Assembly: GCA_947568835.1 (NCBI GenBank) | Contig: OX387605.1 | Coordinates: 19,038,418-19,102,417 of the forward strand | DNA: 64,000 nt | Reading direction: 5' to 3' | DNA from: Protonemura montana | Taxonomy: Eukaryota > Arthropoda > Insecta > Plecoptera > Nemouridae | Part shown: in pieces, positions 1-64,000 of the stretch | How the letters are laid out: every line of letters starts with the position of its first letter | How positions within the stretch are numbered: the first letter of the stretch is position 1 | The notes under the pieces: model-generated | What the model was told of the DNA's origin: nothing | The model's database searches: none | Seen by the model: only the letters and a program-made list of their open reading frames with translations | Program-made: the position numbers and the translations under genes

Positions 1-1080
1 TGTTTATCACTACCGTAAATCCACCAACAATAAAAAGTCATGACTAATTTAGTGTATATGACATTCATATGAAAAAAAGAAATAATCTCTTATTTCTACC
101 ATCGAGTCCTGCAGCTATTCACCAATCACTTAGCTAACAAATCTCACAATAAACCCCATCTCATATTCCGGAATTCCTTGCTAATATTTGATTAATCTCT
201 CGGCCAAGCCAAGCAATGAGTGCCACGCGCCTACCATCCCCAGGAGGGAAAAATAAGAGAATGGGTCCACATGGGAGTGCGGAGAGTGGAGGAGAGAGAT
301 CAACAAAGGCATCGGCAATCGGTGGTTTATCGGCTTCTACCGCGGTCCCACGCTGAGCGATTCGTCCGGCTTCATCGCAATTATCATTGCGTGAAGCCGG
401 CAAAGCTGAAAGTCCGGTACCCGAGTACCACGGGAGAAAATGCGAAAGAATGGGGACAAAGGCACTGGGGGGTGTAATAGTGGATGAAGGGGAGACGAGT
501 GCAGTTCATTTAGAGAAGTGTGTATTGACTTCTTAGATATGGAGTTAGATTTGATTATTGTTTTGATTAAAAGGTTTAATTGCTATTTTATAGCGGATAA
601 TGTTTGCGTTTTTATTACATTTCATGAGACACGGTGAATAGCATGGATGATTGGCAATTGCATTGGGAGCACAAAAAGGATTATAACTTACTTCACGTCT
701 GGTTTATTATTACAGTTATTATAATAGTACTCATGCAGAGTGTTTTCTTACGAATTCAATATTATTAGTTTTAAAACGACATAAAATAACGGAGGATTAC
801 ATTTTCTTGCGGTTGTAAACTACGGTAACTATGGTAACTATGGTATCTGTCATGGAAGTGACTGAAAGGTCAGTGAAACCAATGAGTTTGATTCATATTT
901 AATGAGCGTAATTCCACATCGCTTGTTTTCTAATACCCAGGATGACAATTATCTTAACTCTTAGATAAAGTGGGAGTTAAATTAATTACCATGGCAACAA
1001 CCAATCACATACAGTGGAAGTCAGCTCTTGCTGAGAATTAGGAGCTAAACTCTAGAGTTAAAATATACTGTAACAGTGGG
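1..1080. other. No gene recognised
   Basis: AT-rich sequence with a more GC-rich patch around 200-480. The open frames there on both strands are short, overlap each other and show no domain, signal peptide or splice-supported continuation. I see no gene in this stretch. Confidence 0.5.
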
Positions 1081-1084
1081 CGTA

Positions 1085-1132
1085 AGACCAGTACTTTTCG
1101 CTGGAATCCCAAGGGTTTTTTACCAACTCCAA
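1085..1132 (-). pseudogene. Decayed fragment of an LRR-protein C-terminus
   Basis: This short stretch resembles the C-terminal cap of the LRR gene at 1701-2888. Both contain the run CAATCCCAAGGGTT or a close variant, followed by ACCAACTCC or GCCAACTCC, which on the minus strand encodes an NPWD motif. Relative to the intact gene the fragment lacks about 12 bases and has CNPWD-type cysteine codons changed (NPWDSSEK instead of NPWDCSET). No leucine-rich repeats are recognisable around it. I read it as the last trace of a tandem duplicate of the LRR gene. Confidence 0.55.
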
Positions 1133-1258
1133 TAAACCTTTTCGTCCGCGAAAATGTCTGCGATTATTTTTGCAAGAACGAGACATCACAGATTGCCTCG
1201 TTTTTTTTTTTTTAGCAAACACTAACAATTTAGTGTTAGTCAACGATATTATTTTTAA

Positions 1259-1440
1259 GATTTGTTGATTGATTGATAGATTGATTGATTCGTGTTGTTT
1301 TATGATGTATGGTTTTAGATGCTGGCTCTATGGCACTTGTCTAATTGCGTCAGTTAATGAGCGGTTGATTAGAATGAATATGAACCTAACCTAGCCTATG
1401 AGGAAGGAGGGGACTTCTGGCGACTGCTTAGAACCGTAAC
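1259..1440 (+). repeat. Degenerate copy of the TTGATTGATT dispersed repeat
   Basis: It begins with a TTGATTGATTGA run and continues with diverged blocks of the family consensus: TGGCACTTGTCTAATTGCGT (consensus GGCACTGGTCTAATGGCGTC) and GAACCTAACCTAGCCTA. It is the most decayed of about eight copies in this window; the clearest are at 24278 and 61041. Confidence 0.7.
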
Positions 1441-1561
1441 ACAAATACAAGATAATACAAGTAGAATGGCTTGCATAGAAAAGTCGAAAGAATTGGATCC
1501 TGTTCAATGGGGAAAAATTGGAATTATAATTATCACACATTAACGCAAATTTTTTCCACGT

Positions 1562-1567
1562 TTTATT
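1562..1567 (-). terminator. Candidate poly(A) signal of the LRR gene
   Basis: TTTATT on the plus strand gives AATAAA on the minus strand, about 135 bases past the stop codon of the LRR gene. The position is plausible for its 3' end. No further evidence is available. Confidence 0.4.
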
Positions 1568-1700
1568 AATGATTTCATTTCTAATCAACGCGATTTTTTT
1601 TCTAAAAAAAGCTACATAAAATAAAGAGATATCTATAGCATCACATTTTATGACGGCTGTAAGGTATGGCAACAATGAGCCATTAAAGACTCTTGTATGA

Positions 1701-2888
1701 TCAGTGACCACAAATCAAATTCACAAATTTCGTACCTTTCACTTTGTCAAAACCAGTAATCTTTGCTTTAGCCGTTTCGCTGCAATCCCAAGGGTTGTGT
1801 GCCAACTCCAGACGGTAGGTTACATCTTTCTTCAGCTTCTCCAAAATCGGGAACAAATTATCAACCGTAGTTTGGCTCATGGTCGTCAACAAATTGTGCT
1901 CCAAATTCAGGCTCCTCAAACCTGTGACCGGCTTAAATAGGTCATCCTTCAATTGAGCAATTTTATTGTGAGATAAGTCAACTGATTCCAACTGCGGCAG
2001 AAGTTTGAATGCATCTACAGACAGGCTCTTGATATTGCAGTTGGACAAAGCCAAAGTATGAATTGTTGCCCGAATGCTGCCCGCAATATTACCAAAGTCG
2101 TTGTTTGAAGCGTTTAAAAAGATCAAATCGGGAGTGGACTCGAACAGCGTTGGACTGATAGCATTCAGTTTGTTGCTAGCCACATTGAGCCTAGTTAGTG
2201 AAGACAGCCCGTAGAAAGCTTCGGGTTTTATTTCCGGTATCTGATTTTCCTCCAAGTACAAGATATTGAGATTGGTCAAGCCAGCGAAGGTAGGATTGCC
2301 CAGCGCAGTGCTCAGTTTATTCCGAGCCAAATCCAAAACGAAAAGCTGAGACAGTCCTTTAAAGTAATTATCTGCAGTCGTGATTTTGTTGTTGGACAAA
2401 TCTAAACTCTTCAGCTCTGTCAGTCCTTTGAAGGCCTCAGCGTCAATCGACGATATCTTATTGTTTTCCAGAGACAATCGCTGTAATTTTTCGGCTCCAG
2501 CGAACGTTCCCTTTTCGATCTTGGCCAGCTCGTTGTTGTTCAAATACAAGACTGTTAAATTCTTCGAAACATCTCTGAAGGCTCCTGCCTCAATGGTTTT
2601 GATCTCGTTGAATTGCAGAGATATTCGGTTAACTTTTGATAGAGCAGGATTGCTGAAAGATCCTGCCCTGAGGATCGGTATCTCGTTGAGTGATACACTG
2701 ATTTCTGACCAATGGTTAGGACCTGCTTTGAGATGCGTGAGGAACTCTAGCGATGTCAGATCCAATGTGCAGCTGAGGGTGCATTCTGACCCGCACTTCT
2801 TGTCACATGACTGCGGTAAAGGCACGGCGCCGTTCGCATTTGCAACGGCCACAAATATGGCCAGTAGGGCAAAGATACGGCACATCAT
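1701..2888 (-). CDS. Secreted leucine-rich-repeat protein
   Basis: A 395-residue extracellular LRR protein in one coding exon. Residues 1 to about 18 form a signal peptide (MMCRIFALLAIFVAVANA). A cysteine cluster at about 28-40 forms an N-terminal cap. About 11-12 repeats of roughly 24 residues follow, with the LxxLxLxxNxI pattern (for example LSLENNKISSI and LDLSNNKITT). The C-terminal cap keeps NPWDC and one later cysteine, so it is shorter than usual LRRCT domains. No transmembrane segment or GPI-type tail follows, so the protein is probably secreted. Such proteins act in binding, adhesion or immunity, but the ligand cannot be told. The start lies 8 bases inside exon 2; the next codon is also ATG, so the start is uncertain by one residue. 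A GTACGA donor-like site at the codon for G373 leaves room for an alternative 3' exon. Confidence 0.9.
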   Translation of the reverse strand: MMCRIFALLAIFVAVANANGAVPLPQSCDKKCGSECTLSCTLDLTSLEFLTHLKAGPNHWSEISVSLNEIPILRAGSFSNPALSKVNRISLQFNEIKTIEAGAFRDVSKNLTVLYLNNNELAKIEKGTFAGAEKLQRLSLENNKISSIDAEAFKGLTELKSLDLSNNKITTADNYFKGLSQLFVLDLARNKLSTALGNPTFAGLTNLNILYLEENQIPEIKPEAFYGLSSLTRLNVASNKLNAISPTLFESTPDLIFLNASNNDFGNIAGSIRATIHTLALSNCNIKSLSVDAFKLLPQLESVDLSHNKIAQLKDDLFKPVTGLRSLNLEHNLLTTMSQTTVDNLFPILEKLKKDVTYRLELAHNPWDCSETAKAKITGFDKVKGTKFVNLICGH

Positions 2889-3195
2889 GGAACAATCTAC
2901 AACAATAATACAAAGAAAATATCATTTTCGGTTCCTCTGGATTACATAGATTTGCAAATGTTCTGTTGCAATGTTTAGCACAGGCAATGCAAGATTTTTA
3001 TTATTTTTCTATGGGTCTCATTTATGGATTTATGGATTTTCATCTATAGACGATAGGTTGAAATATAAAATTGTATACAATTAAATTACAGCAAGTAATC
3101 GAAATGTTCTTGCTGGGGTTATACCACAGTGGTACCACATCCTGCCAGTTAAAATACCAAAGAAAACAATCAAAATGCCTCGGAAATGCACTCAC

Positions 3196-3275
3196 CTTTC
3201 TGCTGAGATGGTATTGAGTGTTCAGCTGTGTTCTCACAACTGTGTCTTCACATATTTCTGCTACACGTTTATATC
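3196..3275 (-). promoter_or_regulatory. Promoter and noncoding exon 1 of the LRR gene
   Basis: On the minus strand, GATATAAACG lies at about 3266-3275 (TATAAA at 3273-3268). An initiator-like CAGTT has its A at 3241, 32 bases downstream, which is the normal TATA-to-start spacing. From there a 46-base exon runs to AAAG|GTGAGT (last exon base 3196). The matching acceptor TTGTAG ends at 2897, leaving only 8 untranslated bases before the start codon. The LRR gene therefore very probably has one intron of about 300 bases in its 5'UTR. Confidence 0.65.
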
Positions 3276-3639
3276 AAACTGATTGACTTTGAACTAGATG
3301 CATGACCCTCTCCGTGTCAGAGGTTATCCTTGATTAAAGCTACCGCGAAAAACTGAGCGAACAAAACTTCCCATATGCAATATACGTGGAAATAAATGTG
3401 ATAAAAACGTTTCTTAGAATCATTACAAATAAACAAACAGACATTAATTTGATAATTGCAAATAAAAACCAACAAAATAGAAAAAAAATCTTTGGAATAA
3501 AATAAGTATAGGTGCTAGCAGTAGCCTCTAAAATGTTTCGTAGCGCCTTTTGCTATTTTCTTTGATTCAATTTCCTCGTTGATGTGAACGTAATGTACAC
3601 GTGAACTCCAACACCCTAGCATCAAGAATTGTTGTGGAA

Positions 3640-3655
3640 GGGGGGGGGGGGGGGG
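3640..3655. repeat. Poly(G) tract, 16 bases
   Basis: An uninterrupted run of 16 G on the plus strand within otherwise ordinary noncoding sequence. It is one of six G or C homopolymers of 12 or more bases in the window. Confidence 0.95.
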
Positions 3656-4264
3656 AGGCTGGATAAAACGCGATTTGGGTACTCTCGAGAGTTGCCGAGT
3701 ACGTGGGTGTCTGGTCCAATTCTCATGCCCGTCGCCAGAAAGCAGCGGTACTGGGAACGGAATTCCTTAATGGAAGGTGGATACTGTGCTCGGAAATCAA
3801 CAATTTCCATTCCAGCCAATGAACCTGCGCGAATAGGATTGGAAAGTTGACACCCTACCTAAACAGTGCACGACATCTATAATAAAACTTTGCTAAAGTG
3901 AGTGCAATTTATCTTGCCTTTTTTTCAGGGCGGGGCGTTTATGAATATATGTATTTTCTAAAACTGTATCCAACGAATCAGATAGTAAGTTACTATCACG
4001 ATTTACGTGTAAATACTTATGCATGTGATAACTATAAGGTATCAAATACCGATATCCTTTCAAGGTTAGGATCAGATTATTAACATTGTTTTGTACTTTG
4101 TACGAACGCGATAGTCGATATTTCTATAAATACTCTAACAATTGCCATGCAATCCAAGAGAAAAATAATGCTTGCTCTCATTTTATTTTATTTTCGTTTA
4201 ATTGTGTTCTTGGTTGCGTGGTTGTTTTCAGAGCCGCGGTATGACATTGAGATGTGCTCTACGG

Positions 4265-4346
4265 TATTGCTCGTCTTGAGGAGGTTTGCGGCCCAAAAAG
4301 GGCCGAAAGTCTCGATGTTTTTGGGCCGCAAACCTCAACACAGAGC
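4265..4346. repeat. Perfect-stem hairpin, foldback type
   Basis: Two 19-base arms at 4281-4299 and 4318-4336 (GAGGTTTGCGGCCCAAAAA and its complement) are perfect inverted copies with an 18-base spacer. A weaker outer stem (TATTGCTC / GAGCAATA) flanks them. The outer sequence TTGCTCTGTGTTGA also occurs, in variant form, at the ends of the larger palindrome at 50447-50622, which points to a shared family of foldback elements. Confidence 0.85.
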
Positions 4347-6150
4347 AATATTGTAAAGCAAACCTAAAAAATTATGTTCTTATTTATCTTCTTCAATCTG
4401 ACAAAACTTTAACTGCCAAAGTGCAAAGAAAATTTGCCAAATATAACCAAAAATTAATGCCAAGACGTGAATCTTTTCAAGCGAAAACTTTCAAAAATCA
4501 AAATCCAACATTTTCTAAAGGTCTCTGTCGACCAATGTAGTAAAAAATATCATCATTTCGACAACTTCTCTACTCCGAATTTCCCTTCACCAAAGTGTGA
4601 TCAAACGCCGTAGTTAACGACAATAGCAACTCATATCAAACTGTACTGATGTTGAAAATTTTCAAGCCTCATTAGCGTCGGTAAAATATTCCACTTGTCT
4701 CATTTTAAGGGCTGCAGTCGACAGATGTGCTGGCAGTGGCTCTCTGTATCCACCCCGTGAAAGACAGGGAACAAAGAGTTGATGTTCCCACATGCAGCTA
4801 GTATCAGGCCACATCTGTCATGGGCAGATCGGTTTCGATCCAATTAGCAAATAGTTACACCATTATTGGTTGTTGCCGAGCGGCAAAATGCAAGTGCGAA
4901 ATTGAGTGAGAGATTCGCGGGAAGTTATCTTGAAGTTCTGAGTTCGATTCTGTGCAGGGAGGGAGTTGAGTCGGGATTCAGAGAATGATGATTTAGAGCT
5001 GGATTTTGATGACAGTTTTAGGAAAGCAAAGGGGTTGGGAAATTGTTAGAAATGTAAGCGAAAGGTGAGTCAAGGTGAGCTATAGAAGTGTGTTGATCAC
5101 GATAAATTGAATACATCTTTAAGTGTTTGGCTGAATTGGAAGCGTCAATTTGGATAGGGGTTGTTTTGTCCAAGTCTAAGATCCGATTTTACCAAAATCT
5201 CAACTTTACGTTTAAATGGTTGTGGAAAAAATTGCAATGGAGACGTATATGTTAATGGAATGTAGATGTTTCTGTGAGTTTAAGTTGGAGGTGGACATTT
5301 TGGGAAAACTGTGCCAAAAAAGCAAGCCATAGTTTCAACTTTCAGCCAAAATAATCGCTTTTAACGAACAGCTTCCAAAATAATGTGTGAAAAAAAATGT
5401 GTTAACCACATGTGAATTTGGACATGGAAATTATTTTCAAAGCTGATTCATTTATTTCTCTCTAGAATATTTGTATAATACACCTATTCCACAGTCATCC
5501 CAAAATTTTGTTTGAAAACGGGTCAATCTTATCCCGCTCCGAACTAAACTTCGATCACCTCGTAGTCCCTGGAGAAAATACCCCCTACCGGTCAAAACTG
5601 ATGACCCCCTAAACAGTTTAAACCTTCAATTCTAAAGCGTCCCCAGTTTCCTGTTTCCAAATTTGTTTTCGACTTTATCTTACCATGGAGTGTGCTGGTA
5701 AGCAGTCTCCCCCTCCACAAGCATGCGAAATTAAGTCTCTTTTTTTCACCACCACCCCTCTGACCCTAGCTCTTGACAATATTCAATTGGCTGACGCGTA
5801 ATAAGTGAGAAATTGCCTCTCTCTAATGGTATTTACTAACTCTATTAGCTGCGATTTCCCATCTCACTTTCTTTTCAAACACTCGCTAGAACCCCTTCAC
5901 ACCCAAAATGCTCGTACAAAATCTCTCCCACCCAATTGATGCACAGAGCGATGAGTCAGACTAGTCTCTGATATATTTCATGGGTCAATTCATCAATATT
6001 TCGATAGAAGAAATTTGAATTTTAACTGTAAAAAATAAACCACACAGCGAGTCATCAAGTCGTTGACAACATGTTTGCCCTAAAGTTAAGGGCCAAAAAG
6101 ATAGCATGAAGAATTTTGACTAAAAACTCGGCCATAGTTCTGCAAATCCA
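4347..6150. other. No gene recognised
   Basis: About 1.8 kb without a convincing open frame, RNA gene or repeat family member that I can identify. Stop codons are frequent in all frames. Confidence 0.5.
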
Positions 6151-6152
6151 GT

Positions 6153-6427
6153 ATTCTCCCCTCGACAGCATAGATTTGTGGAGGAATCCTGATGTTCGCG
6201 TTGTACCGTCCTTCGTAAGGGACGTTGAACTGGTGGTCCCCTTGGTGTTATCGACAGGATTAGGCTACGTGCCGGCACCGTACTTACTCTCCTCGTTTCT
6301 AGGCTAGGTAATGGTCATCAACACCTTAATCATCACCCACATATTCACCGACGCCATAAAACCAGTGCAACAGGGCCAGTTGTCAAAACAATTCGTCGGT
6401 AAACACCACAAATCAATCAATCAATCG
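6153..6427 (-). repeat. Copy of the TTGATTGATT dispersed repeat
   Basis: Read on the minus strand it starts in TTGATTGATTGATT, continues GTGTTTACCGACGAATTG (consensus TTTAACGACGCACTG), then TGGTTTTATGGCGTCGGTGA, and ends near the block that in other copies reads TTCCTCCACAAATC. It lacks the promoter and poly(A) tail expected of a gene. The order of blocks matches the copies at 24278 and 61041. Confidence 0.8.
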
Positions 6428-6819
6428 AACCTAAAATCACTTATCTCCATGGCATTGAACTAGTTAAATTAGTTGCGAACCTAGCAATTTCATTTGAGGT
6501 AAAACGTTAGGAAAAACAAAACTTTCTTTTGTGTTGATGTTTATTTATGTAGAAGATGAAATATTCAGTGAACTTGGTTTTAGAGCTAAATTATATTTTA
6601 AAAAATCCTGAAGTTATACTCATTCTTATACACGTATACACTGGGATATTTGTAAAGCTTAAAATCAGAAACTATACAAAATAGAAATGGAACTTTTAAA
6701 CAGGGTTGGTCATCCATCTAATTCTAGTAGATACCTACAAGAACGTCATACACGTAAATTATCAATGACCCGTCTGGAGGAGACATGATATCGGACACAT
6801 CATGCAACCATAATAAAGA

Positions 6820-7130
6820 GTCCAGCGGAATTGGCGTCGGGTGTATTCAGCCGTCCCAAACAGTGACACGCTAGGTGCACAACTGTTGAATCATTGGCCG
6901 CCGCGACGACGCACCCTTCGCCGTCGCGGCGTGGCGTCGGCGTCGACTGGCCTCGGTATGGTTTCACAATAAATGATGAGTCAACGCACGCGACGCTTTG
7001 CCCAGCGACGCCGAGCGTTCCGACGCTAGTCTCGGCGTCGGCACACGGCATTCCCTTACGGGTGCATGCGACGACGCCACCGACGCCGACGTATTCTGAT
7101 AGCATGCACATAACCGACGCCCGAGGATTT
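6820..7130. other. GC-rich island dense in GCGTCG/CGACGC
   Basis: A sharply bounded GC-rich patch in AT-rich surroundings in which CGACG and GCGTC recur many times (for example GTGGCGTCGGCGTCGACTGG at 6930-6949). Frames of 80 and 103 codons are open on the two strands, but they are low-complexity by-products of the repeat-like composition, not genes I can support. Confidence 0.6.
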
Positions 7131-7139
7131 CAATAGCTT

Positions 7140-8278
7140 GTAGAATGAAACAACTTACATAAAAGCCTGCACTTGGGAAATTACTTCCGGTCGGAACGTA
7201 TGTGTTACGTTATTGGTTGGAAAAGTAAGAAATTAGTTAAACGAAAAGATTTTTGATATCTGAAAAATATATTCTGATTTCTACACACGATTTTTCTTTT
7301 TGTAATGCGGTCAAAAAATGAATACCTTTGCTTTTTATTCAGGCGTTACCATGAATGAGCATAAAATGTTTATGCAGAAGCAACAGTTCTTAAGCGAACA
7401 AGTTTTCGTTATCTTAATTTTGTCAAATCATGCAACAAAATTTTAAATATTCTTGCATTTTTAAAGCAGATTCGTGTGCTGAACTGAAGAGTCGTTATCA
7501 AATCGTCGTATACCATTGAAAACTTAAAAAAATACTTTTCTAACTAATCCAACTCTAGTCTAGTGTATTGAACCTCAAATTAAAAAAAAAATATTATTTA
7601 CCCTCATTGATATCATGCAATGTCTTCAATATTCCAATTAAAAGGCTGATAGACCAGGGTGGTCATGTTTCTCAACTTTCCAACAACATTGCAAATGTTT
7701 GTAACGGTTGCGTGCGGGGGAGTGGACGCGCGACTCTTCGGCGCCCATTCTTGCACCCCTCTACTTGTCGGCGCGTCGCCACCACCCCTGTTTGCTCTGC
7801 TATGTTCTAATTCCACCTAGAATGCTTATAACTTTAGACTTATGCGTACCTGGAGTTTAATAATTGCTAAACACGAACAAATGCAATGAGTCAGCTAGTC
7901 GGTAACAGGGAGGGTGGGGGAGGGCGTCGTTTGTCTGCAATGTGATCAGTCACCCTCTTTCACATCCCCTGGCATGACGAAGAGACGCGCATACCCGTTG
8001 TGGGTAATACGCTTTGCCGTGGCTCACGCGAGCAGCACTTAACTTTTGTTCAAATGCGATGATCTGATTTTGACAATCCAAAAATTCGATTACCGGGCTA
8101 CGTATACTACCGAAGTGGGAAATGTCTATGTTGACCATTTTGACAAAGTAACATACCATTTGTTGACTATGAGGAAAGATTCAATCACGGCCAGTAGATA
8201 CTTTCACGCGAATCTAAAAGTAATGTCATTCGGGATCTGACTTTTTGTTTTCTATTAGATGTCAAGTTGTTTAGGTCG
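7140..8278. other. No gene recognised
   Basis: Noncoding sequence upstream of the next gene. Short open frames are present on both strands at 7568-7816 and 7950-8240, but they overlap antisense to each other and carry no recognisable features. Confidence 0.45.
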
Positions 8279-8306
8279 TATATTTATAAGCGTTTCATCG
8301 CAGTTG
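8279..8306 (+). promoter_or_regulatory. Candidate TATA/initiator promoter
   Basis: TATATTTATAAG at about 8279-8290 is followed by an initiator-like GCAGTT about 23 bases further on, somewhat closer than the usual 30. The start codon of the gene lies about 130 bases downstream at 8434 with no intervening ATG that opens a long frame. Confidence 0.4.
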
Positions 8307-8433
8307 TAGTTTTGCTACATAGTTTTGACGTTTTGATAGGTGTTCGTACTTTATTTCCGTTAATTTCTGTATCAGTATATTATGAAATACAGAATAATTA
8401 CTTCCGAAACTTTATTGGTTGGCTAGGACCACT

Positions 8434-10770
8434 ATGGTAGCCGGAAATAGACCGGAGAGAAGATCAAGATCATCGTCTCCCGATCCGAGGAGCACAAACA
8501 CCGAAGTAAGCGCGGCACCACATACTTACTCTGGCAAAAGACAGGCACCAGCTGGTTTCTTCCGAACAAAACCACAAAAACCTGCCCCGGAAAGAAACGA
8601 CAACACAATCGCAGAATCCGATACTAGCGAATTAGCTACGACTTCCCTAGATTACATGCGGGAAAGTCTGCAGAGTATTATAGACAGTTCGATGTGTGAA
8701 GGGGCATGCCAACAGAGTGCTCAATCCGCTCCTTCAGTAGACCAAGAGCCTCAGCGTGATTTTAGTGAAACCGATACCAATATGCAGAGAAGTCCTGCTC
8801 GAGGTCCGGAGCGTCAACCGTCTCCACCATCCGTCCGAGCGAGCAAAGGGCCTTCTCCACCGCCATCTCAAACCGGTAGGAATAAATCACCGGGGAGTTG
8901 CTTTAAGACGAAAATTAAGAAGCCTAAACCACCTAAAAGTCAAGAATCCCCCACGCAATCGACTGCGAGTGAAGCAACTAAGCGTCAGCCTCGTAAAAAA
9001 ACTAAAAAACCATCAGCTCAGAAAATTGAGCCTACTGACACAACTGAAGAATCAGTTTCCTACGAAACTCCACCGAAATCAATCGAATTCATGCGCGAAA
9101 GTCTGCAGAACATTATCGACAACTCAATGTGCGATGGGAATTGCAGTGACAGAGTGCCAGCTCCTGCTCCTGATTATCCTGCAGATCCCTGGCGAGCGCC
9201 GTTAAACGCTACAGAGCCTCCAAGGAGTCATTACGATCCAAGCTCATATCCTGCCAGTCCCGCGGAGAGTTTTCCTAGAGGGCCAACGCAATGCGGTTGC
9301 AATATGTCGTCGTTGACCGTAACTCAAACAGAAAATTATTCATTGCGCGGAGATTCAAACTGTGTTTGCAACCCAACTACATTTCCAGTGACCCTCATGG
9401 AAAATTATTCTGTTCGTAGAGGTTCGAACTGTGTTGGTAACTCATCTGAATTGCCAGTGCAGTTGGATAATTACCCAGTGCGTGGACCATCCAGTTGCAT
9501 TTGCGACCCCTCGCTATGTCCAGTTTCACCATTAAGCAACATGGGATACAATCAGAATTTAAAGGAATTTCCTCCAACGTCCAACGACCTTTGCGGCGAC
9601 TGCAATCTGCCGATTGCAGGACAGTTCGAAGGCGAGTGTCCTTGTGATTGCGAGCCTGGTCCAGAAAGTACTTGCGTTGAGAAGCGTTCTGCTTTTGAAA
9701 GATTCAGAAGCATGTTTGGTCGCAGGTTTTCGGGGAATTCTTCGTTTCAAAATCAAGGCATGAATCCATATTATACTTTTAAACAAGACAATGTTAAGCC
9801 TTGTCCTCGTCGTCTTGTTTTTAATTTGGTCGACGGTATTCCGTCTGGGCCATCGTCTTGCCAGAAGCAACCTCCACCTACGAAAGTGGTGCGAAAAGAA
9901 GGTTAGCATTGTAAAATGTTACTTTTTTTATAGTCATTTTCTTTAAAAAGATTTCCTTTGTCCCTAAATATTCATAAGTAAATGGAAAATGTTGTTTACA
10001 GAAAAAATCGAAAGGATCTCATCACAGAAAAACACGTTTAACAAGTACACAAATAAAGTCGATATTTACTATTTTGACCACGGAAACTCTGGGTAAGATT
10101 TAGTGAAAAAAAAAAAAACCAAGATTTTGAGAATATCCAAAAAGAAGTTTTAATGAATCATATCTTGCAAAAAACATTATTTTCTTTTCTTGAAGATATT
10201 ATCGTACCACCGACAACCCACCCCCACTTTTTACCGATGACTTCCTCGAAAAGTCCGACAGATACGCCACTGAATTCTGGGCCAATATCTTCGGCGTGTG
10301 CCACGTGGGTGTTTCCTATGTTACAATCTTCTTTCTTCAATTGTTCAGGTATGAAAATTACACATTACAAACTTTACATGAAAATATCTTACATTACTAT
10401 TACTTATCCAAAACCAAAACATTACGTTCACAGATTCTTATGTTATTCTCTGATCCGATCGCCTATCGTCGGATTCATCCAGATTTTGGCTGACTACATC
10501 TTTAAACCAATCCTCTCCATATTTTTCAATGGAATTATCCAGACGATATTCATATTATTCTTCAATATGGCCACTTCGTTCCGTGACCTATGCGAGCCTT
10601 TAGCTCATAGCATAGGTTTCTTCCTCAGAGAATTAGCCCAAGTCTTCAGGGCCATTCGGTTGGTGGAACTAAACTACGTGCAAACTCACTCGTCAGGGCA
10701 TTCTTCCAAGGTGGATGGGTCTAAGCGGACATCGATTCCCACTAAAAGTGGACCGGGTGGAATTGTGTAA
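8434..10770 (+). CDS. Unrecognised protein with duplicated motif and hydrophobic C-terminus, four exons
   Basis: Exons 8434-9901, 10002-10092, 10196-10348 and 10434-10770 have GT-AG boundaries and sum to 2049 bases, an open frame of 682 residues. The ATG at 8434 is chosen because only non-ATG codons lie upstream in frame. Residues 1-245 are basic and proline/serine-rich and hold a motif twice: YMRESLQSIIDSSMCEG (about 74-90) and FMRESLQNIIDNSMCDG (about 219-235). Residues about 283-370 are four degenerate repeats of 20-30 residues, each with a CxC-type pair and mostly an ENYSxR-like core. A cysteine-rich stretch follows. The last 150 residues, from exons 3 and 4, hold several hydrophobic or amphipathic segments (GVSYVTIFFLQLF; FIQILADYIFKPILSIFFNG; TIFILFFNM) and FRDLCEPLAHSIGFFLREL, so this part probably sits in or on a membrane. 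I do not recognise the family. Confidence 0.85.
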
Positions 10771-13430
10771 GGTGAATTTATAATTGACATCAATAGTCAA
10801 TTCGGTCTTTAATGCCACAATTTAGGTATACTAGAACAGATTCGTCTGATAATCATTTGATCATTCGTTTTCATTCCTGCAGGTTAATGTCAGTTACAGA
10901 GTAGATGAGAATTGTTAATATTTAAGGAAACATACTTTGATACCAACCATCTTTGTATAAACGTGATTTAAAAATGAAATAGAAAAAAAAAGTAAAAATT
11001 GTACATTCATTTGCTATTGGTTTATGATTTCACCAAAAAAAGGGTAATGATTTTCATGAAGTATCCTTGAAAAGGTTGACCGTAAAGGTTTCAAGGTTAA
11101 TCGAACAACAGTAATATCGTTGTAGATAGATTGAAAAGAGCAATTCATTATTGCTAGGTTTTATTTTATTACCCTGTACACAAGCGTCAATGTTGTGGTC
11201 CTGTAAAATATCCCTAAATCACCCATCTTGAAAGTAACACGTATGCGGTATGACACACAAAAAATCACCATATAAACAAGTAAACCAGTGTCCTAGTTAC
11301 AAGTACGTCACGATGCCCAGTACTTTGAATTGTAACGCATCGCATGTCGATTAGACTTTTTTCGAGGCGTCACTCTATTTACAAAAGAATATATGCAGAC
11401 CACGGTAAAACGATTTCACAATATAAAAGAATTACATTAAAATAATTTCGTATGTATTATTACTATTCAGTTAAAACGAAAAATGCCATATTAAAAGCTA
11501 AATGAATATACGATACGAAATATTCCAATTTCGTATATAATATTTACCCCGAATGTAACGTGGTGTACACCTGTACGTGATGTGTTTCTAATGCAATGCT
11601 AATTGCTGTGTACGCGTGAGGACGATGTAATCAAAGTTGGCCAGCGACGACGACTTGGTAATGAGTCGGCGTCGGCGTCGGCGTCGGCGTCAATGTGGCA
11701 GCGACCACGGCATGGCGTGCTGAAAATCTCATACCACGACATTATCATCGTATGGTGCCATTTTACACAGGAACGGTATCACTCTAGGTGTGACTGGAAT
11801 AGTATGGCCGTTTTTTTATTGTCGCATTTGAAACGCGATTAATATAAAATAATCTAGAATTGATACAAGAATTCATCTAGTTTCAAATTAAATCATTAGT
11901 TTTCCAATTAGTTAGAGGTCCAGCGTTAATGTTAAACATTCTGCTGAGCTAACAAGCTTACAACACGTAGTAATTGTGGTGGTCACCAGACGACGCTGGC
12001 GACTTTTTTTTTTAACAATCCTCTACAATCAGATAATTACGACTCCAAATATTGATGCATGTATATAAATCGTTGAGGTTAGCATCAAGAAAGATTAATT
12101 GAGTATAAGTCGGTTTCAAATGTGCGTATAATCTGCTAAAAATATATAAATATAATATTTAAACACTCGATGTGATGGTGGTTTTATCTCTCGAGGACCA
12201 CCATCTTCGTAGGTATATTAGTCACCGGTCGCGATTTTACTCGAAAAATGTTATCATGAAAGCTGAGACTGTGACTTATTGGCTACCCAATGTTTTAACA
12301 ATTTGTTTAAAACGTTTTCTCCATTGCTGTGATCGGCTATTTGCTCCATTAATTCATTTTCATTTCCTTTTCTTTTGTGTTGTGTCACTAAAACACGAGA
12401 ACAGTTTAGCGCCAAATAGGTAAATTACAAAACAGCATTTGATATTCTATACAATGAGAAACAATTAGAATGTATAAGTTAGTAGAAAATGTCAAACCTT
12501 ATGGAAATATATAATGTAGGTAACATTTGAATTGCCAACTGCTATCAGATTTGTAATAGTCAATTCCGGGGAGCTGTGACAAGTCCCGCACAGCCTTAAG
12601 TTAAATTATGCTCCAATATTTAGGTACCAATTGGATTTTAACGCCTTTCCAATGCACGCCACATGGGTGCCATGGGGTGGCATGGGGGTGGATGATAGCA
12701 CGCGAAGGGGTCGCGCTCTTGTCACACTGTCTTAAGATCACGCAATCGGCAATTATATCCCTGTCATTAAAATGTAACACATCGTGTACGGTAATTACCG
12801 TCTGCAATTACACGTTAAACACTTCGCCCCTCAGAGGTGACGTGTATTCATGTAATTGCCTAGCGAAGGCTGGTTCACATGGTGAAAACTGAGGTGTTTC
12901 TTTGGTCACGGTTGTCAAAAGACAATATTTTATTTGTATGAGAAACAGTATATACTATTTTGTAGGTGTGAAGTTGTCTTGGTCGTTACCAATTAATTGT
13001 GTTTGGGATATAGCTCGTTTTTATTTTCTTTAAATATCTTGCATTTAGGACGCAATTATATGTTTTTATTGTTGCTTTGAGATCATTATTTCTAGCAATT
13101 TTTTAACATGTTATACATTATGAATATGGTACATTTGTATCAATGCTAAAATGTTTAAATTGCACTAATTTCATGAGGTAATTCGTGTCTCATGTCAAGC
13201 GTCAAGGAAGATAGACAGAAATATGCCATGTCTCAGAAAATAATATCTAAACCACGAAATCTAACTTTTTATCACGGACCCTCCCTTATTTCTTAAATTT
13301 TATCATAGAATATTTAATTTGTAGAAATGTCTTTATTTACTAAAACCGATCCACTTCAAGCTGTGGTCGGCCACAGCGAGAAATCGACAAGATCACCTAG
13401 TTTCACTATAAAATTAAAACCCCGTTTGAC
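10771..13430. other. No gene recognised
   Basis: About 2.7 kb of AT-rich noncoding sequence. The only distinct feature is the GTCGGC microsatellite at 11665-11691. Short frames such as those near 12172 and 12608 lack any coding signature. Confidence 0.5.
11665..11691. repeat. GTCGGC microsatellite
   Basis: About four and a half head-to-tail copies of the hexamer GTCGGC. The same hexamer, in dispersed form, dominates the island at 6820-7130. Confidence 0.9.
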
Positions 13431-13439
13431 TGACCCCTC

Positions 13440-13890
13440 GCCACTCCACCACACGCCAATTAAAAAATTGTTCACACCCTTGGCATATTAATTGTTTAAA
13501 CTTAGCACAAAAACACATACAACCCAAAAACTTAAGACCGCAACCTTTCAAACCCAAAACCCTAAGAAAATCAGCGTGCAAAGCATCAAGAATCCTTATT
13601 GGCACCATTGAAATTATTGGCTAGACCATTAGCAGATGACTGTTAGAACAAAAGAAAAATAAATCCAGCATAGAATCCAAAAACCCATCTGGAACCCAAA
13701 CCCAGCCTCCAAATCCCGGAAAATGAGCGCTGAAATCACCGATACTTCCACCCTTGGCACGTATTTGGGCACCAAGCGCTTTACTTATCACAGAATAAAA
13801 CCAAAAATAAAAAACTTAAGTCCCAACCCTTCAACCCCAAACCTCAACTAAAAAAGCGCGCAAATCACCGAGATTCCCGCCCATAGCAAG
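13440..13890. repeat. Degenerate tandem repeat, about three units of 145 bases
   Basis: Three consecutive units share the same order of landmarks: CACCCTTGGCA, then AACTTAAG with CAACC and AACCC runs, then a GCG(T/C)GCAAA or GCGCTGAAA block followed by TCACCGA or CATCAAG. Equivalent blocks lie near 13576-13590, 13727-13741 and 13855-13869. C-rich and A-rich on the plus strand; no coding content. Confidence 0.6.
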
Positions 13891-14587
13891 CTCACCAAAG
13901 AGCATGTGACGTCACGGTCATGACTCACGGGGTGTGAGGGCAGGTGATAGGTGATACGGTCGGTAGCCGGGCACGAGTCGCCACGATGCCCCGTCGAGGT
14001 AGGGGCGTCGAACAACAATATCAGCCTGCAGCCTGCCCTGCAGACCGTCATGCATGGGTAGCCGGGCCTAGAGGCATAGGGTGCAATCTCTACACATGCA
14101 CCTACCGATCAGCTGCAATACCAGTCGCCCTATTGTGTCGGATTTGCTGTTGTCTAGCTCTAGAGGCCCTCCGCTGCTGTTTAGGGGTGAATAGCGGTAT
14201 GCACGCCAATACATAGCCTGAAATGCTACTACTACCCCAGGGGTTGCTGTATGCTAGACAGATTGGCGCTCAGCGAAGGGTGGCCAGACAAAACGTCTAG
14301 TGTTTTTGGGTTTTGATTTTGTAAGCAAATGGTTTTGCTAGCTACGTTTGGCACGTGTCAAGAATGTTCCAAGAATGTGTCTGGTCAGCCTTTTATGATT
14401 TTAGTTTCCGTAAAATAGGCGCACACTTCATACGCTCTAATTTTTTATAATTTTTCATAATTTTGAAATGAAAACTTAACTTTGGACAACTTGCCTACTA
14501 AAATAACTCCAAAACGATGACTGTGTGAGAATATCTAATCACAAAAATCTTCTACAAACATTTTAATTGATAGTTTTTCGCAAAAGA

Positions 14588-14658
14588 TGCATCGGCCGGG
14601 AATCGAACCCGGGCCGCCCGCGTGGCAGGCGAGCATTCTACCACTGAACCACCGATGC
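14588..14658 (-). tRNA. tRNA-Gly(GCC)
   Basis: A 71-base cloverleaf: acceptor GCATCGG/CCGATGC with discriminator A, D-arm GTTC...GAAT region, anticodon loop CTGCCAC with anticodon GCC, and TTCGATT T-loop on a GCCGGG/CCCGGC-type stem. A TTTT run follows the 3' end as Pol III terminator. It is identical to the other four tRNA-Gly copies in the window. Confidence 0.97.
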
Positions 14659-14800
14659 TGATGACCACCATGGTGAAAGGAAGATAATCAATGATGTACC
14701 AAAGAGGAGCACTTACCTGCAAAGTAGCAAACGCGTTTGAAGCTACTTTCTAGTAAAGCACAGATCTTCCTGAATCTTAAAATTTACCGCCTTCGATACA

Positions 14801-14871
14801 GCATCGGTGGTTCAGTGGTAGAATGCTCGCCTGCCACGCGGGCGGCCCGGGTTCGATTCCCGGCCGATGCA
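14801..14871 (+). tRNA. tRNA-Gly(GCC)
   Basis: Same 71-base sequence as the copy at 14588-14658 but on the opposite strand. The two are divergent, with 142 bases between their 5' ends. ATATTTTG downstream supplies a minimal TTTT terminator. Confidence 0.97.
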
Positions 14872-14999
14872 TATTTTGCGAAAAACTATCAATTAAAATG
14901 TTTGTAGAAGATTTTTGTGATTAGATATTGTCACACAGTCATCGTTTTGGAGTGATTTACGCAGGCAAGTTGTCCAAAGTTAAGTTTTCATTTCAGAGG

Positions 15000-17590
15000 C
15001 AACTTTTGCCTCTTCTGATATTTGATTATCTTGGTCCTTAGTAGACCTTAGTAGACACTACAGTCCTTAGTGGAACTAGCGCTCACGACTCTTATACCTC
15101 TTGCATTGAAAGACACGTGGTTTTAAAACGGTAATTGAAACAAGAATTCTCACACTTGTTTACTCTCTTTTTACATATTACGCAATACAAGATGAGTATA
15201 ATCAACTATGATCAGTCATTACAAAGAAATCATTCATCTTGTCCAAATGTTGGCTAAAGTGTTTCTAGAGTTCATCACCCTGCAAGTGTTGTTATACCTC
15301 CTCAGCCTTGCCTACTGACCTACATCTTCAGCCTTCCTAAACGTTCAAGGACTTTCTTCCATCTTTAAAGCACCTTTTCTTTACAAGTATGTTGATCAAT
15401 AGAGTAACCTTGAGGGAACCCCGGAAATGTTTACCACTTTACGATCATTCTTACAGTCAGGTGTAGAATCTTATACTTGTCGGTAGCAGCTGCGAAGATC
15501 TCCCCCTAACCACTTCCTTATGTGCACTTGGGGCAAACACACTATGTGTTCGTAAAACTTGCTGGTCTATCATCAAGACGGAGGGGAGAGATAGCGTAAG
15601 AAGTGCACTGATGTGGGCATGAATGAACCGTGACGTAAAGACATTCATGATCGATACGTCATCGTCTTTTGTGTACCAAAAGTTGTAAGCAAGGTGCTTC
15701 TTTCTTACGACGACGACTGAAGATTTCGCCAAATTTGTGTCAAATTCAGTACCGTTTAATAAGAAAACCAATAGTTTTCTGGTAAGTCATTTTAAAACGA
15801 TTTAAATTGTTTTGGATAGCGGTTTTTTCTCTGAAATGTCATTCTTTCAATTGTTCAGAGATCTGATTTCGAAGCAATTTGCATACCAGATAAATTCGTA
15901 CATCGAATCACAAGTATCTCATATTATGAATTATAGAATCTTCACCCCACTAACAAATAACAATAAAGAAAAATCTAGTTCGAACTTAAGCTTTATATAG
16001 CAAACTCATATTTTTTTAACAATGAATTTGCTTTCTCAAACAGCCATAATCTTCGATAGCAGAGATTACATATGGCGACAATCCCCCCAAAATCCACTCG
16101 CCACGCTTTTCCTATCGCATGCACATTATCATTATTCTGCACACTATACATAATGCCAGCCATCGCACACATACGAGCACACATATCATACGTATGCATG
16201 CGTCGGCGTCCCCTAATGGCAGCTGCACTCTAGCACACCTGGCCATGCAAGGGTTAGTATGTTGTGTGTGTATGTGTGTGGAGTTTTTGGGTGGTACCAC
16301 CTGGTAGACCTGGTGGGGCAGGGGGTACTTGCATCTGCAGGGTCGCGTGCGGGTCTTTGGGGAGGACGGATGATTGGGTATAGGGGGACAGCTAGCGTCA
16401 CCTCACCCCAAAGCCTTGATGTTGGACGATCTGGCTTCAATACATCAAATGTGTGATAGAGCGTTGCTAGGCAAGGTATATGAGAAATGCGATGGGATGG
16501 TTTTTAATGAATAGGTACTATAAGTTTAGCTGTGCTATTAGCTCAATATATAGGTAATTTTTTTTTTTTTTAGAGTACCGGTTCGTTAACGAATTTAAAA
16601 AGGGTATATGAATGTTTGAAATCACGAAAACGCAGAGAATACAATCAATCTTGATTTGTTAATCAGCGCTTATCGATGACCAATTGTGTAATCATTCATT
16701 CTAGAAACCACATTTTATTTTGAAACGATAAAGAGATGGTCTTGAAAAGATAATGCTTATCAGCTATGAATGTCTTACTAATAGCACAGATCTGCCACCA
16801 CATTTTCTGAATCAGAATTCAGAGTCAATCTTCCTTTTCATCTTTATGCAGTAAACACGTGACAAGCCCAAACGACATGTCTTTCAAATTCAGTGCCCCC
16901 TCTCGTTATGGTCGCATATCACATGATCATTTTACCATCCATTCCTTTCTTACCGTTCTTCTTTATTATGGGGGTGAAGAATTCTAGGAGAATGGTATAT
17001 TATAAAGGATCAGGTGGATTACCTTACATTTCAGAGGCGGAATCTTCTAGAAAATTTTTACACAATAGACATATTAGATCCCCTCTGAATCGAACGTACG
17101 ACTTCCAGTACCAATTATCTGTAAAGAAAGGGAAAACGCAGTTCGTTTTCGCATTGTGTGATCATTATGAGAAATATCTTCAGAATTCATTCGGGTAGAC
17201 TAGGCCAAACCACGAGTAGAAATATGCTAGTAAAAATGAGGTAAATGTTTGGATAAAAGAAAGTCTGGTCAGGTGGCAGAATCAGTTTTTAGTTATTTTC
17301 ACTTCATTCTGTAATAGCCAACTCGGTAGAGCACGAGAATGTCATTTTTAAAACTTGCAGAAGCAGTTCCGGACCCAGTAAGATCAAAATTCAAACGGGA
17401 GCCAACAAGAAATAAAATTAAAATATAGCTTCAAATCTCTATTTTCACTAAATATTATTGTCACTAAATAACTACTATCACTTATCGGCTACTGGGCTAT
17501 AAAGACAGAATCAAACACCTTCAAAACCAGTAACATTATTTTCACAATGAAGCCACGAAGGAGGCACGGGTTACCCCAAAAAAACTCAAA
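15000..17590. other. No gene recognised
   Basis: Noncoding sequence. A tRNA-like half (AGCCAACTCGGTAGAGCACG, near 17317) suggests a truncated SINE or tRNA relic. The 101-codon frame at 16893-17198 and the frames around 16112-16456 have no features that support them as genes. Confidence 0.45.
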
Positions 17591-17593
17591 AGA

Positions 17594-17664
17594 TGCATCG
17601 GCCGGGAATCGAACCCGGGCCGCCCGCGTGGCAGGCGAGCATTCTACCACTGAACCACCGATGC
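17594..17664 (-). tRNA. tRNA-Gly(GCC)
   Basis: Identical to the other tRNA-Gly copies: anticodon GCC and intact D and T arms. On the minus strand a TCTTTTGAGTTTTTTT terminator region follows. With the gene at 17820 it forms a second divergent pair. Confidence 0.97.
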
Positions 17665-17819
17665 TGATATTATTCACCAATTGATAGCTACTTCAAATTG
17701 GCTGACTTTGCGCAGGTATATTGTCAGGTAATCAGAACTTCGCGGCGTGTGCATTCACTGTGACGAGCTGAAACCTAAACCTTTCAGAAACAAATAAACA
17801 CTTCAGTTCTTTCGCATCA

Positions 17820-17890
17820 GCATCGGTGGTTCAGTGGTAGAATGCTCGCCTGCCACGCGGGCGGCCCGGGTTCGATTCCCGGCCGATGCA
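17820..17890 (+). tRNA. tRNA-Gly(GCC)
   Basis: Identical 71-base gene followed by TCTTTTGCC. The spacer to its divergent partner is 155 bases and differs from the spacer of the first pair, while the immediate 3' flank CATCTTTTG is the same on the outer side of both pairs. Confidence 0.97.
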
Positions 17891-18057
17891 TCTTTTGCCA
17901 AAAGGACCTTATAAGAAGTTATCTTCAAGGAATGTGGTGATGGCGTGTGGAGCGTAACTGAAAGTACTTGGGATTTCCTGAAAGGTCTGCCTTGTAGTTA
18001 AAAATATTGAGTTTATTTTGTAATTATTTTTGGTACTAAAGTGAGTTAACTTATTTT

Positions 18058-18175
18058 TTCAAAACAGTGCCGTTAAACCCCACTAATAAATCAATCAATC
18101 AGTCCTTTACTTAGCATTCAAAACCCATTTCAAATATTTTTTGTTAAATCAGTCCTATGTCTTTAAATCTGATAA
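18058..18175. repeat. Truncated TTGATTGATT repeat next to a half copy of a foldback element
   Basis: 18058-18100 is the minus-strand 5' end of the dispersed repeat (CAAAACAGTGCCGTTAAACC, then AATCAATCAATCAG). From about 18100 the sequence TCCTTTACTTAGCATTCAAA and its continuation to about 18175 matches one arm of the palindrome at 51725-51914 and its outer flank. Confidence 0.7.
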
Positions 18176-18179
18176 ATTA

Positions 18180-20900
18180 CGCATTCTGAAGCCCCTCGTC
18201 ATACTGGACGTTTTCTCTACTTACCTTTCAGTCCCAACAGCCCAAGAATTCAAAAGTGATGATAAACTGCGGTTAATTAGCGCCTGGTCTCAGGTTCTCC
18301 CAATATATCGCGTTGGGGTCGAGACATGCCCTGACAAAACCAAGCTCGCAAATTGAATTTTATGTCTTTCCTACAACGAACATACAGCACGTAATGTAAA
18401 TATGCCGTCGGGGGCCATTATGGTGTCACGTTTCCAGATGCCCAAGGATGTTATATAGACAGTTTGTCGTGGAATCTATATCAAATTTTAATGAACCACA
18501 CCACAGACTTTCAATACCCCGTATGAAAACCACGGAAAGTTGAAAATACAGCACTCTAAACGGGGGTGCAGCTTCTGGTTCTTTGCGTGGGTTTCTGTTG
18601 TTGAAAGTGGTTATCAAACAAGGCTGGCTGGTACTATACACCTTATCTATATTTGGGTGTCACAAACTTTGTTGCTGATTGGAAAACCACTGGGCATGGA
18701 TATGCGAAAGATTTGATTCCCAAATGAAGAAAAAGCGCCGAGAGGTCTGATATTCTGCCTAAAAGCTGCGGGTGTGTGTACAAACCTTTAAAATATGTTT
18801 CAACATTTTCTGATCACCTAAAATCTAGATCACCTCTAAAGGGAAATTGTCAAAGATTTTAAATTTACCAAATTTGTTTTTCATATTTTCTTTCATATTG
18901 GTCATTCCACATCAAAACGGCTCACATGTCTTCAAATCTCAGATTCTGTTAAAATTTTCAGCGTTTGTTACCCAAGTCACCAACTTCACAGAAAGGTGTT
19001 ATGCTTGTCTCAGTGATTTTATTTGCGATGGCAACAAAGCTTGTTCATCTTATTTTAAATGCTACCTAAGTATTGGTTGTGTAGTGTTCCTGACATAACC
19101 TAACCTTCACCACTTTTTTTTGTTAACAGAAATTAAAAAACGCAACACAAAGAACATTATTTGTTTAGTCAATTATTCAATATCAAGTATAACACGCTAT
19201 AATAGGTACCTTCATGTATACATATTGGAACTCTGAATACTTTACCACCAAACATTCACTTGTATATACGGGTAATCAATTTCCTTGTCCTCAAGAGCTC
19301 TCGTCTCAGAGCATTGAGACGTGTAGCTGCTCACCTATATACCTTCACATGCATGCTCTAACACAAACAATCCTGTATATACCTTTCAGCTATTCAGGTC
19401 CTCAATAGAGCCAAGAAAAGACATTGTTATGGAAACTTGTAAAGTTTTGTGCATCAAAATGCAAAGGGGCAATTGAAATTGGCATTTTTCAAGAATGCGG
19501 GACACTTGTTAATTGCTAGTTGATGTTACAATGCTATTACAAAGAGATGATGAATGAAAATTATGTACTTAGATGTGTACTGATAACTTGCACCCATGGG
19601 ATTTTTCAAAATGAAGATTGAAAAGAAAGATGCACATGGGTTTATGAATGGTTTTTAACTACTTTAAAATTAAATAACGTGCTTGTGTGTGTTCCGAATA
19701 CCCATATGATTTTTTATGCATTGTCATACCGGCATTGTATTTGTGTGAAAATATTCCGCTGACATGAAGGCTCGTGAAATAGGAAGGGTGTCGCTATCTT
19801 ATGTTGGAGATATGAATACATCTGAAAATAATAATGCGGTAACATTTAATTCATTAAGTTATCACAAATAAAAATCTCTTCCTTCGTTTCTGCATATTAA
19901 CTTTTCCAACCAACTCTTAATATACAAGAAGACAGTTTTTGGCACACATTTTATTATTTAAAATTATTAGCAATATTTAATTGCAATTAGTAAAAAGGTT
20001 ATCTTAAGTGAAGAATTTGTTATTGCGTTTTCAACACTTGTTTAGTTGGCTAACTTATTAAAGAATGTTAACGTTCCTCAAGACGTTTAGGCTTATTAGG
20101 TTTTCATCAGGTTACCAAGTTCTAGTAACAAGAACGATGATGCAGCGTAATTACACTTTTCCGAGTTAATTAATCAACTCTAGCGAGTAAAACGATGTTA
20201 TTTCTCTTTATTAAAAAGTTCTGCGCACTTTGGCAAAGCTAATTGCAAAATTGAAAAGAGGTTCACATTCCTTACTTTATACATTGCATGATTTAATTGA
20301 TATTTAATGATAAAATTAGCACCAATTCCATTTTGTTCCTATTTCTGGTTCTGTATACTTTTCACGTACCTACAGCAGAGTTGTCTGATATCAGCATTCA
20401 TCGGAGGTGTTCGTCCAAAAGATGTCTTGACATCTTGACAAACATCAGCGGAAAGACAAATGGGCGTAGCGCATTGAAATCACTACACATTCCGTCACAC
20501 CCGCCGTTAAATACTAAAACACCCGTTTTACATATTTAACAGATGAATCCAAAACGATTTGTTATAAAATGGGGTTAGACCTACAAAATGTAATTAGAGA
20601 TCTTTGAAGTGGCTATAAACTGTTAGTGACAACTGCTTTTAAAATGTTTGACGATTTTGTTCCTTTCCTCTCATACTCTTTTGTCTTTTAGCCATCGAAT
20701 AATCAACCTTCTGTAAACCCTAGTTGTTCGTTACAGGGCACTAACAAACGAATTCAGGAACCCGAGCAAAGTGCACCTTTCACGTTTTCATAAACTCCTG
20801 TCAATTAATTTAATGCAGCGAAATAATACCGGCGGTAATTCGCTCCGCAAAAATCCAGCCCCGTTGCGTGAAGTCGTAGCGGTGCAACGCCCATTGGTGG
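18180..20900. other. No gene recognised
   Basis: About 2.7 kb without a supported gene. Short frames at 18141, 18847, 19214 and 20297 lack coding signatures; the one at 20297 has a hydrophobic stretch but no ATG. Confidence 0.45.
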
Positions 20901-20907
20901 TGGGGGA

Positions 20908-20930
20908 GGGGGGGGGGGGGGGGGGGGGGG
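20908..20930. repeat. Poly(G) tract, 23 bases
   Basis: Uninterrupted G run, the longest in the window, preceded by further G-rich sequence (GGTGGTGGGGGA). It accounts for the glycine- or proline-rich short frames on the two strands here. Confidence 0.95.
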
Positions 20931-21103
20931 TCCCGATGACTGCCTCGTGTTCGAAACAATAACATTCTTGGTACTGAGATAATGAAACCATTAGTGCTTC
21001 TGATGCTCTTTCGTGGGGATTTTCAGTTAGGGCAATTAAAAAAATATATATCTTCATGACCATAATGATGCATTCTCACTTGCGAAGAATATTTTCATAT
21101 TTT

Positions 21104-21206
21104 ATTATTATGAACACTACTACCGTCTCAAAAATTGATGTCTCGATTGATGACTCGAACCCCGATCTCCATCAATTTTTGAGGCGGTAGTCGTGTACAT
21201 AATAAT
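21104..21206. repeat. Hairpin element with 37-base arms
   Basis: Arms 21104-21140 and 21170-21206 are inverted copies with a few mismatches (ATTATTATGAACACTACTAC against the complement of GTAGTCGTGTACATAATAAT), separated by 29 bases. The size and structure fit a short foldback or MITE-like element. Confidence 0.85.
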
Positions 21207-21209
21207 ACG

Positions 21210-23150
21210 ATACCCCGCGCATTGCAAGCGTTTGCAATTTAAATAAGATTTCAAATAAATATTTTCACATGTTTGAAGCTAAATTTTTGGACTTTCTTAT
21301 GTGCACTCAGCAGATCGACTTTCAATTATGTTTTAGGCAACAAATTTGGTGAATAAGATGAGATATTCATGGATTCCATTTTAGATACCAAGTAAAAGTC
21401 ATGCAAATAGGTTAGTTTAGGTTAGTTTGAACTTGTAATTTTTGCCCTCAACTTCAGAAACATCATGGTATGGCTTATTAAAGAAATGTAGCATGATGCC
21501 GCTTAAAATTAAAGATATTTTTCTGAGAAAACAAGAGTTTCATAAGTTTACATTTAAAACTTAGCCAGTGTTCTTTGGTAAAAAAAAACTTCCATGTTTT
21601 CACCTTGCATTTGCTATCAAATTGTCGACAAATTGTTCTGGTGTAAGTGCACCTTGATGAGGGAATAAAATGCATGGGATTTGACTTGCAAATGTGTGAT
21701 ATTGTAAAGCTGCATGTTTCAAGAGTCAGTCGTACCGCGGTCAAACCCTTATCGTAAAACTAAGTGAAGGTATTTCGTTATAATCATGAGGCATATTAAT
21801 TAGTCTTGGTGCTATAATTGTGTTTGTGTTGGATATTATGCAAATTTTATTACCAAAGGCGCACGTGGTTTTCACGACCATTTCCAGGCAACAATAATTC
21901 ACGAGTTTGATAAAAATCGCAAAATAAATTAGTATTATGCGTTTAAATTTTACTTCTCACTATCATTGAAAACTTTTCTGGTTGAATGTAGTTGCATGTA
22001 ATTGTAATACTTTAATTTATTGCAAAAAGAAGAAAAAAACGATTGAACATTACATTACATTTGCAGAACGAGCTTTCTTGTAAGAAAACTTCAAACGTGA
22101 AAGATAAAATAGCATTATGCCTACTAATATACATAACGAACAAATCAAAATCTCGAAATATTTTGTTTCACAATGCCTTCAGGCAATAATTTAAATAATG
22201 CTGTGCATGTCATATAATTCTTTATAAGAGGAAGAGGTTATGGTAGAGATTTCTAGACATGCACCCCATGCACTGCTACAAGGTTTTCACAACTCGATGC
22301 AGTAAGTCATGCTCAACGTGGCTGAGTTATTAAAAAAAACACACACCAGATAGCGCTCCTCGACTGCAAAGAGTTTTATTCGCGCTCCCGGTATTTGAAC
22401 TATTTTCATGCGTTATCTCAATTCTGCAGTCTGCACGCACCCGCATGGACGTAGGTCATTTGACATAAACGAGTTGAGCAATGAGTTTTCATGCTCCCAT
22501 GCTGGAAATAGCAAGGTGCGTTGTTGTTGTACTTAGCACTAAGTACCTACGTACCCCTTCCCCTTGCAAATAGCTCTAATTGTTATTTTTACTTTCTCAT
22601 TTTTACTTGTTCATGCTATAATCGGTTTTAAGCCAAGCATTCACAGTGTTTTTTTTTTTTTAATAATATTGGTGGCGTTACAGGTTATCCAGTGACATGA
22701 AATAATAATTTCTTTTCGGATAATGAACGTATCATAGTGTGCTTACAAAAATAAAATTGTGATTTAATCACAACTATCTTGATTTAAGCATAGAATGTGG
22801 TGTGGCTTGTAGTTTAATTTCTAAACGCTATGAACTTTCATTTAAATGTAAGGGTTGGGTAACACCCCGTCTACCCAGTTGATGTATGTTCAACGGTCGT
22901 GAGCATGCAATATTCATATCCTTCTGAAAAAGGCTGAACCAACCGACGTCTTAAGTGAAGTTAAGGATGTAATCAAGTCCACACCTCTTAACTTAATTCA
23001 GTGCTATAATAGCATTCGATGTCAGCTTTTGTAACCCCGGAAATGTCGAGCTTATTTAGGTTTAAACGAAATTTTCTTGCATAGAATAGAAAATATGTGT
23101 GGAAGGATAACTGGTGATAAATTATATCTCTGAGGTTTTGAGAGCCGTTG
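21210..23150. other. No gene recognised
   Basis: AT-rich noncoding sequence. The 88-codon minus-strand frame at 21478-21744 has no recognisable content. Confidence 0.45.
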
Positions 23151-23154
23151 GTAT

Positions 23155-23275
23155 ATGAGTCTTGTGGTTTTTCGGCTAATGCTCTATCGTGAAGGGTTTT
23201 TAGTCCTAAAGATGTCCGTTTCAGGATTAAAAATCCTTCACAAAATAGCATTAACCGAAAACCCGCAAGACTCAT
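23155..23275. repeat. Imperfect hairpin, 53-base arms
   Basis: ATGAGTCTTGTGGTTTTTCG at 23155 pairs with the inverted sequence ending at 23275 (CGAAAACCCGCAAGACTCAT). The arms extend to 23207 and 23223 with scattered mismatches and leave a 15-base loop. Confidence 0.85.
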
Positions 23276-24277
23276 AAAAGTAAATAATTGCAGTCTAAAA
23301 ACGTCTGTCAATGTCAATTTTGTATTGCTGGAAGCAGAAGGTCAGTATGGTACATTGCGCTGGTGCAATGTGTGTAGGTGCAGGGTATTGGGAATATATG
23401 CAAAGTTTCGTTGAAAACTCCTGGCTGCAAGTGTTATAAGAGAGCAAAATATAAAAAAAATCCAAGAGTAATTATAACAACAAATTACCTTGCTTGACGT
23501 CCTAATTCAAATGCCAGGAACTAGCGAAGCAAGAAAATAATGCAAACGATGACAATCCATTATACATGATTTCACGCCGAGTAATTACATTGAATCTAAT
23601 TAATTTAGTTTTTAATAAATTTGTGTGGATACAAATGTGGTCGAAACGCAGACAGCGTGTAATTCGTATGTGTAGATGGGTGGTGATAGCCATGCCATGC
23701 TCGGTGGTCACTCGATTCGTCAGCAGATGTCGATTTATCTTGGCACGAGCCAGCTAAAAACTAGAAAAGGGGAGCAGAACTGTGTTTCTGCTATACCTGA
23801 AGGGGGAAGGTAATATAGTTTATAAAGCAGCTGACTCATCTTCTATGACTCAAAACCAATCATGGCTGATGGTAAATCGAGAAGAGAGAGGCCAATTTCA
23901 ATTAAAAATAGTATACTCAAAACTAAAACAACGACGGTATCGTCTCATTGTTTGCTGACAGGCACGCGTTGTGTAGAAGGTGGTTTCTGGTTGCTATGCC
24001 AACAGAATGACAGGAGTTATTGGGTTACCTATATTCCCATCTGTTCGGGGTTGGCTTTGTCACAATAGAGATGTTGAGGGCGGTTGGAAATGGAATTGGA
24101 GAATTCCTTCAAGTATCCGGAAGTGTTGGGATTGTGAGAAAAGTATTCTGAAATTGGACTCGCGAAGATTTCACGATGGTAGTAGATAAAATCATTGTTG
24201 GCTGCAAATTTTACTGGGTTCAAATTCATTCAAAATGTTCAGATCTTTTTTAAATTCTAATCTACAAAAATGTTTTT

Positions 24278-24690
24278 TGATTGATTGATTTGTGGGGTTT
24301 AACGACGCACTGTTATGGCAACGGGCCCGGCGGCACTGGTCTAATGGCGTCGGTGAATGAGTGAATGATTTATAAACCTAACCTAGAAGGGAGGAGGGGA
24401 AACCCGGCGCTGGCACGTAGACCACTACTGTCGAAGAGCACTAAGGGGACCACCGGATTAACGTCGCTGCCGAAGGACGGTACAACCCCAACAACAAGAT
24501 TCCTCCACAAATCCATGCTGTCGAGAGGTTGATAAGCAAGGCGAGTAAATTTGCTGCACTAACTTTCATTTCTCCACCCTCTCTCCCGAACAGAACTGGT
24601 CATGTGTATGATGGTTACCCATCCAATACCGGAGTTGTCGGCTCATTTTGTACCCTCGCTCTTCCTTTGGCCTGTCATGCAACAACTCCG
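24278..24690 (+). repeat. Long copy of the TTGATTGATT dispersed repeat
   Basis: One of the two most complete copies. Order of blocks: TTGATTGATTTG; GGGTTTAACGACGCACTG; GGCACTGGTCTAATGGCGTC; GGTGAATGAGTG; AACCTAACCTAGAAGGGAGG; TGTCGAAGAGCACTAAGGGG; GATTCCTCCACAAATCCATG; TGTCGAGAGGTTGATAAGCA; CACCCTCTCTCCCGAACAG; GTCATGTGTATGATGG. No open frame runs through it, so it is probably a nonautonomous element of about 400-500 bases. Confidence 0.85.
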
Positions 24691-25656
24691 GAAAAGTGAA
24701 AACAGCTGGCCTTGAGCCCCTTGACCTGCAACCTTAATCACAATCACGACGAAAGGTGTTTACCAGAGATCGAACTCGACGACCGAAATCAGAGGAAACA
24801 GCGTGCGGTATCGTTTTATAAACCGAAGTGATTTTTTTGTTGCTAAACCGCAGACAATCCTCCAATCACCACTCATGCACCACAATCCACAGCTGACAGG
24901 AAGAACCTCTTAAGGTATCCGGAAACGTGCACCCCTCGGCAGTGTTCATTATATCCTTTCTCGATGACACCTGCATTGTCTAGTGGGTGCCACTCGGTGT
25001 TCTATGGCCTCATCTCGTTGTCAGCCGAATATTGAGCTGAATTTTAGCGAATCAAGTTACTTTACGAATTAATTGAATATAAAATGTATTGATCAAGACT
25101 AGATGAGAGAAGCAAGATGTATAAAACATTTTGAACATCATAAAATATCGTCGGCTTGTGCCGGTTCTTGGTATTGGAACTGGTTCTCGGTATTGGTCAT
25201 TTTCACCACATTCATCATTAACACGACATCTTGTATTGTGATATTATTGGTCCCACTTAAGTCACACATAATATTGGACGTACGAAAGGACCAAGTATTG
25301 GGATTTTTTTTTTTCTAATTTATTGATTAATATTAACTTTTCTAGTCAATTGTAACCTTAAAAATATAAGCAATGTACATTTTTGCCCTCCATGATATTA
25401 TAATTATGATTATGATTGTTATACATCCTAAATGATTATTATAACAATAACACATTACCAATGTATCACAGTGTCTCGCACGTAACTCTTATAACAAAGT
25501 ACATCGTTCGAAGTTCAACAAGTAAGTCGTGCACTTTCTTTACAGAGAGCTTAAATTGCAATGTCACTACAAGCATGCTAGAGTTTGTCATCTGTCAGAT
25601 TTTGAATCTCGCGCTGCGTTGCCTCATATAGCATAATATTCGCCGCAATGAAAGAG

Positions 25657-25729
25657 GGGGGCGTAGCTCAGATGGTAGAGCACTTGCTTAGCATGCAAGG
25701 GGTACCAGGATCGATACCTGGCGCCTCCA
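25657..25729 (+). tRNA. tRNA-Ala(AGC)
   Basis: A 73-base cloverleaf: acceptor GGGGGCG/CGCCTCC with one G-T pair and discriminator A, TAGCTCAGATGGTAGAGC D-arm, anticodon loop TTAGCAT (AGC), T-arm CCAGGATCGATACCTGG. The T-loop ATCGATA departs slightly from TTCGAAT but is common in animal tRNA-Ala. No strong T run follows within 20 bases. Confidence 0.93.
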
Positions 25730-28700
25730 GTCTCTTTATCATTAAATTTATCATAACTTTATGTAATTTATAAGACGTCGTAAGATATTCTGCCTTAAAT
25801 TGCTGTTTGAATGAGGAAACGGCTGTTTTGCATACTTGAAAAAAAGCATTCAAAAAGTTCTGTACCATTTTGGTTCGGCTAAAGATTGCTCTCTCTTTCG
25901 GCAGATGATCTCATCATAATAGCTCAGATAGTTTTACATTTACGATCTGTGGTCAGCGTAACCCCTACGCACTGATTTCGCATGTTTAAAATTAACCAAT
26001 AATTCGTTTTGGACAGGCCCCACATGAAACCCACACGTGTTGCTTGCTATAGGCATGGGAAAAAAGCGACAACCCTGAAACTATAAAAAATAGTTGACCA
26101 TTGACCAGGAATTTACAAAGCAAACTGTTTGATACAATAAATTTAGCTCGCCGTGTCGCTTTGCCATCCAGATGCGTTGATTCATCGCTGGTTATAACTA
26201 ACCGAATAGCGCCAGCAAATATTTTTTGGACTAAAAAGTGTGGGATGGCTGCCTAAAGGTTTACGAGGACTTTTCTTTTGATAATCTTAATGTAAGCAAT
26301 TTATTCCATCAACGGTGGCACGTGTGATTCATTACTTGCACCTAATTAATATGTATACAAAATATTTAAATGATTTTCTTGGTGATTTATATATGATTGA
26401 TGAATGATTATTTTGAAGAATACAGATGCTGCCATTTAAAAATAGTAAATTTCAATCTTATTTGAACCTAGTCTGTATTTTCCGTAGATGTCTCTGGCTA
26501 GAACGAGAAGAAAGTAAAATATCTGAAACAATTTCTCCAATTTAATCGAGGCACCAAATAATTTACCAATTTACCAACGGATCCAACGGAACAGTCGTCA
26601 AGTGTTTCTTCGTCTTCTGGAATTCCACGCTAAACGGAAACTGTCTCGGCATGGAAACCCAACACCCCCGACACTCTGACGTGCACCCTGCACCGACCGT
26701 GGTGTGCACCCACGAAGCCCTAGTTGGGGCTAATTGCTAGCTTGTGGGCAATTAACGTGCGCACTGTGGCTACATTCCTCACACTCCGGGAAATGAAGGC
26801 TTAGCGGAAAACGTTGAAGAGGCACTAAGCTTTTAGTCAAATTAAAGAATTACTGAAAACCGTTGGCATTTTATGATCCTGATCGTCGTGTTACAAATCC
26901 TGATATTTGTAATTGTCAAGATACATTAACAATTGAGTATTGAATGGGTTAATTGAGCAGAACGCAATTTGAGTAGCATTGTTAGATGAGCGAGGCGATA
27001 TTTTGGGTTGATAAAATGTGAAGCCGATCTCTTGTATAGATAAAAGTACAACTGCTAAAATGGACAAATGTATGTCGGATATTTGTGAATAAAATGGGAA
27101 AGAAAACACTTATGGGCTCAAAAACATCGTAACTACTTAATTTTGATGTATTTCACATTGTTGTAATGTTTGGTGAAGAAATTCCAAACACTTTTAACTG
27201 TACAACTTCAAAACGTTTATAAAAATCTGAAAATTGTCATAACTTTTGGATATTTTCAAAACAATTCGATTGATTTTACTGAAAAAACGCCATGGGGTCT
27301 ATGAGAACACATAAATGTGCTCTGGAAATTTCGTTGAATTTAGCTGCTACAGCGCGGGAGAAAATGTGAACAAGAAAACAACAAAAAAAAACACATTGGT
27401 GATTTGAACACATCGGAAAAATTGTAAAACACACGGGTGATTTTTTTTTGGGGTAAGTGAAATTAAAGATTTCGCTCCAATCGCTACGATCATTTTAAAG
27501 GATATTTAAAAAGAAAACGCTTTTAATACGGACTAAAAAGAATACTAAATAATTTTTCCTAGTCCTATACAAATTCCCACCCCAATACAGAATACCTATA
27601 AGTAAAACAAAAAACGTGGGGCGCATGCAATATATTTTATGCAGCGATCTGCACTTATAAATCAAAGATAAACGAACTACACCACATACTAACGTATATC
27701 AAAAGAAATCAGTTCAAAGATGAATTAAATTATATTTTTATTAAAAACCAATCCGCGCTCTGCCCTATAGTATCTGTAATCTTTATATAGCACAGCAACA
27801 AATTTCCTGTTTGAAATTCTTTTATCTCGCCCATATGCGATGCAAGGACCCCAAATCCATGTACCCCAATTTTCTCCGTCGCTTTGTCCTCCAGGCTTAT
27901 CCAATACTCCGTCACCAAATCACATGGTAAATCCTCGGAGTGTGCCTTAATGACAAGCCAGGCATTGATCTCTCCGCGCAAATAAGGGCAAAATAGCTTG
28001 ATGGAACCAGTGGCGTAACTTCATCTCTAGGGACAAGCCCCGTCCCCCAGCTCAGACAAAAAAATCTATACCCTCACAAAGTTAGAATACGTCCGCTAGT
28101 ATCGTTTGAAGAATTAAAATGGTGAGGGATTTCGTTCTATTTGCATATCTTCTATATTTTAGAGTCTGAAACTGAAAAAAAAATCCCACATTCTATGTAT
28201 ATTTGCATCGAAAGTCTTGGTTTGTGTTAAATAATTTAACCAATTTTACTTTCAGTCCATGCTCATTTAATTATTTTTATAGATATACGAAGAAATTATG
28301 ACCAATTACCGTTTATAGAAAATGAATCATTATAGTTTTCAACAACGATTTTCTAGCCTTACGTTTACGCCACTGGCTCGGATCATGACCCTTGCTCGTT
28401 GCACGCACAAAGTCTCTCAAAATGCAGCTGCATCACCTCGGTGCAGTGTTCTAATGCGTTGGAGATAGCTGCACAAAGCATCCACATAGTTACCCTCCGC
28501 GCCCAACGTGACCCCCCCCCCCCACCATAGCTCCCCGCCCCCGAGCACGCGTCTCCTGTCACTTTTGACACTAATGCCAACCTGTTCAAGTTGCGCCCAG
28601 GGTCTTGTTCTCCATAGGCGGACACGGTTTTTTGAATATATCGCACCCTCGAGCGAGTATCGTATGCATACGAAGCGACATATGGCTAGATTTTTGATAT

Positions 28701-28870
28701 CAAATTCGGCGATGGTATTACAGTGTCAGTACGTTGCAACGGCTATACGTTTCGATCCAGTGTGTGAATCATTCAATTCAATTTTTTTATATTGAAGATC
28801 ATAGTAGTAATTGATGGAAATAAAACACTAATTAAATCTTTCTGGAGAACCATTATCCCACCATGTGAGG
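25730..28870. other. No gene confirmed; one unexplained open frame
   Basis: About 3.1 kb of mostly AT-rich noncoding sequence. The only stretch with a protein-like composition is the minus-strand frame at 27730-27981 (83 codons, non-repetitive, mixed residues), which I cannot assign and list among the findings. A 12-base poly(C) run lies at 28512-28523. Confidence 0.4.
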
Positions 28871-28878
28871 AAGAGTAT

Positions 28879-28950
28879 GTGCCCGGTCAGCTCAAATTGT
28901 GATCGCCCGACCGGCCGGTAGTCCCGGGTTCGTATTCTGGTTACCAATCC
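28879..28950 (+). repeat. tRNA-like SINE head
   Basis: It has GTGCCCGGTCAGCTCAAATT (box A-like) and GGGTTCGTATT (box B-like) at tRNA spacing, but the D-stem is unpaired and the anticodon arm is not a tRNA arm. It resembles the two tRNA-like elements at 58281 and 58824. Confidence 0.55.
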
Positions 28951-29352
28951 AAATATTGCAATTGTTCAAGTTACAAGTACCTACAGATGCAATTTTCCGA
29001 ATAAAAAGTTGAAAACCATCTAATTTTTTAGCATGCAATAAAATAAGAATACAAGTTGAATGATAAATACATTGTTAGCACTGCAACACTAATTGATTTA
29101 AAAAGTCAACAAAACAAACATTATGCGTGCATACTTTTAAATTATTTTTTCTGCTCGACACTAACAACTCGTCAACATTCTGCATAATGAATCTATAAAT
29201 TTCATTTTCTATGGAGACTTGTGGCACATGGGCGCTCGAATAATAAGAAATTATACCCCGTGGGTGCAAACTAGATGGTCTAGCCTAGGGAAGGAGGAAT
29301 AAATAAACACCCGTATCCATTGACAGTAAATACTGTAGCGTAACCCCATGGA

Positions 29353-29372
29353 GGGGGGGGGGGGGGGGGGGG
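29353..29372. repeat. Poly(G) tract, 20 bases
   Basis: Uninterrupted run of 20 G on the plus strand, in noncoding sequence. Confidence 0.95.
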
Positions 29373-29379
29373 AGGGCAC

Positions 29380-30490
29380 CCAAGCTATCGCTAGAACGCT
29401 CGCTAGGGTTTAATAAGCCAACTCAAAATGCTGCCAGCTGAAAATGTTGACGCCGTCTCCGCCTTTTCGACAAAGCACATAAAGTATCACATTTGGACCA
29501 GCTGAACACAAATTTCGAGACAGATGATTTTCGTTAGAATTAAAATGTTGATGAAATGATTGTACATGTGTAAACGAAAAGAGTAATTTGTTTGGACGAA
29601 GACTTGAGCTTTTATTGTTCTCAATTTTTTATCTTTTGTGAACTAATTGTGTTGCGAGGGAGTAAATTAAGAGTCTCTTTGAGTTAATTAGCCCTGAACC
29701 ATGTCACACAATTCTATTGAAACGTTGGAACCTGACAATCATTTTGGCCGTTTTACTTTTAGTAATGCATGGCCGGGCAAGAAAATACGAACATTTTAAA
29801 ACCTGTGATGACGAATGATGATTTTCGCTTTTATAACTGGAATTTGTAAAAACAATTTTTTAGAGACCCGGAATCTTTCAGATGTAATATATTTATGCTA
29901 GAAATGTAATTTGATCCGCGCGAGATGATGGTATAATAAGTAGAGCAAGAGTTATGCGAGCAGTCATTGTGTTTAAAGATTAATCATTTTTAAACCCCTT
30001 CCCCAGATCACAAGAAATTGAAGCTGATCAAATTTTTGGATAATGGCTCTTCCTGGAACTTTGGTGAAATACTTCTTTCATCAATTCTGTCATCCGGGTA
30101 CAATGGAACGAGCCAGCCAACTTCGATCTGCATTCATGTTCCAAATTACAACCTGCAAGCACGTATAGGAGCTCACCCCTAGGGCATCTACTCCCTAACG
30201 ATAATTTCATTAAATATTCACTGCATTTCTTAGATGTTCACATTATACGGCTGCAGAGTGCATAACGAACCCGAAAGGAAATTCAGAGACACATCATTAG
30301 AACTTTAGTAATTTTTGCAAATACCTGGTGCTTTTACTTAAAACTGCAACAAAAAATAGATATTTTATAAATATATCTTGTTTGATACGTTTTGATTCAC
30401 TTTAAATAGGTCCCTATTTAAAAACTGGTATTATAGATTGAGTACTGAATAAACTAGAAACATGAGATAAATGCGGTCATACCGCATCTA
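29380..30490. other. No gene recognised
   Basis: Noncoding AT-rich sequence leading up to the LINE tail; no supported frame, RNA or repeat seen. Confidence 0.45.
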
Positions 30491-30509
30491 GCAAACTTTG
30501 CTAGCCCTT

Positions 30510-30832
30510 GAGTTTTGCCGGCCGAAAACCACAACCACCAGCGTCATCCAAACTGGCCGATGTCTGTTCAATGCTAGAATAAAATTACTGAAATTACCCA
30601 CTGAAATTAAAGCGGCAAAAAACGCAGAAAATTTTAAAACTCTTTTAAAACAGTATCTCCGTGACTATATGTTTTTTTACAGTATAAATGATTTGTCTCA
30701 CTCTTAACCTTTCACATTTTTCACCATTGAAATGAATATTTATCATGTATTTGTTTATATAATAACTGACGTGGCCTACACATTCGAGTGTACTATGGAC
30801 CAAATAAAATTTCAATCCAATACAATACAATT
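30510..30832 (+). mobile_element. 3' end of a jockey-like LINE
   Basis: The end of an open frame reads LFNARIKLLKLPTEIKAAKN then NFKTLLKQYLRDYMFF before a stop at 30705-30707. This 'NxLP.EIK....F...LK.YL' pattern is typical of the C-terminus of jockey-clade non-LTR reverse-transcriptase ORF2. About 100 bases of 3'UTR follow, with CAAATAAAATTTCAATCC and a CAATACAATACAA tail. It is 5'-truncated, as is usual for dead LINE copies. Confidence 0.75.
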
Positions 30833-31277
30833 AGTTTTTTTCAAAATCAGAAAAATAAAACCGGACCTTTAATTCACAACCCCCTAAAAACTCGTTCCAA
30901 AAGACCCGCATAACAAGCTTGGCAAGCTCTGCACCCTTGTCACTGCCCGCCAGTGTCCGAATGCGTGCACACGTGCGTGCAGGGGACGCGTGCTGCACTT
31001 GATCGGGGGCAGCCAGGTGCAGCTGCTGCGAAGACGCGCGCGATTTCGCGTCCTTATTTCACGAGGACCTTGTACGCATCCTGACCGTGCAGTATTCACG
31101 GGCAAGCACATAGGTATAGCAAAATAAATGGTGGGTCGCTTCCATGTCATTTTGTCCATTATACAGCTAAAAATTGATTTTTGAATTTTTTCAGTTTACC
31201 GTCTACCGTAAAAAAACGTAACCCGATAACAAATACCTGAAAATAATGTCCTACAAACTTTGAATTTTCTCTTTTTT

Positions 31278-31500
31278 TTCTTGATTGACTTTTAGTGTTT
31301 AACGACTCACTGATTTACAAAGGGCCCTGTGGCACTGGTCTTATGGCGTCGATGAAAGAGTGCTTGATGATGAGTATGATGATGAACCTAATCTAGCCTA
31401 GAAGGAAGAACACGATGCCGGCACTTAGCCTACTCCTGTCGAAGTGCACCAAGGGGACCGCCGACTTAACGCTTCTTACGAAGGTCGGAACAATACTAAC
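31278..31500 (+). repeat. Copy of the TTGATTGATT dispersed repeat
   Basis: Blocks TTTAACGACTCACTGATTT, GGCACTGGTCTTATGGCGTC, AACCTAATCTAGCCTAGAAG and GTGCACCAAGGGGACCGCCG are in family order. The TTGATT start is reduced to TTGATTGAC, and the 3' part after about 31500 is missing. Confidence 0.8.
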
Positions 31501-32214
31501 TTCTGACTCCTGGAACCAATATTGGTTAGGTTAAGTCTTGTCATTTTCAAATTCTTCCTTAAGATAAGAAGGTAAAATCATTGGCTAATCTATTTGCATG
31601 TTCCCCACGGGTAGCAATATTTGTATTTGCGATTAAAAAGAAGCTATAGAGTAGCTAGAAGAAAAGGGTGGTAGTGAGTCACCCGTGTCGTCACCGAACA
31701 GCTGTGGCCAAACACAGGGCAAGATCAAGAACCTTGTCGCCAAGGTAGCACACCTGCATTGCCTGCAGAGAAGGGTGCGAGGTAGGTATATGACGTGCGC
31801 CTTCCAGCTCTGAGGGGACACGCTTTGGAGCACCTGCGTTTTGGCGGGGGAACGCCGAGGATTTTAGGCGGGAAATGTGTTTAGGGATATGTGGTCAGGT
31901 CAAGTTATGGTTCATGGATGATTTTTTTTTCGAAGGAGATTAACAGTTTTATCAATAGAAAATGTTGATACGCAATTTATTTTTGGTATCCTAACGTAGT
32001 AGAAGACAATTAGCTCGTGATTCAGAAGCTGAAGAACACTTGTTGATTTTCAAAAAATAAAATAAAACTATTGCGGAACTGCGATAATACAGTTTTGTAA
32101 GTTCTGACAGGAACCTTTATTTGTGCTTGGTTTGCGATGTAAAGGACGTTGTCCTTTTTAGGACAAAAGTCATTCCAAAAAGATGTTTCATCGTAAATGA
32201 AACACAAGTTAGGT

Positions 32215-32320
32215 TCATCATCATCCTCATCATCATCCACTCATTCACCGACGCCATTAGACCAGTGCCGCAGGGCCAGTTGTCAAAACAGTGCGTCGTT
32301 AAACACCACAAATAATAATA
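32215..32320 (-). repeat. Short copy of the TTGATTGATT dispersed repeat
   Basis: On the minus strand it reads TTTAACGACGCACTGTTTTG, then TGGCCCTGCGGCACTGGTC and AATGGCGTCGGTGAATGAG, followed by a GATGATGATGA tract. It is the least diverged version of the family's 5' third. Confidence 0.85.
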
Positions 32321-33016
32321 AAATGAAACACAAACATCAACTTTGGTATCTGAAAACCTCGTAAAAGTCATGGTATTTGTCAGGAACCAAGAAACTATCC
32401 AAGGACTAGAAAACCATTTGCTTTCTGTAGTAAGATTTATCAGAAATTTTCAACAAACTGCCTTCAATAGAATGTAGACATAGAAAACGAAAGAAAACTA
32501 AATCTTGCATTTCACATGAAAGTATCGTGGACACCCACCGGCTGGTTTTCACCTGTAACAAATCGATCGATATTCCACGACTAAGAGTATTTGTTCCACT
32601 TTGGCAGTTGTCAGCCGCGAGAGTGACGGCTTGTCGCGGTCCATATGGCAGTCACACACCACTAATTACTTCCGTCGCTTACCCCCTGCCCCCACACAGC
32701 GTTGGGGCGCTGATAAGTGATAGCACCCATCAACATAGTGGCACATTATCACGGTGTTATCACGACGAAAAGCTCCAGATACCTGCCACACGCTTTATCA
32801 TATTCCAAGTTAATTAAAAGCGGACTCTGGTGGTATTTTTTGTTTGTAAAGGCTGCGAAGGGGTTTGAAATGAACACGGAAATCACCAACGAATTGTATT
32901 ACTGATTACGTTAGTATTTTGTCGAGGGTTCTGATATATATATATTATATTTTATAGACAGGATTGACCTATTTGAGGCTGACGTGGAGCTTGTAAATAA
33001 AAAGCCAGGTATGAAC

Positions 33017-33101
33017 TATGAGGATAGCTGAGCGGTCTAAGGCGCTGCGTACAGGTCGCAGGCGGCCTCGGAGGGCCTGGGTTCGTATGCTGCTTCTGAC
33101 A
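33017..33101 (+). pseudogene. tRNA-Leu(CAG) pseudogene
   Basis: About 80% identical to the intact tRNA-Leu at 35746. The D-arm (GAGCGGTCTAAGGC) and long variable arm are kept, but universal U33 in the anticodon loop is A (TACAGGT), T-loop A58 is T (TTCGTAT), and the acceptor and T stems are mispaired. It should not yield a stable tRNA. Confidence 0.85.
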
Positions 33102-33109
33102 GATTTTGT

Positions 33110-35460
33110 GGTACAATATATGTCACCGTTGTGGTGCTTCGCAGCATTTGATAACACCAGAAGCACCAGGTGGTGCTGATTCCAAGTATTAACCAAGAAA
33201 ACAGTTACGTTTTGTTTTCATCGTGTACATTTTGTTTTCACTTTAGAGTAGGCACTACGATTTCATATTTGATACAGCTGTGATTACATGACATCACAAG
33301 CATACAATCATACCTTTTTTATCTTCTTTTCCCTAATCCCTGCGCATACCATTTCCAGCCGCAGGCATTACTGATGAGTGATGAAGTGCACTTAAAACTA
33401 CACCACGCGGTATGATTACCTACAACGGTGCATCGGATGAGACAGATGTTAATAAGAACAAATGATTTTATCTCTAGGATAACTGTGTCGGTTGTGAACG
33501 CGTGGATTATGGCGATTTGCAGCTGTGATTGTTTTTGATCGGGTGAGATGTTGCAGCATTGAGGGGTCTGAAGACCCGCCGTTCGATAGACGAGCAATCA
33601 GGGGGTGCGCATGGGGGATATAATTTAATAAACCAACAGCTAGCTTATCACCGATAATTCAGTTTTGCGCCGATATGGGGAATGGAATGGGGATGGCTAT
33701 GAAATATTGCCAATGGTGTTAAGTGTTTCATGATGTGCAGATCGGTCCATCAGTGCAGTTTGTTTTTATTATTTTGATAATTTGATGGAGAGACAGATGC
33801 ACCCTACAAGTCATCAGTATTTACTTTCAATGCAATTACCCTTATTATTGCTTTGGATTCAAAGCTACCCCGATTGACAATAGTTATGGAAACGCAAATA
33901 AAAACGCAAATTAAAACAGATGTTCTGTGTTCCACTTGTGGAATTTGGATGTAAAGCAATGCTAATTTGGATCTGGGCACTGCTACCATCTCATGAAAGA
34001 TATTTCAGATGTGATTTTCAGTGGCAGGATTTCAAAATACTAAAATAAATTCCCAAGTGAGCTACAATTGGTGGAAACATTGTCATAAAAGTTCGAAAAA
34101 CAAAAGATTTTAGGACGACAAAAGCTTTAGCCCATAAGAAAAATGGCGGAGACAAGCTAAGATGATTTGCAGTGTTTTTTAAAATGAAAGTTGACAAGCA
34201 TGTCACCTCAAAACGACCAGTGGTGCCTCTACCGGGAAGGCATATACTCTCGCTGAACAGAGAATACGAATACGCTGTTCAGTTAATTGCATTGCTTGGC
34301 ACATTGCTCCTCAATAATGCGAAGCCATCAAGATTTGTTAAAAGTATAACCGTGCACATTAATTGCCTATAACCACAGATACTATAACTACAAGGGGTCA
34401 ACATTCTCGGTGGTCAGTCCGATTTCAGTGCAGTGTCTGCCGGTGCCGAGAGGGAGCCGTATACTTGCCGCCGCAGGAGGAATCGGTGAGCACCCTTAGG
34501 CGAAGGAGAACAGGGTGCTGGCGCGTGCCGTTCGTCTCAGCCTCCCTTGCAGGTGGGGAAATGAGTAAGGCGCTCTGCTGTCGTTGAGTTCAATATACAT
34601 CCTGTTGCTTCTCATTGATATTATTTTGCAATATTGAAATGAAAGTCCAAACAACCTCAAAGTGCTCAATATTTTCTCTTCAGAGGGAACCTCAGATAGA
34701 GAGAACGAAGATTTTTGGGCAACGGAATCCAAAGGGATTTTTTGTTCATCTCATGGGGGAAACCATGAATTTTCTCCAAATAATTGAGAAATAAACCTAG
34801 AACTTTCATTCCCTAAATGCAGATCAAAACGGTGTCAATCCGATTTCGCCACTGTATGCGTTTACAGAGTCTTGAATATCGGCAACTGTCGCCCCCTCTG
34901 AGCACGACTCTACGCCGAGATTTGGGGGGCAATCCTCTTGGAGACACGTGAACGCGCTGGCTGGGGGGACGGGGGTCATGCCGTCACTGCATCCAGTACC
35001 CCCTCGATACAGGGGCATTTATCATAACAATCGGCCCCCCAAAGCATGCACTCACACTCCAGCATTGTCGTGCAGCTTGCATATTTCCATTCCTTAGTTG
35101 CCCTAGCGGACAGCTGACGGAGAATCTGGACTTGGACGCTGGCCGGGTAAATGAAACAAATTTATAGAACGCATTATATCTGGGTATTTAAATTCAATCA
35201 CACTTTCTAGAGTCCGTACATTTAAAATTTGAACTAGGTTTGGATTCCATCGTGAAATTCGTGAAATTTTGTCTGTAAATCGTGAAGCAGGAGCAAACAG
35301 ACTTTATGGGAAATAAAATCGCCTTGCTTGTGATTGAAGTCACGGAAAATTATACAAATAGTACTTTAATTATTATTTAGATTAGATTGGTCGAGACAAA
35401 ATGTCCCTATCAGTCAGAGGAAATAATCCCAACTGGCATGATAAGTTATTGCCAATCACG
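33110..35460. other. No gene recognised
   Basis: About 2.3 kb of noncoding sequence with a more GC-rich patch at 34400-35000. Open frames there lie opposite each other on both strands, and I find no domain or splice-supported structure. Confidence 0.45.
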
Positions 35461-35469
35461 ATTCCATCA

Positions 35470-35540
35470 GCATCGGTGGTTCAGTGGTAGAATGCTCGCC
35501 TGCCACGCGGGCGGCCCGGGTTCGATTCCCGGCCGATGCA
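35470..35540 (+). tRNA. tRNA-Gly(GCC)
   Basis: Fifth identical copy of the 71-base tRNA-Gly, followed at once by TCTTTTTG (terminator). It stands alone rather than in a divergent pair and is 205 bases upstream of a tRNA-Leu on the same strand. Confidence 0.97.
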
Positions 35541-35745
35541 TCTTTTTGAATTTTATTTTCTCTTGCAATATTTCATACATCAACGAGGCTAGTTTTTATT
35601 TCCTATAGGACCGTATTTTTTTTTTATTTGTTCTTTTTGAAAGCACATTCGCTATGCTGCTGGTTCTAAATTAGGCACTCATTTCTATTTATACAAACAT
35701 ATCTGGACAGTGATTGTACAAAGTTATATGTTGAGCAATAAGTAA

Positions 35746-35829
35746 GTCAGGATGGCCGAGCGGTCTAAGGCGCTGCGTTCAGGTCGCAGTCCTCCTCGGA
35801 GGGCGTGGGTTCGAATCCCACTTCTGACA
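35746..35829 (+). tRNA. tRNA-Leu(CAG)
   Basis: An 84-base class II tRNA. Acceptor GTCAGGA/TTCTGAC with one G-T pair, D-arm GGCCGAGCGGTCTAAGGC, anticodon loop TTCAGGT (CAG), long variable arm with paired CCTC/GAGG, T-arm GTGGGTTCGAATCCCAC, discriminator A. A run of seven T follows within 10 bases. Confidence 0.96.
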
Positions 35830-36984
35830 CATAATTTTTTTCTTCATACCATACTTCCGCTACACATGAACGTAACCCAATGCAAGTACCATTCTCAAAA
35901 TCCACCACAACTTTCCATTGTTAACAGCTTCCGACACATTTCAATCGGAAGCATGACAGCAGATATCCCTGACAATTTTCCTGATAAAGGAAGTGGAATT
36001 GCTTATCATAGTGTCGGCATTTTGGTCTGCTCGGTCGACCAAGCATTAAACATATTTCCTGGCATCTGCAGTCTGTCGCGGTCCATGGCCCTCCAAGGGT
36101 TAGTGCAGCTTTCTCTCTTTGGGGGTGATTCTGTTGATCAGGAAGTGCGTGAACGCATGGCATGGGGGGTGACAATACGCATAGACAGACAGCCACGCAC
36201 GAACAGTCTGCTCCGCGCACTTATTCGCTAATGATAGATGGAGAGTTGGACCAGTTTCGTAATGGCAATTGATGAGCATTTTCGTTTCCTGCCATATGGC
36301 ACAGAAATATCTTCAAATACACGAGATCCCACGGAATTGGAGCTTCAATCACCTGAAACTGTTCTTATATTGTCGTAAATTATTTCCTAGTATGTCATCC
36401 CTTGTCTCGGTCAAGCTTTTTCAGACATTCGTTAAACATTTGCAAAAACAAAAAACACAAGCAGGCACCCAACACAAAATGGAGAAAATATAAAAAGAAA
36501 ATAATATTTATCAAAATAGAGTTTAAGTTTTTAGACCAGTTTTACCTATCCACAACTTGGGGGCAATGCCCAAACCTCCTATCTCCTGAAAAACAATGTC
36601 GGTTCGCGTGCCATGCACATTTCTTGCCGATAATCCGACAGCCCCGCATAATTTGAATGACTCTGGAATGCGTAGCGACAACAACGTGAAAAAACAACAC
36701 GGCTCTTCTACACTCTACGACGTCTAGCCGCGATCTTGTCAGGTGTAAATGATAGATAGGAACGTGCGTATGACGTAACTAGGCCCGCATCTGAGGTCTT
36801 TGAATCGAGACAAAATGGCATTATTATATTTTGTTAGCAGCCCGGTGGTAATTATAATGAGTGCTTTGTTATGCGAGGTTCCTATCGGGCAGGTGGGGTG
36901 CGTAGATATCTTATCGAGGGATTACCATACATGAAATGCGCTCGTGCCGCGAGTTCTTGCGGTGAAGATCATGGGTGTTACCGT

Positions 36985-37345
36985 ACCACCATGGAGCGCT
37001 ACTGCCAAGACTGTCTCCGCGAAGACCGCCAAATCAAATGAATACTTAACTGACAAAAATTGATGATGATACTCAGGTGGATTCACCGTCGTTTTCGAAT
37101 GTTGAGAATTACATTTCGTTATTTCTCACAGAGAACTCGAATTTGATTTACTCTTAATTCACATATATTAAAACTTGATATACACTTGATATACAAGTGT
37201 CGATATTTGGAGAGGTAATTATTTAATTTTAGAGATGTGTTAAAAAGGACGGCCGCAAGCGCTGTCGGGTGACATCTATTGTTGTCACATGTTGCCGGCT
37301 CGTTTCCTCGGCAGAAAGTTTGCAAACCTTTAACCTCAATAACCT
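36985..37345. repeat. MITE-like dispersed repeat
   Basis: Shares several ordered blocks with the element in 54770-55530: an AACTGACAAAAAT block, TACATTTCGTTATTTCTCAC, then GGTAATTATTTAATTTTAG, a TCGGGTGACATCTATTGTTG block and CGGCAGAAAGT. It has no coding frame. It looks like a nonautonomous DNA element. Confidence 0.65.
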
Positions 37346-37349
37346 ATAA

Positions 37350-40010
37350 CACTCTTGCAAATCGATGGTTTTTTGTGATTACAGAATGGACTCGTAATGG
37401 ACTCGCGATCTACCTTGACTTGTATCAGTTTTTAAAGAGACTTTTTATTAAATTAGAAAATTAAATTGTTGTTTTTATTTGAAAACTAATCAGCAAACTT
37501 AAAAACGTAAGGTGAAAAAGAACACACTTAGCTTAGGTTATGTCTACTTAGAAAAATGTAAATTACCAACCAACCTGCTATATTTGGCTACTTACCTGCC
37601 TACCGAAGCAGCACTTAATCGCCATGTGGCATGCTGTCTACACAGCGTGAAAATTCGGGTGTGGATGGGGATAGCAGGACATTATCAAAAATGCGGGCAC
37701 ATGTGCCATAGGTTCATGGTTGATATTTAATGAATGGACAACATGTATATTTTGTGCAGCATTGCGGAACCTCTATACGATTTAGTAAACCTGTCTTTAG
37801 GTAATCATTACCACCTGTACTTTTGATATGATTGGGGTGCTATCGGGTGTTTTAGAGATGTTTGGAAATCTCTTGGCAACTTTAAACTATTTGTCAGAGT
37901 GTGCTGAAAGTGATACTTTCACTATGTGATTTTTTTTTTCTAGAATATGCTGCAGATTCAATTCTTTTCTTTAAAATGTTGTGTTTTAAATGCATGGTCC
38001 AATTTGATGAAATGTGGAATGAGTGGAATGGAATAAATGAAATTAAGTTCTTAGTTCTGCTTTGACCATACCATACCCCGACGCGCTACGAAAGTTATTT
38101 TTAAAGTGTTAGCATTATAAATCCACTGTCATTTTGAAGTAAATGAATTGTTAAAAAAAAATATTCAGTTTTGTCTTCAAATTAAGAAAAAAAAAACTTC
38201 CATATGATCTATTTTATTTTACGAACTCGACCCGTTCGTGGGTGATATTAAGCCGCCTTAATCCACATCATTGTTTACCTTTCGTCTGATCCACGAGATG
38301 CATAATTGCTCTGTGTAAAGTCTAGCCATCGGTTATTAATCATGAAAACTTTTGTAATAACTATGTTTTATCCGGTTATAATTATGTTGGAACAGTATAA
38401 TCTCAAAGTGAACACTTATGCCAATACGCACCTGATCAGAGCCTATACCCTTGTAATATGATGCAGCGCATACTGCTTATTTTTGATCAAGTACTAATTA
38501 AGATATAAATCAAATGTCCTGCCCACGTGGCTATCTCTGTACATCGATGCAGTCAGAAGTTAAAAGATAAAAGATAATTTACATCGGCGATCATTATCAG
38601 GATCATCGCGTCGTAGGGCTATTATCAACTCAACGTCATGGATATTTCATATGTTCCAAGTCCACTTGAGGTAGATAAACTGTACTACGGGTGACTCAAA
38701 AATGTATAACCATGCCAAAATATGTCAAATATACAGAGTCCATTCAAATGATTATTTTCAGGTTGCTAAAACTGCAATTTCCTTGGTTTAGTAACTTAAT
38801 TCTGGTTCTCATTCCTAGTCGTCTTCAGCCCCAACCCCAACTAACTACCAACATTCCAGATCAGATTGAATGACCCAAAAATATTTGCTTTTGTAATCGA
38901 GTGTGCACATGGTTGGATGCCAGAGATTGCTCACTTTTCGCTTCCGATGGCTCAAGTAATCAATTCAATTGCGGGAATGTCGATTGTTCGGTGGATAGGA
39001 GGACACTTTATATAGAATGAAGAGATTAATGGAATTAATGGAGACGCTGTGGTGTGGTCTTCGGTATTGGGGTGAACTATTTACTCATTCTCGAAGCAGA
39101 AATCTTTCGGTGTTACAACGTGAAAACTCTGCTCAGACAATTTAGTATAAAAATTGCATCCCTAAAACAAATTGTTTCTTAAGACTAAATAATTGACTAC
39201 ATGTTTTCGAACACAGCAGGTTAATAACTGCATAAATATTTCCCCTAGAATAGACTTCAATATCGTTCAATTTGTAGGTGCACAATAGAATAGGGAACCC
39301 TGTTGCAGTGGCCACACAATACAAGGTAAGGGGGTCGTCTTATCACTTCCTTGCAGTGCAATGGTGTATATGTAAGAAAAGGGAGAGCAGACTGTCTGGG
39401 TCACGGCAGGGGCGACGTCGCCGAGAAGGGAGGCTTTGATCAAGGGGCTCGGGTGAACACGTCTATCTGCCCCGGTCGAGATGACAAACCAATTCCGGAA
39501 ATTGACTGTGACCCCCCACCCCCTTTGTGTAACCCACTGCAGCACCCTTCGAAGCATTAACACAACAAGTGAAAAGCGAGACTCGACTACCAGTTAAGAT
39601 CTTCTTTGTTTCTCGTCGTTAGCCCGTAGCATGTCGTTGATAAATCAAATTTCGATCATAATCTATAATGCGTGGATCATCAGATCATCAGAACATGAAT
39701 TCGTTATATTATTGGCAACAAAAAAAACGCACTAAAGCCACCCTAATTGGTTGCCTGGTCTGGTGGTCTATTTGAGCTCCCCGATATTTCATTGTTCGGT
39801 TATCAATCGATAATGTCGGTACAGCTTCTCTGAAAATAAAAAACAGCAAAACTGACCGTTATGAGATGTAATTGCTTTTTTTTCGGTGTAGTAGGCGACA
39901 ATAAAAAACGTCCGTTATATTTGCTATATAACAATTGTGAATTAACGCGCTTTCTAACTCGCGGGATGAAATCAGCAGCACGCGGGCTAGATCTGCATCC
40001 CGTGCACTTC
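37350..40010. other. No gene recognised
   Basis: About 2.7 kb upstream of nerfin-1 without a supported gene. It may contain regulatory DNA for nerfin-1, but I see no specific element. Confidence 0.4.
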
Positions 40011-40013
40011 ATC

Positions 40014-40030
40014 GGGGGGGGGGGGGGGGG
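40014..40030. repeat. Poly(G) tract, 17 bases
   Basis: Uninterrupted run of 17 G, about 155 bases upstream of the candidate nerfin-1 TATA box. Confidence 0.95.
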
Positions 40031-40170
40031 TTGATTTCCAACCAATGAGCTTGTCTCGCGCGCTTTGCCCCGTCGAATAGCGATGCAGCGTGCTCGGGGA
40101 AGCTTAAAATTCGACCATGCGCTCGGCTATTTGGGGGGCGGCGCTTCCCTCACCATTGGCAGCGTCAACG

Positions 40171-40205
40171 TTATAAAACGCCTCGCACCCTGCGCCACCC
40201 TAGCC
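40171..40205 (+). promoter_or_regulatory. Candidate promoter of nerfin-1
   Basis: TTATAAAACG at 40171-40180 is a good TATA box in locally GC-rich sequence. Initiation 25-32 bases downstream would fall near 40200 and give a 5'UTR of about 220 bases with no long upstream frame. No clear initiator is visible. Confidence 0.45.
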
Positions 40206-40420
40206 ACTCTAAGCGCACGCCAAGCCCGAGGAGTGCATTGCCTTAGCACCCGAGCCGACAGATGTAGCCACGGGAGCATGTAGGCACCTTACCAGGGGAC
40301 ACCCGTACTGTAGACAGGCAGACGGTGGTTGGGAGTGGTGTAGAGTGGACGTGTTGTTAGCGCGCACGGCTGGCCGAGTGACAGTACATCTCACGACAGT
40401 GTGGCTTACGTGACGACATC

Positions 40421-41662
40421 ATGCCTCGTGGATTTCTAGTGAAACGGCAATACATGCCGGTTCACGGTCATCATCATCAAGAAAATCTACGCTATCAAGA
40501 CGAAGATGAAGAAAATATTCAACGTCAGGCGTTTGGTATGTTCCATCCTTCATTACACCACTACGAGACGTCATTTTCAAATTCGCTCTACTCGTCACAT
40601 CAAAATCCACTCCACAGTCTTGTGGAAAGGCTTGGCTTCGACCCTCACCCTCTGTACCTGTATTCTGAACCACTATCACTTTCAACGCCTCCACCTTTAG
40701 ACTTATCAATCAAAGCCTCTGTGCCAATCACCCCACCTGCTACACCATCCCCGTCGTCACCCGTCAGAAAACGAGCATACTCCGAACCGGAACACAACAT
40801 AAACGTAACTCCACGAACACCAATCACGAAATACGACACCAGCGTCAAAAAGCTCGGCGCGAAATCGCCGCTGAAGAAAACCAAAGCAGTCCGCCGGCTC
40901 AACTTCGACGAGGACAAGTCTTCGCCAGTGTCCGGCACGATAATCAGGGAGCTACGCGACGACGAGCCTCCCCTTGTCGTTCGGAAGGGTGACATCGACC
41001 CCGCGTTCAACGTGGTCGAAGTTACCGACGAGGCCAAGGCAGAACTGGCGAAGATCGAGAACCGAATCGGCGACTACATTTGCCGGCTGTGCAAAGAGAT
41101 GTACGAGGACGCGTTCACGCTCGCCCAGCACCGGTGTTCCCGCATCGTGCACGTGGAGTACAGGTGTCCAGAATGTGACAAAGTGTTCAACTGTCCTGCC
41201 AATCTCGCATCACATCGGCGATGGCACAAACCCAGGGTGCCTCCGACAGGTGACAACGTCGACCACCACCAACCAGTCGACCTCGTACGCAAACTCTTTG
41301 TCAGCTCGAACGACGGCGACGCTGACGGCGATAGTAACAGCGCATCGGAAGACTTACAAACGACACTCTTCCCGTGTCCTGTTTGCCAGAAGCAGTTTCG
41401 ACGGCAAGCATACCTGAGAAAACATCTAACGATACATCAAGGCGCTTCGGAAGATCTACCATCACAATACCAGCAGATGTCTCCTCGGTATCTATCACCA
41501 CCGACGTTGTTGCCGTTGGCGGTGTCGCCGGCGTCGTCGTCGTCGTCGCTGATGGCGTCGCCAACGCTGTCGCTGTCATCGGAGCGGCTGCCGCTGCACC
41601 ATCAGCAGCTTCAACACCACCTTAGTGTGCATCAGCACCAGCAGCAAGTGCCGGCCAACTGA
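40421..41662 (+). CDS. nerfin-1: Nerfin-1/INSM-family zinc-finger transcription factor
   Basis: A single-exon gene of 413 residues. It opens with the SNAG repressor motif MPRGFLVKR, which is the signature of INSM/Nerfin proteins and argues for the ATG at 40421. PLDLS at residues 92-96 is a canonical CtBP-binding motif. The zinc fingers are: ZF1 at about 219-247 (C221, C224, H237, C239, the atypical INSM finger with AQHRCSRIVHVEY), ZF2 at about 248-270 (ECDKVFNCPANLASHRRWHK) and ZF3 at about 317-339 (C319, C322, H335, H339; QFRRQAYLRKH). A Ser/Gln/His-rich tail follows. In Drosophila, Nerfin-1 is a nuclear factor of newborn neurons needed for axon guidance and for keeping neurons differentiated, and its mRNA is heavily regulated by microRNAs. 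The region downstream here is an extreme example of that. The stop is TGA followed by C, with a coding-like extension beyond it. Confidence 0.95.
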   Translation: MPRGFLVKRQYMPVHGHHHQENLRYQDEDEENIQRQAFGMFHPSLHHYETSFSNSLYSSHQNPLHSLVERLGFDPHPLYLYSEPLSLSTPPPLDLSIKASVPITPPATPSPSSPVRKRAYSEPEHNINVTPRTPITKYDTSVKKLGAKSPLKKTKAVRRLNFDEDKSSPVSGTIIRELRDDEPPLVVRKGDIDPAFNVVEVTDEAKAELAKIENRIGDYICRLCKEMYEDAFTLAQHRCSRIVHVEYRCPECDKVFNCPANLASHRRWHKPRVPPTGDNVDHHQPVDLVRKLFVSSNDGDADGDSNSASEDLQTTLFPCPVCQKQFRRQAYLRKHLTIHQGASEDLPSQYQQMSPRYLSPPTLLPLAVSPASSSSSLMASPTLSLSSERLPLHHQQLQHHLSVHQHQQQVPAN

Positions 41663-41770
41663 CACCAGTTGAGGTTGGCGCCGTTCCTCTGGCCGCCGAA
41701 TCATCCGCCTCCTCAGAGGCCGGTGCCGCTACCCCCGCCACCACCCTTCTGGAGGCTCAATCTTATCTAG
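41663..41770 (+). other. In-frame, coding-like extension past the nerfin-1 stop
   Basis: After the TGA at 41660-41662 the same frame stays open for 35 codons up to a TAG at 41768-41770. It encodes a proline-rich tail with LRLAPFLWPPN and VPLPPPPPFWRL, much less like 3'UTR than like protein. TGA-C is the leakiest stop context, and stop-codon readthrough is common in arthropod regulatory genes. A sequencing error is the alternative. A donor-like TG|GTAAGT lies right after the TAG, at 41773. Confidence 0.5.
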
Positions 41771-41884
41771 TGGTAAGTGCAGACAGCAATCAAAATGAAT
41801 AATACTTAGAAGAGTTGGCTACAGATTATATATCATACGTATGGGTGACTTCTGAATGTGAAGGAATTATTGTATCGGAACCAA

Positions 41885-42439
41885 TCTAGTCATTGTGATC
41901 CTAATCTAGTCTTACGGTCTAGTCAGATTCGTATATGTGGTTTGTTAATTTAGGGTAAGATTTCTCGTGAAATGTAAATCTCTTGAAATTATTCAGTAAA
42001 ATGTGTCATTTAGGCTGAAATATAAGCGAGGACATGGCATGTTATCGTGAAATATAGCGCTACAAAGAATAAAATTAGTCATACAAATCTAGTCATTATG
42101 CTTATATTTTTAATCTAGTCAAAAAGAGAATGATATTCTAGTCAAAAACGGAATTTATTTCTAGTCAGAATATTGATTCGATCTAGTCATCTAGTCATCT
42201 TGATTCGAGTCTCTTCACTAAGTCGTTCTAAAGAAATTTTATTTCAAGTCACATCTTTTTGTGTCAAACGACGTCAAATTCTAGTCAACGTAAACATCTA
42301 GTCAATATCAACACGATCTAGTCATCTCAATATCATAGTCATTTCAAATCTAGTCATTTCGAATCTAGTCATTTAAACATTTAGTCACTTCAAAATCTAG
42401 TCCATTGAAAAAAAAATAGTCAGAAAAGGTATCTAGTCA
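41885..42439 (+). promoter_or_regulatory. Array of 16 miR-279-family target sites in the nerfin-1 3'UTR
   Basis: The octamer TCTAGTCA occurs at 41885, 41918, 42088, 42114, 42137, 42160, 42182, 42190, 42280, 42297, 42317, 42349, 42364 and 42432. TCTAGTCT at 41905 and TCTAGTCC at 42396 are 7-mer matches. From established knowledge, the miR-279/286/996 family begins UGACUAGA, so TCTAGTCA is its full 8-mer seed site. Spacing ranges from 8 bases (42182 and 42190) to 163 and the flanks differ, so this is not a simple tandem repeat. One-base-off variants (TTAGTCA, ATAGTCA) lie between the sites. AATAAA at about 42519 could end the transcript after the array. Confidence 0.9.
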
Positions 42440-42444
42440 ACTTT

Positions 42445-45400
42445 AATTTTAAGTTAAGAGGAAACTGTTTTTTTAATTGATCTCACTATACGATCGTAGC
42501 ATGTTGTATACGTTCGCAATAAACTTTTGTGCAATTTCTTATCCTATTATATGCGTAAATTATCGTTTTTTATGGTTTTATTGATTTTTGCGTATAATAT
42601 TGAAAATATTCCGTGGATTATCTGTTGCCATTTGTGGATGCAGCTTCTTGATCTCACTTTTAGACGAATACCAACTATTAGGTTAACGCGTTAATTTATA
42701 AAGCTTGTACTTATATACCTGCTTGGGATCGATGCCAGTTTTCTTCTGTACTCCTTGAAATTAGATCAAGTAATTCACTCTGCTGGAATTATCTCAGTTA
42801 TCTTGCAAGGAAACAATTAAGATTACGTAAAATAAAAACTAATTATAAGGGATGTGTGTAGTCATGTATTTAAAATTATTGTATAATGTATAGTTATTGT
42901 AAGTACTATATTAAAATGTAATACTTATATTTCTGGTCGAAACAGGGTAAACAAAGACTTGATGCAGTTTTTAATAACAAAATTATTATGTAGTTTGCAA
43001 TGCATTCCTTGCGGATTTTCACATCTCTTGAGTGGCCTAGCACAAGAAAATTGAAATTTTAAGAACATTTCAATTGGTCCTTTTAAAACCGACTTATCAT
43101 AATTTGATAAAAATAGCTGGCCGTGCAAACGGCCAAGTTGATGATAGATATCCATTCCATTTCAAACAGTTTTGTAGATATGTCATTTATCCGTGACTAC
43201 CTAAACAACCTTTCAGCTATTGAGAAATTTCTCAGAATTGAGGATTCCGTCATAGAAATTATTTATACGCTCGTGCAGGTATTTTTACAAAGAATACTTC
43301 CGATTTAAACCATGTTTTGACATCTTCCTTTTTTTACCATTTGCGTTGTCTATTCTTTGTCAATGTATCCTGGAATCGTTTTGCTCATATCTGTTGATTT
43401 GAGTAACTAGACCAGGCTACTTTGACATGCGAGTTTCTACTTAAAATACCAAAAAAAATAGAGTAATTCGAAAACATGTACAAGTATGCAGGCGCCTCAC
43501 GCTATATTTCAAACACGCCACCTTTTGAACCGGTCGCCGACTGCGCTGGCCTCTTGTAGCCAATGTGAGAACTAAACCACTTTGCACCAGAAATTTAATT
43601 TTAATTTTAATATGTCATCAAACGATAATAGTATTACTATTTATAATGAATAGAATGTAAATTTTCACTGCTTCTACTAAACAAAAACAGTGTTATTGAT
43701 TCTTGTCAGTCTAAGCATACAAATATATTTAACTGTGTAATCTATATTTTATGAGGTGTAAAACCTTGAGAATTTGCACAAATACTGCATTTTCATCAAA
43801 GATATTACTTTCATATAATTACCCAATGTGTCTTTCAAATTGTGTTGTGGTCCCTATCTATTTGAGCACTTTATTAATAATTGCTTTAATTGGGAGCCAA
43901 CTCAAAGTCAGATCGAGTGAGATCTAGTCAATCTGTAGTGAGCCACAAGCAAAATCGATGAGTACTCCAAAGACATCTGCGCCTGACTAACTATCGGCAA
44001 AGTGTTGATGGCCAGTCTCTTCTAGTCTGATCTCTGCTTGTGGAATTAGAAACTTAGCCTAGAAAAGGAATGAATGAGCATTAAATTATATTTAAGATAT
44101 TAAGAACGAGTGAATCCAAATGGCATTATTATTTATATAATTATAATATATTAGCGTATTTTAATTTCTATAATGTATTTTGCATCAAAGGAATGAAAAC
44201 CAAATTAAATATATATGTTTTAGAGGAATTGTAAACAAAGATAAATATTGTAATTTCTACTTGTAAGTTGATGTATGCTCTCTCCTGAAGGTTGTTTGTA
44301 TTTCTTCTAAAATAATAGTATGGGTGTTACACACCTATTGGTCAAGCCAGGAATATCCATCGCTAATTCCCTTTTTTTGTAAATCAAGTTTGTTAACTTT
44401 AAGAACCTACCTTTAATGATTGTTTAAAACATGTACAATTTGTAACATAGTAACTTTTAACTTATGTAATTATTAATTCCGATAGATGAGGCAGAATAAT
44501 TTACATATACAACTCACTCCACTAGGGTCAATAAAATGTGGACATCAGTGCATACCTGTAAGTTCACCATATTTAATTACACAATGTATCATATACTTGA
44601 CATCAAATACAACTTATGGTGAAAAGAAAATTCAATCTTTCGTTTTGTAAATAAAAAGTCGTTAGCCAGTGATTTTGAAGTGTGTGTAGAGATGAAATAG
44701 TTGTACAACAGAAATATTATGCTAATGGAAAATGGAAAATATATGATTTCATCTGTGTGAACATAAAGAATTAAATAAATTGTTCTTCCAAAAAACAACA
44801 GTTTTTTTTATGTGGATCAAGACCTTCCTGCCTCTTTTTTTTTCAACACCAGGCATTTCAAATGATTTTTATCTCAGCATATACAGTCAAATCTGGTAAG
44901 TTGTGGTTCCTCACTCTTTCTTTCTTCACCGAAATCAAAATCCAGCCTCTTGGCACTTTATTTGCATTACAGTCAAGTATAACTTATCTACTGAAGTCCA
45001 AATGGTATTTCACGAAAATAGTAATTTCCCTTTCTGACGTAATATTAATGTGGCTGTGAAGAAGTTCTCTAATTTCACTCAAAACCCAAATTAAGTTGCT
45101 AAGGTCAATAACATTCTGTACGGCCATTTTCCTTAATGATATAGATTGACAAGTAATTAGGCAATTAATAAATATATTCATTACTTAAATATTCAACTAG
45201 CAATTTCAACTTGAAAGTCAGTAGTTGCTACATATCACAATTCAAAATTTAACAAATTCACAAGTATCAAACTGCAGAACTGACTGTAAATAATGATTAT
45301 ATAACGTACATTTGTATAGCTGTATAAAACATTACCCAATATTAACATTTTTACTTTAGCTAGATCATTAATTGAATGAAGTAGTTCATGCTTCCATTAA
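42445..45400. other. Possible distal 3'UTR, otherwise no gene
   Basis: AT-rich noncoding sequence between nerfin-1 and SON, which converge. A further TCTAGTCA at 43923 and TCTAGTCT at 44021 suggest a longer 3'UTR isoform reaching at least 44.1 kb; AATAAA at 44530 would suit it. No open frame is convincing. Confidence 0.45.
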
Positions 45401-45406
45401 ATTGCT

Positions 45407-47971
45407 TCAATCTATGGGGACACCAAGAGCTCTCAAGCAAACGGTTGCAGCTTCAGCTTTTGCTAATTTTTTATTAGGACTGCTAGTAGCTGGCTCGTAG
45501 TTCACTCCACTCACTTGCACTTTGAAAATAAAATTTTTCATATGATCCGGACCACTTTCACTAGAAATTTCAAAATACGGAGGCTTCCACCTTCTACGCG
45601 CACAAAACTCAATCAACAGGGAAATAGGATGTTTCTCTGACAACTTTTTGTTGTTTGTTTTTATTCTACAACTAGGCCTCAGATTCAGATGATGTTTCAA
45701 GTCCTCCTCAGTCATGAGCCCCTTTTTGTCCATTTTAATTTCTAAACTGAGTGGCTCCAGCGACCCTGCTTTGTTCTTGCCCAGACCTTCTCCTGGCCGC
45801 CAACCCATCTTCTGCAACAACGACATGCCCATCCCGCCAGTGAGCGGAGCAGCCGTCACAAACTGATCTTTTCGAACGTATGCAGGAGCGCCCGCAGAGA
45901 GCTGCGCCACTGTCAGCATGCGCACGTCTGTATTGCCGGTGAACTGCCCAGGCAGCTGCTTCGACTCGGCCCAAGTCTTCATCTCCTGGTTGGCGGCATA
46001 CATTGCGGACAAGGCTTCCACGTCGTTTGGGTTTTCCTGCAGCTGGCGCATGGCTCGCAGTCGCTGAGATACAATGTCGCCGATGTCTTGGCTAACGCTC
46101 GGCGGATCAGGGAACACCGGTGGAGGAACCACTGGGGAGGGCAGAGGGAGGTGTTCGGCCACGGGAGGTGCGGTTATGGCGAGAAGTTGCTTGGGAGCGG
46201 ATGATTTTGGTTCGACAGGCACCCATTCGCTTTCTGTCTTTCTGTGTTGGGTACCGCTAGAAACTGGAAACTGGACACGTAGCATCTGATCTGACGCTTT
46301 GTTGAGCAATGCATTTGCTGGCACTGGGACAGAATTTTTGATATTCATAACAATACTCAAGGGGCGTTCTTTAATTTGGAATGGATGGTTGAATGGTCGC
46401 TTTTCTACATCACTCTCACCGCTGTGCTCATCGCCTTCATTGTCGGAGCCACTCATTTTTGACTCTCTTTTTGAAAGTCTCACACAAAAGTCGGTTAGTT
46501 CTGCTACACTTTTCCCCCCTGATTTGATATTTACTAATTTCTCCTGTCCTATTGGTCCTGGCAAGGTACCTTGTTCCAAAAGAAATAAAGCATTTTTCCG
46601 AGCAATAGCCATTAATTTCTTTTTATCGATAGGTGATATTGAACGGTCTCTTTTTCTTTTATCATGGTTATATTTACTTTCACTACGTTTACCATGATCA
46701 TGTCGATCTTCACTTCGTCTACGTTGCGAATGTCCATTATGATGTTTCTCTGAAATCTTCTCCCTGAGTTCTTGTTTACTTTTGCTTTTTTCCTTATTAC
46801 TTAACCTGTCCCTGCTGCAGCTTTTGTGCCCATTCTCACCTTTTCTTCTTGATCTGGAATCTCTGCTCTGACTTCTTGAATCCCGTTTCTTTAAACGATC
46901 ATGGCGACTACGATGATGAGAGTTTTCAGATAGATGGTGTGTACGCTTACTACTTCCACTTTTTGAATCCCTTCGTCGCTTAGTAGGTGTGCTCTTCTGA
47001 GACGTACTTCTTGACCGATGTCGTTTGCAATGAGATTTACTTCCACTTTCTTTTGTTTTGCTTAACGAGATTTGTTTCGATGGAATTGGAGATGATTCAG
47101 CTGACCTGTGGCTGTTGTTATCGGAGTGAGCGCTGTCACTGGAATTTGATATTTCCCCTTCTTCATACATTTCTGCTTTTGCTTTGGCTTGTTCTTCAAC
47201 TTCTTTCAGGGTCGCTTCAAAAACAGAACTGAACTTAAGATTCTTAATAGATATTTTACTTGCAGTCTTACAACTACTATCAATTCTCTTTTTCAAACCT
47301 GACTGTTCACTGTTATCAATGTTAGTTGAAAGAACATTGCTTGCATCAATTGCGCTTTTAATATTTTTATTCACATCACCGTTACTGGTTGAAGAAACAA
47401 TTTCAGGAGTGTTCACGTCTTCTGACTGGCTTGGATTTTTATTACTAGATATTAAAACAAAGTCATTGACTGGTTTAAGAGGAGCTTGATTTTTTAACAG
47501 ATTTTTTTCTTCTTGCTTACTAGGTTTTGAAGGATGATCATCAGAACTTTTCGGCTTTATGGCTGCTTGTTTACTTCGAGATGTTGAAGTCTTGTCACTC
47601 TTAGATCGCTTTTTATGTTTTTTACTTTTATGTTTGTGTTTTTTCTTACTAGACTTTTTATATGAAAGCTCATTTTCCAGCGACTCTCTGGGGCTAATTG
47701 ATCGTAAATGACTACCATCATTTTTAGAATCCTTAATAATTATGTCGGTGAGTAGTGGAGGTGCTGCATTTAAAGAACCAAATAGCTCAGAGATGATTTC
47801 TGATGAAGATTTGTGGGTGATTGATTCAGTTACAGGCACACTTTCTGCAGTGCCTAGTATATTTGAAAGCTTATTCAAAACAATTTTTATGTCTACAATA
47901 GACTCGCTGCTTATATTTGTTCTGTCATTTGCAGTGTTTTCATCTGTGAGATCACTTCTTGTTGCAGCCAT
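45407..47971 (-). CDS. SON: SON-like splicing cofactor with G-patch and dsRBD
   Basis: A single-exon gene of 854 residues. The first ATG in frame is at 47971 (MAATRSDLTDEN); five upstream codons come from a TTG. A lysine/histidine-rich block at about 100-130 (KKHKHKSKKHKKRSKS) and a long RS domain at about 300-450 fit an SR-related nuclear-speckle protein. KKLMAIARKNALFLLEQGTL follows, a conserved SON segment. A G-patch spans about 712-752 (MGMSLLQKMGWRPGEGLGK). A double-stranded RNA-binding domain ends the protein at about 780-851 (HPISLLIEFCARR ... KKLAKAEAATVCLRALG). This order is the SON architecture. SON promotes splicing of weak introns, especially in cell-cycle genes, in vertebrates; a similar role here is inferred. 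It is much shorter than human SON because the human repeat region is missing. It is transcribed head-to-head with the KNL2-like gene. Confidence 0.95.
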   Translation of the reverse strand: MAATRSDLTDENTANDRTNISSESIVDIKIVLNKLSNILGTAESVPVTESITHKSSSEIISELFGSLNAAPPLLTDIIIKDSKNDGSHLRSISPRESLENELSYKKSSKKKHKHKSKKHKKRSKSDKTSTSRSKQAAIKPKSSDDHPSKPSKQEEKNLLKNQAPLKPVNDFVLISSNKNPSQSEDVNTPEIVSSTSNGDVNKNIKSAIDASNVLSTNIDNSEQSGLKKRIDSSCKTASKISIKNLKFSSVFEATLKEVEEQAKAKAEMYEEGEISNSSDSAHSDNNSHRSAESSPIPSKQISLSKTKESGSKSHCKRHRSRSTSQKSTPTKRRRDSKSGSSKRTHHLSENSHHRSRHDRLKKRDSRSQSRDSRSRRKGENGHKSCSRDRLSNKEKSKSKQELREKISEKHHNGHSQRRRSEDRHDHGKRSESKYNHDKRKRDRSISPIDKKKLMAIARKNALFLLEQGTLPGPIGQEKLVNIKSGGKSVAELTDFCVRLSKRESKMSGSDNEGDEHSGESDVEKRPFNHPFQIKERPLSIVMNIKNSVPVPANALLNKASDQMLRVQFPVSSGTQHRKTESEWVPVEPKSSAPKQLLAITAPPVAEHLPLPSPVVPPPVFPDPPSVSQDIGDIVSQRLRAMRQLQENPNDVEALSAMYAANQEMKTWAESKQLPGQFTGNTDVRMLTVAQLSAGAPAYVRKDQFVTAAPLTGGMGMSLLQKMGWRPGEGLGKNKAGSLEPLSLEIKMDKKGLMTEEDLKHHLNLRPSCRIKTNNKKLSEKHPISLLIEFCARRRWKPPYFEISSESGPDHMKNFIFKVQVSGVNYEPATSSPNKKLAKAEAATVCLRALGVPID

Positions 47972-48320
47972 ACCGACCTTAACCAAAAACTATATTTTGA
48001 CCTCCATTACTCGAAACCACCGCCTTCTCCTGTAGCTTTGACATTCCAAGGTTCCGCTGAATCCACAGCCTTTAACGTTTGACAGCGCGGTTAAAATGTG
48101 CGTTTCACACCTCCGCATCACTTCGCATCATTGGCCTAATCACAACGGTCTCCGGCGATTTCCAGTGCGGTATATGAACCGTAGATAGCATTTGAGACGC
48201 ATGGACCGCTCTGCGGCGTGTATGTAGTTATTGTTATTTTATAATGTTACTTTAAAACATGAGTATCCACCGCTTGATATTAATCTTAATTTCTCTGTGG
48301 AATCAAAGTGTTCGAGCGAC
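47972..48320. promoter_or_regulatory. Probable bidirectional promoter, SON / KNL2-like
   Basis: Only 349 bases separate the two start codons, which point away from each other. The interval must hold both 5'UTRs and both promoters. It is richer in GC than its surroundings (about 48050-48230) and has no TATA box on either strand at a sensible place, as expected for a housekeeping pair. Confidence 0.7.
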
Positions 48321-51300
48321 ATGGATGTGTCGCAGTACAACAACACTAGTTTGGCGCAGAACGATCAGCATACCGTCACTTCAAGGGCACAACAATTTCG
48401 GGAAGAACAACTGTGTGCTCTTCAAACTCTGGGAGATGTATGTTACCCTTAAACCAAGCTTTTTTCAAAGCGTCAATACTAGGTCAGTAGGAGTCTCAGG
48501 TCAGCGCTGCTATTCCTAGATTTTTTCCCCGGAGTCAACAACTGATTCAAGCTAAAATGAGATGCTGGTAAAATATTCATTCATTGAAACAAAAACATTT
48601 GTTATTGAATATATCAATGTTATATCAAAATACCTATTAAAAGAAAAAAAATTGTTTCTCAAGGTGGCTAACCAGTACGAAAATGTACACTAAACTATAG
48701 AGAACTTAAAGAATAATCGGATACTTAGAGACCAAAAGCTGTGCGGCGGTATACCACATAAACATTGTAAACGTTTTCAAGAAAAACACCGATGTCCAAA
48801 AGGTTAATGCAAGATGTAAAGACCTTCATCAACCCAGATCTAAACTGAATATAGCAGAACATAGTCCAAAGATTAGTGGCACATTTTTTATTAATAATGT
48901 TCCAGACAACCTTAAATCTCAGAGTGAAGAGGTTCCTTTTAAATTGTGGGTTTTATACATTTGACAAATTTCTGTTAGCAGAGGATTTTATATAAGTATA
49001 TTTTTCTAGCATATAAACCTATATTATACGACTGACTACCAATGCTTTGTTTTCAAAGACGAGTTAAAGATAACCAATTGTGTTTAAGAATATTCTGACT
49101 GACTTTTTTCAAGCTCATTGTTTTAACAAATGTACAGAGTGTTGAAAAGAAAGTAAAAAGTACAATCTATTACATTTAATCTTTATCAATGTATTCAATT
49201 GTTGTGTGGCTAGTTTATTACTTATTGATAGAACAATCTCTCAATTTGCCACTCTACTGGAAAATAAATTTAAGCATTGATTGCGTTTTTTTTTTAACTG
49301 CAATTCGACTAACGAGTGATTGTGCATTTTTTTATACCAATAGAATTTTTAAAACTCACCTTTATGTTTCAGTGGCAGCAGGATGGATACAAAACGTACT
49401 CGTCGTACAGCTTTTCTTCGTTTGATGAGACTTTCATCTCTACTGCCAACTCTGTTGCCAGCAGTGTGGTATTATTACTTTTTAGTCTATTTAAATAGAT
49501 ATATTGCAATTGCTAAACATTATTATAAGCAGTGGTAAGGCATATTTTTTTGAATATCATTTTAAACATGTTTTCACTTTTCTTTTGCTGAGCAATTTTA
49601 TTAATTTCCTTACCATCAGTTTTTTTTTTTTAATTTCTTGTTCAATATTACTTCTTTCTCTAAATCTCAGTACCCTACCCAATCAAAGCTGAAAGGTAAA
49701 AGTAATAGAACAGCACTTCAAAAATATATTTTCTCCAAAAAAAATAATTAAAAAAAAATAATCAAACAATCCCTAACTGAAATAAGTAAGGACAAAAATT
49801 TAAATATGAAATTTAAGAAACAATTACCCAAAGACCCAGTACAATCAAAATATTGACGTGCCTTAAAACCCCAGTATTTACTCAAAGAACAAGGGCAGTC
49901 GAGCAGTCTGTGATAACATCTCAAAAGCAAGTCAGTCTGACCTGGAATTATTTGTTACCCTGTCCCTATGCATTTGATTTTCGACAACACGATATAAACA
50001 CACGACTTAGAAGCATACCAACATTTTTCAAACGTGGCAATCCCGCAAAAAATTCCATCCAGCAAACACAGCAAGTGCATTACGCTGTACGACCCAAGCC
50101 GGTTCTACCAAGCGCTGGTGACGAGCGCATGAAGTTGCTTGTATAGGTACATTTTTTTTGTTGGTTAGAACGTTATATCAATTTGAGAGCCCTTGAAAAC
50201 ATATTGTTTTGGTCTTTAAGGAGAGCAATTACACAACATCCTCAACTTTTCTTAATTAAAAAAGGAATATTGTCTTATTTCCCAATCTTCTTGTTCATGT
50301 TCTTTCACTTGAGTAAGTCATTCTTCAGTTCCTTATTTTCTACCTGATTTTTGCGGCGTCTTTTGGTTTATATTGACTTAGTTAAAAGTGTAATGAAATG
50401 ATAACTAAATAATGGTAAGACAAAGGGGTTCAGAGCCGGTAGATGATGGTATAGGTGAAAACGGTTTTGCTCTGTTGATTAGGTTTTTTGGTCCTAAAAA
50501 GGACCGCATCGGTGGTCATCGGTGGCCAGCGCCAACGCTGGCGAAACGTCGACCACCGACGCGGTCCTTTTTAGGACCAAAAAACCTAATCAACAGAGCA
50601 AAACCGTTTTCACCAACACCATAACTAAATAACTTTATCTTGCTTTATTTATAGTCTGATAAATTTGGAAAAAGAAAAGGTATGGCAAAGGTGTTACAGT
50701 ACTACCGTTGAGTGTGCATGTTATAGGTAGAGGCAGATCGTTATTGTTTAAGTGACTACTTTACTGACAAAAATGCAGAGTACCGGAACACCCCGTTTAG
50801 TGGAGCCCCTGTCGTATGAAATTTAATTTCGATATTTCTCGTAGGCTTACTTGCTTTTGAGACTTTTCATGCTCAAAAGATCTCAACGAAAACGATTGAT
50901 TTACATGTAACGATATTCAAAAGCGAGAAACCTACAAGAAATATTGAAATTAAATTCCATACGACAGTAGCCCCATTTAACGGGGTGTTCTGGTACTCTG
51001 CATTTTTGTCGGCATAGAAGTCAGTTGGTTGCCATCTTTCACGCAGAAACTTTAACATTAACGTTCTGCCTCTACCAATAACCTGCACACTCAACGGTAC
51101 TACCATAGCACTTATTTTAGGTTTTTTAAGATTAATTAAGATTAAGTGAGCGTCTCAAATGTGAGTTATCTGCGAGAAATAACAAAATTAAATATTCTTA
51201 ACACTTGATGTGACACCACCTTGTAGTAGGTATCCTCAATTTTTGTCAGTAAGTAGTCATTTGGCGGCCATTTTTACTGAAGAACAATTGCAAAAAACCA

Positions 51301-54300
51301 GTAGTGCCAAAGATATAATATAAGTTAAGAGGCATATAAAAACAATCATAAAATTTGTATACAGGATGCGAGCATTGCCGCTGCCATTGTACACAAGAAG
51401 AGAGTTCTGCTATGGCAGGAGGAACGATCGCAGCCTCGGAAAGGTGATTACTGATTAGTGTCTTCTCCACGTATTTTTTGTTGGTTGTTAAGCTTGAGGC
51501 AAGTGGCCTTATAAGATAATAATGATTAAATAATGGATCTATTTGGGGATTCCAACTTGAAACACTTGGGCAATGTCAGTCTTTTCACCTCATTTAAGGT
51601 CAGTTGAATCAAACCTTTTAGTTCCAGCTCTGAATGTCTGGATTCAATTTTCTAACGGTAAATTTTCCTTATGATGGTTTTTAGACTCATGTCTACTTGA
51701 TTTATCCTCAGCATTAGTTTTAAGAAAAACTATTTGAACTGGGTTTTGAATGCTAAGTAAAGGGCTACTATCGGAAAATTATATTTGTTATCGGAAAATC
51801 GTCAGGACTGCTCAAACCTCTGAAGAAGTAACTAGTATATGTTCAATGTTGCGAAATGTCGGGAAATTTAGTAGCCCTTTACTTAGCATTCAAAACCCAG
51901 TTCATATAGTTTTTGGTAAATTGTCCTATCTCCTTTTTTTAAAGAAATTGAGGTAGATTATGAGTGCTTCAGGTATCGTAATCATTTATTTGTCATAGAT
52001 GTTTTCTCAAATATTTGAACTTAAGTTATTCATTTTTAGATGGAGCAGAAACATTGGAGAAAACTCAAGAGCCTTTTTCACTGTTCAAAGTTCCGCTTCC
52101 AAAACCAGCTGTGTTGGTGAGTATTAAGCTGATGGGTTTTATTTTTGAGCTCTTGATGAAATTTGGAGCCCAATTTGATTGGTACTATTGGATCTAGTGG
52201 TACTGGCAAAAGAGATTAAAAAAGATAAAAATAAAATTATTATTTTCAATGAACAAGAAAGAAAATGAGAAATGTTCTTGTTTTTAGACTCATTAGACTT
52301 CATGTAGCATTTTCCTGTTTGCAATGACAACAATGGCATTATACAAGACGTCATTTAAGAACCAATGCAGCTCATGTTGTAGGCCGTTCATATCAGCTGT
52401 AAATTAGTAATTTATTGAAGATGAGTTAAAAAAAGATCTTGATTCTGTTAGCTTACAAATGATGATTTGACGCCATTAGACGAGCGTCACATGGCCAGAT
52501 GTCAAAACGATTCATCGCTAAACCCCATTAATCAATCGATAAAAAATTAAGATTACAGTTCATCCGTTTGAAAATAAAATTTCTGATTCCGTCAGTTCAA
52601 GAATAAAAATGTTTGGTCTGATTCTGAGCCCACGAGAAATTTTTTATTGATTACTTATTCAATTTTTTTTCAGAGAGTAGAGCTCCATAACTGGTATTTC
52701 GGCCTTCGATCCAGAAACTGGGTTCTCGTCGGGAAAATTATCAACGACGAAGGGTAAACCAAAAGTTCATCATTTACATGAAGCACTAACAAGCTAGAGA
52801 CATTAGGGGTTTGTTTGTGTTTTTTTCTCACAGGAGCCTTATTCACTAACTTTCCGAATATTCGGTCAGAATTCCAATATCCGGCATTAGACGATTTGTC
52901 GAATTCGCGCGAATGCCAATGCCCAGAAAGTTGGTATTCTCTATGCACTTGGCAATAGACTCGGGCGGGTAAATGGAAACAAAGGCACGGGAGGGGAAAT
53001 CAGAGTCAATGAGGCAAAGGCAGAGTGGAAAACTGATAAAATACTGCTGAATTATGAATTTGTTTTTGCTTTTGACATTTCAAGAATTATCCGTTTGCAC
53101 CTTCTTATAATTGCAACAACGAAATATCTCAGCCAAACACCACATCAATCATTACAATTGTTCCTGAAAATCAGAAGATTATTCCTATTTAATTGTAAAT
53201 ATTTTATTAAATGTATTCCTTAAACTCAGCAACCTTTTATAGTTGTCACATACGTTGTAAATTACCATAGCCATACATTATTCCATATACATAAATAATT
53301 TTCATATTCAAAGCTACAATAAATACAAATCTGTTTCATTTAATTTTTAGTGGAATACAGTAATAACCTTGTTCTATGCCAATACTTTGCGCATCACCGT
53401 CACTTCAATATTTTAACATTCTAATAATCTTTGTTGCACTTAATAATTACGCATGTTTTTTCTCGGAAACATAATCACATTAACTTTGTAAAACGCGTAA
53501 CACGACACTTCTCACAATATATACTTAATTAGAACATAAAAGGGATACTTTGAAAAGGATTTGATTCTTTGACGATGATTTTTTGCCAACCTTTAACCCA
53601 ACTTAGTCTATTTACGGGGTCCAGTCGACTCAGAAAGCGAAAGTCCCGGGTGTAATTCCAATTCGCGGCTTTGGATCGCATTTCTAGATAGCGAATACCA
53701 ATTTTAGGCGAGATTTCCATTTCTCGCAATTGGACTCCCATTGCCGGGCATTGGCGACAAGAAAAGTTAGTGAATAAGGCTCCTGGGATCTTTACAAATT
53801 AAAATCTGCTTATTTTTTCAAATTTCAAAAAATAATTCTGATTCTAATGCATCCCAATTTAATGTAATTCTTGTTCTGTTTCTCTATTTAAAAAAAAATC
53901 AAAATTCAGAGTTAGTCATCTGATATGAAATTTTTAATTCTGATTCCAATAAGGTCTTACTTTTCTTGCTTTTGATTCAATTCCGACCCCTGGGCTAACA
54001 GGCTCTCAATATTTATATGAGTTTTCAGCAAATGCCAGCCTATTTTATTTGAGCCATAGTATGCATGCATGCTTTGCTATCAAGTCACATCCGGTCATTT
54101 ACATTAATTATTTTGTAGGGTAAAGGCCAAAGGGTTACAAAATATAAATTTAATTCCATCAATTCAAGAGTAAAAATCCATTTCCAAAAAAATATTGATT
54201 TTTTTTTATTCCGAAGCAGACCCTATTGTCCCTGTCTAATAATTGTAGGTGCATGATGCCAATGTAAAGTAATCAAAGATAATCGTTAAATTGGGGAAGA

Positions 54301-57300
54301 GGAAAACAGGAAACACAACTAACGCCAATTGCAAAAGACATTTCAGGTGTTGCCTTGTTCACCTGAGCTAGATGGCTATCTGATGGGAACAAGTCTATTT
54401 CTTTCACTCAGATGTTAAGTTAATAAAACAATTAGTACCTCTGATCATCTATTACAATTGGCCATTTTTACCTCGGTTAGAAGGGATACCTCGTTTTCTT
54501 TTCCCTATATTATTCAACAGATTTTGGCACTTGTTCCTTATTAATGACAATCATCATTTTTATTCTAGGATAAAAAAGAAATATACAAGCAGATCTTTAC
54601 TGCAGTATTTTGAAAGAACAAAAGCAAGGAAAATATCCTCGGTGGATCAGACAAAATTTCTTATTCTCTTTGGACCATGTTGTCTTGATATATGTAAGTA
54701 TTCTTGGTCATAACCTCCTTATCCTACATTATTTATTAGGGCTATCGTTGAGATTATAGATAAAGTCAGAGGGCCAGCGCTAATGTGAAACTATCTTCGC
54801 ATCAAATGGATGCCAAATGACTACTTTACCGTGACAAAAATGGAGAATGTTACTAAGAGGAGTCACCGGCATGTCGGGTGTTAATACATTTCATTTTGTT
54901 ATTTCTCGCAGATTACTCGCATTTGAGACTTGTTAAGGCTGAATTAATTTTTAAGATAGTAAAGTAGTTGACAATTGTGCTCTGTTGTGATGGACTTGTG
55001 GTTCTAAAAATGATCTTGGCCGAATTGACCGGTGACCGAGAAGATCCTCGTGGGCCCTACCGCCTTCCCTGAGTTGGAGTCTACAGTCAGGATGCCTAGA
55101 GAGAACAAATGGGTAACCGTGTTGCTGAATCGGCCGTCTTTGGCTCTCAGTGACTGGTTGCCCCTCCCACAGGGACCAAGCAGAGAACAGCTGTCCTGGC
55201 GGCATTGAAAGTAGCACCCATCTGCTGCTCCGTCCATTTCTGAAGATATTGGTGTCAATGCCAACAAAACGTTGACAGAGTATAAACAGCATCAAAACAG
55301 AGCACAATCATCAACTTCACCACCATCTGGTCGTTGCTGTCCACTTTCTTCATCATTCCAATTTTTTAATAATCCTTTCCTCAACAATTGATATATATTT
55401 TTAACATTTTGAGTCGTAATTATTTAACTGTAGAAGTTTTTTCACAAGGATGCGTGCAAGTGCCATCGGTGACACCTACTATTGCCACGAGTTGTAAGCT
55501 TGTTTGCCCAGCAGAAAGTATAATAATAATGCTGGCACTCTGACTGTACCTATAATCATCGGTTCATTTGTCTAATTTGAATATCCACAAACCCTTGAAT
55601 TGTGACTCTATGAAGCTTTGCATACCAATATTACCAGGTTATCAAAATTTTGAAACAACTCCAATGCTTGACCTGATGCTTTTCTTATTATTTTAAACAT
55701 TTTTTTTTGTTCGTTCTCAAGTCTATTAATAAAACACATTTTTACACCAGATTCTGTGGGTCAACTTCATCATCCGAACTTCATCAAGGAAACCTTTCGT
55801 CATGGATTCCCAAAGAACTGGAAAAATATATTATCTGCATGGAGTGATTTTAATCATAAAGGTAAGAACTATTTACTGCAGATTTTAGCTGCAAACTGTT
55901 TTGATTAGATTGGAGTAAATTATTTTTGCCTTTTCCAATGGTAGTAATAATAACTTAAATTCCATTAAATTCAAGCATCTCTTTAAACTGAATTATTCTA
56001 TTTCAGGCCAGCCACAAGACTTCATCTGGCCAGTTTGCAACACTTCTTTAAACAGCTCCAGCACCACAATGTGTTCCTATTTTACATCCGTTACCGACCG
56101 CCCTGTGCAAAATGAACCTTTGACTAATTTTAAAATTCCAAGGAATATTGGTGTGGAAGAGGACTCAAGGTATGCGCTTAATAGATTTTTGGGCGCCCGC
56201 GAAACTGAACAGAATTGTTTGTCTTATGTCACGGAATCTTCAGGCCCTGGTCGTAGAAACCAATTGTTAAATAGTGCTGAATTATCAATACATACTCCCA
56301 GCAAAACGCTGGCACATGTAGAAATCGCAGACTCTGCTGCTCACAACAAGTTTCCAAATGTAAGCTCTAGCAAATGTGTAGTGGAGAATGCACTACATGC
56401 ATCACGTGCACCAGCTAAGCATAGTTTGAAAGATGACCGTCTTGAATCTCAAGAAAATTATGACGGCCTAGAACCAAGAAAATTGTTAGGAACATCTACG
56501 TCTCAACACTTGGATGTCAGTAATAAAAAAGTACGTGCAAGTGTTGCGAATCGTACGCAAAGTAGTTCCAGTAAAAGACATGATGAACAGACTTTTCTAA
56601 AACAACAATCAACACCAAGAAATAGTTTGAAAAAAGATTGTCTTGAATCCCAAAATCATGATGACCGCTCAGAACCACGAAAATTAGTAGAAAGTTCTAC
56701 TTCTCGTAATTTGGATGCCAGTAATGCCAATGGTCAGAGAAGAATTTCCAATAAAGGGCATGATGAGAAAACCTTTAAAAAAAAATCGACAGAACGGCGT
56801 AGTTCGAAAAAAGATCATCGAAAATCCGGAAATAATGGCGAAGACCCAGAACCAAGAAAGTTAGTAGGGAATAGTATACAAAGTAGTTCCAGTGAAGGGC
56901 ATGATGAGCAGTCTTTTCCAAAACAACAATCAACAGAAAGGCATAGTTTGAAAAAATATAGTCTAAACTCTGGAAAGAATGGCGAAGGCCCAGAACCAAG
57001 AAAAGTAGTAGAAACTTCTACGTCTAAACACTTGGATGCCAGTGATGCTAGAGCAGTTTCTTCCAAAGTTGCCAGTCGCTCAAAGCATAGTTTCTGGGAA
57101 CAACTTGTTAAGCAAACGTCAAAACAACCAGGAACAGCAAGTCATTGCTCGAAAAAAATTCATGTTGAGTCCAGAAAGAATGACGACTTAGGGGAAGCAA
57201 GAGAACGAAAAGGAACTACTTTATCTCATCATTTGGATGCGAGTGATGCTAGAGTGGTTTCTTCCAATGTTGCCAATCGTTCAAAAAGTAACCCTGGCAA

Positions 57301-60300
57301 AACGCAGTTCAAGCGGATATTACACACACCGACAGAAGCAACAAGTAATAGTTCGAAAGAGAACCACTCTAAATTCCAAAGACAGGATGAAGGGGGACCA
57401 AGAATCCATCCTCTGGAAAATAATTCCAAGTCAGACAATCAGTCTCAACCACTCACCACTTACAACAAACCTTTTGAAGTCCTTTGTGGTAAGGCAATTG
57501 ATCTGAAATGCACTGTAGAAAAGTGCTTGTGTAGTATGTTTTCCAATCGGGTAATGGTACTGGAACTAACCAGGATAGATGCCACAGGTTCAACTGAAAA
57601 GGAGACTGCCAAGAACAGGGGAAAGCTGATAAATAAATACCAGGCAGCGTCTAACTCTTCAATACCCACAATCGTAAGCTTTTGTATCACTTTATTAGAT
57701 ACTCATTATATGAGCTAGCCACGACGGTATTGTATTACCGGTAATGTATTTTTTTAAAGAAATTTGGACATGTCAATTTCTATCCATCTAAGCAACGCAG
57801 CTTGCAGAGTGCAAATGTTGCATATTTCGTATGTATTTTTTATTTTAACTAATTACAATTTTAGTTTGTGCTATTTTGTTTTAAATTCAATAAACTTAAT
57901 GCGGTTTCAGAAATCTATCCAATCTGGATCAGTCCTGGCTCTGAAAAGATGGAGGCCTGTGTTATCAGGAACGAACAATGAATTGCTGCTTGCTGGAGAT
58001 ATTGTTGAGTAAGTGGATATCACATGATCATTTTCAAATTATTGTCTATTTTTCTGTCAGGCGCCAACTTTATTATTTGTTTCAAACAAATTGATTTTAT
58101 TTGAATTATTTGTCACTTCTGAATATTGTGGACAAATCCCCAAGAAATCTGTTGTAGATGATCCTCAAACTTAACTTAATATCCCTTATTATTTCACTGT
58201 CGCTTCTATAATCACTTATCGAATCATGGTTCTACTCCTTGGAGATCTGTAATTCTTATAAAATTCTCTAAAAATAACCTTGTCCAATCAGCTCAAATGG
58301 TTGTAGGAACATCCACAGCAGCTGGAGTTTGGGGTTCAAGTCCCTGGTCGGTCACCAAATTTGTGAGAGTAATATTTTTCCTAATAATAAATGCTTTGTT
58401 TATAGCAAGCATTTACAATTTAAATTAGATTGCACTACCACTCCCTGTATTTCCATTTGTCGAAATGTTAAGAACCGAACCCGGAATAGGAACAGTTATA
58501 AACTTTAGTTTGAATCCCTGGTAAAAACATGTTCTAAAGAAACAAAAAGAAGGAGACAAAACATACCGATATAGAAACGGCATACTGTAAAAGGTGATGT
58601 GAGATGCTTTGATGATTTTGTGAAAGTAAAATAACTGATTCATTTCATCTAAATACAACAACGTATCCAACGTCAAATTGAAGCTATTCGAGTTTGACAG
58701 GTTATGAGGGGATATAGCGTCTCTAGAATCAGAGTGAATGTGAGTATTCACAGCCTCATGGTTCTACTCCTTGGAGATCTGTCATTCTCATCAAATACAC
58801 TAAAATCGTCTCAATAAGCCAGTGTCCAAGTAGCTCAATGGGTTAGAGCAACACCCGCGATAAGTGGAGATTGGGGTTCGAGTCCCCATTTGGGCAACAA
58901 TTTCTACTGTGATTACAACTGTGATTCTACCGTTATTTAAATTCTCTGACTCGCAGTCATTATCACAGTCTTATCAAACCTATATCACGTTATCCTACCT
59001 TACTGTTTTACCCCATTGATGGCCAAAGGAAAACTACATGAAAAAATTATGTTTAAATGTTATTGATTATGACATGTTGAACAAAGTAACATTTAAAAAG
59101 AAAAAAAATTGAAAAAAAAACTTAAACTTTGAAAATAAAGGGGTGTACGACTGTGTACAATGGGCGGTTAAGGAGTGATATTTTCCAAAGCAAGGTCGCT
59201 CAATACAACGTTTTCGTGCAAAATTTGCAATGCCAGTGACCTCGGTTGTAGCAAATAACAAACGCAGAAGTTTTTCTATGCAAAATCTTTATTTTAACCT
59301 ACCCTATAATTTTTTTTTTCTAAGTTTTTTTATTGTTTGTTTGCGCTCAAGCGGCCAAATGCCTGCTCCGATTTGAACCAAATTTTCAGAGCACATTTTT
59401 GTATTTTCAACTCAGATATACCGCTTTAAAATCATTCAAATAGTTGTGGAGTATCCAAAATTTACAAACATTTTCAAATTTTATCAATTAACTTTTCAGA
59501 GTTTATAACTTGGACAGTTGGAAATAATGGAAATATTTGGGACTTACTCACTTGACACAGTTGGGAACTTAGTTAGCAGAGATGTTATTATTCTTGTTTC
59601 GAGAGAATCATCAGGAACCATACTGTAGTTGACTTGCCGAAATAAACAATTTTTGGCGGTCAGGTGCCCATTGTACACGCTTGCGTACAGGGCAATAAAA
59701 TATAACCTAGCACACAGTTGTTGAAAATATCATCATGCTAATAGTATATCATAATATCACGTTATAGTAGAGCCTAAGTATAATTAATAATAATAAATAA
59801 GTACAAATATTGTATTATTTATATTAAAAAATCATAGAAAAATATTACCTAAATAATCTTGTTTTATATCCATATGACGGTGATAAGCCGATGACATTTA
59901 TCCACACATTATTGCAAATTTTTATGTTTTACAGTTCAATACTATCATATAGTTTCAAAATAATCAATTACTTTCATAATATTGATGAAAAAGAATATAG
60001 CAAATCACGCTTCGAGCATGAACACAAGCTTGTACTATAGACGGTATAATGGGTTAATGACGTCAGGTTATTTTTTTTTCAGTTCCGCTGGAAACGTAGA
60101 GCAACACGATCACGTGTCATGCCCTGTTGTATTGAAAAGGAAAGGATACTTTCAAACCTCTGATGGTAATAAATACACTGTTGTGGGAAAGCTCTCGTCA
60201 GAAGCAAAGAGAGGCAAGTTTACTTGAAACATTTCCAGAAAAATGTATTCGTATACCAAAATAACTTTTTTAGCCAGTGCTCAAATGAACTACAATAACA

Positions 60301-62512
60301 TATGATATGGTAGTTAGTAGTCTCTAATGTTAAACAGAAAAGGTTAGTTCTTTATTCCATTATTTGGATTTAGACTGATTCATTATTTTTTGTCTTTATT
60401 GCAGGGATCCCCAGAGCAATTGCGTCACATTACTTTAAAAATAACGAATTTCCAACACATTGGAAGAAAATGGTTTCTGAATGGAATGAAAACAATGAAT
60501 TCAAGAAAAATGCTTATTCCTTGAAAAAAAGAATTCCAGCTACAGTTGGTAAGTAAACTACCATATTTGGTTGTAATATTTTTTTATATATAAAGTTGGG
60601 CTTTGTAAATTTCCAGCCATGTTGTTTAGAACCGTTTCTCTTTTCTAAGGATTACGAGCAAGTACTAGGGAACGAAAGCAACCGATTCAGTATTGGAAAG
60701 GTAAAATATGAAAGTAACTTTATGTTAGTAGTGTGTTGATGATTTTAAAATATTTTGTTGTAGAAGATCTTAAAGTGTTAATATTAATCACTCCCAAGCA
60801 AGTTGAAGTAATTCTAGGATCTTTTTTTTTTTTGCAGCTTGTGATAATTCTAGGTTATCTGATAGTTCTTCATTAGTAGACCAACTCAGCAATGATCAAA
60901 TTGTAAGTGAATTTAGAATGTGCTTTAATTTTTATGTCTTTTGTCCTTATTGTTGGTCTTAGATTTGTAAGCTGCTTCCAACTATTCGTGTGTCATGGTT
61001 TTGCTAAGAGCTTTCTGCCGCAGTATTTCCTTCCTGTGCTTTGATTGATTGATTACTGGAGTTAAACAACACACTGTTTTTTTAACAAGCCCCATGGCAT
61101 TGGCCCAATGGCATCGGTATGAGTGGTTGTTGAAGATGATGGGTAAACCTAACCTAGCATAGAAAGAAGGAGAAACCCAGTGCAGGCATAAAGCCTACTC
61201 CTGACAAGGAGTGCTTTGGCTTCACGCCCCTTTCGAAGGGCTCACAACGCAGACAACAGGATTTCTCCACAAATCCATGCTGTCGAGGTGTTGATAAGCA
61301 AGGGATTCATAGGTGGCTTACTAACTTTCTTCCCTCCCTAACCCTCTCTCAAAAAAGTGGCCATGTGCATGATGGTCACTAAACCAATACCTGACCTAGC
61401 ACACAGTTGCTTAACTTCGAAGATCTCACGAGAACCGGTGTTACCAACACGCCAAAACGTTTGCTTCCATTCTTTGCTTCCTGTCTAAAAAATGTGACAC
61501 TTTATATTAAAATTTACTTCATTGATTCCAGAACCATAAGAAGAGTAAACACACTTCAAAAAAAGTTTTACGCACACTCAGTGGCAAAGCAACCAAACAT
61601 AAAGAGGCCAAATGTCCTAAAGCACAGCTGCATTCACAGAACTGTTGTCGATCCCCAAGTGATAATGAATCGTATCTCGACAGAACACAAAAAGGGTCTA
61701 GAAAATCGACTAGACTTTCTAGAAAAATTACCCTGGAAAAAGAGTCAGACCACTCACCCAGGCTGAAAAAATCTTGTCGAATGGAGACTCAATCCAATTC
61801 AGCCAACAACCAAGATCTTAGAAGTCCATATGCAAAGAAGAAATGTAAAAGAATATGTTACCGTAATAGCCTTTCCAGTTCTGAAAAGTCTACTGCCTCA
61901 AATAACTCTGGTAATGAAAGGCCAAAAAGAGCTAGTAAAGAAAAAATGGATGATTTATCAATTAACTGTTTGAATGGAAATCCATGTCATAAGTGGAAAA
62001 GCCGGTCATCTGGTCATCTAAAACAGAAGTTATCTCGAAGTGACGCTCAAAGTTGTGTTGCTGCGGTAGAAGATGCTTCGGGTGTGCAACAGTTGCAATC
62101 TGATAAGGTTGCCAGTCGACCATCAACACATCTTCGCTCCGACCTCAAAGCTGTGACATATCCGTGGATGAGTGATGCCGACACATCGATGGACTCGGAT
62201 TCAGACATACCTGGCATACAATCGCCCATTCGCTTGCAACAATCAGACTCATGCAATGCTGAGAAAGTACACCAGAATAATATGAAAATGACTATCAGTT
62301 GCATTCAAACCAATTCTATCAAGCAAATTGAACCTACATTGCCAACGCCCAACATGAAAGGTTCGTCATTGGGCTTGGCCAATATGAGTAAATTTGTTAT
62401 ACTGTCTAATAATAAATCTGACCAAAATGAGGAAAACATTAGTTTTGACAATGCGAGCTTATTCACTTCCATAGTTTTTTCAGAGACGGATCCTAGAGCC
62501 GCCAAATATTAA
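48321..62512 (+). CDS. KNL2: KNL2/MIS18BP1-like protein with two SANTA domains and a CENP-C-like motif
   Basis: Exons: 48321-48437, 49373-49468, 49671-49695, 49875-50140, 51365-51443, 52040-52116, 52674-52753, 54569-54693, 55751-55861, 56007-57673, 57911-58008, 60083-60213, 60405-60548, 60650-60700, 60838-60902, 61532-62512. They sum to 4113 bases and read in frame throughout, giving 1370 residues; intron 12 is GC-AG. SANTA 1 (about 221-326, exons 7-9) has HNWYFGL, WVLVGKI, FLILFGP and HGFPKNWKNIL. Six tandem repeats of about 50-65 residues follow (about 462-800, all in exon 10). SANTA 2 (about 891-990, exons 11-13) has RWRPVL, KYTVVGKL and FPTHWKKMV. A CENP-C-like motif, RASTRERKQPIQYW (about 1008-1021), fills exon 14. 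The basic, serine-rich tail ends at 62512. Family members bring the Mis18/CENP-A loading machinery to centromeres, so a nuclear centromere-licensing role is inferred. The exons before SANTA 1 are the least certain, resting on splice sites and phase alone. Confidence 0.85.
48790..49010 (+). mobile_element. LINE C-terminal remnant in intron 1 of the KNL2-like gene
   Basis: A translated stretch reads HQPRSKLNIAEHSPKISGTF then FINNVPDNLKSQSEEVPFK, which matches the 'NxLP..IK....FK' C-terminus of jockey-type reverse transcriptases in degraded form. It is short and interrupted by stops. Confidence 0.5.
50447..50622. repeat. Perfect palindrome with 54-base arms
   Basis: Arms 50454-50507 and 50561-50614 are exact inverted copies, and the 53 bases between them also fold (GGTGGTC/GACCACC and CCAGCG/CGCTGG). 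Less perfect pairing extends to about 50447 and 50622. Inside each arm GGTCCTAAAAAGGACC is itself a small palindrome. It lies in intron 4 of the KNL2-like gene. Outer sequences relate it to the hairpin at 4265-4346. Confidence 0.95.
50691..51111. repeat. Large imperfect inverted repeat
   Basis: The left end GTGTTACAGTACTACCGTTG pairs with the right end near 51111, and matching blocks continue inward (TAGAGGCAG, GACAAAAATGCAGAGTACC, AACACCCCGTTTA, ATACGAC) to a centre near 50885. Arms are about 190 bases, roughly 85% alike. A partial third copy of the module follows at 51120-51290. It lies in intron 4 of the KNL2-like gene. Confidence 0.85.
51725..51914. repeat. Foldback element with 46-base arms
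   Basis: Arms 51725-51770 and 51869-51914 are inverted copies with about one mismatch (TGCTAAGTAAAGGGCTACTA against TAGTAGCCCTTTACTTAGCA), separated by 98 bases. A solitary arm with its outer flank is found at about 18100-18175. It lies in intron 5 of the KNL2-like gene. Confidence 0.9.
52455..52545 (-). repeat. Short copy of the TTGATTGATT dispersed repeat
   Basis: On the minus strand: ATCGATTGATTAATGGGGTT, then TAGCGATGAATCGTTTTGAC and CGTCTAATGGCGTCAAATC. Diverged from the consensus and truncated after about 90 bases. Located in intron 6 of the KNL2-like gene. Confidence 0.75.
54770..55530. repeat. MITE-like repeat with a GC-rich insert
   Basis: The outer parts (54770-54960 and 55380-55530) match, in order, the element at 36985-37345. 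The middle (about 54960-55320) has no counterpart there and is clearly richer in GC. On the minus strand this middle carries overlapping open frames of 118 and 87 codons, without a recognisable domain. The whole lies in intron 8 of the KNL2-like gene. Confidence 0.6.
58225..58360 (+). repeat. tRNA-derived SINE-like element, copy 1
   Basis: Starts CATGGTTCTACTCCTTGGAG and has a tRNA-like part at 58281-58353 with box A-like CAGCTCAAATGG and box B-like GGGTTCAAGTCCC. It shares its first 30 bases almost exactly with the element at 58757. Located in intron 11 of the KNL2-like gene. Confidence 0.7.
58757..58898 (+). repeat. tRNA-derived SINE-like element, copy 2
   Basis: Same start CATGGTTCTACTCCTTGGAG. 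The tRNA-like part at 58824-58896 has a pairable acceptor (GTCCAAG/TTTGGGC), a good D-arm (GCTC/GAGC) and a perfect T-arm (TGGGGTTCGAGTCCCCA), but the anticodon stem has only three sound pairs. I treat it as a SINE rather than a working tRNA. Confidence 0.7.
61041..61405 (+). repeat. Long copy of the TTGATTGATT dispersed repeat
   Basis: Located in intron 15 of the KNL2-like gene. Blocks: TTGATTGATTACTGGAGTTA, AACAACACACTG, GGCATTGGCCCAATGGCATC, AACCTAACCTAGCATAGAAA, GGATTTCTCCACAAATCCAT, TTGATAAGCAAGG, GGCCATGTGCATGATGGTCA, and an end near CCTAGCACACAGTTG. With the copy at 24278 it defines an element of about 370-420 bases. Confidence 0.85.
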
Positions 62513-62667
62513 ATCTTAACAGGAAACCCACCAATGGAAATACCCTGTAAAATAAGTAATTTATTGTGTTCTAGTTTTAATTTTCAAAGTTCTGTAATAC
62601 CTACATTTCCAGGAAATATCAGTGCATATCTTTGCTCTTCTTGGATATCCTTTCTTTTGTACTAAAA

Positions 62668-62673
62668 AATAAA
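62668..62673 (+). terminator. Candidate poly(A) signal of the KNL2-like gene
   Basis: AATAAA 156 bases after the stop codon at 62512, in an AT-rich 3'UTR. No closer canonical hexamer is seen. Confidence 0.55.
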
Positions 62674-62679
62674 ATGTTG

Positions 62680-63360
62680 GTTATTGCATAAACAAAAATG
62701 TATTTATTTGCCAATTAAAGGAGAAGTGTTATGCAAATAATAGCTACTAATTTGTTTGTTTTCTGATTGCCGATTTCACCAACGACTTGAATCTCACTTA
62801 TTTGGTTCCCACTCACTTAGGGGGAGGGGGGCTTTTGGGCAATTTGGATTTTCCCATTTAGCAGATGCTAAGAAATATTTTAATGAGGTGTTCATTTCAA
62901 TACACAAAAAATATGTAAATTTGAACTTATTGACAATTTAGGAAAGCCAATCGCATAAAATAAATGTAAATTAGCAGTTTTAACTATTTTCTCTTCGTCC
63001 TGATTGCTGTGTACTAATTGAACCTGGGAGAACGGAGGCTTACGTTTTTAACAGTGATTTGGAGGTCAAAGAAAGAAGCCCCATCAATACTTTGTGTTTT
63101 CATGTCACCTAATATTATGTTGTTTTTAACAAATTTTTAAAAGCAACGTTTCTGGTTCTTCATGTGCTGTTTACATTTTTGGTTTGTAATGATAAAATAT
63201 TGGTATTTTAAAAGAAATAACTGCGCCAGTTCAATTCATCTTTAAATGCTGTTTGAGAGCATTATAAATAGAGTTGGCAAAATCGGCCATAAATATTTCA
63301 TAAAATTTTGCGAATCTTGTGCCAAAATGCTGGATATTTGTTGTAGTAAAGGAAGGGGGT
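62680..63360. other. No gene recognised
   Basis: AT-rich spacer between the KNL2-like 3' end and a LINE remnant. A 12-base poly(G) run is at 63372-63383 just beyond it. Confidence 0.5.
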
Positions 63361-63399
63361 AAGGTAGTAAAGGGGGGGGGGGGAAGTGTTTTTTATTCT

Positions 63400-64000
63400 T
63401 TACCTTCTTATGCTACCTTCAGCCCCTCCCCAGGCTGTGTAACCAACAACTGCCGTGCAGAAGTTGTTCAGTTTAGCCTCTTTCCGCCTCTGTTGTTGGG
63501 ATTCCCATCCTAAATATACCATCATTTTGGTCGGACTTTGACGTGGACTGTATTTGTGGAGCACATGTCTTTGAACAATTTCAATGGCTTGTGTGAGCTG
63601 TTGAGTGTACGGATCCCATATTATTGCTGCATATTCTAACGTGGGTCTAACTATGCTAGTGTATACTTTTGTCCTTACTTCCCAACTAGTGTTCTTAAGA
63701 TGTATTATCACAAATCTAAGTTTACTGATTCCTTTTCTAATTCTCTTGCTTATGTGATATTTCCCGTTAAAGTTGTTTGAGATATTCACTACCAAGTATT
63801 TACAATTATCTGCATATTTTAGTCCATCCCCATTCAGGAATATTGATGAAAATTTGTATTCTTCTTGTTTGTGAATTTAAAGATGGCTTTTAGTATTGTT
63901 AAGTTTCATTTTGTGTCTCTCCACCCACTTTTCAATCTCTTGTATATTCAGTTGCAAGTAATGATGGTCATTACCGTTTTAGATTTGACTTGTTCGATTT
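63400..64000 (-). mobile_element. Jockey-like LINE reverse-transcriptase fragment
   Basis: On the minus strand a frame from 63795 to 63400 reads SKLRFVIIHLKNTSWEVRTK, TSIVRPTLEYAAIIWDPYT and KMMVYLGWESQQQRRKEAKL, the conserved region just after the reverse-transcriptase core of jockey-clade ORF2 proteins ('VRPxLEYAAxxWDP', 'LGWxSLxxRR'). Upstream, beyond a stop or frameshift near 63870-63885, the matching IEKWVERHKMKLNNTKS and YADNCKYLVVNIS segments are visible. The copy is broken, and it runs off the window at 64000. Confidence 0.85.

Follow-up and report, generated by a model that had tools for sequence, protein, structure and literature searches.

The question raised by this locus is why a short stretch downstream of a gene for a neuronal transcription factor should carry one and the same seed match over and over. 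The locus belongs to a nemourid stonefly, Protonemura montana, and it was analysed within the window, that is, the whole 64-kb stretch of DNA examined here (C3:19038418-19102417, in a genome of 258.5 Mb). The ND2 gene on the mitochondrial contig shares 92-93% identity with those of Protonemura kohnoae and P. meyeri, other Nemouridae coming next. Word search placed 14 copies of the 8-mer TCTAGTCA and two 7-mers between positions 41885 and 42439, all on the plus strand, which amounts to 16 sites in 555 bases, each of them found on recounting exactly where the original prediction had located it. The array is separated by 222 bases from the stop codon of nerfin-1, and 78 bases lie between its last site and an AATAAA hexamer. 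As argued below, it very probably constitutes the core of the nemourid nerfin-1 3'UTR and a very strong predicted target region for microRNAs of the miR-279/286/996 family.

The 8-mers occupy positions 41885-41892 (site 1), 41918-41925 (site 3), 42088-42095 (site 4), 42114-42121 (site 5), 42137-42144 (site 6), 42160-42167 (site 7), 42182-42189 (site 8), 42190-42197 (site 9, which abuts site 8), 42280-42287 (site 10), 42297-42304 (site 11), 42317-42324 (site 12), 42349-42356 (site 13), 42364-42371 (site 14) and 42432-42439 (site 16), whereas the 7-mers, both of the m8 type, are TCTAGTCT at 41905-41911 (site 2; TCTAGTC followed by T) and TCTAGTCC at 42396-42402 (site 15; TCTAGTC followed by C). 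The number of matches to nucleotides 2-8 of the family is far beyond chance: in 500 dinucleotide shuffles of positions 41860-42480 the 8-mer occurred 0.09 times on average and twice at most, and genome-wide it is found 3297 and 2798 times on the two strands of the 258.5 Mb, by our arithmetic one copy in about 85 kb of each strand. On the minus strand of the 64-kb window, TCTAGTCA does not occur at all. When all 8-mers were counted in 555-base stretches along the window, poly-G alone surpassed 14 (16 copies, overlapping). Within the 883 bases assigned to the 3'UTR, the miR-279-family seed accounts for 16 sites, compared with no more than two for any other seed in a list of 51 insect microRNA names, representing 50 distinct seeds.

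The identity of the upstream gene was established from its single open frame (40421-41662, plus strand; stop codon at 41660-41662), which encodes an INSM1-like C2H2 factor of 413 amino acids that starts with MPRGFLVKR and ends in QQVPAN. Its best homolog scored E 8.5e-106, identities ranged from 56 to 68% across the first five matches, a Pfam zf-C2H2 domain was recognised, and no other place in the genome matched at E<=1e-10. Both the SNAG-like N-terminus and the conserved C2H2 core expected of a nerfin-1/INSM1 ortholog are present. When 11 relatives, including 10 named insects, were aligned with it, the final -AN recurred in three, namely a katydid, a cricket and a cockroach (-AAN), and this resemblance of the -VPAN end favours a genuine C-terminus. 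The open frame being complete, the array sits 3' of the stop, and the location downstream of nerfin-1 that had been claimed for it is borne out. A coding continuation past the stop was considered and rejected after 41400-43000 had been read in three frames; a scan of the whole window for C2H2/INSM-like patterns returned only the two fingers of this frame, besides two four-letter chance words.

The 3'UTR in its proximal form would run from 41663 to 42545, its 3' end being deduced from an AATAAA at 42518-42523, which we propose as the proximal poly(A) signal and which is followed by a U/GU-rich stretch at about 42562-42592. Further AATAAA words are found at 44530, 44650 and 44774; if one of these distal words is used, an additional 8-mer at 43923-43930 and a 7-mer-m8 at 44021-44027, both on the plus strand, would form part of a longer 3'UTR. 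Another AATAAA, at 42068, falls in the gap of 170 bases that separates site 3 from site 4; one or two such words are expected by chance given the size and composition of the stretch, and its use would yield a short nerfin-1 mRNA that retains 3 of the 16 sites. An Rfam search of 40000-45500 for other RNA elements gave a lone weak mir-598-like match inside the nerfin-1 coding sequence (25.7 bits, the cut-off being 69), which was taken as chance. As to the surroundings, the neighbour at 45407-47989 on the minus strand, which runs convergently, has G-patch and dsRNA-binding domains (Pfam), and we take it to be SON-like. At 14588-17890, divergent tRNA-Gly(gcc) genes form two pairs some 3 kb from each other, which suggests a local duplication, and more tRNA genes lie at 25657, 35470, 35746 and 58823. 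A 158-residue open frame on the minus strand (63403-63876) has no Pfam match and is presumably a fragment of a non-LTR retrotransposon reverse transcriptase.

A seed match is meaningful if the animal has the corresponding microRNA, and the original prediction had named the lack of one as a finding that would overturn it. The Rfam mir-279 model identified six loci in the genome, each a predicted hairpin with a 3p arm starting TGACTAGA, so that this refutation fails: the genome encodes putative microRNAs beginning UGACUAGA. Two of the hairpins exceed the model's cut-off of 56 bits (66.9 and 63.2), and the other four fall under it (52.8, 51.9, 49.4 and 40 bits), yet fold at -37 to -50 kcal/mol. 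The sequence of one of them, L017, is TGACTAGATCCACACTCATCCA; another, L022, we presume to correspond to miR-286. On C3, two of the six are separated by 9 kb, and the mir-279 and mir-996 genes of flies likewise lie close together (PMC4456407).

How such an array came into being can be read in part from its own structure. Tandem Repeats Finder (TRF) recognised three kinds of units in it: a diverged 23-bp sub-array spanning sites 5-7 (42114-42167, 2.3 copies, 84% matches), an 8-bp tandem stretch (42181-42200) and a diverged 15-16-bp sub-array spanning sites 11-15 (42293-42402, 6.7 copies of 16, 78% matches), the last of which also includes two decayed copies of the word, CATAGTCA at 42334 and TTTAGTCA at 42380, on the plus strand. 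Duplication thus made at least part of the array. The original prediction was right in stating that the sites did not stem from one simple tandem expansion, and it would have been wrong to call them not tandem, in view of the diverged 23-, 8- and 15-16-bp units. When the ten bases on each side of the 16 sites were compared with their consensus, identity reached 47.5%, against 43.5% (sd 1.8) for random positions in the region (P 0.018), a small excess that, as expected, fits shared descent. Pairs of sites with flank similarity at z>2 numbered 19 out of 120; this figure is partly inflated by neighbouring seeds within the flanks and was left out of the argument.

The invariance of the seed among the 16 sites proves nothing by itself, as they were picked by that seed, and selection was therefore approached through a simulation of neutral decay, in which 37 or 27 identical starting units derived from one ancestor accumulated substitutions only. 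At least 16 intact 7-mers survived only while the flanks remained roughly 85-95% identical, and from a divergence of 0.2 upward none of the 300 runs per setting kept that many. Indels, or several independent ancestors, would likewise reduce flank identity in this model; in the latter case a separate seed match would be required for every ancestor, and such matches seldom arise by chance. With seeds intact and flanks near random, as opposed to the 85-95% of the neutral runs, we infer that the seed match has been under selection while the spacers drifted, in agreement with the proposal, already present in the original prediction, that the sites look selected or repeatedly seeded. A comparison of adjacent repeat units pointed the same way, with 49 of 56 seed bases kept versus 44 of 64 spacer bases, although the difference is only modestly significant (P 0.016 overall), with P 0.016 in the 23-bp sub-array and a non-significant P of 0.28 in the 15-16-bp one.

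The same repeats could be read as a decayed minisatellite that contains the 8-mer by accident and has no function. Indeed, besides the 23-bp and 15-16-bp units and the slight likeness of the flanks, which shared descent predicts, the genome holds several other tandem arrays of TCTAGTCA. Triples of the word with gaps of up to 30 bases amount to 221 genome-wide (93 forward and 128 reverse), and a reversed control word is just as common in triples (117 and 121, or 238), so that clustering by itself is not special. All 93 forward triples could be placed (24 on C2, 39 on C3 around 6.73 Mb, 23 on C15 and seven in the window array), and among the reverse ones 65 of 128 were listed (13 on C4, 17 on C11, 33 on C15 and two on C16); in the other 63, the first spacer can only start with TGC, GGC, GCA or GAG, and these starts match those of the C11, C2, C3 and C4 repeats. 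Among the triples thus listed (93/93 forward, 65/128 reverse), those outside the window belong to regular tandem repeats on C2, C3, C4, C11, C15 (two places) and C16 (five sites in a 14/46-bp repeat), whereas the window array, with its strongly drifted spacers and intact seeds, is the only irregular one. Moreover, the chance that one of about eight listed triple loci in 258 Mb would hit the 883-base 3'UTR of nerfin-1 is about 3 in 100,000 by our own arithmetic, a figure to be read with the proviso that the 63 further reverse places may hold more loci. We therefore regard a functionless minisatellite as very unlikely. That the array might lie in an intron of the 3'UTR or past the end of the transcript, and so never meet a microRNA, we deem quite unlikely. 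A donor-like GTAAGT at 41773, upstream of the array and 111 bases past the stop, and acceptor-like sites ending at 42663 and 44852 could be taken in its favour, but GTAAGT occurs 19 times on the plus strand of the window, so that one per 883 bases is unremarkable, and the donor-like word and the two acceptor-like sites were judged indistinguishable from chance. The AATAAA at 42518 lies 3' of the array, and a selected seed match would make sense only in an RNA that meets the microRNA. An argument against the intron from nonsense-mediated decay was dropped as weak for insects.

Two further readings concern what binds the array and to what effect. The sixteen to eighteen sites on one mRNA could act chiefly upon the microRNA, as a sponge or as a trigger of its target-directed degradation, and very dense arrays such as that of ciRS-7 have been reported as sponges (PMC6108476). 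For five of the six microRNAs the mean duplex energy was slightly, and nominally, better than with shuffled upstream bases, the largest gain being that of L022 (-14.4 versus -12.6 kcal/mol), with L018 going the opposite way (-11.5 versus -11.8). However, degradation calls for extended complementarity to the 3' part of the microRNA, and none was found at the 16 sites with any of the six microRNAs: the longest Watson-Crick run to nucleotide 12 onward, searched in the 14 bases upstream of each site, was 5, and contiguous 5' pairing went beyond nucleotide 11 at one site out of 16, site 8 at 42182, which pairs with nucleotides 2-13 of the mir-286-like L022. As for a sponge, the mRNA of one transcription factor would hardly be abundant enough against six microRNA genes. 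The sponge or microRNA-decay function that had been suggested thus finds little support, and we hold it to be highly improbable. Finally, the word might be recognised by a protein instead of a microRNA. Musashi and Hrp48-type RNA-binding proteins recognise a UAG core and act in neural progenitors, and a TAG lies within TCTAGTCA, but what recurs is the whole 7-8-base seed match to miR-279, more than a UAG core needs. In addition, an A faces microRNA nucleotide 1 in 14 of the 16 sites and nucleotide 9 in 12 of them (P 0.0011, post hoc), four of the six family members having a U at nucleotide 9. A protein site of this kind is barely credible as an explanation.

The reading as a strong miR-279 target region can be expressed as a mechanism. 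Where the family microRNA is present, several Argonaute complexes would be loaded onto one nerfin-1 mRNA, and these would recruit GW182 and CCR4-NOT, leading to the clearance of the message; in this way, graded microRNA levels could be converted into near-complete shut-off of a neuronal factor. The spacing between sites is compatible with cooperation, as 11 of the 15 intervals measure 13-35 nt, against a random mean of 6.8 (P 0.012), although tandem periods would give this too; that range is cited as the best for the cooperation of site pairs (PMC2374997, citing earlier work). The sites at 42182 and 42190 abut, which makes it improbable that both are filled at once, and perhaps ten of the 16 could be occupied together. 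The sites are not predicted to be more accessible than the array around them (0.176 versus 0.202, P 0.68). In Drosophila, a nerfin-1 3'UTR reporter had a half-life of 31 min with miR-279, which rose to 182 min on adding an inactive POP2 deadenylase (PMC3510486), and the loss of mir-279/996 led to massive derepression of nerfin-1 in heads (PMC4456407). The decay mechanism of the fly would be a natural inference, by analogy, for stonefly nerfin-1. Furthermore, miR-279/996 was described as strong in glia and less so in neuroblasts, whereas in neurons it could barely be detected (PMC12064045), the pattern to be expected of a microRNA that silences a neuronal factor outside neurons. With respect to origin, the number of sites would have risen, at least in part, through recurrent local duplications, short and of differing length, with selection retaining a seed match of 7-8 bases as the spacers diverged. 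A bolder version, in which the array was grown by selection, with repeated small duplications multiplying one nerfin-1 seed match until some ten Argonautes could sit on each mRNA, in an animal lineage that possesses six genes of the corresponding microRNA family, is offered tentatively, as a possibility that we consider somewhat doubtful. If true, the locus would naturally record how dosage escalated between a microRNA family and the gene that is its main target, and the relationship between miR-279 and nerfin-1 would predate the split of flies and stoneflies, with individual sites having turned over.

Some of the regular arrays found along the way deserve mention in their own right. Those at C3:6733871-6734718 (L031, 15-bp unit) and C2:28881831-28882288 (L009, 18-bp unit) have unit lengths that are multiples of three, so that their frames stay open, and they do so in several frames on both strands (e.g., SSQQK, SSQAYH), without this proving that they code for protein. 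Were they transcribed, they would carry dozens of miR-279 seed matches. On C15, the same 35-bp TCTAGTCA repeat appears in opposite orientation at two places about 77 kb apart (1059129-1060326, minus strand, and 1136790-1137637, plus strand). C4 also contains a chromosomal copy of COX1 (C4:5760925-5762262, L027), which scores equally to the one on the mitochondrial contig C34, and a partial copy at C4:5776811, to be explained either by a recent transfer of mitochondrial DNA into the nucleus or by a join made in the assembly.

Taken as a whole, the original prediction is supported by the identity of nerfin-1, the position 3' of its stop, the six family hairpins in the genome and the seeds that are intact amid drifted flanks. 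Its sponge or decay role finds little support, and its novelty was overstated, since the pairing of miR-279 with nerfin-1 is already known and the stonefly array is an extreme case of it. The link now reaches stoneflies, an order distant from flies and beetles, and it suggests that selection may act on the number of sites and not on any single one, their positions turning over. The locus would also be a natural experiment on the dependence of repression upon site number and on the multiplication of sites by micro-duplication, with seed and spacer appearing to evolve at different rates. No paper on stoneflies and miR-279 was found in the open-licence literature, nor, in those portions of it that deal with nerfin and miR-279 target sites, a comparable site count.

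The closest known system is Drosophila nerfin-1, with the same gene, the same seed family and several sites. As early as 2005 it was the top-scoring single-microRNA target prediction of PicTar; two of its sites are conserved anchors, and all flies carry many further miR-279/286 sites that do not align (PMC1183519). MovingTargets gave it 3 mir-279 and 3 mir-286 sites (PMC1180435). The stonefly, of another order, differs in having 16 sites in 555 bases with visible local duplications; in the fly, reporter decay and mutant derepression have been demonstrated, and for the stonefly gene repression is predicted. The Tribolium ortholog shares predicted miR-279 sites, being among the four conserved targets of nine checked (PMC6961396). 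The hid 3'UTR of the fly is another multi-site target of a single microRNA, bantam, with the second-highest PicTar score (17.3) and five anchor sites (PMC1183519), but it involves another gene and microRNA and, in what that source reports, fewer sites. Higher numbers of sites for a single microRNA on one transcript are found in ciRS-7/CDR1as (more than 70 for miR-7) and circRNA-ZNF91 (24 for miR-23) (PMC6108476), so that, together with the PicTar result for nerfin-1, they show the novelty to have been overstated in the original prediction, whose author knew of no other 3'UTR with this many sites for one family, even if these two are not 3'UTRs. They are circular RNAs described as sponges, unlike the stonefly array, which would be the 3'UTR of an mRNA and, as predicted here, of a repressed target.
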